Source: Siphonodentalium dalli (lineage: Eukaryota > Mollusca > Scaphopoda > Gadilida > Siphonodentaliidae). Taken from it: a stretch of DNA of 64,000 nucleotides. Below the pieces are notes generated by a model. The model saw only the letters and a program-made list of their open reading frames with translations, did not search any database and was not told where the DNA came from. Of the stretch, positions 1-64,000 are shown one piece after another (positions within the stretch are counted from its first letter, which is position 1; every line of letters begins with the position of its first letter). Where the stretch lies: the NCBI GenBank assembly GCA_032622095.1, contig CP136061.1, forward strand, positions 256,381,582-256,445,581, given 5' to 3'. A program made the translations under genes and the position numbers.

Positions 1-404
1 ATCCCTTGCGTTCATAAAGCAGGATATATCTCTGGCACTGAACTCCTTGTTAGACGAAGTCGCAAAGGCACTGATTTTAAGATAATTCGATCTATGACTA
101 AACAGAGAATGTATTCAACAGAAAGGTCAAGTGCAACAATTCATCCGAAAGACGTGAGAATATAGTCGTGTCCCTTTGTTTAAGCAAGCAAACCGAACAG
201 ACTTCTTCCATTTCTTGAGCACATGTCCATTCCTCCCTGGTAGCGATAAACGGTTCAAAACAAGGACACGATCAATTATGATATGTGAAGACGACGAATT
301 AGGAGAGATATATAGACACAGAGTGTCCCGATGACAACGTACGCACATCAGTCGACCATTCGAATGCGCAGCGAGTACAAGTGAAGAAATCACCAGTCCT
401 AAAC
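1..404 (+). pseudogene. Gag-end fragment of Gypsy-like retrotransposon copy A
   Basis: The translated fragments contain a Cys/His cluster (KQANRTDFFHFLSTCPFLP, about 180-240) and then an acidic stretch CEDDELGE (about 280-305). The same sequence recurs near 25700-26110 in copy B, which identifies it as a repeat. Stops and frame changes break it (for example a TAG near 163). I place it as the nucleocapsid-like end of gag just before the protease of the same element. It joins the protease after 826 once the 405-825 insertion is set aside. The lineage (Ty3/Gypsy-like) is inferred from the downstream protease, RT, RNase H and integrase order seen in copy B. The element runs off the left edge of the window. 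Confidence 0.6.
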
Positions 405-825
405 TATGGAATCCTATTAGGGCCACTTGCTAATGGCGCTTTCGGCGCGCGCCGAAAGCGACAAAAAGTGCGCCATTAATAACGCGCCGAAAGTGACAAC
501 AAATGCGCCGAAAGCGACAAAAAGTGTGCCGTTACGGCGCACTTTTTGTCGCTTTCGGCGCGCGCCGAAACATACCCTAATGGCGCACTTTTTGTCGCTT
601 CCGGCGCGCGCCATTAGGGAGTGGACCTAATAGTATGCCTAATGGCGCGCCGAAAGCGACAAAAAGTGCGCCATTAGTAACGCGCGAAAGCGACAAAATG
701 TGCGCCGTTACGGCGCACATTTTGTCGCTTTCGGCGCTTTCGGCGCGTTACTAATGGCGCACTTTTTGTCGCTTTCGGCGCGCGCCGAAAGCGCCATTAG
801 GAAGTGGCCCTAATAGGATTCGATA
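405..825. mobile_element. 421-bp fold-back MITE inserted in copy A
   Basis: The ends are 23-bp terminal inverted repeats differing at one base (405-427 and the reverse complement of 803-825; both read TATSGAATCCTATTAGGGCC then ACT). The insertion is flanked by a 6-bp direct repeat CTAAAC (399-404 and 826-831). Copy B at 26116-26127 has the uninterrupted sequence CCTAAACACATT, which confirms the empty site. Inside there are repeated modules such as GCGCCGAAAGCGAC and AAAAAGTGCGCCATTA in both orientations, so almost the whole unit can fold on itself. No ORF in it looks real. The superfamily is not identified. Confidence 0.85.
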
Positions 826-831
826 CTAAAC

Positions 832-1483
832 ACATTCTACGCTCAACATCCTGTGTGTGTGATTATTGATTCTGGTGCTGAAACGAACATGATACGGGCG
901 TCACTCGCCACACAGCTTGGACTAAAAATCACGGAGTCTTGCCAACAAGCTATGCAGGCCCCACTATTGATTCTGGGCGAAACGAGATTAACGATTACAC
1001 GAGAAGGCAGTATACTTGATCTTGATGCGCTAGTGGTGGAGACCATGGACGTAGATGTACTAGCGGGGGTACCGTCCATGACAACTATTGATATTAGTGT
1101 ACGACCCGCGAAAGGAATGGTTACTATCGGCAATAAATCCTTCTCATACAGTCACCAGACCAAGTCACGAGGTCCTCATGCTGTTAGGCGAACTAACGTA
1201 CTTCGTGCTCCTAAGACAACGCTGTGGTCAGGAGAATATCTCGAACTCGGATTTCCAGACAATCTTGATCTCGATTCAGTACTGGCCATCGAACCCCGGT
1301 TAGACGAAACTAACCATTCAACACGACAATGGCCAATCCCCGGCATCATACAAGCCGTAGGGAGGAAGATAAGAATAAGCAATGATACAGGTAAAATGAT
1401 AAATTTGCGAAAGAATGAACATTTCGGTCAAATCGTACCTGTCGCAAGCGAAAGGTCTGTCATAGACTACTATGCTTCACATA
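832..1483 (+). pseudogene. Aspartic protease region of Gypsy-like copy A
   Basis: The open frame encodes a retropepsin-like segment with the active-site motif DSGAETNMI (about 868-894), then a linker of about 150 residues that copy B shares. Retropepsins cleave the Gag-Pol polyprotein inside the particle. The frame is open up to the Penelope insertion at 1484. From there it runs by chance into the Penelope reverse transcriptase, so the apparent 394-residue ORF (853-2037) is a chimera of two elements and not one protein. Copy B (from 26145) has NSGAET in place of DSGAET, so copy A keeps the better active site. Confidence 0.8.
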
Positions 1484-2845
1484 ATTTCGTTCAAATTAAG
1501 GGAACGGCCATGGGTACGCCTATGGCTCCTCAATGCGCTAATATATTCATGGACAATCTAGAAACTACTTTTCTTCAGTCATCGGACCTCAAGCCATCGA
1601 ACTACTACAGGTTCATAGATGATATTTTCTTCACTTGGGAACATGGCGAAGATAGACTGAAGGAATTCCACGCGGCATTTAATGACCAACACCCTGATAT
1701 AAAACTCAAAATGGAGCATTCTAAACAGTCTGTCAACTTCTTGGATGTTACTGTCAGCATTGTAGACGGCCACATCAACACGAATGTCTATCGCAAACCT
1801 ACGGACAAATTTACTTACCTTAACCCGAACAGTTTCCACCCCGATCACACTAAATCGTCCGTCATATACAGCCAAGCTCTACGTTATAATAGGATATGCA
1901 GTGACTCGAAAACGCGGGACATACAAATCGGGCATCTTCAGCAGAACTTCGTCAACCTGGGATACAAGCAGAGAGTTGTAAACAGAGAGATAAAAAAAAG
2001 CAGTAGTCAAGGACAGGGTGGAACTACTTCAGTATAATTCAGACGACAGCCATCAGAATACTCCATCAAAAATACCACTGGTAGTCACATTTCATCCAAA
2101 ATTACAAAAACTAAAAACTATCGCCAAGGACCTACAATGTGTGCTTCAAAATGATGACAAACTGCGTGATATTTTCCCTGAATTACCTTTAATGTCATAT
2201 CGACAACCTCCGAACCTCCGAAAGAGTCTAGTTAGAGCACAGAACTTGCGTAACAACCAACAGAACGGAACATACCCGTGCGGAATATGGAATTGTGCAA
2301 CATGCTCTTCTGTGACAAATGGAACTCTGACCAACGGTACAGGGAAATCTATCACACCGAGTGGGTTATTCTCGTGCAGCTCTGAAGGTGTTGTTTATGC
2401 TCTGACGTGCAGACAGTGTCCCGGGCTTATCTACATCGGAGAGACGGGCCAAACCCTCAGAGGCCGCATGAATGGACACCGGCATGACATAACATCAGAA
2501 AATATATTCGTGCCCGTGGGAGAACATTTTAACTCTTCTCGCCATTCAGAGGAAGACCTCGAGGTCAGAATTCTCAGAGCAGGATTGAAACGACTGAGAG
2601 CGAGGAAAACAGTAGAGTTAAAACTAATAACCTACATGGACACCATCCGGAAAGGGTTAAACAGGGACTATGGTTTTCTCTCACATTACGCTGTACTGCA
2701 TAATTTCCGGGGAACTCGGCAATCGGGAGCAGCCGCGACGTGGATGCTTTCCGTCAATCTTGTTATTCACGTCATCGTGATGGACACTTTCAACGTCAAC
2801 GACTTTTCACTATTTGTTCACTTCATACTTGATAAAGGCTACTAG
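1484..2845 (+). pseudogene. Penelope-type RT plus GIY-YIG endonuclease, frameshifted
   Basis: The first part (1484 to about 1999, frame 1) has IKGTAMGTPMAPQCANIFM, the catalytic YRFIDDIFFTW motif, NFLDVTV and YRKPTD, all typical of Penelope RTs. The second part (about 2000-2845, frame 2) has the RT C-terminal linker (FHPKL near 2090, NLRKSLVRAQ near 2215) and a GIY-YIG domain: a Cys pair (ALTCRQCPG), YIGETGQTLRGR and a downstream His. The frame changes at a run of eight A (1992-1999), which suggests an indel there. The RT lacks its N-terminal fingers because of the 5' truncation. The copy is dead. Confidence 0.92.
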
Positions 2846-2916
2846 ATAGCCGAAAGCTCGTGTTTTTTAAAAACTCAAATGAGTCTTAAATGGTGTTACT
2901 TTATTTTATTCCCATT
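1484..2916 (+). mobile_element. 5'-truncated Penelope-like element (PLE)
   Basis: The insertion interrupts copy A and is bounded by a perfect 13-bp target duplication TATGCTTCACATA (1471-1483 and 2917-2929). Copy B carries the site without the insertion (26761-26775). The element begins directly inside the reverse transcriptase, so it is truncated at the 5' end. It ends with a non-coding 3' tail after the endonuclease that contains CCGAAAGCTCGTG. Penelope-like elements combine a telomerase-related RT with a GIY-YIG endonuclease, and both are visible here. Confidence 0.93.
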
Positions 2917-3569
2917 TATGCTTCACATACAGAGACGTCGAATATCAATCGACTAATGAATGTATCTGTCACTACAGGTCGTGAGTCTAAACCAAATGGA
3001 CTATTCCAAGATATTCTGCATTCACATGCTGTCACTGTCGATCCGGACTGCATTCTTCCGCCTAAAGTGAAAGAAGAACTGTTTGCTGCGTTGGCTGACT
3101 ACTATACCGTATCCGATACCAAGTTCCCGGGGTACAATGGCGCCTTTGGAAAATTTGAGACCGTTGTTAATATGGGGCCCGTACAACCGCCACAGCGAAG
3201 GGATCATGTGCCACAGTATTCTCGGTATAAGCTGGTAGAGCTACAAGACAAATTCGACGAGTTAGAGAAACTGGGTGTATTCAGAATACCAGAGGTGTGG
3301 TGGTGGAGTACATCAACGCGTCATTCCTGATTAAGAAACCAAATGGAGGTTTTAGACTCGTGACAGCGTTTGCTGATGTTGGGAAATACAGCAAACCCCA
3401 ACCAGCAGTCATGCCTGATGTCGATTCCACACCACGGAGAATTGCACAATGGAGATATATCGCAGTATCGGATCTCACAGACTTTTTACAAAAATTCCTC
3501 TTTCAAAAGAATCGGCAAAAATACTTCGGCTTTGACACACCATTTAGAGGCGTTCGCATCTATGTCTGA
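2917..3569 (+). pseudogene. Reverse transcriptase N-terminal part of Gypsy-like copy A
   Basis: After the target duplication, copy A resumes with a spacer and the RT entry region: LPPKVKEELFAALADY (about 3058-3105), then [17 protein letters not shown] and [11 protein letters not shown] (3320-3500). The matching region of copy B continues to an ADDMFCGG catalytic box, but copy A stops before it. Near 3290 a short deletion relative to copy B (27120-27165) shifts the frame. Similarity to copy B ends near 3562, which marks a truncation. The following sequence, including a run of nine G near 3612, is unrelated. Confidence 0.8.
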
Positions 3570-4355
3570 GGTGTGACATGAAAATTGGCAGGAACCTCAG
3601 CAAAGAATCTGAGGGGGGGGGGCGGCTCACTCCAAAAAGATTAGATTTTATTTGGCGAGCATGGGGAACCGAAGAGACTTATTTTGAAGGCAACTATCAT
3701 TTGTTGGAATAATCAGTTTTCGGCTCGTGACATTGGACATGTAATGCAGTTCCGATGAATTTGGGGTATTGGGGGTTATGTGGTCCGTATTTGAACACCC
3801 GTGCGCGTTACAGTATCGCCGAAATGGTCTGTTCTAAAAATAGAAGAATAAAGTGTCCCGTTTAATCATCTAATTTTATAATAAAAAAAAATATTCGAAA
3901 TAAAATCAATATTATTTGATAGAAGCGTTTCCGGACATGGTTCTTCAAGTCATATTCATTATTTTATACACATGAAACTATTGCAAAATAGTAAAATGAA
4001 GAGATAATCCATCTTTAATGTAAATGTTCTCCGATAATTATATGCATTTGGAGTTAACAATTCCTTCGACTTAGCAATTCTGATCCAGTATTTGACCATG
4101 TGATATAATGCATCAACTTCCAGAAATAAAGAAATAATGGGAAAAAGAAACTATGTATTGTGACATTGTTCTATTCCATCCACCGCTGCTTAAGACCACT
4201 TTTTAAAACCACTTTTTCGGGTTAGAAACATTTATATTTTCTTTGGTACGTGTGATCCGAAAGTTTCATAACTGTATCAATCATCTCTTCGAAAAATGTA
4301 ACTCCTGCATGAGAGTTTCTGATTTATACCAGTTCAGACCAGCATTGGCTTCTGC
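3570..4355. other. Non-coding flank upstream of zinc-finger locus 1
   Basis: I see no gene. It holds a MITE relic (3812-4014) and, from about 4019 to 4355, sequence that recurs almost unchanged upstream of zinc-finger locus 2 (about 20975-21310). This shared flank shows that loci 1 and 2 come from a segmental duplication that included the MITE relic. Confidence 0.7.
3812..4014 (+). mobile_element. TTAA MITE, right-end relic
   Basis: It matches the right half of the 520-560 bp MITE family described at 11175-11703 and ends in AGAGATAATCCATC followed by TTAA (4015-4018). The left half is missing. A more decayed copy sits at the equivalent place before locus 2 (about 20894-20975), so this insertion is older than the duplication. 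Confidence 0.75.
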
Positions 4356-6360
<2,005 letters not shown>

Positions 6361-6499
6361 CCTGATGTTACATACCGGTAAGATAACTCATACAGGTGAC
6401 TGTCCGTATATAGAGTGACCTCCCATATTCAGTTGACTGGCCGTATTTTGAGTGTTCACGCTGTACCAAGCAATCTTTTGTTTTCTATTTTTTTTAAAA

Positions 6500-6721
6500 A
6501 TGGACAAAGTGAACCCTGGTGACAACTACGAAAATCCACACACGAATAACCAACAGGGAACATCACACATGTATGCATGCACTACGGTGTGTGGTCTGCT
6601 GCAGTCTATACGCGGTTCTCTATGGGTTGATACGAGCATCCACAACGGACATCGCCCGTATCCATGCGATATGTGCGGGAAATCATTTATTAGTATGAGT
6701 CAATTGACGAGAATAAGATAA
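6500..6721 (+). CDS. Short ORF with one zinc finger, conserved 3' of each array
   Basis: The ORF starts at ATG 6500 (MDKVNPGDNYENPHT...) and codes for 73 residues ending in one C2H2-like half: HRPYPCDMCGKSFISMSQL, with a second His missing before the stop. A related ORF lies after locus 3 (32130-32351) and a frameshifted one after locus 2 (23926-24154). It may be the first exon of a neighbouring zinc-finger gene whose array was lost, or a 3' exon of the array gene. Conservation in three copies may reflect duplication only. Confidence 0.45.
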   Translation: MDKVNPGDNYENPHTNNQQGTSHMYACTTVCGLLQSIRGSLWVDTSIHNGHRPYPCDMCGKSFISMSQLTRIR

Positions 6722-6843
6722 TTCATATGTCCTGTATGTATTAAAATTTCGTATTGTATTTAAAGAAAGGTCTATATGTGTATTATATTTTAAGAAAGGA
6801 CTATGCGCGGCGTGACATTTCACTTCACGACGTTATTGACGTA

Positions 6844-7629
6844 CGGTACACTCTCAAATAAAGCAATTGATTTAGGTACCCCATGGAACCAAAAGCCGCG
6901 ATAGTACCAGACAGTTTGGTACTATAAGCCTGTAGAGCCTGTTTAGCGTTATAGAACCACATGAGTTGGTACTCCACAGAGGGCCAATCGTTGGCTCCAT
7001 GCTGATTGGATGAGACCGTGGGTGTGTCAATATCGAGTGCCGTGTGCAAACGATTAAATTAAAGTGAAAAATGGCCGCCCGTCGACTCGCGGTCGTAGAT
7101 CTGTCGGATTATTTCATTTAGCACCATGCAAGGGAGTCTTTGTGGTTTTGTACTTAATTGGATGTTTAAACGCGGCAGCATAATTTGGAATCTAACATGT
7201 CACATTGTTAAATTTGCCGGTATCAGGGCTGTTTTGTTCTCTGGAGTATCAAATTGCTGGATCTATGCGTAGTACCTAAATACTTCAGAGTACCTGTCTT
7301 GATATTTTGGCACTTCAGATAATATATAGGGCGTATCATGAAAGCATCTATTTCTTGGCACCTCATATCGTGAGCGTCATGGCTTCGGTGACATAATTGC
7401 GGGGTGGGTATTGTATGCACAATGCCCGGGTAGAACTTAAATAATTATTAGGTAATCCAGAGTACCAACAATTTGGTACTCTAGAGTACCAAGAAGTTGG
7501 TACTCCAGAGTACCAAACATTTTGGTACTCTAGAGTACCTAAACTTTTGGTACTCCAGAGTACCAAAAAGTTGGTACTCCCCTTGGGACAAAGCTTGGTA
7601 CCTACATAAGTACCTATATTTTAAAGAGT
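6844..7629. mobile_element. 786-bp insertion with palindrome array
   Basis: Loci 2 and 3 read TTGACSTATCAAC without interruption (near 24313 and 32626). Locus 1 has this insertion between two GTA copies (6841-6843 and 7630-7632). The ends share a short inverted motif, CACTCT near the left end and AGAGTG at the right. There is no credible ORF. Scattered GGTAC and AGTACC half sites occur throughout, with a dense array at 7451-7580. I infer a non-autonomous DNA element of unknown family. Confidence 0.7.
7451..7580. repeat. Array of 16-bp palindromes with 24-25 bp spacing
   Basis: Palindromes of the type GGTACTCYAGAGTACC start at 7451 (imperfect), 7475, 7499, 7524 and 7549, with a half site at 7573. 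Steps are 24, 24, 25, 25 and 24 bp. The central dinucleotide alternates CC, CT, CC, CT, CC, so the higher-order unit is about 49 bp. Spacers are T/A-rich. The layout could form hairpins or present regularly phased sites for a dimeric protein. Confidence 0.85.
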
Positions 7630-8173
7630 GTATCAACAAAAGCGCTCGTCTAGACATTGGGTTATTTACTTTAGCGTTTCGGATGGTTTAACAGTGGAAT
7701 AAAATAGTAATGTTGCTATATTTACGATGAACCATGATTAAATGTTCCTAATATGACTCCGACTAGAATCATCGCCACTCAAAATTTCGGTGTTGAATGT
7801 GTCCCCGTGAATCACTCTTTGAGACAAATGAAAACAGATGTAATTTTGATGCACGATTGAATGATCATAAACCAACTAACTGCATCTATATTCAAAAAAA
7901 TTATTATTTCAAGCGAGCTTTTTAATACTAATTTCTACCAATGTAAATCGAGCCTCTCATTTTAAGATTTTAAGAACTATAACGGTTATGGCTTAATTGT
8001 ATGTAAAACATTTGAATTGACATATTTGTTTTGGTATGATATTGTCCAGTCACATGCTTGGAATTGTCCAGTTACTTTCGTGTGCACTTCACGTCTTCGT
8101 GCATATGAGAGTGGTTGCACATCACATGCGTATACATGTATCACAAGGAGCAACTTTCAAGGACAATATTTAA
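7630..8173. other. Duplicated 3' flank of the zinc-finger loci
   Basis: No gene is seen. The sequence is shared with about 24325-24880 and, in part, 32636-32692, 36535-36764 and 11708-11885. It contains the empty sites (TTAA at 7688-7691 and near 8014) that receive MITEs in the other copies. Confidence 0.75.
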
Positions 8174-8731
8174 AGATGGATTATCTCTTCAAATAATATA
8201 AATTTGAAATAGTGGCGTGGGTATAAAATAATAAATATGAAGTGAAGACCCCTGTCCGGAAAGGCTTCTATCAATTAATATTGATTTTATTTCGAATATT
8301 TTATTACGAAATGAGACATTTAATTGGGACACTTTATTTGTCTATTTTTAGAACAGACCATTCGGTTGACACCATATAAAGCATTGTAGAGAGCACTATA
8401 GTGAGCATTAGGTTGTTCCTATGGCTACGTACCAAACGCCAAATGTCCCAGATTGATTGGTTGTACTGTTTTATTCCATAGTTATTAGCGATAATGAGTA
8501 TAATTAACGTTTATTCGTGACAAAATTACGCAATAAAATTTCTGGTCTCTGTTAACAGTAACTACTAATGTTCGTTAGCTAAACAACCACACCTTTTTAG
8601 ACCAGAACATTTTCGAAATAATATCAATATTAATCTATAGAAGCATTTCCGGATAGGAGTCTTCGATTCGGATCTAATATTATATACCCCGGTACCTATA
8701 TAATACATATTTACAAAGAGATAATCCACCT
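8174..8731 (-). mobile_element. TTAA MITE, complete, reverse orientation
   Basis: It is a full-length copy flanked by TTAA (8170-8173 and 8732-8735). It begins AGATGGATTATCTCTTC and ends GAGATAATCCACC then T. The internal sequence is more diverged than in other copies. It has no coding capacity. Confidence 0.85.
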
Positions 8732-8735
8732 TTAA

Positions 8736-9903
8736 GAAAAAGTATGAAAATTCATCTTCCAGTAAAATATCACCATCAATAACATAATTTATGACATTAC
8801 TGATATGAAAGTTTACTTGTATTATGTTATTCTGCGACAGATAAATTATACTGGACAAAATCTACAACGAATTACTTAAGATGGCTGCCAAAATTGCTAT
8901 CCTCATTGTTCACATTATAACTGTTGCAGGACTATCAAGACAGTGCTTCCGATAGCGATATATAACGTTTTCTCTTTATTTTGTAACATCATGTTATTAG
9001 GACAGAAACAAATGAATTATATTGACATATGTAAATCAACATTGGTAAATTAAAGAATTAATGTACCCAGAAATGTTTGTGTATGTCATCAGTATCTTTC
9101 TCGCCAAGTCGATGTGTCAGCTACAGCTAATGTCCCCCTCACTCGAACAGAACATCGTACAAATTAAACCCGCACGTCTACACACACAACGTGTTGTCAT
9201 GCAAGGAGCATTTGAAGCACAACATAGATCCATTGAGTTTAGTATAGTCTCAGGACCAGTGGCTTCCTAGTTGGAACGAAGATTGGGATAGGTGACCTGT
9301 CGTCTGTCGACCAGCCATAATCAGTTGGATTGAGGTCAGGATGTGTGTCATCAATCGCATGCCTCTATGCGCATACTTGAAAGTTGGCGCGTTAAATATT
9401 TTCGATTAACGTATCGTCAGTTGGGGTAGATAAAACAGTTTTTGCACTACTGCTGTCGCCTTTGTTGGACCGTATTTTCCGTCGAGCCTCTATGGTTGAT
9501 TGCCAATTTTTTTGTCCATAGCAATCCAAAAATAAATTATCTAGCCTAATCTACAACTCCGTCTATTGTAACAGAGGGTGCACCAACATCTCTTAGCTAT
9601 GCTTTGTTGCAACTGACGTGGGCATAACCTTTTTGTTGAAGCAGCCTCGTGTTTGTCTGAGCGTATAGACTTTGCTAGCCCCTGTATATGGGGCTAATAG
9701 CGTATATTCTTTGATGCTGAGTTTATTGTACCGATCGAACACCAAGTATACATGTCTTTGTCAGTTTAGCATATATGACAACAATTCGTCAAGAAAGTAT
9801 TGCACTACGCCCAGCGCTGGCCAACGTACTGCACATCTGCCAGGAAACGTGGCACAGATGACCCCGTCCTTTGGTACGTTAGTTGTAATGCCAACGCGTA
9901 GAG
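8736..9903. other. AT-rich spacer with possible small exons
   Basis: I find no strong gene. One short ORF (starting near 8881, 24 codons) and the ORF at 9061-9270 both begin with hydrophobic residues. They could be decayed first exons of secreted proteins. The rest is unassigned. Confidence 0.4.
9061..9270 (+). CDS. Possible exon of a secreted protein (uncertain)
   Basis: This is a 69-codon ORF from an ATG. Residues 6-17 are hydrophobic and followed by a Cys, like a signal peptide. The remainder (RVVMQGAFEAQHRSIEFSI, then VSGPVAS) has no domain I can name with confidence. No clear GT donor precedes the TAG stop, so an exon model is weak. It may be a chance ORF or a pseudogene remnant. Confidence 0.25.
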   Translation: MYPEMFVYVISIFLAKSMCQLQLMSPSLEQNIVQIKPARLHTQRVVMQGAFEAQHRSIEFSIVSGPVAS

Positions 9904-10085
9904 CAATATTAATCGATAGAAGCATTTCCGGACAGGGGTCTTCGATTCATATCTGATATTTTATACCCCGGTAACTATATAACACATTTTTACAAAGAGA
10001 TAATCCACCGTTAACACTAGTGTCCGACCGTATCAATGTGATATTTGTCAATAATCAGTTACTAAATCAAGTGGCCTGTCTGGTC
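9904..10085 (-). mobile_element. MITE end joined to zinc-finger scrap
   Basis: 9904-10010 matches the AGGTGG end of the TTAA MITE family in reverse, stopping at TTAA (10011-10014). Immediately after, 10020-10080 on the plus strand reads as part of a finger ([10 protein letters not shown], then a stop). The same junction recurs at about 11900-12090, so the joined unit was duplicated. Confidence 0.65.
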
Positions 10086-10099
10086 GATAAACTCAAATT

Positions 10100-11100
10100 T
10101 CAGGGTCAACCTAGAATAAATTCGGACTAAGTTGGTTTATATCTAATTTTGAAGAGGAAAATATCCTCTATAACATATCCAAAATCCGCTAAAATCCGTT
10201 TTGAGCAATTTTTGTAATTCAAGATGGCATCCAATATGGCTTCCATTTTTCGTTAAGTCAGTTTGTTGCAATTTGATGCAATTATAGAGAGAATATCTTG
10301 TCATATGTATACATATGTATACATTCTTGTGAAGCTAAGGCATAACGACCCCTTTTTATGCCAAAATTGGAAGTCACTGCACAAGATGGCAGCCAAAATG
10401 GCGGCCGGAAGTAGAAAATGTTACGTTTTTTACTGATATCTTTAAGATAAGTTTCTGCTGTTTGGAACTGGTTGAAAATTTTGACTTTATTTTGTATTTA
10501 GCATATTAACTGACCATCGGGGAAATAAAATGTGCGATCAGTGGGGTCACCACCCCTTCAGATCATTCAAAAAATCGACTTTGCAGAACGCGGTATTACA
10601 TTTCACAAACAAATTACCATTGGGATTATAGTCATATTTTATCAAGAAATTGGAATGACTGTGCAATGTAAGTGATGCATTCTATTTCTTATGGATATTC
10701 CGACTCAATGGTATCACAATTGTCACTTTGGCTCAAAATGGCGGCCAAAATGGTAAATATTGCACCAGCGTGCCGTGCAACCGCTTATAAGTTGTGGTTG
10801 ATGATTAAAATTGACTGTTCTGTCTTATACACATTGAATACTAACATTTATGATGCACCTTGATTAATTTTTACTATTTTAACCACTGAAATTACCATAA
10901 TTATGGCATTTTTTAATCACAAACTTGGCATCAAAATCGGCAACAAAAATAACTTTTCCGGCAGGTTTGCATAATGTTTTCATGTAAAATGGAACTATCT
11001 TTGGTATCAAATGTGCTTTTTATTTTGATATATCTTAAATGATTGACACTGAGGTGTTTTAGACAAAATTAATCATGATGGCTTGCAAAATGGCAAACAA
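10100..11100 (+). repeat. Interspersed repeat with GGCNGCCAAAATGGC motifs
   Basis: The stretch has several AAGATGGCNNCCAAAATGG-like motifs. 10730-11090 matches 39500-39890, and 10390-10740 matches the reverse complement of about 43200-43570. It is therefore one copy of the repeat that forms the arms of the inverted structure at 39481-43600. It ends abruptly at a MITE fragment (11101-11136). No ORF of note is present, and the family is not recognised. Confidence 0.7.
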
Positions 11101-11174
11101 ATTAACTATATAATACATGTTTACAAAGAGATAATCCACCTTTAAAAGAACAAACTATCACGGTTATGGCTTAA

Positions 11175-11703
11175 AGGTGGATTATCTCTTTGTAAACATG
11201 TATTATATAGTTACCGGGGTATAAAATATTAGATTTGAATCGAAGACTCCTGTCCGGAAATGCTTCTATCGATAAATATTAATTTTATTTCAAATATTTT
11301 CTGGTCTAAAAAGGTGTGTTTGTTCAGCTAACGAACAATAGTGGTTACTGTTAACAGAGACCAGAAATGATATTGTGCAATTTTGTCACAAATAAACGTT
11401 AATTATACTCATTATCGCTTATATCTTTGAAACAAAACAATACAAACAACCAACCTGTGACATTTGACATTCGTTGCGTAGCCGTAGGAACAGCCCAGTG
11501 CTCTATATCGCAATACGGTCTCATCGGAATGGTCGGTTCTAAAAATAGTAACATAAATGGGCCCGATTTAAATCATTTAATATTCGAAATAAAATCAATA
11601 TTAATTGATAGAAGCTTTTCCGGACATAAGTCTTCAGTTCATATCTATTATTTTATACCCACGCAACTATTTAAAATTTGTTATTTAAAGAGATAATCCA
11701 TCT
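11175..11703 (+). mobile_element. TTAA MITE, complete, with proven empty site
   Basis: It is a 529-bp copy between TTAA at 11171-11174 and 11704-11707. The flanks read CGGTTATGGC-TTAA and TTAA-TTGTATGTAAAAC. The uninterrupted site CGGTTATGGCTTAATTGTAT occurs near 8003 and 24686. The left end starts AGGTGGATTATCTCTTTG and the right end finishes AGAGATAATCCATCT, so the ends form imperfect inverted repeats of about 130 bp. A TTAA target suggests mobilisation by a piggyBac- or Kolobok-type transposase (inference). The 89-codon ORF in it runs into the terminal repeat and is unlikely to be real. Confidence 0.93.
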
Positions 11704-11889
11704 TTAATTGTATGTAAAACATTTGAATTGGCATATTTGTTTTGGTATGACAATGTACAGTCGCATGCGTGGAATTGTTCTGTTACTTTCTTGTTCACTT
11801 CACGCCTTCGTGCATATGAGAGTCCAGTGGTTGCACATCACATGCGTATACATGCATCACAAGGAGTAACTTTCAGGGACAATATTTAA

Positions 11890-12236
11890 AGATGGATTAT
11901 CTCCTTAAGCATTTCCGGACAGGGATCTTCGATTCATATCTTATATTTTATACCCCGGTAACTATATAACACATGTTTACAAAGAGAAAATCCACCGTCA
12001 ACACTGGTGACCGACCGTATCAATGTGATATTTGTCAATAATCAGTTACTAAATCAAGTGGCATGTCGGAACATTGACTACACACAAGCGGATTAACACT
12101 GAATATAGACGCATCAGTGCGATATTTGTTGGAAATCATTTATGCAGTCGGGAAGTTTGACTTCTCACAAAGAGGATTCACAAGGGGATAGACCATGTGA
12201 GTGCGACATATTTGAGGAAGTAGTGACTCACTCTTG
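11890..12236. pseudogene. Deleted MITE plus C2H2 finger relic
   Basis: 11890-11998 is a MITE copy lacking its middle, with TTAA before it at 11886-11889. 11999-12236 encodes finger remnants on the plus strand: [11 protein letters not shown] then stop, CDICWKSFMQSGSLTSHK in a shifted frame, and CDIFEEVVTH. Frames change repeatedly, so it is dead. The finger with FMQSGSLTSHK is the unmutated version of a unit that carries a stop three times at 49136-49310. Confidence 0.6.
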
Positions 12237-12249
12237 AAACTAATTGTCC

Positions 12250-14433
12250 GATTCATGTCCGGAAATGCTTCTATCGATTAATATTAATTTTATTTCGAAT
12301 ATTTTCTGGTCTAAAAAGGTGTGTTTGTTCAGCTAACGAACAATAGTGGTTACTCATATATATAATTTGGCACGATTATCACCAATGAGCTTCACGCGGA
12401 GTGGTAAATAGCTTCCACAAAGGAGCTTTGTTCTACATGATGCCGCTCCAGGGTGAGAACAAGACACCTTTGAGCCTTAGTATTTATACACGCTCAAATT
12501 GCGATAGAGATTTTACTAAATGAGCGCGACTGCATTTACCACCCCCTCTGGAAATGAAGGGAAAGGTGATATGCTTTCACAAACACGCGCGCACAATGGG
12601 GTCGCGCTGACACAAATGAACCTTGCGCGGATTGGGAAACGCATCACACAACAGAGCTTAGTTGTTTAAGTGAAGCGAAAATGTGAAGCATTGTTGCTAA
12701 TCCGCGTGTTGCGTTACCCATCAAATGTGTAATGATGTCACCACACCGCGCAAATCTCATTAGTGACAACATGACCATTCAGCGCTCACATTGCTTATTC
12801 TTCCAAATTAGTGGTGTAATGGGTATATATTGACAAACAAACTATATATGTATGTATAAAAACAACATTTTATATTTAAATGAATGCAACAAAAACTAAA
12901 TATATACAAATAACAATAACAAACAGTCTTATTTATTTATTGCTGCCTTCTCCATGTTCCCGATGGCAAGGAAAACCGCTGCGTGCACTATCAAGTTTTC
13001 CGGTGCCATATATACGTCAGTTGAGTTTGTATTCGGCGGAGCCCACTGTTAGCCTGTTCTACTACTTGGCTGTTTGTGTCTCTTATTATAGTGTAACTTT
13101 TATACGTCTGCATATAGATCGAGTGCCCAATTAAGAGCATAGCCAAGTGATTATCACTGCTAATGGTTCCGTGGTATATATTTTACTGGAGGCTATGAGG
13201 TAAACATCAGTTCGCTGTCTTATTATATTCTGAAATTATGTCTCTGCGTAAACGTGAAATCGACAGACTGCTAGCCCGAATATACGAAGGGACCGACAAG
13301 TTGCTATAACAGCGGGTTATCCAGCAGCATTTGTGTACATGACTAAGGATGGTATGTTGAAGGTGCACGGCCATTCTTCAATTACCAGAGTTAATTTCGA
13401 AAACAGGGTCCAGATTATGGAATGTCCAGCCACAGCTACGTCAACACAGTGAACACACAGTCACCCGGTGACGTCTCAGAAACATTCGCTGTCCGACCAA
13501 CGTCGACTCCAAAGAATACGTCGACTGCTGATTTCGATATAGAATTGTCTAGTTGTGTAGAACAGTTAGAGGAACTGAAAGTGAGCGTTTTAGAACACGA
13601 CGTTGTGCGAAAAGAACACCGATTCAAATAAAAAAGAAAAAAGGGACAACGGCGTCCGCGTGTTGTGTTTTCCCCAAACCAATAAGACAATAATTATTGT
13701 GACATTTATTGTGTACAATGTATGATGTCTTAATGTTTAAATAGTTAATTGAAATAAATTTGTATTTCTTTGAATTCTTATTATGCATTTATTATAAGAC
13801 CCCTTTTCGGACAGTAATTTCAAACGGCGCGTGTCACCTGTGGCAATATGAGCGTTTACGTATGGGCGTATTTTGCCGTGACAGACTCCATTGTGTCATG
13901 CAATTCCCACCCTGGGCGCTCTGGGGCTCTGACGTGTCAACTGTCGACCAATCCGCGTAAAGCTCTGTTGTGTCAGCCTGTCATTTATGAGCGCCATGAA
14001 TAACTAAGAGCTCCTTGGTGCAAGCCGTTAGCCAATCCGCGTGAAGCTCTTATGTGATTATCTCACCAAATTACATACCTCGGTTACTGTTAACAGAGAC
14101 CAGAAATTATATTGTGCAATTTTGTCACAAATAAACGTTAATTATACTCATTATCGCTTATATATGTGGAACAAAACAATACAAACAACAAATCTGTGAC
14201 ATTTGACATTCGTTGCGTAGTCGTAGGAACAGCCCAGTGCTCTATATCGCAATACGGTCTCATCCGAATGGTCGGTTCTAAAAATAGTAACATAAACGGG
14301 CCCGATTTAATATTCGAAATAAAATCAATATTAATTGATAAAAGCTTTTCCGGACATAGGTCTTCAGTTCATATATATTATTTTATACCCACGCAACTAT
14401 TTAAAATTTGTTATTTAAAGAGATAATCCATCT
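12250..14433 (+). mobile_element. TTAA MITE split by a TIR element
   Basis: The left part (12250-12354) and right part (14082-14433) join into one MITE when the insertion at 12355-14081 is removed. The right end is AGAGATAATCCATCT followed by TTAA (14434-14437). The extreme left end is missing. The right part continues straight into BEL/Pao gag sequence. Confidence 0.85.
12355..14081. mobile_element. 1.7-kb TIR element of unknown class
   Basis: It is flanked by the 7-bp repeat GGTTACT (12348-12354 and 14082-14088), which is single in intact MITE copies. The ends form imperfect terminal inverted repeats of about 53 bp sharing TAATTTGG, then GATAATCA-like sequence and GAGCTTCACGCGGA. More TCCGCGTGAAGC- or GCGCGGATTGG-like motifs lie inside both ends. 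Short ORFs are present (12880-13134, 13422-13631, and a frame from 13236 starting MSLRKREIDRLLARIYEGTD). None matches a transposase I know. It is probably non-autonomous. Confidence 0.8.
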
Positions 14434-14439
14434 TTAAAA

Positions 14440-15240
14440 AGAAAGCTAGCAGAACTCGAAGAGATCGATAAAAAGATAATTTCCCTGTCTTACGAGAAGG
14501 ACGATAATTTCGAAGATACTATCATTGAAGCGGATGAGTTTCTTTACGGATTGAATAAAGGCATAAATGAAGGACATATGATCGCGCTGAATGCTCTCTT
14601 GCTGGATAAAAAAGACAAAGTCGAGTCAATTGAACACAAAACACCTCCCCGATCACAAAATGTTATCCTTCCAAGGACTGATCTACCAATGTTTGCTGGT
14701 GACATAATGCAATGGCAAACATTTTGGGAACTCTTTGATTCCTCTGTAAATTCCTGCACACAATTGAGAGATACCGATAAGTTCACCTACCTCAAGAATT
14801 CCCTGGTGGGAGACGCAAAATCGTGAATATATGGACTACATCTGCTAATTACAACAAAGCACTGGAGCTCCTGAAAGCTCGATTTGGGAAAACTCATCGA
14901 ATCATAGACTCTCACATGAAACATCTGGCAGATCTATCTCGAGTCACATGGAACCTTCTCTCCATTCAGACATTTTCTGACTACCTGGAGTCGTCCATTC
15001 GTGCGCTTCAATCTCTTGACAAGCCCGAAGAATCTTATGAGACAATGCTTCTATCCATTCTTTGGGATAAGCTTCCTTTCCAGCTAAAAAGCAATATGGC
15101 GAGAACTCATGGTAATACGGAATGGAAGCTAAACGAATATTAGAAACTTCTTCAAGCTGAAATAGCTGTTCTGGAATCATGTCAACCAGATAAAGAACAT
15201 AACACAACATCAACTACCAGTAGCGAAGAGATTTTAGGTA
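14440..15240 (+). pseudogene. BEL/Pao gag, copy 1
   Basis: The frame from about 14440 gives a gag of the BEL/Pao type: LPRTDLPMFAGDIMQWQTFWELFDSSVN, with DKFTYLKNSLVGDA, and after a stop (14824-14826) and frame change, LELLKARFGKTHRIIDSHMK and WDKLPFQLKSNMAR (to 15140). A second stop lies at 15141-15143. The family's gag forms the virus-like particle. The element starts directly after the MITE end with no 5' LTR visible. The second copy (51114-51770) reads the same region more continuously. Confidence 0.88.
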
Positions 15241-15288
15241 CGGTCACATCCCTCATCATCCCAACCACTGGGAACCGACCGAGAGTGT

Positions 15289-16350
15289 GTGTGTGTGTTT
15301 TGCTCAGGAAAACATTTTCCATCGGACTGCACTTCATTGAAAGACGTGGATTCCAGACTTAATTACATACGAAATCACGATTTGTGTTTCAATTGCTTGG
15401 GTAGACATAGGGTTAATGTTTGCAGGTCGCTGAAACGTTGTTTAGTCTGTAAAGCGAAGCACCATACAAGTATCCATCGGACCAGTAAACCGGAAACAGT
15501 TACTACCGAAGTGAGAATGTCGGCACCAAATCCAGACACAACTGTTGCCACAGCTGCAGCATCATCACCCGCCAATGTGTATCTAAAAACGGCGGTGGCA
15601 GACGTTTACGATAGGGAGTGCTACAATCATACAGTGGCACACTTACTATTCGACGATGGGTCGCAGAGATCCTTTATTTCGGCTAAATTTGCCAATGAAC
15701 TTGGAATACACCCTGAGAAAACGGAGAATCTCACAATATCAAGCTTTGGATCAGAGACACAAACCTGTCTCGAACTTGATGAAGTTACCATCCATATAGC
15801 GAGCGATACGTCCATCGCCGTCAAAGCCCTGATTGTCCCTACAATTACAAAGGCACTCACTGTAGCTGTTAGACATCGTCGTGACTTACCTGAACTGTCT
15901 GGCCTTAAACTAGCACACCCACTCAATTATAGTTGTGAGGCGTTCGATGTTTCTGTACTTATAGGGAGTGACTTTTACTACTCGTTTGTTGAAGACCACC
16001 ATATCAAGACAGGAAATGGACCAATAGCTGTCAAATCGAAGTTAGGTCATTTACTCCGTGGACCGTCACTTACAACCCAAGCAACTCTGACGACAACGTC
16101 ATTGAACGTCCTCACGCAACCGGACAACTTGGATTTGAAACGATGCTGGGAACTCGAAACAATAGATATCGGAGCTGATGAGACGAATCCACAATCAAGT
16201 TTCATGGATGAGTATGGCGTATCTACTAATATCGAAAAAGCCTTCTGGAACATCCCACGAGACCCTCTTCTGTTGAATAACATCAGCACCGGGAAGGAAT
16301 TTTCGCAACAAATCAATGATACGGATGGATCACTCCATCTCACTTCCTGA
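15289..16350 (+). CDS. BEL/Pao zinc-knuckle and protease segment, copy 1
   Basis: This open frame of 353 codons begins inside a GT repeat where the frame shifts from gag. It holds Cys/His knuckles (CVFCSGKHFPSDC, CFNCLGRHRVNVC, CLVCKAKHHTSIH) and then a retropepsin with LLFDDGSQRSFIS (active site DDGS) and LIGSDFYYSFV. BEL/Pao protease cuts the polyprotein. The frame ends shortly after IDIGADE. What follows is integrase C-terminal sequence, so reverse transcriptase, RNase H and the integrase core have been deleted. Confidence 0.85.
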   Translation: MCVFCSGKHFPSDCTSLKDVDSRLNYIRNHDLCFNCLGRHRVNVCRSLKRCLVCKAKHHTSIHRTSKPETVTTEVRMSAPNPDTTVATAAASSPANVYLKTAVADVYDRECYNHTVAHLLFDDGSQRSFISAKFANELGIHPEKTENLTISSFGSETQTCLELDEVTIHIASDTSIAVKALIVPTITKALTVAVRHRRDLPELSGLKLAHPLNYSCEAFDVSVLIGSDFYYSFVEDHHIKTGNGPIAVKSKLGHLLRGPSLTTQATLTTTSLNVLTQPDNLDLKRCWELETIDIGADETNPQSSFMDEYGVSTNIEKAFWNIPRDPLLLNNISTGKEFSQQINDTDGSLHLTS

Positions 16351-16716
16351 ATGGTCGACTTGCAACATTACATCATCCAGACGTATGCGATGACGAACTG
16401 ACTTATCCAAATTTTAACATCAATTCCACCGAGTTAAAAAGACGTGGACGAAAACGCGCAGCGTTATTACAGTCCTTCAAACACCGCTGGGCTCATGAGT
16501 ATCTGCTAAATCTAAGAGAGTTTCACCGTTTTACTGGCGACAATCGAGAATGCATTAAACATGGTTCAGTTTTACAGATAGATCAACAGGTCAAAACCAA
16601 GTTATACCCACCCGTGCAAATCGCAGTTGAAAAGGAGCAACGACCAACGCGAGCCGCATCCGAGCGCGCGAATGAACGAATACGAACGATATTTTTCAAC
16701 ATTGTGGCGGGGAGTA
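16343..16716 (+). pseudogene. BEL/Pao integrase C-terminus, copy 1
   Basis: Just after the protease frame, another frame reads PDVCDDELTYPNFN, ELKRRGRKRAALLQSFKHRWAHEYLLNLREFHR and, after a second deletion near 16580, KLYPPVQIAVE and NERIRTIFFNIVAGSMLGR. This is the tail of BEL/Pao Pol, ending just upstream of the LTR. The copy is therefore an internally deleted gag-protease plus integrase-tail derivative. Confidence 0.8.
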
Positions 16717-16860
16717 TGTTGGGACGGTTTACCCTAAGACGCACTACTCACGCATCGTTTAGTGTATGACTGTTATATATGGGACCATGTTTGTATGCTA
16801 GATATAATAGTTCGTTCTTCAGCTTAGCCACGTGTTCTTTCAATTTCTACATCTCTCCAA
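16717..16860 (+). repeat. Start of BEL/Pao 3' LTR
   Basis: A purine-rich tract GGCGGGGAGTA directly precedes TGTTGGGACGG at 16717, the arrangement expected at a polypurine tract and LTR start. The right end of the LTR cannot be fixed because no second LTR is in the window. Confidence 0.55.
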
Positions 16861-17867
16861 TTCCCCAATACAACCCGTTCGCGCTTGATGGAACACCTAC
16901 TCAATCCTTCGTACCTGAAGAGAATGTAAATCGGTACATAGAACGAATGGCGGGTCAAGGGACATATGGAGACCATATCACTTTAGTGGTTGAAATGTTC
17001 AATGTGAATTGTGTTGTACTGTCAAGTCGCGGACTTGAACACACGACGATCTTATCTCCCAGTGGAGTTTTTGATAGAGGAATTATGTTGAGAGAATCAG
17101 CGAAATCTATACCCAAAGTAAGAGAAAGAGTAATAGTACACACGGAGAAGGTAAGTGGGGGGGGGGGGGCGCATAGTGACGATGAATCAGCGATCATTAG
17201 ACCTGGCAGGGTAAGGAAAATAACAATGGTACCTGGGAAGAAGGGCAGTAGAGTGGTGACTAATAAAGATGAAATTTTTACTGATTTAGCAATCGCAAGC
17301 AAATCGGCAATAGTACAAGGGGAGAATGCAAGTGCGGTGGCGCGTAATGAATACGCAATATCAGAATCAGCAAAACAAGTTGAACCTGACAGAGTAAGCG
17401 AAAGAGATATAGTACATGTGTAACATGGACGTGCAGTGGCGCGTAATGGAGATGAGATGTACACGTATGTTCTCATATTGCCTCCTGAGATACATGAACT
17501 AGTACTCGAGTATATTCTACTAAGTGATGTAAGCCATGCAGGCAGATTGAGCCTGGTGTGCAGTATGAACAATGACATCGTTGCTCGTTTCTTGAGCAAT
17601 CACAGTCATCTTAAGGAAATGTTCAAATGGACTTTGCATGTGGGTCCGAGTTTGGTGTCTGATTTGAAACTAAACGATGAGAAGAACACCATCTACATGT
17701 ATGTTGCGGGTATCATGAGGAAAGCGGGCAAGTCAAGTGGACTGGTATTGACACTCAAGTCATACATATCTTCAAGGAGGAGATGGTGGTGTGCATACCT
17801 CAAACTTGCTCGCGTGCAAAGCAGAGGACCAGGGTGGTTCCTAATTGTTGAACTAAACTGGAAGTAA
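16860..17867 (+). pseudogene. OTU-like and F-box-like gene with in-frame stop
   Basis: One reading frame runs through 16779-17867 with a single TAA at 17421-17423. The first part has MAGQGTYGDHITLVVEMFNV and ILSPSG, like the C-terminal half of OTU cysteine proteases (deubiquitinases); the Cys-containing N-terminal half is not visible and may lie in an upstream exon. The linker is charged (about 17090-17420). The last part starts LPPEIHELVLEYILLSDVSHAGRLSLVC, resembling an F-box, the Skp1-binding motif of ubiquitin ligases. A GVAVARN-like phrase is repeated on both sides of the stop. I infer a 3' exon of a host gene or a recent pseudogene. Possible poly(A) signals AATAAA lie at about 18980 and 19015. 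Confidence 0.55.
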
Positions 17868-19440
17868 CTGATAGCCAGACAGGCAAGGTATACTCTTCAT
17901 CTTACTGGCAACGCAAGAATGTCTCAATCTCCGTTTCTATCTTCGTTGGTTCAGGAGAAGCACTCGTTCAATTGATCATTTATTTCGTTATATATGTTTA
18001 TTTAGGTCCATTTCCAGCATTGCTCAAGTTGAGTTTTGCAACAGTGTTGAGCTTTCAATATTTTATGCAAACATATCGTATTGTTTACAAGAAAAAGAAA
18101 ACATGGTAACATATTAAGAACATATCGAGTATTTTAAAAGTACATTAAATTAGAACCACGTTTTTTGAAAACCAATATAGACCAACTCTCGTATGAGACA
18201 TTAGCACAAATAATTTAGAAATTGTAAGAGGCAGATACTTTGGATTAATATATGTAAACTGTGTAAGACATCATTTATATAGAACAAGGACGTGGCTTGA
18301 GGAACGTTTCTGGGCGAACAATATATATTGGCTTCAGTAAACGTGAATCAGTGGACGAATTTGCATAGCTGGTGGTTTAGAGATCTGGTATATTACTAAA
18401 ATTATAAGACTTTCTTTATAAACTACACACTTCAAGATTAAAACTAATTGGGGAAATATAAGTGCATGCAATATTTCGGATCAGTGATCATTAACAATAC
18501 AGACTACCAACTAGAATATGTACCTATATATATTGTGTTTTGATATGTGTGTTTTGTTGTGTTCTGTGATATCTCAAAATAATTCATCATTGTTTTTATG
18601 TTAAATTATCAGTCCGTGACACACCTCAACATTCCCTGACTATAGTACACCACTTAGTCTGACCCCAATTGATAGGTGCAACATAGCAATAGTAAATATG
18701 TATACCATCATATATTGTCTTCATGATAGAATATTGATTTCATTTTTTTACCATAATAAACAAAACAGATTCAGATAGCAGAATTGTTGATGTGTATGAG
18801 AGGTGATAAGGGATCAAGCTATACAATATTATACATAACTATTTAAGAACTATAGCGTCTAAGGGGAGGTTGAGGTTAAATTTGAGTAATTATTATTTAA
18901 CTACATTAACAACATCGTTCCATTCATTCTTAATTGTGTTATGCGTTTCATTTTGTATTGCTGTGCCTGACAATTGACAATAAAATAATTAATTGTATTC
19001 GTATATTGTGTTGAATAAATTTTGAAAGAAGACTGAACCTTTTGGCATCAAGAACATTGAGATTTGAAAGTTTAACATTCCCTGTATAGCGACATAATGC
19101 CATCGAATCCGTTATTTTATATACTCAATCATCAGAGTGTATGTGAACCCAACGGTTTCCACACAACACATTACTGGCTTCCGTGTTTTATAGCTGGCCA
19201 CGTTTGACGTAGTTATAATACTTCCGTTATGTGACATAATTTTAATGATTGAAAATTGTTGTTAATGTCGCCTTCCAGAGACGAATCTAATAAACCAAAC
19301 ATTTTCTGCTGTCCCTAACGCGTCGGGTCACCTAATTTCCAGGGTACGAATGCAATTAAAAGTGAGGCCAATAATAAATATACCAACTATTTTCCGTTGG
19401 AACTAATACATCACCTAATTTCGAGAAACTATATATGTCG
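17868..19440. other. AT-rich non-coding stretch, possible 3' UTR
   Basis: No ORF of interest. It contains AATAAA hexamers near 18980 and 19015, which would suit the 3' UTR of the gene ending at 17867. No repeat family of this window is recognised in it. Confidence 0.5.
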
Positions 19441-20887
19441 TCATGTTACTAGACAGACAAAACGTCTTCAGTCTTGTCTGACTCAATGTAACATCGAACT
19501 TCTTCTGACAACGGTCGCACTTGTGAGGGCATTCAATAGTGTGGGTTGTCAGGCTGACTGAGAACAATCTTATATACTCGTATGATTGATCACCTATGTG
19601 TGTTCATATGCTTAGGCAGGGAAACGGACTCACTAAATGCCGTTCGGTACACGTCCCACTTATATGGGCGATTGACTCTATAAATTATCTTGTGCTGTTA
19701 TGACTGAAGGCTATTCGAACCACGTCACATGCATATGGTCGATTATCGGTATGGATTATTTTGTCACGGAACCGGAGTCACTAAGTGCCTTTTGGTACAC
19801 GTCACACGCGTATGGGCGATTGACTGTGGTTTCTCTTGTGTTTTATGACTGAAGGATATTCGAACCACGTCACATGCATATGGTCGATTACCGGTGTGGA
19901 TTCTTTTGTCACGGAACCCGACTCACTAAGTGCCTTTTGGTACACGTCACACGCGTATGGGCGATTGGCTGTGATTTATCTTGTGTTGGTATGACTGAAA
20001 GCTATTCAAACCACGTCACACTCGTATGGTCGATTAACGGTGTGGATTATTTTGTCACGGAACTGGACTCACTAAATATATTCTGTCACAAGTCACACTC
20101 GTATGGGCGATGACCACTATGGATTATCGGGTTGACTTTGTCATGAAAATCGTTCAGCGCCCGTCAAAATCTATTGAGTCAGTTTACTTCAAAAGCTGTA
20201 ATTTTGTTATTACAAAAGTGGAGACCTAGTTTTTTTTACTACAAAAGCTGGCGTTTTTTACTTCAAAAGCGGAGACCTCACTTTACTACAAAAGCTGGCG
20301 ATTTTATTACAAAAGTGGTGAGTTACTTCAAAAGCTGGCGTCTTTTACTTCAAAAGTGGAGACCTACTTCAAAAGTGGTCAGTTACGGTGATGGGGTCAT
20401 TGTCACCAGGCATCGATCACATTCGTAGCCAGCTTTTTAAATCGATCACAAATGTAGCCAGCTTTTCTATGGTGATCACATTTGTAGCCAGCTTTTCATA
20501 TTCATGCGAGCCTCAATGAACAAGATTAGGTTAAGCTCATTGTTCTGAGTTGATGGATGAGAAACAACTTGAATTTTAATTTGATATTAGTTCATCTTAT
20601 AATCTAACGTTTCTTATCAGTGTCGTTAGAATGCTCGAATTATGTTCCAATATAAGTTGATAAACGAAGTCAGTTTTGGAGAATGACGTCCACATTTTAG
20701 TCACGATTGCGATGACGTCATATTTCACGTCATATAAAGCATGCAATTAGAAAAGCTGGCTACGAATGTGATCGCCGATGAAAAGCTGGCTACATTTGTG
20801 ATCGATTTAAAAAGCTGGCTACGAATGTGACCGGAGACTTGTGACAATGACCCCATCGGCGTCAGTTACTTCAAAAGCTGGCGTAAC
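19441..20887 (-). mobile_element. Fold-back element half with zinc-finger cargo
   Basis: The right end (TTACTTCAAAAGCTGGCG then TAACA, to about 20887) is the reverse complement of the left end of the element at 47596-48597. Inside are an array of TTACTTCAAAAGCTGGCG-type units (20165-20386) and, at 19560-20165, minus-strand finger remnants such as NRPYACDVYQKALSESGSVTK in tandem units of about 168 bp. A better finger, PHKCDRCQKKF, lies near 19520. The second Cys is Tyr in several units. The left half of the element is missing and no left target duplication is found. The insertion sits in a MITE relic upstream of zinc-finger locus 2. Confidence 0.65.
20387..20860. mobile_element. 474-bp MITE with 9-bp target duplication (Mutator-like)
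   Basis: It is flanked by GTCAGTTAC (20378-20386 and 20861-20869). The ends are inverted repeats sharing GATGGGGTCATTGTCAC. Next to each end are inverted GATCACAWWTGTAGCCAGC/TTTT units (three per side). A 9-bp duplication fits Mutator-type transposition (family knowledge). A near-empty site, GTGGTCATTACTTCAAAAG, is at about 48575. Confidence 0.85.
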
Positions 20888-21526
20888 ACATGGGTCTTCA
20901 AGTCATATTTATTATTTTATACACATGAAACTATTGCAAAATTGTTATATGGAGAGATAACCCATCTTCAATGTAAAGGTTCTTCGATAATTGTAATGAA
21001 TTTGGAGTTAACGAATTTAGACTTAGCAATTCTGATCCAGTATTTGACCATGTTATATAACGCATCAACTTCAAGAAATAAAAGAATAATTGGAAAAAGA
21101 AACTATGTATTGTGACATTGTTCTAGTTCATACACCGCTGTTTAAGACCACTTTTTAAAACTCCTGTTTCGGGATAGGAACATTTATATTTTCTTTGGTG
21201 CGTGTGATCCGAAAGTTTCTTATCTGTATCAATCCTCTTTTCGAAAAAAATATCTCCTTGCATGAGAGTTTCTGCTAGATTTAGACCAGTTAAGGCCAGC
21301 ATTGGCTTCTGCATGGTGCCACTACATATAGGCTACATTAAAAACAACGGAGACTGGAGATGATAAATACACACCGGAGAATATATCGCACACTTTGTAG
21401 CGTGGATTCGTTAAGCAGTTTGCACAATGAGACAAAGCAAACGGGTGTTCATTCATATCAGTGCGATATATACTGGAAATCATGCAGCACATCTACAAAT
21501 TTGCTGTCACATAAAAAATAATCCAC
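20888..21526. other. Duplicated 5' flank and broken leader of zinc-finger locus 2
   Basis: The sequence matches the 5' flank of locus 1 (about 4019-4355). It also contains the leader region (21340-21520) that is open in locus 3. Here the start codon position reads ACG, a TAG follows (near 21396), and an A-run change before 21527 shifts the frame. The leader is therefore not translatable in this copy. Confidence 0.7.
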
Positions 21527-23720
21527 ATGGGAGATCGATCCTTTCAATGTGATGTGTGCGATAAACCATTTACTGAGTCTAGTACCATGACGAACCATAA
21601 GAGGATCCACACTGGGGATCGCCTGTATCAATGTGATATGTGCGATAAATCATTTACTCGGTCGAGTACCATGACGAACCATAAGAGGATCCACACTGGG
21701 GATCGCCTGTATCAATGTGATGTGTGCCAGAAATCATTTACTGAGTCTAGTACCATGACGAACACTGGGGATCGCCTGTATCAATGTGATGTGTGCGATA
21801 AATCATTTACTGAGTCTAGTACCATGACGAACCATAAGATGATCCACACTGGGGATCGCCAGTATCAATGTGATGTGTGCGATAAATCATTTACTGAGTC
21901 TAGTACCATGACGAACCATAAGAGGATCCACACTGGGGATCGCCAGTATCAATGTGATGTGTGCGATAAATCATTTACTGAGTCTAGTACCATGACGAAC
22001 CATAAGAGGATCCACACCGGGGATCGTCCGTATCAATGTGATGTGTGCGATAAATCATTTACTCGGTCGAGTAACCTGACGAGGCATAAGATGGTCCACA
22101 CCGGGGATCGCCCGTATCAATGTGATGTGTGCGATAAATCATTTACTCGGTCTAGTAGCCTGACTATACACAAGCGGATACACACGGGAGATCGCCCGTA
22201 TCAATGTGATGTTTGCGATAAATCATTTACTGAGTCGAGTAGCCTGACAAAACATAAGAGAATCCACACCGGGGATCGTCCGTTTCAATGTGATGTTTGC
22301 GATAAATCATTTACTCAGTCGAGTAGCCTGACAAAACATAAGATGATCCAAACCGGGGATCGTCCGTTTCAATGTGATGTGTGCGAAAAATCATTTACTC
22401 GCTCGAGTAACCTGACGAGGCATAAGATGGTCCACACCGGGGATCGCCCGTATCAATGTGATGTGTGCGATAAATCATTTACCCGGTCTTGTAGCCTGAC
22501 TATACACAAGCGGATACACACGGGAGATCGCCCGTATCAATGTGATGTTTGCGATAAATCATTTGCTTGGTCGAGTAGCCTGACAATACACATGCGGATA
22601 CACACGGGAGATCGCCCGTGTCAATGTGATATGTGCGAGGAATCATTTACTCACGTGAATAGCGTGACTACACACAAGCGGATACACACCGGAGATCGTC
22701 CGTATCAATGTGATATGTGCCAGAAATCATTTACTTACCTGAATGGCCTGACTACACACAAGCGTATACACACGGGAGATCGCCCGTATCAATGTGATGT
22801 GTGCCAGAAATCATTTACTCAGTTGAGTGACCTGACGAAACATAAGAGAATCCACACCGGGGATCGTCCGTTTCAGTGTGATGTTTGCGATAAATCATTT
22901 ACTGAGTCGAATAGCCTGACGAGACATAAGCGGATACACACGGGAGATCGCCCGTATCAATGTGATATGTGTGATAAATCATTTACTCACGTGAATAGCC
23001 TGACTACACACAAGCGAATACACACCTGAGATCGCCCGTATCAATGTGATGTGTGCCAGAAATCATTTACTCACTTGGGTGACCTGACGAAACATAAGAG
23101 AATCCACACCGGGGATCGTCCGTTTCAATGTGATGTTTGCGATAAATCATTTACTCAGTCGAGTAGCCTGACAAAACATAAGATGATCCACACCGGGGAT
23201 CGTCCGTTTCAATGTGATGTGTGCGAAAAATCATTTACTCGCTCGAGTAACCTGGCGAGGCATAAGATGGTCCACACCGGGGATCGTCCGTTTCAATGTG
23301 ATGTGTGCGAGAAATCATTTACTGAGTCGAGCCGCCTGACAAAACATAAGATGGTCCACATTGGGAATCGCCCGTATCAATGTGATATTTGCGATAAATC
23401 ACTTAATGAGTCTCGTAACCTGACGAAACATAAGAGGGTCCACACCGGGGATCGTCCGTATCAATGTGATTTATGCGAGAAATCATTTTCACAATTGGGT
23501 AGTCTGACTAGACACAAGAGAATCCACACTGGGGCTCGCCCGCATCAATGTGATTTATGCAAGAAATCATTTTCTCAATTGGGTAGTCTGACTAAACACA
23601 AGATGATACACACTGGGGATCGGCCATATCGATGTGATGTGTGCGAGGAATCATTTACTCAGTCGAGTTAGCTGACTACGCATAACAAGATCCACACGGG
23701 GGGTGTCGCTCGTATCAATG
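21527..23720 (+). pseudogene. C2H2 zinc-finger array gene, locus 2
   Basis: The first ORF (ATG 21527 to TGA 23027-23029) has 18 fingers of the CDVCDKSFTxSSxLTxHKRIH type joined by TGDRP. One finger (about 21720-21770) lacks its HKRIH end through a 15-bp in-frame deletion, and one ends in Gln instead of His (HKMIQ). The stop is GGA to TGA in a linker. The same frame then continues at 23051-23671 with seven more fingers and a partial one. Fingers 9-11 resemble the block after the stop, so blocks have been copied within the array. The upstream leader is broken. No effector domain is visible. It might still make an 18-finger protein from the internal ATG. Confidence 0.8.
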
Positions 23721-23925
23721 TGATATGTGCGATAAATGGTTATAACATCAGAGTGGCCTGATGTTACATACCCGTAAGATAACTCATACAGGCGTTTGAC
23801 TGTATTTTGAGGGTTCACTCTGTGCCGAGCAATCTTTTGGCAAATTTTTTGGCCAATTCTGTTTTTTTTGGCACGTTGGCCAAAAGTTAGGCCTAATGCA
23901 AATCTGTTTTTTATTTTTTTTTAAA

Positions 23926-24154
23926 ATGGACAAAGTGAACCCTGGTGACAACTAACGAAAATCCACACACGATTAACCAACATGGAATATCACACATGTA
24001 CATGTATGCACGCACTACGGTGTGTGGTCTGCTGCAGTCTATATGCGACTCTCTGTGGGTTAATACGAGCATCCACAACGGACATCGCCCGTATCCATGC
24101 GATATGTGCGGGAAATCATTTATTAGTATGAGTCAATTGACGAGAAGAAGATAA
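23926..24154 (+). pseudogene. Frameshifted copy of the short 3' zinc-finger ORF
   Basis: It starts MDKVNPGDN like 6500-6721, but an extra base (AACTAACG for AACTACG) gives a TAA after ten codons. The rest (HNGHRPYPCDMCGKSFISMSQLTRRR) is open in the other frame, so this copy is broken while those after loci 1 and 3 are open. Confidence 0.6.
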
Positions 24155-24876
24155 TTCATATATCCTGTATATGCTATACCGGTTTGATTTTATAGTATGT
24201 ATTGAAATTGCGCTACATCCAACATATGTGTATTATATAAGAAAGGTCTATATGTGTATTATATTTTAAGAAAGGACTATGCGCGGCGTGATATTTCACC
24301 TCACGACGTTGTTGACGTATCAACTAAAGCTCTCGTCTAGACATTGGGTTATTTACTTTAGCGTTTCGGATGGTTTAACAGTGGAATAAAATAGTAATGT
24401 TGCTACATTTACGACGAACCATGATTAAATGTTCCTAATATGACTCCTACTATAATCATCGCCACTCAAAATTACGGTGTTGAATGTGTCTCCGTGAATC
24501 ACCGTTTGAGATAAATGAAAACAGATTTAAGTGTAATGCACGATTGAATGATCATAAACCAACTAACTGCATCTATATTCTAAAAAATATTTATTTCAAG
24601 TGAGCTTCTTAATCACGAGTAATACTAATTTCGACCAATGTAACTCGAGCCTCTCATTTTAAGAATTAAAAGAACAAACTATGACGGTTATGGCTTAATT
24701 GTATGTAAAACATTTTAATTGACATATTTGTTTTGGTATGATATTGTACAGGCACATGCGTGGAATTGTCCAGTTACTTTCGTGTGCACTCCGCGTCTTA
24801 GTGCATATGAGAGTCCAGTGGTTGCACATCACCTGCGTCTATATGTATCACAAGGAACAACTTTCAGGGACAATAT
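24155..24876. other. Duplicated 3' flank of locus 2
   Basis: No gene is seen. It lacks both the 786-bp insertion of locus 1 and the nested MITEs of locus 3. It therefore supplies the empty sites GACGTATCAAC (near 24314) and GGATGGTTTAACAGTGG (TTAA at 24375-24378). Confidence 0.75.
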
Positions 24877-24880
24877 TTAA

Positions 24881-25163
24881 AGATGTATTATCTCTTTAAA
24901 TAATAAATTTGAAATAGTTGCGCGAGTATAAAATAATAAATATGAACTGAAGACCCCTGTCTGGAAAGACATTACGAAATGAGACGATTACTTGGGACAC
25001 TCTATTTGTCTATTTTTAGAACAGAACATTCGGGTGATACCATAATATCTAAAGCATTATAGAGAGCATTATGGTGTTTCTATGGCTACCTACCGAATGC
25101 CAAATGTTCCAGATTGATTGGTTGTATTGTTTTATTCCATAGTTGTTAGCGATAATGGGTATA
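24881..25163 (-). mobile_element. TTAA MITE, truncated
   Basis: TTAA at 24877-24880 precedes AGATGTATTATCTC. The copy has lost an internal stretch and stops at its internal TTAA (25164-25167), where the next MITE begins. Confidence 0.75.
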
Positions 25164-25167
25164 ATTA

Positions 25168-25711
25168 AAGGTGGATTATCTCTTTGTAAACATGTATTAT
25201 ATAGTTACCGGGGTATAAAACATTAGGTTTGAATCGAAGACTCCTGTCCGGAAATGCTTCTATCGATTAATATTAATTTTAATTCGAATATTTTATGGTC
25301 TAAATAGGTGTGTTTGTTCAGCTAACGAACAATAGTGGTTACTGTTAACAGAGACCAGAAATTTTATTGTATAATTTTGTCACAAATAAACGTTAATTAT
25401 ACTCATTATCGCTTATATATGTGGAACAATACAATACACACAATCAATCTGGGACATTTGACTTTCGGTGTGTAGCCGTAGGAACAGCCCAGTGCTCTAT
25501 ATCGCAATACGGTCTCATCCGAATGGTCGGTTCTAAAAATAGTAACATAAATGGGCCCGATTTAATGTTCTAAATAAAATCAATATTAATTGATAGAAGC
25601 TTTTCCGGACATAGGTCTTCAGTTCATATCTATTATTTTATACCCACGCAACTATTTAAAATTTGTTTTTTAAAGAGATAATCCATCTTTAAAGAGATAA
25701 TCCATCTTTAA
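25168..25711 (+). mobile_element. TTAA MITE inserted next to or into another MITE
   Basis: It is a full-length copy from AGGTGG (25168) to CCATCT before TTAA (25689-25692). The terminal 19 bp AGAGATAATCCATCTTTAA appears twice in a row (25674-25692 and 25693-25711). This could be insertion into the internal TTAA near another MITE's end or a small tandem duplication. Confidence 0.75.
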
Positions 25712-25920
25712 AATCAGTAGCATTTGCGTTTTGCGACATGTCATAATTGAACCGTTTATCGCTAGCAGGGAGGAATGGACATGTGCTCAAGAAATGGAAG
25801 AAGTCTGTTCGGTTTGCTTGCTTATACAAGGGACACGACTTTATTCTCTCGTCTTTCTGATGAATTGTTGCACGTGATCTTTCTGTTGAATATATTCTCT
25901 GTTTAGTCATATATCGAATT
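25712..25920 (-). pseudogene. Inverted gag-end piece of copy B
   Basis: Read on the minus strand, this gives MTKQRIYSTERSRA, then CPLYKQANRTDFFHFLSTC and PFLPASDKRF, the same Cys/His cluster as copy A. The plus-strand copy starts again from the same MSKQRMYSTERSRS phrase at 25956, so two arms diverge from about 25925. An inversion or head-to-head recombination of two copies explains it. Confidence 0.75.
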
Positions 25921-25955
25921 ATCTTAGAATCAGTAGCATTAAGATAACTCGATCT

Positions 25956-27130
25956 ATGAGTAAACAGAGAATGTATTCAACAGAAAGGTCACGATCAATT
26001 ATGACATGTGAGGACGACGAATTAGGAGAGATAGACACCGAGTGTCCCGATGAAAACGTACGCACATCAGTCGACCATTCGAATGTGCGACGAGTACAAG
26101 TGAAGAAATCACCAGTCCTAAACACATTCTACGCTCATCAACCTGTGTGTGTGACTATTAATTCTGGTGCTGAAACGAATATGATATGGGCGTCAGTCGC
26201 CACATAGCTTGGACTAAAAATCACGGAGTCTTGCCAACAAGCTCTGCCGGCCGATGGTACATCCCCACTAACGATTCTGGGCGAAACGAGGCAGTACACT
26301 TGATATTGATGCTCTAGTGGCGGAGACCATGGACGTAGACGTACTAGCGGGAGTACCTTTCATGACACCTATTGATATTAGTGTACGACCCGCGAAAGGA
26401 GTTGTTAATATCGGCAATAAATCCTTCTCATACAGTCACCAGACCAAGTCACGAGGTCCACATGCTGTCAGGCGAACTAACGTTCACGTACTTCGTGATC
26501 CTAAGACAACTCTGTGGCCACGAAAATATCTCGAACTCGGATAGTCACACGATCTTGATCTCGATTCAGTACAGGCCATCGAACCCCGGTTAGACGAAAC
26601 TAACCATTCAAAACGACAATGGCCAATCCCCGGCATCACACAAGCCGTAGGGAGGAAGATAAGAATAAGCAACGATACCGGTAAAATGGTAAATTTGCAA
26701 AAGAATGAACATTTCGGTCAAATCGTACCTGTCGCAAGCGAAAGGTTTGTCATAGACTACTATGCTTCACACACAGAGACGTCGAATAACAATCGACCGA
26801 TGAATGTATTTGTCACTACATGTCGTGAGTCTCAACCAAATGGACTATACCAAGATATTCTGCATTCACATGATGTCACTGTCGATCCGGACTGCATTCT
26901 TCCGCCTAAAGTGAAAGAAGAACTGTTTGCTGTGTTGGCTGACTACGATACCGTCTTCGATTCCAAGTTCCCGGTGTACAATGGCGCCTTTGGAAAATTT
27001 GAGGACGTTGTTAATATGGGGGCCCGTACAACCGCCACGGCGAAAGGGTCATGTGACACAGTATGCTCGGGATAAGCTGGTAGAGTTACAAGACAAATTC
27101 GACGAGTTAGAGAAGCTGGGTGTATTCTGA
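25956..27130 (+). pseudogene. Protease and spacer of Gypsy-like copy B
   Basis: MSKQRMYSTERSRS and CEDDELGEIDTECPDENV precede the protease-like INSGAETNMI (Asp replaced by Asn). A TAG at about 26205 breaks the frame. The spacer (MAETMDVDVLAGVP at 26317, HFGQIVPVASER and LPPKVKEELFAVLADYDTVFDSKFP) continues in shifting frames to 27130. It is the reference for locating the Penelope and fold-back insertions in copy A. Confidence 0.78.
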
Positions 27131-28450
27131 AAAACCAGAGGAGATTGGTGTGGTGGCGGAGTACATCAACCCGTCATTCCTGATTAAGAAACCAAATGGA
27201 GCGTTTGCTGATGTTGGGAAATACAGCAAACCCCAACCGGCAGTCATGCCTGATGTCGATTCCACACTACGGAAAATAGCACAATGGAGATATATCCCAG
27301 TATCGGATCTTACAAAATTCCTCTTTCTAAAGAATCGGCAAAATACTGCGGTGTTGCCACACCATTTAAAGGCGTTCGCGTCTATGCCGTACCGCGATGG
27401 GGATGCCGGGATCAGAAACTGCCCAGGAGAAGTTGATGTCACGAGTTCTTGGAAATCTACTGAAAGAGGGCATCGTTGCAAAACTAGCAGATGATATGTT
27501 TTGCGGTGGCAGTACACCCTAAGAGCCGCTACATAACTTTAGACGTGTATTAGCAGCATTTGAAAATGTCGTTTAATGTTGTCCGCTTCAAAAACATTTA
27601 TCGCACAAAAGAGAACCACCATATTAGGTTGGAACTGGTCGGAGAGTCGGCTGCAAGCAAACAGACATACCATATCTGCTTTGTCGACATGCAATCGACC
27701 GACAACAGTACGTGGCTTATGTTCTTACATTGGAGCTTGCAAGATCTTAGCCAGGGTGCTGCCACAATGTGCAAGTTTGATAGCTCCACTGGACAATATG
27801 GTCGCAGGGTGTACATCTCACGACGCATTCGTGTGGTCGGAAGAAATAATTGACGCTTTGGTCGCATCCCAGAAACACGTAATTAACAATAAAAGCATCA
27901 CTATGCCATGCAAGAGCGACCAACTCTGGACAGTCACCGGTGTCTCAGTAAAGCAACGCGGGATGGGAGCCACACTATAGGGTGCAATCAGGAAAGCCCA
28001 GACTTGCAGGCTTCTTCAGCGCCAAGATAAAAAAAAGCCACACATTAAATGGCTTCCATGTGAAATAGAGGCACTCAGCATTGCTACAGCAGTTAAACTC
28101 TACAGCCACTTCATTGTACAGAGCGACCAACCGGCGTACGTACTCACGGACAGCAAATCGTGCGTTCAAGCATTCGACAAATTGTGCAGGGGAGAGTTCT
28201 CAGCAAGCCCACGAGTGGCTACTTTCTTGACTGTGGTTAGTCGGTATCAAGTATCCGTTCGTCACACACATGGAAATAACAAACTTCTGTCCGATTTTGC
28301 AAGTCGCAATTCCATGGAGTACAATTACCCACAGTGCCGCATCTGCATGTTCGTTTCACAAGCTGAAGACTCTGTTGTTCGCAACATGTCAATTCAAGAC
28401 GTCAGGAATACAAATGTTCGATTGCAAACACAGTCCGAATGCCCGTAGAT
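27131..28450 (+). pseudogene. RT and RNase H of Gypsy-like copy B
   Basis: The RT shows [37 protein letters not shown], and a catalytic LADDMFCGG box near 27485-27510 in a shifted frame. Then come LSASKTFIAQKRTTILGWNW (27576 onward), a connector to about 27980 (TMPCKSDQLWTVTGVSVKQRGMGAT) and RNase H remnants to about 28320 (GFFSAK, TDSK, GEFSASPRVATF, VSVRHTHGNN, DFASRN). RT copies element RNA into DNA and RNase H removes the RNA. Several frameshifts and stops make it inactive. Confidence 0.8.
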
Positions 28451-29030
28451 ACTGTTTTACAAAGCTGCTACATGTGCTCGTCGCTTTGCAAAGTTCCACA
28501 TGTGGTGAAACACCAATCTACGTGTGACCCTCCTGACAAAGTGGGCATCTCGTTAGCAGCCGATGTGCTCAGAAGAAACAGGCAGATGGTACTAGTTCTA
28601 AGGGAAACCGTCACATCGTATACAGATGCGCACCTTGTTGGCGACGAGAGATCTCAGATACTCCGGGATTCACTCCTAAATATGTGTGTTAAGCTGGCTC
28701 CGCTTAATGGCCCACCAGTCGTCATTCGCACAGATCCCGCACCCGGGTTTCAGGCTTTTACCAGCGACGAAACTCCCGCAGGTACAACATTGCCATTGAG
28801 CTAGGACGAGCAAAGAACATAAATAAAAATCCTGTAGCGGAAAAAACCATACAGGAGCTAGAGGCTGAGATCACACGTCAAGGCAGGTTAGACATTTTAA
28901 CTGCTCTGAACCTAAACTTAGCCGTCGCACAACTCAACTCCCGAATTCGCTCAAGTGGTTTGTCCGCGAGAGAAATGTTTTATTAAACGGAATCGGTTCA
29001 CAAACGATCAACTTCCTACTCGTGACCGAG
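28451..29030 (+). pseudogene. Integrase of Gypsy-like copy B
   Basis: The frame at 28439-28804 has a Cys/His-rich start and the core pieces VLRRNRQMVLVLRETVTSYTDAHLV and VVIRTDPAPGF. The next frame gives IELGRAKNINKNPVAEKTIQELEAEI (expected third acidic residue) and LNSRIRSSGLSAREMF, followed by TAA near 28984. Integrases join the cDNA ends to the genome. The remaining C-terminus lies beyond the interruption at 29031-29651. Confidence 0.75.
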
Positions 29031-29651
29031 GATAGTCAGACCGCTACGGCGTTTTAGCATGGAGGAGTAGCTAAATTTTTTTAATACACTTAATTTTAAG
29101 AATCAACTAAAACAGTCATTAATGTTAATAATACTGCAATCTATATTAACTCTGACAAGTACCAGAAAGTGTGTATAATTCCGTAATATTTTAATCCAAA
29201 AATCCAATCTGGAAAACACATGTTGCAAATGGCCGAAGCAAGGAAAGTAGGAGACAACAAGTGCACGTCACATGTGACCGCAGCCATGGGAGTATCCTCC
29301 TAGTAAGGTAAGTAGAGCAAAGGTCACGCATGCGCAGGGTGTAGTTAAACTCGACCTAATTGTGGATAGTTCGAATATTCCACGGGGATTCACGAACGCG
29401 TGCAATGACATGTTGCGGTCACATGTTATGTAGACATGTCAGTGTTTACGTTCTGTTATTTGTCGGATTTTAAGGATAAATTACACATAGGTGAGTGAGT
29501 GGTTTCACACTTGTATTAGTATTTAGTTGATACATACATGTGCGTTGGTCATAATTGTTACTTTTATTGAAAATCTACTCGTCCATAGTGTTTAGGACTC
29601 ACGATGGAACGTAGATGGCGTGAGCCATGCTGCTACGTTCCAATGGATCTA
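29031..29651. mobile_element. About 620-bp interruption of copy B
   Basis: Integrase homology stops at GACCGAG (29024-29030) and resumes after GACCGAG (29652-29658), so a 7-bp duplication is possible. I see no clear terminal inverted repeats and no ORF. It could be an insertion of unknown type or a rearranged end. Confidence 0.4.
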
Positions 29652-30319
29652 GACCGAGAACTGATCATTGATCAGAACACGAGGCGCAAAGATAACCATC
29701 CACATAGTGTGGCGTCGAAAGCCCCGTTAAGGAAAAACGCACACGTTGACCTTCTAGGTGTTGGAGATATTGTGTACGTGTATTCTGACAAAGATAAACA
29801 TCGTGCATGCGATCGCTATCTCGTAGCTGGGTGTGAAAGTGAATGGCTCACCATTCGTAAGTTCGTCGAATCTCAATTAAGATCTTCATCATATCGTGTC
29901 AGACGATCTGATTGTTACCGAGTACCCGTAGATTCTACCCTAAACGCTATGGATTCCACCCTTTGGGAAGATAGCGAGTCTGACAACGACGATTTCGGAT
30001 CACCCTCACACAAAGAACCGATTCTTGTCAATGCAGACATTCCAGCCGAAATAGGACCCATTGAGATAGACAGCCTCGAATATTCATCGGCTCACACCGA
30101 AACGGACACGTCTACTGATATGTCCCGACCTAATGACGGAACCACACAGAACAAAAGAAGACGGCGCCTTCCCCGCATTTACAAGACTGCGTTACCTATT
30201 GACATGAAAACTCAGACACAATGGGGGGAAGAAAGTTGCCGCGCCATTCTGTTATATAGCTTAATAGTAGGCACTATTATGCGTAACCATAAATTGTACC
30301 TTTTCGTTCTTTTTCGTTA
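29652..30319 (+). CDS. Pol C-terminal region of Gypsy-like copy B
   Basis: The open frame (whole ORF 29604-30319, about 222 codons belonging to the element) reads DLDRELIIDQNTRRKDNHPHS, VGDIVYVYSDKDKHRACDRYLV and LRSSSYRVRRSDCYRVPV. This is the integrase C-terminal module seen in this Gypsy-like group. An acidic low-complexity stretch (SESDNDD) and a basic KRRRRLPRIYK follow. The frame is intact, unlike the rest of the element. Confidence 0.65.
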
Positions 30320-30448
30320 AACTTGAAGTCTTGCTAGACAGCATAATATTATTCTTTCTGCAAATCACATTGTTATCGATTCAATCTCCCCTTGGGTAGT
30401 TCCAAACGTTTCCTAGTTATTTACCTTATTGGCGCTTCATTAAAAACA

Positions 30449-31909
30449 ATGGAGAATGGAGATGATAAATACACACCGGGGAATATATCGCACACAGGTG
30501 TGGATTCGTTAAGCAGTTTGCACAATAAGACAAAGCAAACGGGTGTTCATTCATATAAGTGCGATATATGCTGGAAATCATGCAGCACATCTGCAAATTT
30601 GCTGTCACATAAAATAATACACTCCGATGATCGCCCGTATCAATGTGATGTGTGCGAGAAACCATTTATTAAATCAAGTCACCTGACGGAACATAAGAGG
30701 ATCCACACCGGAGATCGCCCCTATCAATGTGGTATATGCGATAAATCATTTACTCGGTCGAGTCACCTGACAAAACACAAGAGGGTCCACACGGGAGATC
30801 GCCCGTATCAATGTGATATGTGCGAGAAATCATTTACTCAGTCGAGTCACCTGACAAAACATAAGAGGGTCCACAGCGGGGATCGTCCGTTTCAATGTGA
30901 TATGTGCGAGAAATCATTTATTCAGTCTAGTACACTGACGAACCATAAGAGAATTCACACCGGGGATCGCCCGTATCAATGTGATGTGTGCGAGAAATCA
31001 TTTATTCAATCGAGTGACCTGACGAAACATAAGAGGATCCACACCGGAGATCGCCCGTTTCAATGTGATGTGTGCGAGAAATCATTTACTCGGTCGAGTC
31101 ACCTGACAAAACATAAGATGGTCCACATCGGGGATCGCCCGTTTAAATGTGATATGTGAGAGAAATCATTTACTCGGTCGAGTCACCTGACAAAACACAA
31201 GAGGGTCCACACTGGGGATCGCCTGTACCAATATGATGTGTGGAAGAAATCATTTACTCAGTCGAGTAGCCTGACAAAACATAAAATGGTCCACATGGGC
31301 GATTGCCGGTATCAATGTGATATGTGCGAGAAATCATTTACTCGCGCGAATAGCGTGACTATACACAAGCGAATACACACGGGAGATCGGCCGTATCAAT
31401 GTGATGTGTGCCAGAAATCATTTACTGAGTTGAGTGGCCTGACGAAACATAAGAGAATCCACACCGAGGATCATCCGTTTCAATGTGATATTTGCGATAA
31501 ATCATTTATGGAGTCGAATACCCTGAAGAGACATAAGAGAATCCACACGGGTAATCGCCCATATCGATGTGATGTGTGCGAGAAATCATTTACCCATTCG
31601 CATAGCCTGACTAATCACAAGCGGATAGACACGGGAGATCGTCCGTATCAATGTGATTTGTGCCAGAAAACATTTTCACAATTGGGTAGTCTGACTGTAC
31701 ACAAGAGAATCCACACTGGTGATCGGCCATATCGATGTGATGTGTGCGAGAAATCATTTACTCAGTCGTGTAGCCCGACAATGCATAAGAGGATACACAC
31801 TGGGGATAGGCCATATCGATGTGATGTGTGCGAGAAAGTATTTACTCGGTCGAGTAACCTGACTATGCATAAGAAGATCCACACGGGGGGATCGCCCGTT
31901 TCAATGTGA
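30449..31909 (+). pseudogene. C2H2 zinc-finger array gene, locus 3
   Basis: This copy keeps an ATG (30449) and an open leader: MENGDDKYTPGNISHTGVDSL. A first divergent finger (CDICWKSCSTSANLLSHK) is followed by six complete fingers, then TGC becomes TGA at 31157-31159 in the next one. The same frame continues to 31909 with about nine more fingers, one of which has lost both Cys (YQYDVWKKSF). The end is a frameshift at a run of six G (about 31885). If the stop is an allele or an error, the protein would have about 16 fingers. Linkers are TGDRP. No effector domain is visible. Regulation is not evident. Confidence 0.82.
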
Positions 31910-32129
31910 TATGTGCGAGAAAAGGTTCTAACATCAGAGTGGCCTGATGTTACATACCGATCAGATAACTCATACAGGTGACTGCCAGTATTTTGAGTGT
32001 TCACGCTGTACCGAGCAATATTTTGGCAAATGTTTCGGCCAATTCTGTTGCTTTTTGTTTGGCAAAAAAAAAAAACGTTGGCCAAAAGTTTGGCCTAATG
32101 AAATTTTGTTTTCTATTTAAAAAACAAAA

Positions 32130-32351
32130 ATGGACAAAGTGAACCCTGGTTACAACTACGAAAATCCACACACGATTAACCAACAGGGAACATCACGCAT
32201 GTATGCATGCACTACGGTGTGTGGTATGCTGCAGTCTATATGCGGTTCTCTTTGGGTTAATACAAGCATCCACAACGGACATCGCCCGTATCCATGCGAT
32301 ATGTGCTGGAAATTATTTGTCAGTATAAGTCAATTGACGAGAATAAGATAA
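32130..32351 (+). CDS. Short zinc-finger ORF after locus 3
   Basis: The 73-codon ORF starts MDKVNPGYNYENPHTINQQGTS and ends HRPYPCDMCWKLFVSISQLTRIR. It differs from the locus 1 copy by several substitutions, including Gly to Trp beside the second Cys and Ser to Leu. The frame is preserved between loci 1 and 3. Its role is unknown. Confidence 0.4.
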   Translation: MDKVNPGYNYENPHTINQQGTSRMYACTTVCGMLQSICGSLWVNTSIHNGHRPYPCDMCWKLFVSISQLTRIR

Positions 32352-32436
32352 TTCATATGTCCTGTATATCCTGTACCGGTTTGATTTTATAGTATGTATT
32401 TAAAATTTCGCTACATCCAACATATGTGTATTATAT

Positions 32437-32590
32437 AAGAAACGTCTATATGTGTATTACATTTTAAGAAAGGTCTATATGTGTATTATATTTAAAGAAA
32501 GGTCTATATTTGTATTATATTTAAAGAAAAGTCTATATGTGTATTATAAATAAAGAAAGGTCTATATATGTATTATATTTTAAGAAAGGA
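32437..32590. repeat. Minisatellite of about 29 bp
   Basis: Five to six units of AAGAAAGGTCTATATGTGTA-TTATATTT type lie in tandem. Locus 1 (about 6763) and locus 2 (about 24240) have only one or two, so the array expanded in this copy. Confidence 0.8.
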
Positions 32591-33252
32591 CTATGCGCGG
32601 TGTGACATTTCACCCCACGACGTTATTGACCTATCAACAAAAGCTCTCGTCTAGACATTGGGTTATTTACTTTAGCGTTTCGGATGGTTTAAAGATGGAT
32701 TATCTCTTTAAATAACAAATTTTAAAGATGGATTATCTCTTTAAATAACAAATTTTAAATAGTTGCGTGGGTATAAAATAATAGATATGAACTGAAGACC
32801 TATGTCCGGAAAAGCTTCTATTAATTAATATTGATTTTATTTCGAATATTAAATCGGGCCCATTTATGTCACTATTTTTAGAACCGACCATTCGGATGAG
32901 ACCGTATTGCGATTTATTATATGCTTCCCTATCAAATTCTATTGATTTCATATTCGAGTAAAAAGCTATATTTCGCTAGTCGAGCGCCCAACTGTGCGCC
33001 AACGTTATATTCCACAGTAGATTCCTTATATTACATGGTAGCTTCCTTATATTACACGCTAGCTTCCTTATATTAAACGCTAGCTCCAATCGGGGCGAAT
33101 CACTTGTAATGCCGTTAAATTTTGAATTGATATTCATGCGCCTGAAGCGATACGGACTATTTGCACTTTTGCGCGTGAGATTTAGAGTATTTCCCCCTTA
33201 ACTGCATTACAGACGCCTGTTTACATTAGCAACGTCATTCGTAAAGTAAAAT

Positions 33253-35060
33253 ATGGAAGACGGATTTGAAATAGACGTAGAAGGCGATGTGTTTTGGGAC
33301 TCTTTACTGGAAAAATTAGCTAAATATAATGATAAAGATCCACAAGATTGTGTTCAGAATAGTGACTCTATATTTGACCAGCAGGTTCCTGCAGCTTCCA
33401 CTTCAAGTTCAAGCTCACTACTGTATTCAGCCTCAGCTCCATTGCCAATATTGCCATTGCCTTCAACTTCCACTGTAAGTTCAAGCTCACTACTGAATTC
33501 AGCCTCAGCTGCCTTGCCAATATTGCCATTGCCTTCAACTTCCACTGTAAGTTCAAGCTCACTACTGAATTCAGCCTCAGCTCCATTGCCAATATTGCCT
33601 TCAACTTCCACTGTAAGTTCCAGATTTACAAATGTAACTGATGAGGAAGTTTCTCAATTCAATGACCAACAAAGAAATAAAAATACTGTTAAAAAAACTG
33701 AATATGATATTAAACTCTTTAGAACATTTCTTCTAAGTAAAGATGAACAGAGGCAGCCCGAGTTCATTCCCCCAGATGTTCTGTGTGGGCTTATATCAAG
33801 TTTCCTCCTATCTGTGAGAAAGAAAGACGGAACTGAATACGAGCCAGTGTCACTTCGAGCGTTTATGTCCTCACTTGATCGATACCTCAGGATGCGATCA
33901 TATCCAGTTTCTGTCATAAGTGATCATCAGTTTGCATCATGCCGTGAAACTCTGAAAAGCAAACAGAAACAACTGAAATCTATAGGAAAGGGCAATAAGC
34001 CATTTGAAGCAGATCCGATTACACAGGATGATGTTGAGCGATTTTATAGGGCACAAGTTATTGGACCATATAACCCAAAGTCGTTACAAAATTATATGTG
34101 GTGGACTTGTGTTTTGTACTTCGGAATGAGAACAGGGGAGGAAACTCATTCTTTGAAATGGGGCGATATCAGTCTGCAAGAAGATGATAATGGACATGAA
34201 TATATTATCTACACACAGGAGCGACAAACAAAGACAAGAACCGGTGAAAATCCACGAGATATCAGAAGAATTAAACCAAGGGCATATTCGGTCGACAACC
34301 CAGAGAGAGACCCGGTTAAATTATATCGTTTGTTCAGCGAGAAGCGACCAGAAGAGGAAAAAGCTCCAGACAGCCCATTCTTCCTCGCCGTCAATTACCA
34401 GGGCTGGAATAAAGGCAAGCCTTGGTATAAGCGCAATGCATTCGGCATTAATTCTTTAAATAGAATTGTGCAGGGCATGTGTGTAGACTCAGGCCTCACA
34501 ACGGATAAGCGACTTATAGTGTTCGAAAACTGCTGGTCCAGTCACTTAACGATGAAAATGTACCACCGCATCAGATAATCCAGGTGTCAGGACACAAGAA
34601 TGTGAACAGTTTGTTGAACTACTCCAAAATGAATGCTGTCCAAACAAAACATATTTCTTCAATTTTATCAAATACTGCTGGAAATAACAGAGTCAGAGTC
34701 ACCGAGTCAGTACTCCCAGCTGCACAGCCTGTAGTCGAGCTTTCACCAGTATTGGAAACTGCACCTGCGCCTGTACCAAGTCCTGACACTATTTCAACAT
34801 CATCACCGACAAATGTAACTGTTTCCAAATCGACAGTTAGTGTATCGAACAGTGACCTTATTGGTACACCTGGAGTTGAGAGTTCATCAAGTGCGATGCG
34901 AAGTTTGAAATCAATTTTCTCAAACGCAACTTTCAGTGGATCGGTGTACATGCACTTTCACAGCTGCTCACCGAAGTCTCACCACACAGAAGACACCGAG
35001 ACTAGTCCTATCGTGAAATACCGGCGAATCAGGAGAATAGTTGACAGTGACAGCGAGTGA
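33253..35060 (+). pseudogene. Crypton-family tyrosine recombinase, one frameshift
   Basis: The first frame (33253-34578) has an acidic start, a Ser/Leu-rich stretch made of three near-identical repeats (about residues 48-122), and a core-binding and catalytic region resembling the DUF3504 / KIAA1958-like group. The catalytic Arg is in YFGMRTGEE, and a basic hydrophobic core follows (KRNAFGINSLNRIVQGM). Near 34510 the frame must shift: the other frame gives YSVRKLLVQSLNDENVPP, with Tyr where HxxR family members have His. It then continues to QVSGHKNVNSLLNYSKMN, with the late His and nucleophile Tyr, and ends at 35060 (RRIVDSDSE). The enzyme would cut and rejoin circular and genomic DNA through the Tyr. 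One small indel and perhaps one catalytic change make this copy inactive. Confidence 0.82.
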
Positions 35061-35397
35061 AATTGAAGAGAAATTGTGTTGATTTTAATATTCCAAACTG
35101 CGAAGCGGAATTATTGAATCAGGAATTAGGATTTTGGTATTTCTAAATGGACCGAACCTTTTGTGTTGTTATTTGTTCATTTAATATGCTTGATAAAAAT
35201 CAAATCATTTATTGAAGATAGGCAATTCTATTGCTTTGTTCGAGGTAATTTTTCATAAATTGATGAATATTTCGAATGGTTTCACTTCATTCTGGTGGGG
35301 TTATCGGGGACTATTTTTTGTGTGTGCACGCTTATTTAAAAAAAAAAACGTAGTGAACTGGTCACAGAACAGCTGATTGATCAAAACAAGTCATTCG

Positions 35398-35558
35398 ATT
35401 TCTAATTTGTTGTGATTAAGCGCAGCTAATTTGTTTAGCATATAATAAACAGAATACCTGCAGTTCTCGAGTGAATACTCTAATTTGTTGTGGTGATTAA
35501 GCGCAGCTAATTTGTTTAGCATATAATAAACAGAATACCTGCAGTTCTCGAGTGAATA
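35398..35558 (+). repeat. 80-bp tandem direct repeat in the Crypton 3' region
   Basis: Two copies of a unit starting TCTAATTTGTTGTG and ending CTCGAGTGAATAC follow each other, at about 35400-35478 and 35479-35558. The second continues into the left arm of the hairpin at 35536. Confidence 0.8.
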
Positions 35559-35693
35559 CCAGAATTACCTCATTCGTGGCTACATTGGAATATAACTATT
35601 CCCACTCGCGGCCAAGGCCGCTCGTGGGAATAGTTATATTCCACTGTAGCCACTCATGAGGTAATTCTGGTATTCACTCGAGAACCGCAGGTA
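35536..35693. repeat. Near-perfect hairpin with 78-bp arms
   Basis: The arms 35536-35613 and 35616-35693 are reverse complements apart from a few mismatches, with a two-base loop at GGCCAAGGCC. It ends 6 bp before the right border of the Crypton. It may be a recombinase binding or protective end structure, or a separate inverted-repeat insertion. Confidence 0.9.
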
Positions 35694-36768
35694 TCCACTA
35701 TATAGAGCACTGGGCTGTTCCTACGGCTACGCAACGAATGTCAAATGTCACAGATTGGTTGTTTGTACTGTTTTGTTCCACAGATATAAGCGATAATGAG
35801 TATAATTAACGTTTATTTGTGACAAAATTGCACAATATAATTTCTGGTCTCTGTTAACAGTAACCAATATTGTTCGTTAGCTGAACAAACACACCTTTTT
35901 AGACCAGAAAATATATTCGAAATAAAATTAATATTAATCGATAGAAGCATTTCCGGACAGGAGTCTTCGATTCAGATCTAATATTTTATACCCCGGTAAC
36001 TATATAATACATGTTTACAAAGAGATAATCCACCTTTAAATAGTTGCGTGGGTATAGAATAATAGATATGAACTGAAGACCCCTGTCCGGAAAAGCTTCT
36101 ATCAATTAATATTGATCTTATTTCGAATATTAAATCGGGACCGTTTATGTTACTATTTTTAGAACCGACCATTCGGATGATACCGTATTGCGATATAGAG
36201 CACTGGGCTGCTCATGTGGCTACGCACCGAAAGTCAAATGTCCCAGATTGATTGTTTGTATTGTTTTGTTCCATAGTTAGAAGCGATAATGAGTATAATT
36301 AACGTTTATTTGTGACAAAATTGTACAATACTGAAAATTTCTGGTCTCTGTTAACAGAAAACACTATTGTTCGTTATCTAAACATGTACACCTTTTTAGA
36401 GTAGAAAATATTCGAAATAAAATTAATATTAATCGATAGAAGCATTTCTGGACAGGAGTCTTCGATTCAGATATAATATTTTATACACCGGTAACTATAT
36501 AAAACATGTTTACAAAGAGATAATCCACCTTTAACGGTGGAATAAAATAGTAATGTTTCTACATTTACGATGAACCATGATTAAATGTCTCGAATATGAC
36601 TCCTACTAGAATCATCGCCACTCAAAATTTCGGTGTTGAATGTGTCTCAGTGAATCACTCTTTGAGATAAATGAAAACAGATGTAATTTTGATGCACGAT
36701 TGAATGATCATAAACCAACTAACTGCATCTATATTCTAAAAAATTATTATTGCAAGCGAGCTTCTTAA

Positions 36769-37287
36769 AGGTGGATTATCTCTTTGTAAACATGTATTAT
36801 ATAGTTACCAGGGTATAAAATATTAGATCTGAATCGAAGACTCCTGTCCGGAAATGCTTCTATCGATTAATACTAATTTTATTTCGAATATTTTCTGGTC
36901 TAAAAAGGTGTGTTTGTTCACCAAAGAACAATATTGGTTACTGTTAACAGAGACCAGAAATTATATTGTGCAATTTTGTCACAAATAAACGTTAATTATA
37001 CTCATTATCGCTTATATCTGTGGAACAAAACAGTACAAACAACCAATCTGTGACATTTGACATTCGTTGCGTAGCCGTAGGAACAGCCCAGTGCTCTATA
37101 TCGCAATCCGGTCTCATCCGAATGGTCGGTTCTAAAAATAGTAACATAAATGATCCCGATTTAATATTCGAAATAAAATCAATATTAATTGATAGAAGCT
37201 TTTCCGGACATAGGTCTTCAGTTCATATCTATTATTTTATACACACGCAACTATTTAAAATTTGTTATTTAAAGAGATAATCCACCT
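36769..37287 (+). mobile_element. TTAA MITE, complete
   Basis: The 519-bp copy lies between TTAA at 36765-36768 and 37288-37291. Left of it, 36535-36764 is the continued duplicated zinc-finger flank. Confidence 0.88.
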
Positions 37288-37291
37288 TTAA

Positions 37292-37899
37292 TTATGCAAG
37301 CGAACTAACGAGACATAAAACAATCCACGTATCAGTGTGACTCTTTCAAAAATCATTCATGAATTCAGTTGGTCGCAAAAACGAGGATTCATACAGATGA
37401 TCGCCTGTAGTTTTATCAGTGCAACATATGCGAGAAAGCATTCATTACATTTAACGATCTGACAATACATTAGATAATGCACACCGGTGAGCGCCCATAT
37501 CGATGCGATATGTGTCGGAAATAATTCAGCATGTTGTGAAATGGGGCTTCCTACAAGAGGATGCACCTTGGTGATCTATCTTATCAGTGCGATATATAGA
37601 GTTATCTCCCCATACACCGTATGTTGTGAAATTTGGCTTCATACAAGAGGATACACCTTGGCGATCTGAATTGTCAGTGCGTTATATGCGAGAATACATT
37701 CTTTACAGCAATCAAACTTACGAGACATAAAATAATCCACAGTGCAGTGGTGATCGCCCATCTATGCGATATTTGTGGGAAATCATACTCCTTCTCTGGA
37801 TATTTGACTTCATACAAGAGGATACACACCGGAGGTCGACCGGTGATGACATTTTCTTCGAGTTTCGCTGAAATCGACGTCATGACATTTTATGAATGA
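37292..37899 (+). pseudogene. Degenerate C2H2 finger array (relic)
   Basis: Finger pieces are spread over frames: CNICEKAF near 37420, RCDMCRK near 37500, and an open stretch 37633-37899 with QCVICENTFFTAIKLTRHK and LCDICGKSYSFSGYLTSYK. Spacing and linkers are decayed. It is the oldest-looking finger array in the window. Confidence 0.65.
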
Positions 37900-38064
37900 A
37901 AGAACATGATGAAATCGACACGTATAGTACACATCTCAATCGGATTGACCGCCCAGCGTCTATGTCTCTCGACAACAACCAAAAGTCTTGACTTTTGAAT
38001 ACTTTCAGTTTGATGTTGGTAGTTTATATTCTATAATAATGTGTACAAAAGGAACGGCTTTTAA

Positions 38065-38478
38065 ATGTGGATTATCTCTTTGTAAACATGTATTATATAG
38101 TTACCGGGGTAAAAAATAATAGATCTGAATAGAAGACTCCTGTCGGGAAATTCTTCTATCGATTAATATTCATTTTATTTCGAATATGTTCTGGTCTAAA
38201 AAGGTGTGGTTGTTTAGCTAACGAACAACGGTGGTTACTGTTAACATTTGACTTTCGGTACGTAACCATAGGAACAGCATAATGCTCTCTATCGCTATAT
38301 GGTATCACCCGAATGGCCTTCTAAAAATAGACAAATAAAGGGTCCCAATAACATATTCGAAATAAACTCAATATTAGTTGATAGAAATCTTTCCTGACAG
38401 GGGTCTTCAGTTCATATGTATTATTTTATACCCACGCAACTATGTCAAATTTGTTATTTAAAGAGATAATCCATCATT
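38065..38478 (+). mobile_element. TTAA MITE with internal deletion
   Basis: TTAA at 38061-38064 precedes ATGTGGATTATCTC. The centre lacks about 110 bp compared with complete copies. The right end reads AGAGATAATCCATCATTTTG with the final TTAA mutated. Confidence 0.8.
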
Positions 38479-38494
38479 TTGTTTTAGGTTTTAA

Positions 38495-39017
38495 AGGTGA
38501 TTATCTCTTTGTAAACATGTATTATATAGTTACCGGGGTATAAAATATTAGATCTGAATCGAAGACTCATGTCCGAAAATGCTTCTATCGATTAATATTA
38601 ATTTTATTTCGAATATGTTCTGGTCTAAAAAGGTACGTATGGTTATTTACGTAACGAACAATTGTTGTTACTGTTAACAGAGACCAGAAAAATTATTGGG
38701 TAATTTTGTCACAAATAAACGTTAATTATACTCATTATCGTTTGTAACTATGGAATAAAACAATACAACCAATCAATCTGAAACATTTGACGTTCGGTAC
38801 GTAACCATAGGAACAGCCCAGTGCTCTCTATCGCTATATGTTATCACCCGAATGGTCTGTTCTAAAAATAGACAAATAAACGGTCCCAATAAAATATTCG
38901 AAATAAAATCAATATTAATTGATATAAGCCTTTCTAGACAGGGGTCTTCAGTTCATATTTATTATTTTATACCAACGGAACTATTTCAAATTTGTTATTT
39001 AAAGAGATAATCTATCT
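38495..39017 (+). mobile_element. TTAA MITE, complete
   Basis: It lies between TTAA at 38491-38494 and 39018-39021. Only about 12 bp separate it from the previous copy's end. Confidence 0.85.
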
Positions 39018-39021
39018 TTAA

Positions 39022-39480
39022 GTCTGAGCTTGTAGTCTGTTAGCATTGTGAATCTCTGATTTCTCACATGCCCCGATGTATGATTGACATAATTTATTCA
39101 CGAAATTGCTGGACCCACTCTTTCGATGAACCCTTGTGTATACATTTGTATCTGAAGGAAATTAATCATAATCACACCAGGATATAAGGCCTAAGTGAAT
39201 CTTATTTGATGGGAAAACGCATCTACATGTATGAAGTTATTTTTATAAGATTAAAAAAAGGTCACATATATATATCCTAGCTTATGCGCGTGGTTCATTA
39301 ATTACGCTAGCATATGGTCATATTATTGGCGGTTAAGACTGGTTATCGTGGAGATAGCCATATTGTTTGTGAGAGCTCACATAATCTGAAAGCAGTTTGA
39401 ACATTTTCAATTTGGCCTTTGATGCACATTAACAAACGTTATAGCATTGAAGTGTAGGCCTGTGGACAATATTTACACCA
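39022..39480. other. Spacer without recognised features
   Basis: I see no ORF, repeat or known element. It is AT-rich. Confidence 0.5.
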
Positions 39481-40260
39481 CTGTACATAACACATACATA
39501 GCAAATGGCTGCCAAAATGGCCGCCAAAATAAGGAAAATTGTAAATATTGCACCAGGGTGTCATGCAATTGCTTACAAGTTGTGGTTGATGTTCAAAATT
39601 GGCTAATCTGTATTCTATACATTGAATACTAACATGTCTGATACACCATGTGTCATTGTTACTATTGTCACCACTGACATCTCCAGATATATTGGATTTT
39701 TCTCTCACAAACTTGACATAAATATCGGCAAAAAATAACTTTCAGTGTTCGACCATTTTTTCAAATAAAATGCAACTACCTTTGGTATCAAATGTGTTTA
39801 TTGTTTTGACCTATCTTAAATGTGTCACACTATGGTGTTTATAGACTAAATTGCTCAAGATGGCTTCCAAAATGGCAACCAAATTTGTAAAAAATAAATG
39901 TTTTACACATATCCAGAAAATTATTCTCTGCGTTATCCGAAAAGGTAGCAAATTGTGACTCACTTGGTTATTATACCTGTTAGTTAATTAACTGACAACT
40001 ATGTTCTATTATGTTTATCCTAGATTGGTATGGGGCATGACAAATTCATTTTAAAGTTGCAGTATGGAATTTTGCGGATAACCTCTTTTGTGATTATGGC
40101 CATATTATTGAAAGGAAATGGGCAGAACTTTGAGACGGAACTGAGATGAACCATGGGATGTGGGTAGTCTGGCCCATTAAGATAAAAATTTATCAACTGG
40201 ATACAGGGTGGAAACCAAGATGACAGCCAGGGAGTTACTCTATGATCGTAGATGAGGATA
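39481..40260 (+). repeat. Left arm of large inverted repeat
   Basis: From GGCTGCCAAAATGGCCGCC (39507 on) to about 40260 the sequence matches the reverse complement of about 42490-43210. One clear stretch is TATTGAAAGGAAATGGGCAG (about 40112) against its complement near 42646. The first 400 bp also match 10730-11090. Confidence 0.85.
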
Positions 40261-42540
40261 ATAGGTATACCGCGAGTTATTGTATGGTCATGGATGATGT
40301 GTGGGTATATGGGGAGTGCCCTGTTGGCAACGTTGGGTTGTATATTTATATATGTTGTGGATGTGTTATCATTGATGGTGTATGGGGAGTAGATGCATGA
40401 TCATGAGTATGGCAAGTGTGGAACTTATGAGAGGTCGTATGTGCGGGTATTGGTATATCTGGAAGGGTTCACCATTGGTGAAGTGCATATGTATACCTGG
40501 ATTGACTCTATGGTAATGGCTATGGCGAATAGGTATACATTTAGTGGCTGTATAGTCCACGGTGAGGTGAATAGGAATACAACGCGTGACCGTATGAATC
40601 GTGAATGTAGTGAATATGTATATATAGAGTGACTATATGGCCATGTGTCGGGTGTATGTGTATACCTGGTGTTCATACATGGTGACTCGTGACTGTATCG
40701 TCATTTGTGGTATGTACGGGTATAACCAAGTATGGTTGTATGATCAGGTGTACGTGTATAAAGTGGGTGACTATGTTGTCATTTGTGTTGTGTTTATGTA
40801 CATATGGAGTGACTGAGGTAATGGGTGGGTTGTACATGTGTACATTGGGTGGCACAATAACTCAAGGATATGTTAATCAATGGAGAGGACATGTCAGAGA
40901 GTTCTCTATCTTGATGGTGTTTATATACATGGGGGGCGTAAAACACAGAAAACGATGGCCACCTATTACCACACAGTCATTACATATATACATAAACACC
41001 ACAGACATAACAATATAGTGACCCACTGTATACATGTACACCTGACCCATGACCACGGGTGACCTTACAGCCACGCGTCACGATACAGGCACACCGGGGA
41101 TACTCATAAACATGACCGATAACCATATAGTCATTCCTTGTATACCCATTCAGCTCAACATTGGCCATAAGGTCATCCCCTGTATACGTATTCTCCAAAC
41201 ACGTGGTCAAATAGACAATCAATATATACATCAACAATGACCATAAAGTCACTCCGGGTATACATATGCACCTCACCAGTACCGTGTGTACCTATTCAAA
41301 ACATTCATACACGACCATGGTCAATTCTTGCATGCATATTCACCTCAACATTGGCCATGTCACTCCCTGTATCACTATTTGTCACACCATAGCCGCATAG
41401 TCACTCAAGATATACTAATACACCCTAGCCATGTCAGTATAGTCACTCCATGTATGCATATGCACTTTATCCATGGCCATATAGCCACTTGCTATATATA
41501 CACATCCCTTGCCCATGACAATAAAGCAACACATATGTATACTGGTATAACCTACACATGACCATACCGCCACGAGTCACCAAACAGGAACACCAGGTAT
41601 ACTCATACGCCTGACACATGACCATTTTAATAGTCACCTCCTGTATAGATGTCCATTATATTTATGACCATACAGTCACTACTTGTATACCTACATGTTC
41701 TCATCTCACCATTGACCATACATTCACTACCTGTATACCTATATCGACAGACATAGTCATATCACCACTCGATATACATATACAGCCCACCCTAGACCAT
41801 AGATTCACTCCAAGCATACAAGTAAACCTCAATAATGGCCATTCAGCCCTTCCAGATATACACACAACCACTCAAACAATCCATACTTGCATATACACCT
41901 CACACATGACAATTCAGCAATTCACTGTATAATCATACATGCCAGCCATGATACTACAGCTAATCCCTATACACCCACCAATGATAATACATCCTTGAGA
42001 TATATAAATATGCATCCCACCGTCACCACAAGGACACTCCCTATATACCCACACACTCGATAATGTCCACCCAGCTTACTCCAGGTAATCATATTCAATC
42101 ATGACCGTACAGTCATTCGCTGTATACCTATACCCATTACCCGTAACCATGAAATCACACCCTATTTACCAACACACCCATCCATGATCATACAGACAAC
42201 ACATGTACATCCCACCCATGCCCTTACAGTCACTCCGTATATACATACTCAACACATAGATGACCATGTAGCTATATCCATACACCACACCAATGCCCAT
42301 ACAGGCACACCTGGTGCACCCGTACTGGATATACACAATCATACACTATACAGTCACTCCATGCATACCGATTCACCTCACACCTGACCATGACATCTCC
42401 TTGTACACATAGATGCATCTTACAATGGACAACCCACTCATAACCATATAGTCACTCATTGTATACCTATTCAGATAAGTCATGACATACAATAACTCAC
42501 TGTATACCTATTCACCTCATGTATGATCATAGAGTAACTC
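40261..42540. repeat. Bipolar 42-bp minisatellite
   Basis: From about 40980 to 42540 the plus strand repeats a degenerate unit of about 42 bp, roughly ATGACCATATAGTCACTCCN then TGTATACCTATNCACCTCACCC. From 40261 to about 40940 the units run in the opposite direction (GGTGTATACCTGG, GTGACTATATGGCCATG). The polarity switch is near 40960. I estimate about 50 units in total. The ORFs over it are low-complexity and not credible. Confidence 0.85.
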
Positions 42541-43600
42541 CCTGGCTACGATCTTGGCATCCACACTGTATACAGTTGACATTTTCTTAGCATAATGGAC
42601 CAGAATAGCCAAATATTATGGTCCATCTCAATTCTGTCCCAAAGTTCTGCCCATTTCCTTTCAATAACTATGGCCAAAATCACAAAAGAGGTGCTCGGCA
42701 AAATTACATACTTTAAAATGAATTTAGTTTGCCCCATACGGAAGTGGGACAACCAGAATAGAACATTTAGTTGTCAGTTAATTAACTAACACGTATAATA
42801 ACCAAGTGAGTCACATTTTGCTACATTTTCGGATAACGCAGAGAATGTTCGGGATATATGTAAAAAATTAACATTTTACAAATTTGGTTGCCATTTTGGA
42901 AGCCATCTTGAGCAGTTTGGTCTATAAGCACCGCAGTGAGACACATTTAAGATAGACCAAAACAATAAACACCTTTCAATCCAAAGATAGTTACATTTTA
43001 CCTGAAAAAATGGTCCAAACCTGAAAAGTTAATTTTTGCCAATATTTATGTCAAGTTTTTGAGAGAAAAGTCCAATATTTGTGATGATGTCAGTAGTGAC
43101 AATAGTAACAATTAACCATGGTGCATCAGACATGTTAGTATTCAATGTATAGAATGCAGAATTGCCAATTTTATGCATCAACCACAACTCGCAAACGATT
43201 GGCAGCCAATTTGAGCCAAAGTAAAAATTTTGGTTCCAGTGATTTGGAATATTTATAGATAATGATATGCCTCACTTATATTACAAAGTTATGTTCATTT
43301 CTTGTTGAAATATGACTAGAATCCCAATTGTGATTTTTTGTGAAATTTTATACCGCATCCTGTAAAATCGAAGTTTTGAGGGATCGGAAGGGGATAGGAC
43401 CACAATAATGGCATATTTAATTGCTCCAATGATCGGTTAATAAACAAAACACAAAATAAAGTTGCATTACTCAACCAGTTCCAAACAGCATGAATTGAAC
43501 TAGAAGATATTTGTGAGAAAATGTCATATTTTCAACTTCCGGCGGCCATATTGGCGGCCATCTTATGAAAATTTAGATATGTTTTGGCCCAAATGAACCA
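42541..43600 (-). repeat. Right arm of large inverted repeat
   Basis: It is the reverse complement of the left arm to about 43210, then continues with sequence that matches the reverse of 10390-10740 (GGCGGCCATATTGGCGGCC near 43543). The right arm is therefore the longer one, and the left arm has lost its outer part. Confidence 0.85.
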
Positions 43601-43699
43601 TGGTCACCTCCCAACTATAATTGTTTTGAGAAAACTGTGAGAAGATGCGATTTTCACAAGAAAAGGATGGCATAAACCACCCAACCCAAAAACTGAGAT

Positions 43700-43742
43700 T
43701 TTCAAAAAGGTCAAGGTCAAATTGAAGGTCAAGGTGACCTCA
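43700..43742 (+). repeat. AGGTCA half-site cluster
   Basis: AAGGTCAAGGTCA followed by AAGGTCAAGGTGACCTC gives at least four AGGTCA-type half sites in both orientations. Such half sites bind nuclear receptors (family knowledge). Location in a repeat-rich spacer makes a regulatory role uncertain. Confidence 0.4.
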
Positions 43743-43839
43743 AAAATCTGGAACCAGCCAGTTTAGTGATACTCACCAACTACTTAACAAACTCTGAAAG
43801 ATTGGCGCTTCTATCGCAAAGTGAACGAAGCATAACATA

Positions 43840-44600
43840 ATTCACACTGGCGATCGACCGTATCAGTGCGATATTTGTCCAAAAGCATTTACTGAATCAA
43901 GCAGTTTGACGAAGCATAAGAGAATCCACACAGGTGATCGCCCGTATACATGTGTTATTTGTGAATATTCTTTTTCACAGTTATGTCATTTGACTGCACA
44001 CAAGAGGATTCACATCGGAGATCGACCGTATGTATGCGATATTTGCGAGAAATCATTCACTAACTCAAGCAGCTTGACTAGGCATAAACTTATCCATTCA
44101 GGTGATCGCCCATATAAATGTGATATATCCGAGAAATCATTCACAGAATCAAGCAGCTTGACCAATCATAAACTAATCCACTTTGGTGATCACCCGTATA
44201 AATGTGATATATCCGAGAAATCATTCACTAAATCAAGCAGCTTGACTAGGCATAAACTTATCCATTCAGGTGATCGCCCATATAAATGTGATATATCCGA
44301 GAAATCATTCACAGAATCAAGCAGCTTGGTGAATCATAAGATAATTCACACTGGCGATCGACCATATGATGGTCCATATCAGTGCGATATATGCGAGAAA
44401 TCATTCACTAAATCAAGCGGCTTGACTAGGCATAAACTAATCCATTCAGGTGATCGCCCGTATATGTGACTTATGTCCAAAATTATTCACCAATTCGTGT
44501 GCGTTGATCACACACAAGAGGATCCCCCCCAATGATCGGCCATATCAATGCGAGAAATCATTCACGAAATCAAGCGTCCTGACGACGCATAAGATAATAC
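43840..44600 (+). pseudogene. C2H2 zinc-finger gene, locus 4, first part
   Basis: Fingers start at about 43840 and the open part is 43906-44469. Three of them have CDISEKSF, so the second zinc-binding Cys is Ser. Because these three are near-identical, the change was probably copied with the unit. TGA at 44467-44469 and frame changes follow, with CDLCPKLFTNSCALITHK and QCEKSFTKSSVLTTHK. The gene is then split by a LINE at 44601 and resumes at 47132. Confidence 0.8.
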
Positions 44601-44684
44601 TTAAAATTCTGCGACAGCCATATTTCCACGTGCCTTACCATAATCTTCAATGCTATAATCAAACATGGACACCTTCCCCCAAAT

Positions 44685-45681
44685 TTGTTGAAAGTGACCC
44701 TTGTGCCCATCTTGATAAATAAAGCTGGGAATATTGCCGACAAAGACAACTATCGTCCAGTGGCGTTATCCTGTGTTATTTCAAAAGTATTGGAAATGGT
44801 GTTGTTCAATAAATGCTCTGAACAATTATATACCACAGACAACCAGTTTGGTTTAAAAAAAAAGATCATTCAACGGATGGCTGCATATTTGCATTAAAAG
44901 AAGCGATACGATATTATAATTCTAAGGATACTCCTGTTTTCGTGTGCTTCTTGGACGCAAGTAAAGCGTTCGATCGAGTCAACCATGAAATGCTACTACG
45001 ACATCTAAAGCAACGATCAGGGCCATCAGCTATTATTCGGATCCTTAAGGACTGGTTTCTAAATCAGATGTATCATGTTCGCTGGGGACAAACATACTCG
45101 ACATGCTTCCGGCCCACGACTGGTGTTAGACAGGGCGGTTATTAAGCCCTTATTTATTTAATGTGTATATCAACGAGATTAGCGAAAGACTGAATACATG
45201 TGACGTTGGGTGCATTGTTGGCAGTGCAAAAATCAATCATTTATGTTAGGCTGATGATATGTGTATTATTGCACCATCTTTAGAGGGACTACGTCGTTTG
45301 TTGAGAATATGTGAACACGAGGCTAAGAAGATTTATTTAACTTATAATATTATAAAAACCGTGGGGATGACTTTTATCCCTAAATCTCTTCATATTCGGT
45401 CATTTACAAAACTATACTTAATGGGCAATGAACTCAAGTTCGTGTCCTCCTATAAGTATCTCGGACATATACTCAACAACGAATTTTCCGATGATAATGA
45501 TATTATGCGCCAATATCGGTCTATTTGCTCACGCTCAAATATGCTTATTAGAAAGTTTTACAAATGTTCGCCTAATGTGAAAATGTATTTATTTAAAATG
45601 TTCGTATCTCCATTATATTGTGCCCATCTTTGGATTAACTATACCAAACGTTGTTATAGAAAACTTACAGTTTGTTATTAG
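44685..45681 (+). pseudogene. LINE reverse transcriptase
   Basis: Frames in order contain NYRPVALSCVISKVLEMVLF, NQFGLKKK, VFVCFLDASKAFDRVNHEMLLRHL, TTGVRQGG and, after a stop, the degraded catalytic box ADDM (the expected Tyr codon region reads Cys-stop). LKFVSSYKYLGHIL and IRKFYKCSPNVKMYLFK follow. These are motifs of non-LTR retrotransposon RT, which primes on nicked genomic DNA. At least three frame breaks are present. The clade is not certain; CR1/Jockey-like is possible. Confidence 0.85.
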
Positions 45682-46832
45682 CCCTATGTCTATTATACTC
45701 CCAGCTAGCAGTCTACATATAGACTATAAGACTTAAGGCCATATATTTCACTTTACTCTTGTAAGTTGCAGGTGGGCTGGTTGGGGTGCAGATTGCACTG
45801 CAGAATAAGAAACGTTGTATACATTACAATGTTCTCTTCTCTCTCTAAATAACATACAGCACGACACAATACATCGATGATGATGAATCACATTGCGACA
45901 TGTAATAGAGGATAACGTCTATGGATCCGAAGAATATCATGTTGAATAACCTACATGTAAAGTCTGGAAACTAGACCCTGGAAAGATAGATGATACCTAA
46001 TCTAGAATGTGTATATACTATATAATATAGAACTAGGGTATGAATATATAAAAGAGTAGAAATACCATTAACGCTCCAACATGGAGACTTCAAACAATTA
46101 TAACTATTTACAGCACCGTGATAACAAAGGGATTTATCCAGGGAAATGGACCATCCATTCCAAACTACTCTAAAATTATCTTTAAAGATGTGGATGGTCA
46201 CAACTGACTTATAAAAATAAATGGATGATAAAACAATACATGTAACAAGACAATACAAACATGACAAGTAAAATGATCAGAGATAATAAATAATATCAGC
46301 TTACCAATTCGGAATGATTTGAGTCCGGATGAATATTTATATCCTTTATGAAATGACTTTAAGAAGCTTTTACATTGTTTATATATATATTAAGTATTTA
46401 TTGATTTAAGTTTAAGTTGGAGATAACAAAACCGCTCCATTGTGTTTATAAGAGAAAAACTAACTATAGCAATGGCGGCAAACGTGACTCACGGTGGGAT
46501 TGGGCTAAAGTTAAAAGAGGTAAGGCAGCAGATAGAAATTCAGTGGGAGTGGGTCGCAAAGATTTGCGTGCAGTGTAGATTAATAAATAATGGTTTAGTA
46601 ATTATTGTTAAAAAGGTTGTTAATAATAAATATTCCTAATAATTCTGATCTGATAAAATATTGATAATATTACATATTTTACCACTGCCACATTCTCCCC
46701 CCTCTTGAGGAACAATTTACATCCTTGTAAATTCATCAAGATTAGCACTGGGTGCACCATTATCTGAAATGACTGTTGTAAAATTAAAACCGTACCTGTA
46801 TTTACTGTACATATTTTACCACCGCCACATAA
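45680..46832. mobile_element. Insertion inside the LINE, type unknown
   Basis: LINE homology stops at LTVCY (45678) and resumes at NNAYRKFMGYERSC (46832). The inserted 1.15 kb has no RT, transposase or clear terminal inverted repeat. It contains ACATATTTTACCACYGCCACA twice, at about 46670 and 46808. It could be part of an LTR element (inference). Confidence 0.5.
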
Positions 46833-47040
46833 TAATAATGCATATAGAAAATTTATGGGTTATGAGAGATCATGTAGTGCGAGTGTGATGATTGTAGGTG
46901 ACAGAATGTGTTCTCTGACAGTGCTGATTCGAAAGGGTGTGTATGGATTTCGTGTGAGAATTTATAAATCTTTAAACAGTATTTTGAATGCTATTTGTAA
47001 CTCAGATATGATCTATCGGTCAAATCTATTCAATCATTGA
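46833..47040 (+). pseudogene. LINE ORF C-terminus
   Basis: The open stretch AYRKFMGYERSCSASVMIVGD continues to SLNSILNAICNSDMIYRSNLF. It is the tail of the LINE polyprotein after the inserted segment and ends at TGA 47038-47040. Confidence 0.65.
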
Positions 47041-47131
47041 AATCAACTTCTTTATATTTAATTTGTAATTATATGTTGTATGTATGACTATATATGGGCA
47101 TATCTTGCCTGAAATAAATACAATACAATAC

Positions 47132-47586
47132 ACACTGGCGATCGATCGTATCAGTGCGATATATGCGATAAATCATTCGCTCAATCAAGCAGCTTGATGA
47201 ATCATAAGAGAGTTCACACTGGCGATCGACCGTATGAGTGCGATATATGCGAGAAATCATTCACAGAATCAAGCAGCTTGATGAAGCATATGATAGTACA
47301 CACCGGAGATCGACCGTATCAGTGTGATATTTGGCAAAACGCATTCACTCAATCAAGCAACCTGACGAAACATAAGAGAATCCACTCCGGTGATCGCTCG
47401 TATAAAATAGTATTTAAAAAAAAACATTCACCATGTCAGGACAGTTGACTTCACAAAAGAGCATTCACACTGGCGATCGACCGTATCAGTGTGATATATG
47501 CATGGAAGCATTTGGTCATTCGGGCAACCTCATGAAGCATAAGAGATTCCACTTCGACGATCGCCCGTATAAAAGTGATATTCGCC
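47132..47586 (+). pseudogene. C2H2 zinc-finger gene, locus 4, second part
   Basis: Fingers CDICDKSFAQSSSLMNHKRVH, CDICEKSFTESSSLMKHMIVH, CDIWQNAFTQSSNLTKHKRIH (second Cys lost) and CDICMEAFGHSGNLMKHKRFH are joined by TGDRPY-type linkers. A frameshift at a run of A near 47417-47424 breaks the frame. The last finger runs into the fold-back insertion at 47596. Confidence 0.8.
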
Positions 47587-47595
47587 GACAGCATT

Positions 47596-48597
47596 TGTTA
47601 CGCCAGCTTTTGAAGTAACTGACCACTTTTGAAGTAGGTCTCCACTTTTGAAGTATAAATCGTCAGCTTTTGAAGTACCTCACAACTTTTGTAATAAAAT
47701 CGCCAGCTCTTGTATTAAAGTGAGGTCTCGCTTTTGTAGTAAAAACGCCAGCTTTTGTAGTAAAAAAAACCATGTCTCCACTTTTGTAATAACAAAATTA
47801 CAGCTTTTGAAGTAAACACTCAATACATTTTTACGGGCGCTGGACGATTTTCATGACAAAGTCAACCCGATAATCCATAGCGGCTATCGCCCATACGAGT
47901 GTGACTTATGGCCAAAAGAATTTGGAGAGTCCGGTTCCGTGACAAAATAATCCACACCTGTAGTCGACCATACGATTGTGACGAGTGTCCAATCGCTTTC
48001 AGTCATACCAGCACAGAAGATAATCTACAGTCGATCGCCCATACAAGTGTGATGTGTACCAGAATGCATTTAGTGAGTCCGGTTCCCTGCATGATTGATC
48101 ACCTATGTGTGTCTCATATGCTTAGGCAGGGAACCGGACTCACTAAATGCCTTGTGGTACACGTCACACGTGTATGGGCGATTGACTGTGTGAATTCTCT
48201 TGTGTTGGTATGACTGAAAGCTATTCGAACCACGTCACACTCGTATGGTCGATTACCGATGTGGATGCTTTTGTCACGGAACCGGTCACAAGTTACACTC
48301 GTATGGGCGATAGTCCCTATGGATTATCGGGTTGACTTTGTCATGCAAATCGTCCAGCGCCCTTAAAAATTTATTGAGTCAGTTTACTTCAAAAGCTGTA
48401 ATTTTGTTATTACAAAAGTGGAGACATGGGTTTTTTACTACAAAAGCTGGCGTGTTTTACTACAAAAGCGGAGACCTCACTTTACTACAAAAGCTGGCGA
48501 TTTTATTACAAAAGGGTGAGGTACTTCAACGCTGGCGATTTTTACTTCAAAAGTTGAGACCTACTTCAAAAGTGGTCATTACTTCAAAAGCTGGAGT
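47596..48597. mobile_element. 1,002-bp fold-back element with zinc-finger cargo
   Basis: It is flanked by a perfect 9-bp duplication GACAGCATT (47587-47595 and 48598-48606). The two halves are inverted copies of each other with the centre near 48100. Each arm starts with an array of CAGCTTTTGAAGTA-type units (47596-47820, 48365-48597), then a unique block, then zinc-finger remnants (YRPYECDLWPKEFGESGSVTK on the plus strand near 47885-47950, mirrored on the minus strand). Removing it restores the finger frame RRTAFNTSGDMAKHKRIH. The 9-bp duplication and long inverted repeats point to a Mutator-like, Pack-MULE-like element (inference). Confidence 0.85.
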
Positions 48598-48606
48598 GAC
48601 AGCATT

Positions 48607-49410
48607 CAATACATCAGGCGACATGGCGAAGCATAAGAGAATTCACACTCGCCCATATAAATGTGACTTATGTCCAAAATCATTCGCCAATTTATGTGTG
48701 TTGATCACAAGAGGATTCACACAGGCGATCGAGCGTATCAGTGCGTTATTTGCGAGAAATAATTCACTCAATCAAGCTGCATAAGGTAATTCACACTGGC
48801 GATCGACCGTATCAATGCGATATTTGCACAAAACCACCTGACGAGGCATAAGATAATACACTTTGATGATCGCCCGTATAAATGTGATATTTGTCAAAAA
48901 TCATTCACCTTCTCAGGACAGTTGACCACACACAAGAGAATACACGCTGATGTTCCACCGATAAAACATTCACGGAATCAAACCACGTTATGAGGCATAA
49001 GAAAATCCATCTCGATGATCGCCCGTATAAATGTGATATTTGTCAAAAATCATTCAGCGTTCAGGGAAGTTTGACTGGACACAAGAGGATTCACACCGGT
49101 GATCGACCGTACCCGTGCGATATTTGTGGGAAATCATTTATGTAGTCGGGAAGTTTGACTTCTCACAAAAGGATTCACATCGGAGATAAAACGTACCAGT
49201 GCGATATTTGTGGGAAATCATTTATGTAGTTGGGAAGTTTGACTAAACACAAGAGGATTCACATCGGAGATTGACCGCACCAGTGCGATATTTGTGGGAA
49301 ATCATTTATGTAGTCGGGAAGTTTGACTTCTCACAAGAGGATTCACATCGGAGATAAAACGTATCAGTGCGATATTTGTGGGAAATCGGTTATGCAGGCG
49401 GGAAGTTTGT
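48607..49410 (+). pseudogene. C2H2 zinc-finger gene, locus 4, third part
   Basis: Fingers continue: CDLCPKSFANLCVLI, CDICQKSFTFSGQLTTHKRIH, CDICQKSFSVQGSLTGHKRIH, then four units of CDICGKSFM-GSLTSHKRIHIGD type. In three of these four (TAG near 49143, 49227 and 49311) the same Gln codon is a stop. The gene is dead. The 84-bp unit was amplified after the stop arose. Confidence 0.8.
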
Positions 49411-49677
49411 TGTGACTATACACACTTTTCTCTCCTTTCGTTACAATAAACCTCATGTTCTGTTCAATCGCACATTCTATCCCCAATATTTGGTTCCACG
49501 AATCGTTTAGAGATGGACAAGCAGTTACGTATACGGCGAGCCAATCGAGGGCAAACTTCGAAAATGCTAAAACAGATCCACGAAGCCTTATCCCAAGCCA
49601 ATTCGGTCGAAACGACGTTGATATTGGCCAATCTGAAAAAGAAAATGGCCGCCCTTCAGAACTTAGAAGCGGGCATA

Positions 49678-51113
49678 GGTTACACTGGTGTAAATGTTTT
49701 CCATAGGCCTCAGTGCTAACGGTTTAGCGTGTACTGTTGGCAATATAAATGTTAGGTCCAGAATGTTCTTTATGTTATAGGTGCCGTTTTTATCTGTTTT
49801 AGTACACCGCGGTTGTATATATCCTTTTATGTATCATGATACTTGCGCGCATCCTGCTTTGTTATTTCAGCCTTTTGTGGGTTAATTGAAATGTGTGTCA
49901 GTGTGTGTGCGCGTGAGAGCGAGCATGAATGATTCTATCACCTGCACACTGATTATCACTCACCTGTTACTGGCGGGAAAAATTAGCGCGGTCTGGGGGT
50001 CACTCAGTAATTAATATTTGAAATGGTCAGACGTAGTGTTTTGGATTACCAATTCTAGATATATATAATGAAATGCCGATTTCATTTTATGGAGTATCTT
50101 TAATGGTTGTTAATACTGACTGCTGTGATATGATTATGTTGATGCCTTTATTTTAAATACACTTTATTAACCCTTTAAAGGTGGATTATTTTTTTGTAAA
50201 CATGTATTATATAGTTACCGGGGTATAAAATATTAGATTTGAATCGAAGACTCCTGTCCGGAAATGCTTCTATCGATTAATATTAATTTAATTTCGAATA
50301 TTTTCTGGTCTAAAAAGGTGTGTTTGTTCAGCTAACGAACAATAGTGGATACTGTTAACAGAGACCATAAATTATATTGTTCAATTTTGTCCCAAATAAA
50401 CGTTAATTATACTCATTATCGCTTATATCTGTGGAACAAAACAGTACAAACAACCAATCTGTGACATTTGACATTCGTTGCGTAGCCGTAGGAACAACCC
50501 AGTGCTCTATATCCCAATACGGTCTCATCCGAATGGTCGGTTCTAAAAATAGTAACATAAATGGGCCCGATTTAATATTCGAAATAAAATCAATATTAAT
50601 TGATAGAAGCTTTTCCGGATATAGGTCTTCAGTTCATATCTATTATTTTATACCCACGCAACTATTTAAAATTTGTTATTTAAAGAGATAATCCATCTTT
50701 AATTTGTGTGTTGGAGTTACTATATCTACGTTAAATCCAGCCTTACAACATTTAAATCTGAAAAATTGACATTTTGGGAAACTTTTTACGCAAAAAAATC
50801 ATGTCTGTCTAGCAGGGAATTCGCCTTTAAATCTTGTGTTTTCGTAACTAGTGTCAGAACTGCATAAAAAAATGCTGTCATATTTTAGACCACAACAAAA
50901 AATTCAAACTTCACTACAAAAGGTTAATTCCTGTGCCAATGGCCATTTTTACCTATGGGAAATCATAGGGAAGAGGTGTGATGATGTTTTTGATGCAAAA
51001 AGCACACAATGCTATTGACCAATCAGGGCCCAGTGTCTATTTTATTCTCTCCTATATATTTCTCCCACATCCGCTAAATGTCACTCCATACCCTATTTAC
51101 ACCAGTGTAATCC
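49678..51113. mobile_element. 1,436-bp TIR element in BEL/Pao gag
   Basis: It is flanked by ATA (49675-49677 and 51114-51116). The ends are inverted repeats GG(A)TTACACTGGTGTAAAT. Removing it restores the gag order LEAGI then VDLLDEGDDNVES. It contains one complete TTAA MITE and no transposase ORF. The short duplication is compatible with PIF/Harbinger-type elements, but this is a guess. Confidence 0.8.
50179..50698 (+). mobile_element. TTAA MITE, complete, nested
   Basis: The 520-bp copy lies between TTAA at 50175-50178 and 50699-50702, within the element at 49678-51113. Confidence 0.88.
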
Positions 51114-51770
51114 ATAGTAGATCTCCTTGACGAAGGTGACGACAACGTCGAGAGTACTATCATCGAGGGTGATGAATAATTATGTGGGCTCAACAAAAGA
51201 ATAAATGAAGCCGAAATTGCCCTGAACGCATTGACACTCAAAATTGAAACTACCGAAATCGACAGGGAGGACAAATCGCCAAAAAGGGAAATAAAAGTAC
51301 ATCTGCCAAAAACAGAAATTTTTGACTTATCCGTGAATTCTTGTCCTCAACTTGCCGATATCGACAAATTCACATACTTAAAAAGCTCACTAACTGCAGA
51401 TGCAAGTTCGTACATCGATGGACTTCCCCTGACGGGCATAAATTACCCCATCGCAATCGAATTGCTTAAAGGACGTTTCGGACAACCTCACAAAATTATT
51501 GATGCGTATATGAAGCAGCTCATTGAACTTCCACATCCTACAGACGAGACATCTTCAATCAGACGATTTTCTGATCAACTCGAATCGGCCGTTCGCACGT
51601 TACAGGCACTCTCAAGCCCCGAAAACACGTACGAGACTATGCTTCTCCCAATTATGTGGGACAAACTTCCTATGGATTTGAAAAAAAACATGGCAAGGGC
51701 ACATGGAAATAAAGCATGGAAACTTAAAGATTTCAGAGAAAATCTACAGATAGAAGTGTCCGTCTTATAG
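51114..51770 (+). pseudogene. BEL/Pao gag, copy 2
   Basis: After DDNVESTIIEGDE and a TAA (51177-51179) the frame 51231-51770 reads DKFTYLKSSLTADASSYIDGLP, IELLKGRFGQPHKIIDAYMKQL and WDKLPMDLKKNMARAHGNKAWKLKDF. About 50 residues equivalent to the LPMFAGDIMQWQTFW region of copy 1 are deleted near 51310-51330. It otherwise shows the intact form of the segment broken in copy 1. Confidence 0.85.
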
Positions 51771-52760
51771 AGTATTGCCAACCAAAACCACAACCCTACC
51801 GATCACCTTCATACAGTGAGACTTCAGTTACGGATGATAGTATCACGTCTCTCGTCACTTCTACGTCTAAACCTACGACACTTGGTCCCATTCGATCGTG
51901 CACTTACTGCAAAGGTCCACACTTTCCGTCCGATTGCACATCTGTCAAAGATATAAAAGCACGCATTGGTTTCATAACGAACTGTTTGGGAAAACACAAA
52001 GTAAACGCATGTCGATCTGTGAGACGGTGCATTGTTTGCCAATCGAAACATCATACTAGCATTAATTGCCATAGTGCATCACCAGTCGTTCCACGAACAG
52101 AAACCAATAAGACACCAGCGACGGACGCAGTAGTTGCTACAACAGGTACTGTCTCGAGAAAACAAGTATATCTCAAAACCGCAGTAGCCAACGTTTATGA
52201 TGCGAACTGTGTTACCCATTCAACTGATCATTTATTATTTGACGATGGCTCACAACGCACGTTTCATCAATTCAAAACTGGTAAGCGAACTTGGCTTACG
52301 AGGTCACAATAAGGAGAACCTCAACATTTCCACTTTTGGATCAGACAACACAATATGTCGCCAAATCGATGTTGTGATAATTCATGCATACCTGTGCAAT
52401 CACTAGTGGTTCCAACTATAACGCAACCCGTTCTAGTTGAAAAGAGATCCAGATGTAACATGCCTGAACTGATGAATCTTCCATTGGCTCACCCGTATGA
52501 TTCATTCGAAGTATTCATACTAATCGGAAGCGATTTCTACAATTTCGTTGAAGATCATTTCCTCAAAACCGAAGATAGCCCAATAGCTGTAAGTTGGATA
52601 CTTAATATGTGGACCATCAAAAATGCAAAATTCGACCAGTGAAGAGAATGCGACAATGATGCTTGTACTAGCCAAACCACACGGATGCGATTTAAAGCGA
52701 GTTTGGGATTTAGATACACTGGGCGTCGGCCCTGGTGACACCGACACAAATTTCGCGGAG
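51771..52760 (+). pseudogene. BEL/Pao knuckle and protease region, copy 2
   Basis: Knuckles CTYCKGPHFPSDC and CIVCQSKHHTSINC are followed by QVYLKTAVANVYDANC and LLFDDGSQRTF (protease active site DDGS), then LIGSDFYNFV. Frame changes occur near 51985, 52270 and 52400. Homology ends near 52760 (GVGPGDTDTNF) and jumps to RNase H. Confidence 0.8.
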
Positions 52761-52779
52761 TAGTAGCCTACCCCGAGCA

Positions 52780-53240
52780 CTCACTCAGATACAAAGATTG
52801 TCGCTACTTCGCTAAACCGCCCTGGTTAACCCACCATGACGAGTTACCATCGGACATTAAAAGCGCTTACAACAGAACGCGATCTATGGTCCGACGACTA
52901 TCGAAGAAACCTGAATCATTCAACACATATAACGCGCTTGTCACTACAATGCCCGATCTGAAACTTCAGTTCTGGACTAACAGTACTGCCCCGCTAGGAT
53001 GGACCGGAACCAACAAGAAACTGACCAATCGTGTTCAAGAAATGCAGTCCCCTGCCAATGTTGACAATTGGAAATACTGTTCATCTGTGATAAACCCAGC
53101 AGATATACTGACAAGAGGTATCTCGACACAGCAGCTCAAAGCATGCACCATGTGGATAACTGGACCTGAATGGTTGATGTCCAAGTCGTTAGTTGAAACG
53201 ATAACCTTAACAACAACAACAACAACAACAACCCAAGACG
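52780..53240 (+). pseudogene. BEL/Pao RNase H end, copy 2
   Basis: The open frame 52886-53293 contains LTNRVQEMQSPANVDNWKYCSS and INPADILTRGISTQQLKACTMWITGPEWL, the C-terminal RNase H region of BEL/Pao Pol. An ACA repeat follows at 53209-53231, then a MITE. Confidence 0.8.
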
Positions 53241-53270
53241 TTAAAACAACGCCCGTAACCCTAACATTAA

Positions 53271-53426
53271 AGATGGATTATCTCTTTAAATAACAAATTT
53301 TAAATAGTTGCGTGTGTATAAAATAATAGATATGAACTGAAGACCTATGTCCGGAAAAGCTTCTATCAATTAATATTGATTTTATTTCGAATATTAAATC
53401 GGGCCCATTTATGTTACTATTTTTAG
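53271..53426 (-). mobile_element. TTAA MITE, truncated
   Basis: TTAA at 53267-53270 precedes AGATGGATTATCTC. The copy breaks off at TATTTTTAG, where Gypsy sequence starts. Confidence 0.8.
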
Positions 53427-53650
53427 CGGGAGTAGGTCGTGGAAGGGGGCGCGGAAATGATCAGAGGCCTAACCGGTTTAGGAAGCAAAATGGAGGGAGG
53501 TTTACCTGTTTTTCTTGCGGGGGTAGGGGCCATTACGCTCGAAATTGTCCCAGTGGCAAGCCCTTTAATCGTTCAGCGCCTCCGGAAAATGCGGAAACCG
53601 GAAACAAAATGGACATGTCAAACCTCAGAGAGTCGGGTCAAGAGACCTGA
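53427..53650 (+). pseudogene. Gag nucleocapsid end with CCHC knuckle
   Basis: The frame from 53411 gives an RG-rich stretch (GRGRGRGNDQRP) and one knuckle CFSCGGRGHYARNCP. It ends in TGA at 53648-53650. Knuckles of this type package element RNA. The first codons come from the MITE and are not part of gag. Confidence 0.8.
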
Positions 53651-53742
53651 TTCCGGCTCCATTTGTAGATGGTCTCAAGGAAGTTGGTAAGAATGAGCTA
53701 ATAAATGTAAATATTGATTACACAGATGTACATGTAAATGAA

Positions 53743-54666
53743 TTGTCCGTTAAAGGGGAGCCATTTCCTCTCAATAATATCAGCCGGGTATGCAATAAAG
53801 TTAACCCAATACCCGACAACTTAATGGATCCAATAGTTAAATCAATACCTGACGATTTGATCAATTTCTCAAGTGATACAATACCCGAGGTTATTTCAAT
53901 ACCGGAGGGAATTTTGATTGATTTAACATCAGAGATTACGGCGCAAGAGGGTTTGGTACTCAATGGTTTGAAGGACTCGATGGCAGTCTCAAACTTTATC
54001 ACAGCCCAAACACTTTTAAGGGACCAGGCCTGTCAAGGGTTGCTGGGAGATTTAGAGGGAAAAACTCTACCTAACATTCTCAGCAACTCTTTACCAGCCG
54101 ATCCGGAAGTTAGGATTCATATGGTTCAAAGACCGTTGGCGATGGTGAATGTATTTCTAAATGGTATGGAAGTGGAATCGGTAATAGATTCAGCCGCAGA
54201 AGTCTCCATAATTTCCGATAAGATTTTTGAAGGTTTTACTATAACACCACCAATTATAAATCATGTGAACTTAAAGTTAGCGGCCAGGAATTCTGGTATG
54301 GGAGGGTTATATGTAGGGCCAGTAGAGATTAAATTGGGAACCCAAATCTATGTAGCACCCATTTATGATCAAATGCTCTTAGGGTATGATTTCATGAAAA
54401 AACATTGTATGACCTTAGATCTCTTAAATGATGAACTCCGCCTCAATAACGAACTCATTCCTATATCTTGTGGTAGTCTCTTGTGTACATTTGGGCTGGT
54501 GGGAATTGGTACAGTCAATAGGAAGTGTCCTCATCTTTTTGGTAAAAGTATGACTGAAAGTTTTGATCTTCCGGCTTTGCCGCCGGAGGACCAACTTGGT
54601 GAGAGTGTGACTGCAAGTTTTGATCTCCGGCCTTGCCGCCGGAGGACCAACTTGGTGAGAATATGA
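53743..54666 (+). CDS. Gypsy protease ORF
   Basis: The 307-codon frame holds a leader of about 110 residues and then a retropepsin: NVFLNGMEVESVIDSAAEVSIIS, with the active site as DSAA instead of the usual D[ST]GA, and YDQMLLGYDFMKKH near the end. The change to Ala at the third position is unusual and may lower activity. The ORF ends out of frame in the second unit of the 57-bp repeat, where one base is missing. In the neighbouring frame (54633-54998) the protein continues to a region just before pol. Confidence 0.7.
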   Translation: MSVKGEPFPLNNISRVCNKVNPIPDNLMDPIVKSIPDDLINFSSDTIPEVISIPEGILIDLTSEITAQEGLVLNGLKDSMAVSNFITAQTLLRDQACQGLLGDLEGKTLPNILSNSLPADPEVRIHMVQRPLAMVNVFLNGMEVESVIDSAAEVSIISDKIFEGFTITPPIINHVNLKLAARNSGMGGLYVGPVEIKLGTQIYVAPIYDQMLLGYDFMKKHCMTLDLLNDELRLNNELIPISCGSLLCTFGLVGIGTVNRKCPHLFGKSMTESFDLPALPPEDQLGESVTASFDLRPCRRRTNLVRI

Positions 54667-54776
54667 CAGCAAGTTTTGATCTCCCGGCCTTGCCGCCGGA
54701 GGACCAACTTGGTGAGAATATGACTGCAAGTTTTGATCTCCCGGTCTTACCGCCTGAGGACCAACTTGGCGAGAGT
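54550..54776 (+). repeat. 57-bp tandem repeat in pol leader
   Basis: Four units start at 54550, 54607, 54663 and 54720. Each codes for MTASFDLPALPPEDQLGEN-like 19 residues. The second unit has 56 bp, which shifts the frame between protease and pol. Confidence 0.9.
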
Positions 54777-55000
54777 ATGATAGTCGGTACAGGCCCCGGG
54801 AGGGAGAGTGACGTACACGTAGGTTCCTATTTGTTTTCTAACCGAAGGATGAGTGATAAAAAACCGGAAGAAAGGATTCAACCGGTAATGATTTCCAATA
54901 AATGTGTGATTCCCCCTCGTACAGGTAGGCTGGTCGGTTGTAGAGTAAATTCCATGGCCCACGATTTTATAGTAGAACCGGTTATAGGGATAAGATAATT

Positions 55001-58000
55001 GTGGGGTGTTCGTTACACAGTAAAGGGACCACTGAAATACTTTGTTGCATTTTGAATCCTACCGGGTCTTGGGTAACGCTGAGGAAGAACCGTCAAATCT
55101 CTCATGTTTCTGAGATTAGTTCACTGACATCGGAAAGGTTTTGCGATAATCACCCACGAGTCAATGAAACTGTGGTGGAAAATGGAAATATCTCAACATT
55201 GCCCCCACATTTATCCCAATTTTTTGAAAGGTCAATAGTACACTTGAATTATTCAGAACAATTGAAATTAAAAGACTTATTAATAGAATTCCAAGACATT
55301 TTTGCTACCCACGAATATGATCTTGGGCACTTTACGGCTATAGAGCACACCATTCCTACTGGTGATGCAACACCCGTTAAATTAAGAATGTGCAGGACCC
55401 CGGAAGCCTTTGCGGGGGAGGAGGAGTCGCACTTGAAGAAACTTTTGGGCACCGGAATAATTAAACCTTCTATGTCTGAGTGGTGTTCAGTCCCGGTTCT
55501 TATCCGTAAACCTGATCATACGGTACGGTGGTGCTTAGATTATCGAAAATTGAACGCGGTAACCAAAAAAGATCAATTTCCCCTACCGCTAGTCGATGAT
55601 TGTCTAGCGGCACTAGCTGACAACGAATGGGCTTCAAAATTGGACTGCAACCAGGCGTATTACCAACTCCGTATCCGAGAGGAAGACCAACCTAAGACTG
55701 CGTTTATTACTAAATACGGGATTTTTGAGTTTGAACGCTTAAGTTTTGGACTTACGGGCGCAGTGGCTAGTTACTGTCGGGCAATGAATCTCGTGTTGCG
55801 CGGGCTCCTCTGGAAGACCACTTTGGCATTCGTAGACGATTGTTTGGTTATGGGGCAGGGAGTAGATTCGCACATAAACAATTTAAAAGAAGTCCTATTG
55901 AGGTTTCTGGAATATGGCTTAAAACTAAAACCCCGGAAATGTCTTCTGTTCCAAAAAGAAGTGCAATTCCTTGGAAGAGTCATAAGTGCAAACGGGCTAG
56001 AAATGGGGGATAGTGCAACTCAAGTAGTCAAAGATTGGCCACGTCCACGTTCGGCGAAGGAAGTAGAGAGGTTTATGGGGTTAGTTAACTATCACCGTAA
56101 CTTTGTTAAAGATTTTGCAGAACTTGCCAAACCTTTATATGATTCTATAAGGAAAAAACCTTTTTCATGGGGAGATTCTGAAGAATCTGCCTGGCAAAAC
56201 CTTCGGAAACTTCTAACGAGCCCACCAGTATTGGCCCTTCCGAATAAAACCGACCCATATCTGCTAGATACCGATTGTTCACAAACGTGTATGGGGGCTG
56301 AATTAATTCAGATACAAAATGGGCAAGAAAAAGTTATTTGCTATGGGAGTCTAGCTTTATCAAAGGAACAGCGGAATTATTGCACCACACGTAAGGAACT
56401 TTTAGCTGTCGTATGTTTTACTCGCCAATACAAGCATTATTTATTGGGCAAACCTTTTACGCTCCGTACAGACCACAGCAGTCTTACGTGGTTGATGAAT
56501 TTCAAGGAGCCCCAATGCCAATTGGCGAGATGGCTCCTCGAATTAAGTCAATTTAACATGCAAATAGTATTTCGGAAGGGTGAAAAACATTCGAATGCAG
56601 ATGCGCTGAGTAGGATCCCATGGGACGAATATTGTAAAGCAGAGACCGGGATTGAATCGCTGCCTTGTGGGGGATGTGCCTACTGCAAAAGGGTTGAGTT
56701 GAAGAGAAAGAAATTTGAGGAAGAAGTGAATGACATAATACCTCTGTCTGCCATTTCACGAATTGGAAAAAGGGAGCAAGGCGCTAATTTTGATTTAAAT
56801 TTATTTTGGGCCTCAGCTGGAGTAACACCAACCATGGATTCTCCTCAAACTAACCTGACTAACCCTCACAAAGAGGTCCCCAATAAGTTGCTTACACAGC
56901 CTTTGATCCCAAATACTCCATTAGGCCTACACGAGACCTGGGATCCGGGTGGAGAGACTATAGCTAGAGAAACCAAGGATCCTATGGCCCTTTCCCTCAC
57001 CGGAAAGGGGTCAGGTCCTGAACATAAACCATCGGTCCTGTTAGTGGAATTTCAAAAGCACTCATCGGACGATATTAAGCTAGCTCAAGAAGCTGACCCA
57101 GATCTCAAACTTATTTTGAATTGCCTAATCAACACTGTGGAACCTTCGGAAGGGGATTTACTGATATCTAGCCCTGCTGCCAAAAATTATTGGTTAAATA
57201 AGGAACTTTGCGTTCTTGATAATGATAATGTTTTGTATAGAACCCGCAAGACTGGGCGAAAAGTTATAGTGGTTCCATTTAATATGAGAAAAGAAATATT
57301 TGAGTTATGCCACAATGTTCCACTTTCTGGACACCAAGGAATGAGTAGAACGAAAGAGCGGGTCAAGGAAATTGGTTATTGGGTTGGGCTAAATAACGAT
57401 GTTGAGATCTGGGTGGCAGCCTGCAAGACTTGCAATGTTTGTAAAAAGCAAAGCCGGCACCCTCGCGCTCCACTTCAACAAATTCAAATGGGGGCACCTA
57501 TGGAACGCGTGCACATGGACTTTTTGGGGCCATTACCAAGGATGGAACAGGGAAATGAATATGTCCTCATGATCGTTGACTCTTTCACCAAATGGGTGGA
57601 ATGTATTCCATTACCTTCTCAAACAGCTATTGATACAGCGCGGGCCGCGATAAATGAATTCTTTACTCGATTTGGTCTTCCATTTGGGATTTTGACAGAC
57701 CAGGGGCGTAACTTTGAGAGCGATCTTTTTGCGGAAATGTGTAAGGCATTGAATATTGATAAGCTCCGATGCTCGCCATATAGACCATCCGCTAATGGCC
57801 AATGCGAAAGATATAATAGAACCTTAATGGACGCGGTGCGCTGCTTTGTGGGCAAAAAACAGAAAAGTTGGGACATTTTCCTACCTCAAATAGCTGGAGC
57901 TTTGCGATCATCGGTTTGTCGGCAAACCGGTTTCACTCCGAATCGTTTGATGTTGGGCAGAGAGGTAACCAAACCCGTCGACCTCATGTACCCCGCAAAT

Positions 58001-58099
58001 TTCCCTCATAAAAGCATGGAAAATATACCTGACTTTGTTTTGGAACTGGAAAATACAATGAGGGTCGCCCATGAGATTGCTAGAGATAAACTAAAACAT
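55001..58099 (+). CDS. Gypsy Pol: RT, RNase H, integrase core
   Basis: The frame is open for more than 1,030 codons. RT: RWCLDYRKLNAVTKKDQFPLP, LDCNQAYYQLRI, and the catalytic box LAFVDDCLV (YxDD as FVDD). RNase H: LLDTDCSQTCMGAEL, TRKELLAVV, RTDHSSLTWL, then NADALSR. Integrase: H2C2 finger (SGHQGM...CKTCNVC), core with MDFLGPL, TDQGRNFES and NGQCERYNRTL as the D,D,E residues. It copies RNA to cDNA and inserts it. The frame ends at 58132, but homology ends at about 58099 (AHEIARDKLK); the last residues come from the inverted neighbour. The ATG or start is not clear, since the frame could be read as part of a larger polyprotein. Confidence 0.92.
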
Positions 58100-59959
58100 C
58101 CTTCCTGGTGTCCCGAAATGTGGAGCATCTGACTCCAAGAGCAACCTGTCAGTTCGCACTGCTCTGACACCCTCTTTCTGTATTTCACTGAAAGTTGCGC
58201 ATGCCCCAGTGAAACCAAAGAAGGTATTTGGTCGAGAATGCGTCCAGGCATGTACCGTGCGCTTGGACCCCTGGAAGCAGTGATAATGTAAACTCTGGTC
58301 CTCAAACGTTTGGCTTCTCACTGTCTCAAGCGCAGTGAAACTGACATCATGACTCAAAGGGTCATCTACGGGTCCCCTAATATGGAGGATAAATGGCTTA
58401 GCTGTCGTCCTTGCCGCCCTCAGCAATTCGCGGAAAATGTCATCTTGTTCCACCATTTCTGTTGTGGTCATCTTCCGAGACCTATCCAATCCAATCGCGC
58501 CCACTGCAATAACTGCAGGGTGATGGATGAGCGTCTTAAATGCTGTCATCTTCTCGATAGATTTAAGTTGGTTGTATTTTTTGGGATGGCATCCCACAGC
58601 GACTTTCCAATGGGGATTGACGGTCAAATCTCCAATTGCTGGGTAGGTGTCCGGGTCGCAATACACTTCTACCCCTCCTCTCACCTGGACGTGATAGTTC
58701 ACCGAAACGGTAACCGTTTTCAATAGCTCCTCAGTGGTGGTGTGTGGATTGTTTTTGAAGTTTTTACACATTCTATCCCGGTGTAAATGGGAATCCACCC
58801 CAGTAACAAGTGGTGGCCCCTGCGGTTCTCTGGTCATCTTAGGCTTCACCCTTGAGCTACCAGTAGCTATAGTGGCACTTGATGCTGAACTATTTGCCTT
58901 GCCACTATGTTCGTAAATCATCGTATTGATTTTTACTTTCTTATTTGCCTCTCTCTTTGATGAAATATCACGGTGACGCTTACCACCCTTATATACTTCG
59001 CGACGAGACTTTATTTCTTTCGATGAGTCGTAATGTCGCCTTGAGTCCCTATCCGAATCATGATGCCTGTCTCTGGATAACCCAGATTGATGTCTAGCAT
59101 CTTTAGATGAATCCCTAGGATGCATACCCCTAGACTTCTCACCCGTGTATGCATCCTCAATGATGAGAGCAGCTGCGAGTTCATCTGGAGCCTCCTCTGG
59201 AAACATCCCTCCCTTGATGCATTTTCTCGCTTCATTTATGTCGGCGCGGGGCAGATAGTTTCTTGACAGTCTCCCTCTCATTAGATCTATTTTCCAAAGT
59301 GGGCTGGTTGACTTAGCAAATGATAACTTCTGTTCTCTGGTCAGTTTGTTTAAGACTGCTACCAGCACCCTCCAATGAACCAGACAGGCGTTCCCATTAA
59401 TGTATGACTCTAAAAACTTTGGTGGTGGTCCATAGTTTTGTTCCAAGGGCCACCAACAAGGCCTCAAATGGTTGGAGTACACGTGTTCCTTCTGCTTCCC
59501 TTTAACTTCTTGATCACACCCTTTCACTGGGCACTTTCTGGGATCATAGATCAGGGACTGCTCGGAAACACGATTGGATGGTAACGGTAAGGCGATCGAG
59601 TTTGACTCGATACCTGTATTTGTACTGCAGGACACATTTTTACCCTGACTAGCCTCAGCTCTTTCTGGTTGAGATTCCAATGGATTGATAACCACCATTG
59701 GAGTATCGGATGGAAAAATTTCTGGCAATGTCCCAAATACATCCGAAAATACTGAATCAATCCCGAAAGGATTGAAACTTCCACTGGTGTACTTATCATC
59801 TGCAGGCAAGTCGGTGATATCCACCGACATACTGTCTTCCCCTATCTTCTCTAACCTCTGGTTGGATGAGGTCGATAACCGGCCATCATTTATTGGTACT
59901 TCTGGAGCTGGAGAACCTGGTTATGAACGTAGCAGTATACTGTCGTTGGAATCACTCAT
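58091..59959 (-). pseudogene. Gypsy-linked ORF with C2H2 finger and TatD-type domain
   Basis: The ORF starts at ATG 59959-59957 (MSDSNDSILL), has one TAA at codon 13 (59923-59921), and is then open for 579 codons from M (59830). In that numbering a C2H2-like finger uses C100, C105, H116, H121; residues 236-300 are rich in Arg, Asp, Ser and Lys; and a TatD-like metallohydrolase domain spans about 341-570. The domain has HxH (H348, H350 in DSHLH), GCHPK (413-417), HIR (H483), HCFQGS (H517) and LLLESDAPHF (D568). The usual metal-binding Glu of GEIGLD reads Ala (A445, GCG where GAG would be expected). TatD enzymes are metal-dependent nucleases; TATDN2 is the closest named animal relative I can suggest. 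The domain is cut off after D568 by the inverted junction. It starts 38 bp after the Pol stop. Confidence 0.8.
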
Positions 59960-59997
59960 GGTATCTGGAAAACAAAGCTAGACTAAATTTGATGCCA

Positions 59998-60412
59998 CTA
60001 ACATTTTGGGCATCTATAAATGTCAATGCTATCTGCTTCCTCCTGGGTGATGCTAACACATTCACCATGATACCATTCATCACAAATATCACATTGAAGC
60101 ATATAAATTTGCCACCATACTTTTGTTGACATAGACAAAATTTTCCTGTTTTCTTTTCAATGGCCACCTCTCCAGTTTCCCGGAATTTAACAATGCATTT
60201 ATCCAACCATGGAGGAAGTGTTCGATCATGACATTTCTTTAATCGGTCATGGTTTACCACCATAATCGCATTTTTGAACAAAACTTTGAATAAGTATGGA
60301 GTATACACCTCACTAATGATGCCTGGACCTTTCCAAAAAGGTGACAATTTTCTGGTTTTACCCTTTTTAGTTGCCGTATCAAGCAAATACACTAAATCAC
60401 CTAATTTATATG
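59998..60412 (-). pseudogene. Gypsy integrase tail with C-terminal PHD finger
   Basis: On the minus strand the sequence reads KLGDLVYLLDTATKKGKTRKLSPFWKGPG and YTPYLFKVLFKNAIMVVNHDRLKKC, the SH3/chromodomain-like end of Gypsy integrase. It then continues with CLCQQKYGGKF and, after a one-base shift near 60103, LQCDICDEWYHGECVS and IYRCPKC before TAG (60000-59998). The Cys and His spacing is that of a PHD finger, a reader of histone tails. In Pol this would guide integration to chromatin (inference). A stop upstream near 60413 marks where the element sequence ends. Confidence 0.82.
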
Positions 60413-60930
60413 TCTATTTGTTCACACTGACCAACCGTTTCCCCGTTGTGGTGTGCGTTTGGCCGTTGTGGTGTGGCGAAACGCCGTTGTGCGGTGTTTT
60501 TGGCGTAATTCGCAAGCGGGTAGAAGAGGGCTGACCACCAAAATCGGGATGGAGAGTTAATGTGCATATTTATAATAATGAGACCCCCACAGCCCTGAAG
60601 AAGGATATTATACACAACGAATGAGCGCTTCCCTGGCTCTCTGTTTGATTGTACGGCTGATAAATAGCCTACACAAAATGCCAGGGTGGGCATTCTGACA
60701 ATGGTTCCTCGACATGAAAGCCTTATTTGCTCACCCCTGAACACAATTTGACACCCCGCTGGTATTCTCCACGTAAGAAAAATTATACCCGATCATGCTG
60801 GTAACGGCCCCAATTCTCCAATGGCCTAAATATTCAATAAAATCCCAATCGAAGTGGGTCAACAGCAGCGAAAAAATGACAACGCCGTTGTGGTTTTCAT
60901 GGCAACAACGTTGTGGCGGTGCTGGTTTTT
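60413..60930. repeat. Spacer with CGTTGTGG repeats
   Basis: Five or more copies of CGTTGTGG or its close variants occur at 60435-60495 and 60885-60920, some in GGCGAAACGCC-type inverted context. No gene is seen. It may be the edge of another fold-back element. Confidence 0.4.
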
Positions 60931-63900
60931 CGATTTTTGGTGATCATGCAGTATTTTGATGTTTTTGAGACCAGAATAAGGTGTTTCACGCCTATTTCGT
61001 ATTGTGTATCCAAAATATTACTTGTATTATCCGTATAAGCAATGTTTATCCGTGTATACATGCCACGTAACCTGTCTCCATAAACACGTTTGTTGTGCAC
61101 CAAGCAAGGTATATTATTGTCCACATAGGCCTATATATACCACGGCGTGGAACGCGCGTACATCACATTTTGAATCTCTAACCAAAACGGATTTGATTTA
61201 AAATTGATTGTGGATTAAAGTGGATATAAGGGCTGTGTCCGACGGAATAAACTAGTGGATAAGGCATATAATTTCTCATTACATCTTTTATAACCAGTGG
61301 ATGATAAAAACTCGGAATTTATAAAAGAAATTAGATGAAAAATAGGAACGAAATATGCACCGAATTTGAGCATCAAACACTGCTTAACCGTTTAATTGAT
61401 ATTTGTAAAATTCACACATATTAATTTGTTCTCTCACATAGCCCACAACTCATGCACCAAATATATAACATAAAATGTACGAAGTGAGCGGCTTATAGAT
61501 TACAAAGTGATGTAAGTTCCCCGTCCTGTATACTCATTATACTGCTGTTTGACCAACTCAAGTTTATTTAGCGCGAATAGGCGATTTGATTACGAAAATT
61601 ATAAACGTACTCAAAACCTACCCTCACCCTATTTCATAAAAGTTTTACCACAATGGTATTTCCAAGAAAGCCACACATATAAATATATTAATTTCCATAT
61701 ATGTCATATGATGATTACGTTCGTGAGTATCATGTTCTCTTAATACATTTTATAATCGCCGTCGAAATTCTAATTTATGAATCTGATGTATGCTATATAA
61801 TAACACGTGTCTGGTCTGCTTCTTGAGTATTGTTATAGAATATAAATAGCTTCATTGGTCCACTGCTGGAGCTTATATACGGTAAGGGTCGTTATTGGGG
61901 AGGTTAGGAACACGAAATATCTTGCGATAACGCAAGGATAATTCTACCCAAAAGAAGTTATTTTTTTGTAGTATTACACACTAAACTCTCACACCACATT
62001 TAGTTAAATATTATTTATCATGACCCAAATTCGCTTTTCTTTGTGGGTGGGTCTGGGGTAGGGCGGTGTCATTACATTGTAAATGATGCACGTTATTTTG
62101 TTAGTGTCTTTATACGAAATAACGCGAATTGTTCCTACATGTAAGTACAGTATCCTATAGGAGCACTGGTGGATCAAATATATATCCTTTTTCGTGGTTC
62201 ATCACTAAACAAAGTTCTAAATATGTAGGTTTTGTTTGTTATTTCTATACATGTCGTTTACGTTGTAATTGTGTGTCTTTGAGTATGTCCATCTAAGTTC
62301 AGTGTTAGTGGCTATAACCAGTTTCCCTATCAGTGTTATAATTATCGCGTAAAGTTTGTACGCCTTGTAATGCAAAACAAAGTCGGGATATGTAACGTTT
62401 TGACTTTTATTTACACAACATAAACGGACAAACTTGACAATACCATATTAGTCACGGTAATATCTGCTATATATTTATGATTGACATAAGTCTATTATAA
62501 CACAAACTCTGTATTTTAGTATTCTGTCTGACTATTCTTAACAACAATCATTATCTCGAAGGCCATATCATGGTTACATATCATGGCACGGGTGAACACA
62601 ATGAGAAATATCTGTCCACCTGACCTGATATATATAGTCCAAGTCTTCTCGTACTAAAACCAGCTAAGATATTGGGTTGGATAGATGCTGGATTTTAGTC
62701 CAAGCCTTCCTGCATAGGCTTCTTATAACACAACTTACGCCCAGGATATGTGGCGGGAATTTGTGGTGTATTTTACTCGATTTACCTAAAAAAATTCAAT
62801 ACATGATGCTACATACATCGAAAAAAGTGACATCTTATGGTCATAATGGTGTATAATAATCTAACTTTCATGTTAAATTACGCATAGAATATATTCCGGT
62901 TGATTGCCACAAACATCGCTTTTTTCTCTGTTTGTTTACGTTTTAACTGAAAGCCGAAGTTGTCGGAATAACTTCGTCATAATCCGGAGTTTGTTTTGGG
63001 TATACTAGTTTCCGTTTCTATATATAGCGCGGGGTTTTCCGAACAAAATGGCGAAAACTGATCGCCCCAAAGTCCAGTTTCCTATGTGCTTTGAGAACAA
63101 TGCCCGCACTAAAAACTTAGTGACATAATGGCGGATCAGAACGGCAGTTTTGTTGACAATTTTCACAAGAAACTTGGAGCAAATTGGAACTCTTGTGTCT
63201 GACTTGCCATGTGTGTGATTTTCGTCCATGTGCATTTTGACTTTTGTGTTGATAAAATAATCGGAGAACCGAATCACACAGTTTCGAAATATAGTTCTTC
63301 CGTTTTAGTGGGACTTTTCAAACGTTAGGTTCAAAATTTATACAAATTTTGTTTGATTTTCTTGTGTGCTTAACAATAACAGTATATTGCTCTGTTCGCT
63401 TAGTATATATCTTAATTTCGCGGATGTCCACCAAATGTTGGTGAAATGTAGCGCCATATTTATTCTAATGCTCGTTGTGTTTACACTGTTTTAAACTTTG
63501 AGAGGGTTGTAATTCCCGTAATTTATTTAATGTATTACATTTATATCTTCAATGTTTACTTAATCTATTTATTTTTTAATTATTGACACACATAATTACG
63601 ATAACAATGGAGAATTCATCGTAATTTCCGTGGTTAGTCGAAAATCTACGGAATATTTTCAACGGAAAATGCCGAACACAGTTCGCGAGGTCAACTGAGT
63701 TCGCATACTTTTAAAAATTTGTAAACAGTGCGGTAAATGTCTCTTTTCACATTAAATTACCGCTTTCAATTCACAACTGATGTGGTTTCAGATCAAATAG
63801 CATGTCTTCTGCGGAAAATATCCGTTTATTGTCGCAATTGTGATATTTTATTTCATATAATTGTGGTTTTATTTGAGCGGGTCATCAACGCTTAACTCGT

Positions 63901-64000
63901 GTCATAAGAAGGCATAGGGCGCGATCTCGGACTAAACACCAGCAAATCTCAATCACGCCCATGATTCGAAATCGTTTTGGAAAATCACAAATGAAATTAT
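60931..64000. other. AT-rich region without recognised gene
   Basis: ORFs are short and show no domain I know. None of the repeat families of this window is visible here. This is the only long stretch free of recognised mobile elements, so it may be ordinary intergenic or intronic DNA. Confidence 0.5.

What the first reader, a model, noticed from the sequence alone, without database searches (positions are those of the whole stretch)
58091..60412. Ty3/Gypsy element with PHD-tailed integrase and a downstream TatD-nuclease ORF
On the minus strand, a Gypsy integrase C-terminus ends in a PHD finger. Only 38 bp after its stop, a second ORF begins, with a C2H2-like finger, a basic R/S/D/K tract and a TatD-type metallohydrolase domain. 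A TatD domain is not a standard retrotransposon component. The element may have captured a TATDN2-like nuclease for processing RNA, cDNA or integration intermediates, guided by the finger and PHD. The close spacing and same strand suggest one transcript. One expected metal ligand (Glu) is Ala here, which may be decay of this copy.
Basis: partly seen in the sequence, partly recalled or inferred. Interest (0 to 1): 0.9.

Follow-up and report, generated by a model that had tools for sequence, protein, structure and literature searches.

The report
Jumping genes carrying a nuclease gene
The window holds broken pieces of virus-like jumping genes from a large, recently active group in this genome; the group has made a nucleic-acid-cutting enzyme, and in some families also an RNA-repair enzyme, part of its own gene set, which such elements do not normally have.

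Summary
The window's minus-strand piece (58097-60431) is a dead fragment, cut at both ends, 97% identical to a Ty3/Gypsy family. Fuller copies read gag, protease, RT, RNase H, integrase with a C-terminal PHD finger, then a separate ORF ending in TatD. The three copies whose flanks were fetched have paired 268-297 bp LTRs, 99.6-100% identical, around both genes. Of 94 PHD-tailed integrases found, 75 have TatD within 5 kb downstream on the same strand, none upstream, one opposite. Metal ligands are kept in 11 of 11 TatD lineages, and integrase and TatD distances correlate, r=0.89 in 8 lineages. Splice-acceptor-like sites before the TatD start (strong in five of eight families, weak in two) suggest an env-like message. 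Four families also encode a Tpt1/KptA RNA 2'-phosphotransferase in that ORF, including the family of the window's plus-strand Gypsy piece. Related proteins occur in bivalves and a sea urchin, context unseen. Nearest precedent: DEDDy exonuclease ORF3 of rotifer LTR elements. My searches found no report of TatD or Tpt1 in LTR elements. Function is inferred.

The parts
53429..58098 (+). Truncated piece of a second TatD-Gypsy family (FP): protease region, RT, RNase H, integrase core; its own PHD, KptA and TatD parts are missing here
   Evidence: 97.8% identity to L050 over 54539-58098, 95% over 53429-54779; Pfam RT, RNase H, H2C2, rve
58097..58098 (.). Junction of the two truncated elements, 2-nt overlap of the two matches
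   Evidence: blastn limits against L050 and L040
58097..60431 (-). Fragment of the FA family: integrase C-terminus, PHD codons, TatD ORF; cut at both ends
   Evidence: 97.2% identity to L040 in two stretches
60180..60431 (-). Integrase C-terminal region (approximate inner limit)
   Evidence: translation against L040
60000..60140 (-). PHD finger codons, broken by a 2-nt insertion (limits approximate)
   Evidence: intact homologue in L040 Pfam PHD E 1.3e-8
59957..59980 (-). Splice-acceptor-like site and family start codon of the TatD ORF (position carried over from L040)
58091..59830 (-). 579-codon open frame: what is left of the TatD ORF
59468..59533 (-). C2H2-like finger
   Evidence: pattern match at residue 100
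59363..59383 (-). HWR motif of the middle domain
   Evidence: pattern match at residue 150
58115..58798 (-). TatD domain, C-terminally truncated, one ligand Glu replaced by Ala
   Evidence: Pfam PF01026 E 3.1e-27

Best explanation
The window carries remains of two lineages of one group of Ty3/Gypsy LTR retrotransposons in which a third ORF, coding for a C2H2-like finger, a helical HWR domain and an HxH-class TatD nuclease, is an inherited part of the element. SHOWN: the architecture, LTRs around both genes, many recent copies, kept ligands, purifying selection, agreement of integrase and TatD divergence. SUPPORTED, NOT SHOWN: ORF3 is made from a spliced sub-genomic RNA, in the way env is. INFERRED: the protein is a metal-dependent 3'-5' exonuclease or structure-specific nuclease held on element nucleic acid by its finger, and it trims RNA or cDNA ends or clears RNA:DNA hybrids during reverse transcription or integration; the PHD tail, closest to H3K4me3 readers, places integration at active chromatin; in the KptA families a second RNA-end or 2'-phosphate activity is added.
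Against: 19 of 94 integrases have no listed TatD downstream (lists are capped, not checked one by one). 7 of 20 sampled TatD frames had no integrase within 1.7 kb. One FA pair has dN/dS 0.94 and very recent copies say little. L053 has no PHD and its TatD stands apart on a long branch. One of eight families has no acceptor, two only weak ones, and a donor was seen in 2 of 3 leaders. No biochemistry and no RNA data.
Confidence: 0.6

Rival explanations
1. Counter-defence: the TatD (and KptA) proteins do not process the element's own intermediates but degrade or modify host small RNAs, sensors or silencing RNAs.
For: Accessory ORF in an env-like place, kept under selection; KptA comes and goes between families, as defence tools often do; the orchid Gypsy AlkB is read by its authors in this way (PMC9289625, abstract).
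Against: No direct evidence; the finger and HWR domain are shared by nearly all rows (9 and 11 of 12), which fits a fixed nucleic-acid partner equally well.
Confidence: 0.2
2. Structural, non-catalytic role: ORF3 is a nucleic-acid-binding or packaging protein and its TatD fold is a relic.
For: Large low-complexity basic regions and finger.
Against: Every ligand position is kept in 11 of 11 lineages down to 22% identity, 31% without L053, which a relic would not need.
Confidence: 0.1
3. Neutral passenger: a host gene carried along by the elements without use to them.
For: Host CCCH-TatD exons exist in this genome (L001-L006).
Against: Purifying selection, many divergent families, fixed place and spacing, element TatDs apart from host exons in the tree.
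Confidence: 0.07
4. Chance junction of a Gypsy fragment with a host TatD gene.
For: The window itself is a junction of two broken pieces.
Against: The integrase-PHD-TatD order is inside single LTR-bounded copies and recurs 75 times of 94.
Confidence: 0.01

Closest known systems
Bdelloid rotifer Juno and Vesta LTR retrotransposons with DEDDy 3'-5' exonuclease ORF3 (PMC5408684; passages read)
   Same: LTR element with an extra 3' ORF for a nuclease that acts on RNA or DNA 3' ends, in the env place; the paper says ORF3s are typically expressed from spliced messages.
   Different: Other nuclease family (DEDDy, not TatD), no PHD integrase or KptA mentioned in the passages seen; TatD has 0 occurrences in that text.
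Orchid (Phalaenopsis) Ty3/Gypsy elements with an AlkB m6A demethylase ORF (PMC9289625; abstract and section 12 read)
   Same: Gypsy lineage that took up a nucleic-acid enzyme as an additional ORF.
   Different: Other enzyme, plants, 25-kb elements; section 12 lists 15 extra domains and neither TatD nor Tpt1 is named there.
Host TATDN2 / TATDN3 (HxH-class TatD nucleases; PMC10085689, PMC12709183, passages)
   Same: HxH motif and the other metal-ligand columns; TatD fold.
   Different: Element proteins have finger and HWR domain, lie in LTR elements in many copies, and form a separate clade from the host CCCH-TatD exons of this genome (10 of 11).
Tpt1 / KptA / TRPT1 RNA 2'-phosphotransferase
   Same: Full-length domain, E 7.6e-48 in L049; best solved relatives are tRNA 2'-phosphotransferase 1.
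   Different: Fused upstream of finger and TatD in a retrotransposon ORF; the Arg of the IRA.QGH motif is Lys in 2 of 4 families.

Membership tests
Ty3/Gypsy LTR retrotransposon | Paired LTRs with target-site duplication | tested here: met
   LTR pairs in 3 of 3 copies tested; 4-bp duplications read by eye in 2 of 3, none clear in the third
Ty3/Gypsy LTR retrotransposon | Order protease, RT, RNase H, integrase | tested here: met
   Pfam on L040 frames and on the window plus-strand frame; order
Ty3/Gypsy LTR retrotransposon | RT phylogeny with reference Ty3/Gypsy clades | not tested
   No reference RT set was at hand
TatD nuclease, HxH class (TATDN2/3 type) | TatD profile and fold | tested here: met
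TatD nuclease, HxH class (TATDN2/3 type) | HxH, Glu, His, His, Asp ligands | tested here: met
   11 of 11 lineages; not met in the window copy (Ala for Glu)
TatD nuclease, HxH class (TATDN2/3 type) | Nuclease activity | not testable with these tools
   No assay
TATDN2 orthologue | Clusters with TATDN2 rather than TATDN3 or bacterial YcfH | not tested
   No named TATDN2 sequence in the tree; host CCCH-TatD exons were used
Tpt1/KptA | Full profile match | tested here: met
   PF01885 E 7.6e-48, 7e-32, 1.6e-44, 2.4e-41 in four families
Tpt1/KptA | Arg-His-Arg-Arg catalytic set (recalled) | tested here: inconclusive
   Arg-His and last Arg in 4 of 4; third is Lys in L051 and FP
H3K4me3-reading PHD finger | Sequence match to known readers | tested here: met
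   Best solved matches BPTF, PHF2, PHF8, E 9e-14 to 2e-12; that these read H3K4me3 is recalled
H3K4me3-reading PHD finger | Binding to H3K4me3 | not testable with these tools
   No assay
LTR element with env-like spliced ORF3 | 3' splice acceptor before the ORF and donor in the leader | tested here: inconclusive
   Acceptor-like site in 7 of 8 families, strong in 5; donor-like site in 2 of 3 leaders

The most novel reading that the evidence does not exclude
A widespread invertebrate group of Ty3/Gypsy elements has filled the env place with a nucleic-acid processing module: a chromatin-reading (PHD) integrase plus an ORF3 with finger, HWR domain and TatD nuclease, in several families also a Tpt1 RNA 2'-phosphotransferase. 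It would work as an element-encoded RNA/DNA end-repair or hybrid-clearing system needed for replication or for escape from host RNA surveillance, and would be the first retroelement-borne Tpt1 and TatD described.
Probability: 0.35. Interest if true: 0.88.

Novelty: new variant of a known kind. Interest (0 to 1): 0.77.

Why it matters
Extra enzymes that retrotransposons keep point at steps of their life cycle, or at host defences, where gag-pol is not enough. A TatD nuclease, and in several families a Tpt1 RNA enzyme, kept under selection beside a histone-reading integrase, give testable handles on end processing, R-loops at integration sites and RNA surveillance. It also suggests that some 'uncharacterized' and 'TatD' proteins in bivalve and urchin gene sets are element genes rather than host repair genes; their domains match, their genomic context was not seen.

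Tried and rejected
Inversion of one element: I first thought the plus-strand pol and the minus-strand tail were one element with an inverted 3' part. Rejected: they match two different families. Splicing as the cause of the gap in the window ORF: no GT-AG ends by eye.

Organism: not identified. The genome has 2.23 Gb in 9 contigs; a search for genome papers with nine chromosomal pseudomolecules listed 31 papers and I saw no 2.2-Gb match in the listing and abstract starts.

Other collections: viral contigs gave no relative. Genome contigs (bacteria, archaea) gave 489 relatives, 80 kept; the titles are bacterial records matched over the TatD part; not used. The first protein search found one bacterial protein only.

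Fold: the plain PDB and viral libraries were not run. The pdb_via rows cover the TatD part only; the helical HWR region of P0008 (about 134-278) is untested, not shown to be new. IQ-TREE codon models ran but I took no omega from them. No TGG-type primer binding site was seen next to the 5' LTRs by eye; not pursued.

Literature: TatD with Gypsy, TATDN2 with retrotransposon, PHD finger with integrase, TatD with transposable element, TATDN2 with R-loop, Tpt1 with retrotransposon, additional ORF, TATDN2-like, and phosphotransferase with LTR. No listing showed a TatD or Tpt1 ORF in an LTR element; several lists were longer than what was shown, and the library holds open-licence papers only.

Full report
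WHAT IS IN THE WINDOW. On the minus strand, 58097-60431 is a fragment 97.2% identical to a family (FA) with several fuller copies in the same genome. It runs from the integrase C-terminus through the PHD codons into the TatD ORF and is cut at both ends. It has a 2-nt insertion in the PHD codons, a stop soon after the family's start codon, an internal loss of about 237 nt, a lost C-terminal end, and Ala for the ligand Glu. It is dead. On the plus strand, 53429-58098 is a truncated piece of a second family (FP), 97.8% identical to L050 over its longest matching stretch. The two matches overlap by 2 nt at 58097-58098: a secondary junction of two broken elements. The biology has to be read from the other copies.

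THE ARCHITECTURE IS REAL AND REPEATED. Four copies were fetched first: FA L039 and L040, F969 L041, F942 L042. All four read gag, protease, RT, RNase H, integrase, PHD, stop, then a separate ORF ending in TatD (Pfam run on L040 pol, L042 gag and the TatD ORFs of L040-L042). L041 has a 1401-codon open pol; pol is split by stops or frame breaks in L039, L040 and L042. The TatD frames are open in all four (698, 741, 925 and 966 codons from the first Met), TatD E 8e-34 to 3e-35 in the three tested. Paired LTRs flank pol and TatD in the three copies for which flanks were fetched: 274 bp (100%), 268 bp (99.6%) and 297 bp (99.7%); element lengths 11.4, 12.0 and 10.0 kb; 4-bp duplications read by eye in two. 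High LTR identity and near-identical copies on several contigs mean recent movement.

Eight more TatD hits were fetched (read). L049, L051, L052 and L056 have a PHD-tailed integrase before the TatD ORF. L053 has integrase without PHD, then TatD. L050 is a 2082-codon frame in which integrase runs into the TatD half of ORF3. L055 has a broken pol. L054 has no frame of 150 codons in the 2.9 kb upstream. Then 20 of the hits with open frames of at least 400 codons, picked by me down the ranking, were looked at upstream: 13 of 20 have integrase similarity within 1.7 kb (one weak, L062), 10 of 20 a complete PHD pattern, 7 of 20 nothing.

Genome-wide, an integrase-plus-PHD query gave 105 rows (104 candidates of 4,704 were scored). 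Of the 94 rows that reach the PHD end, 75 have a TatD place within 5 kb downstream on the same strand, 0 upstream and 1 on the opposite strand, against 0.02 expected by chance (230 TatD places from the capped lists). Before the third list was added the count was 68 of 94. Spacing is fixed within a family: 2152 nt in 9 F969 copies. The 19 without a TatD may be truncated copies or gaps in the lists; I did not check them one by one. The query was itself PHD-tailed, so this says nothing about Gypsy families without PHD.

SELECTION AND CO-EVOLUTION. All ligand positions (HxH, Glu, His, His, Asp) are kept in 11 of 11 loci of different lineages whose TatD identities fall to 22% (31% without L053), and in 15 of 16 single copies. 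NG86 dN/dS is 0.20-0.94 in 15 FA pairs and 0-0.46 in 20 of 21 F942 pairs (one undefined); between F969 and F942 it is 0.09 with dS saturated. The pairs are not independent. For eight lineages, integrase and TatD distance matrices correlate at r = 0.89; 2 of 20,000 permutations were as high. In a tree, 10 of 11 element TatDs are one clade (100/99), apart from four host exons; L053 stands alone on a long branch, so one capture or two is open.

THE KptA SURPRISE. L049, L051, L077 (FP) and L078 hold a full Tpt1/KptA domain in the same ORF, upstream of finger and TatD: E 7.6e-48, 7e-32, 1.6e-44 and 2.4e-41. The closest solved proteins are tRNA 2'-phosphotransferase 1 (7yw3, 7yw2). In the genome PF01885 gives 83 matches; 34 of 83 (24 of 39 full-length) have one of the 150 TatD places within 4 kb downstream, none upstream or on the other strand. 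The other 49 have no listed partner: fragments, capped lists, or other genes; not followed. The Arg-His of the first motif and the Arg of GMR/GAR are kept in 4 of 4; the Arg of IRA.QGH is Lys in two (which residues are catalytic is recalled). FA, F969, F942, L052, L053, L054 and L056 show no KptA by Pfam.

EXPRESSION. Just before the TatD ATG there is a pyrimidine tract plus AG: strong in five families (FA, F969, F942, L051, L053; at most one such site per 1,100 nt of the locus), weak in two (L049, FP), none convincing in L052; combined p by site density 9e-5 over all eight. The score was made after I had seen some of these sites. Donor-like GTAAGT sites were found in 2 of 3 leaders. This favours a spliced, env-like message; stop-restart after the nearby pol stop is the alternative.

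MECHANISM, WITH ITS STEPS. Shown: an LTR element group codes for an HxH TatD protein under selection. Known of the families: human TATDN2 is described as an RNA 3' exonuclease and endonuclease that resolves R-loops (PMC12709183, passages); TATDN1 and TATDN3 are 3' exonucleases and AP endonucleases (PMC10085689, passages). Inferred: finger and HWR hold nucleic acid, TatD trims or cuts RNA, cDNA ends or hybrids, PHD guides integration to H3K4me3 chromatin. Counter-defence is the main rival and is not excluded.

PLACE AMONG KNOWN THINGS. Rotifer Juno/Vesta elements with DEDDy exonuclease ORF3 (PMC5408684, passages) and orchid Gypsy elements with AlkB (PMC9289625, abstract and section 12) are the same idea with other enzymes. 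A review of giant transposons holds none of the words TatD, PHD, phosphotransferase (PMC6431247, term search). A review of extra ORFs in plant LTR elements has no TatD (PMC7264820, term search). Hence: a new variant of a known kind, with an unexpected second enzyme.

Noticed in passing
L049, L051, L077, L078; 83 PF01885 places in G000: Tpt1/KptA RNA 2'-phosphotransferase domain in the same ORF as TatD in four Gypsy families.
   Followed up: partly
L046:2060-3499 (+); F969 leader in L044: The gag-region ORF of F942 begins with a helix-hairpin-helix-like stretch (Pfam HHH_3 E 5e-5, under its cut-off); F969 looks alike by eye.
   Followed up: partly
L050:240-6485 (+): A copy in which loss of PHD, KptA and finger leaves one 2082-codon frame from protease to TatD.
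   Followed up: partly
L001, L002, L004, L006: Host-like exons with a CCCH-type finger next to a TatD domain, about 300 codons, apart from the element clade.
   Followed up: partly
P0007, P0025, P0027: Finger/TatD-type proteins filed under Sedimenticola and Ca. Thiodiazotropha MAGs (symbionts of marine invertebrates, recalled): probably host DNA in the bins.
   Followed up: no
paper PMC6962438: The giant squid Hox cluster figure lists TATDN2 next to POGK and ZMYM1 (passage); it could be such an element gene and not a host gene.
   Followed up: no
window 54539-54798: 57-bp tandem repeat in frame in the FP protease region (LPALPPEDQLGE-like units), with differing copy number in L050.
   Followed up: no
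window 48706-49399; 50543-50712 with 53257-53426: A zinc-finger-like repeat array with 84-bp units, and a 170-bp inverted pair, 96% complementary, 2.5 kb apart.
   Followed up: no
G000:C6:168.57-168.85 Mb: Several KptA matches close together without a listed TatD partner.
   Followed up: no
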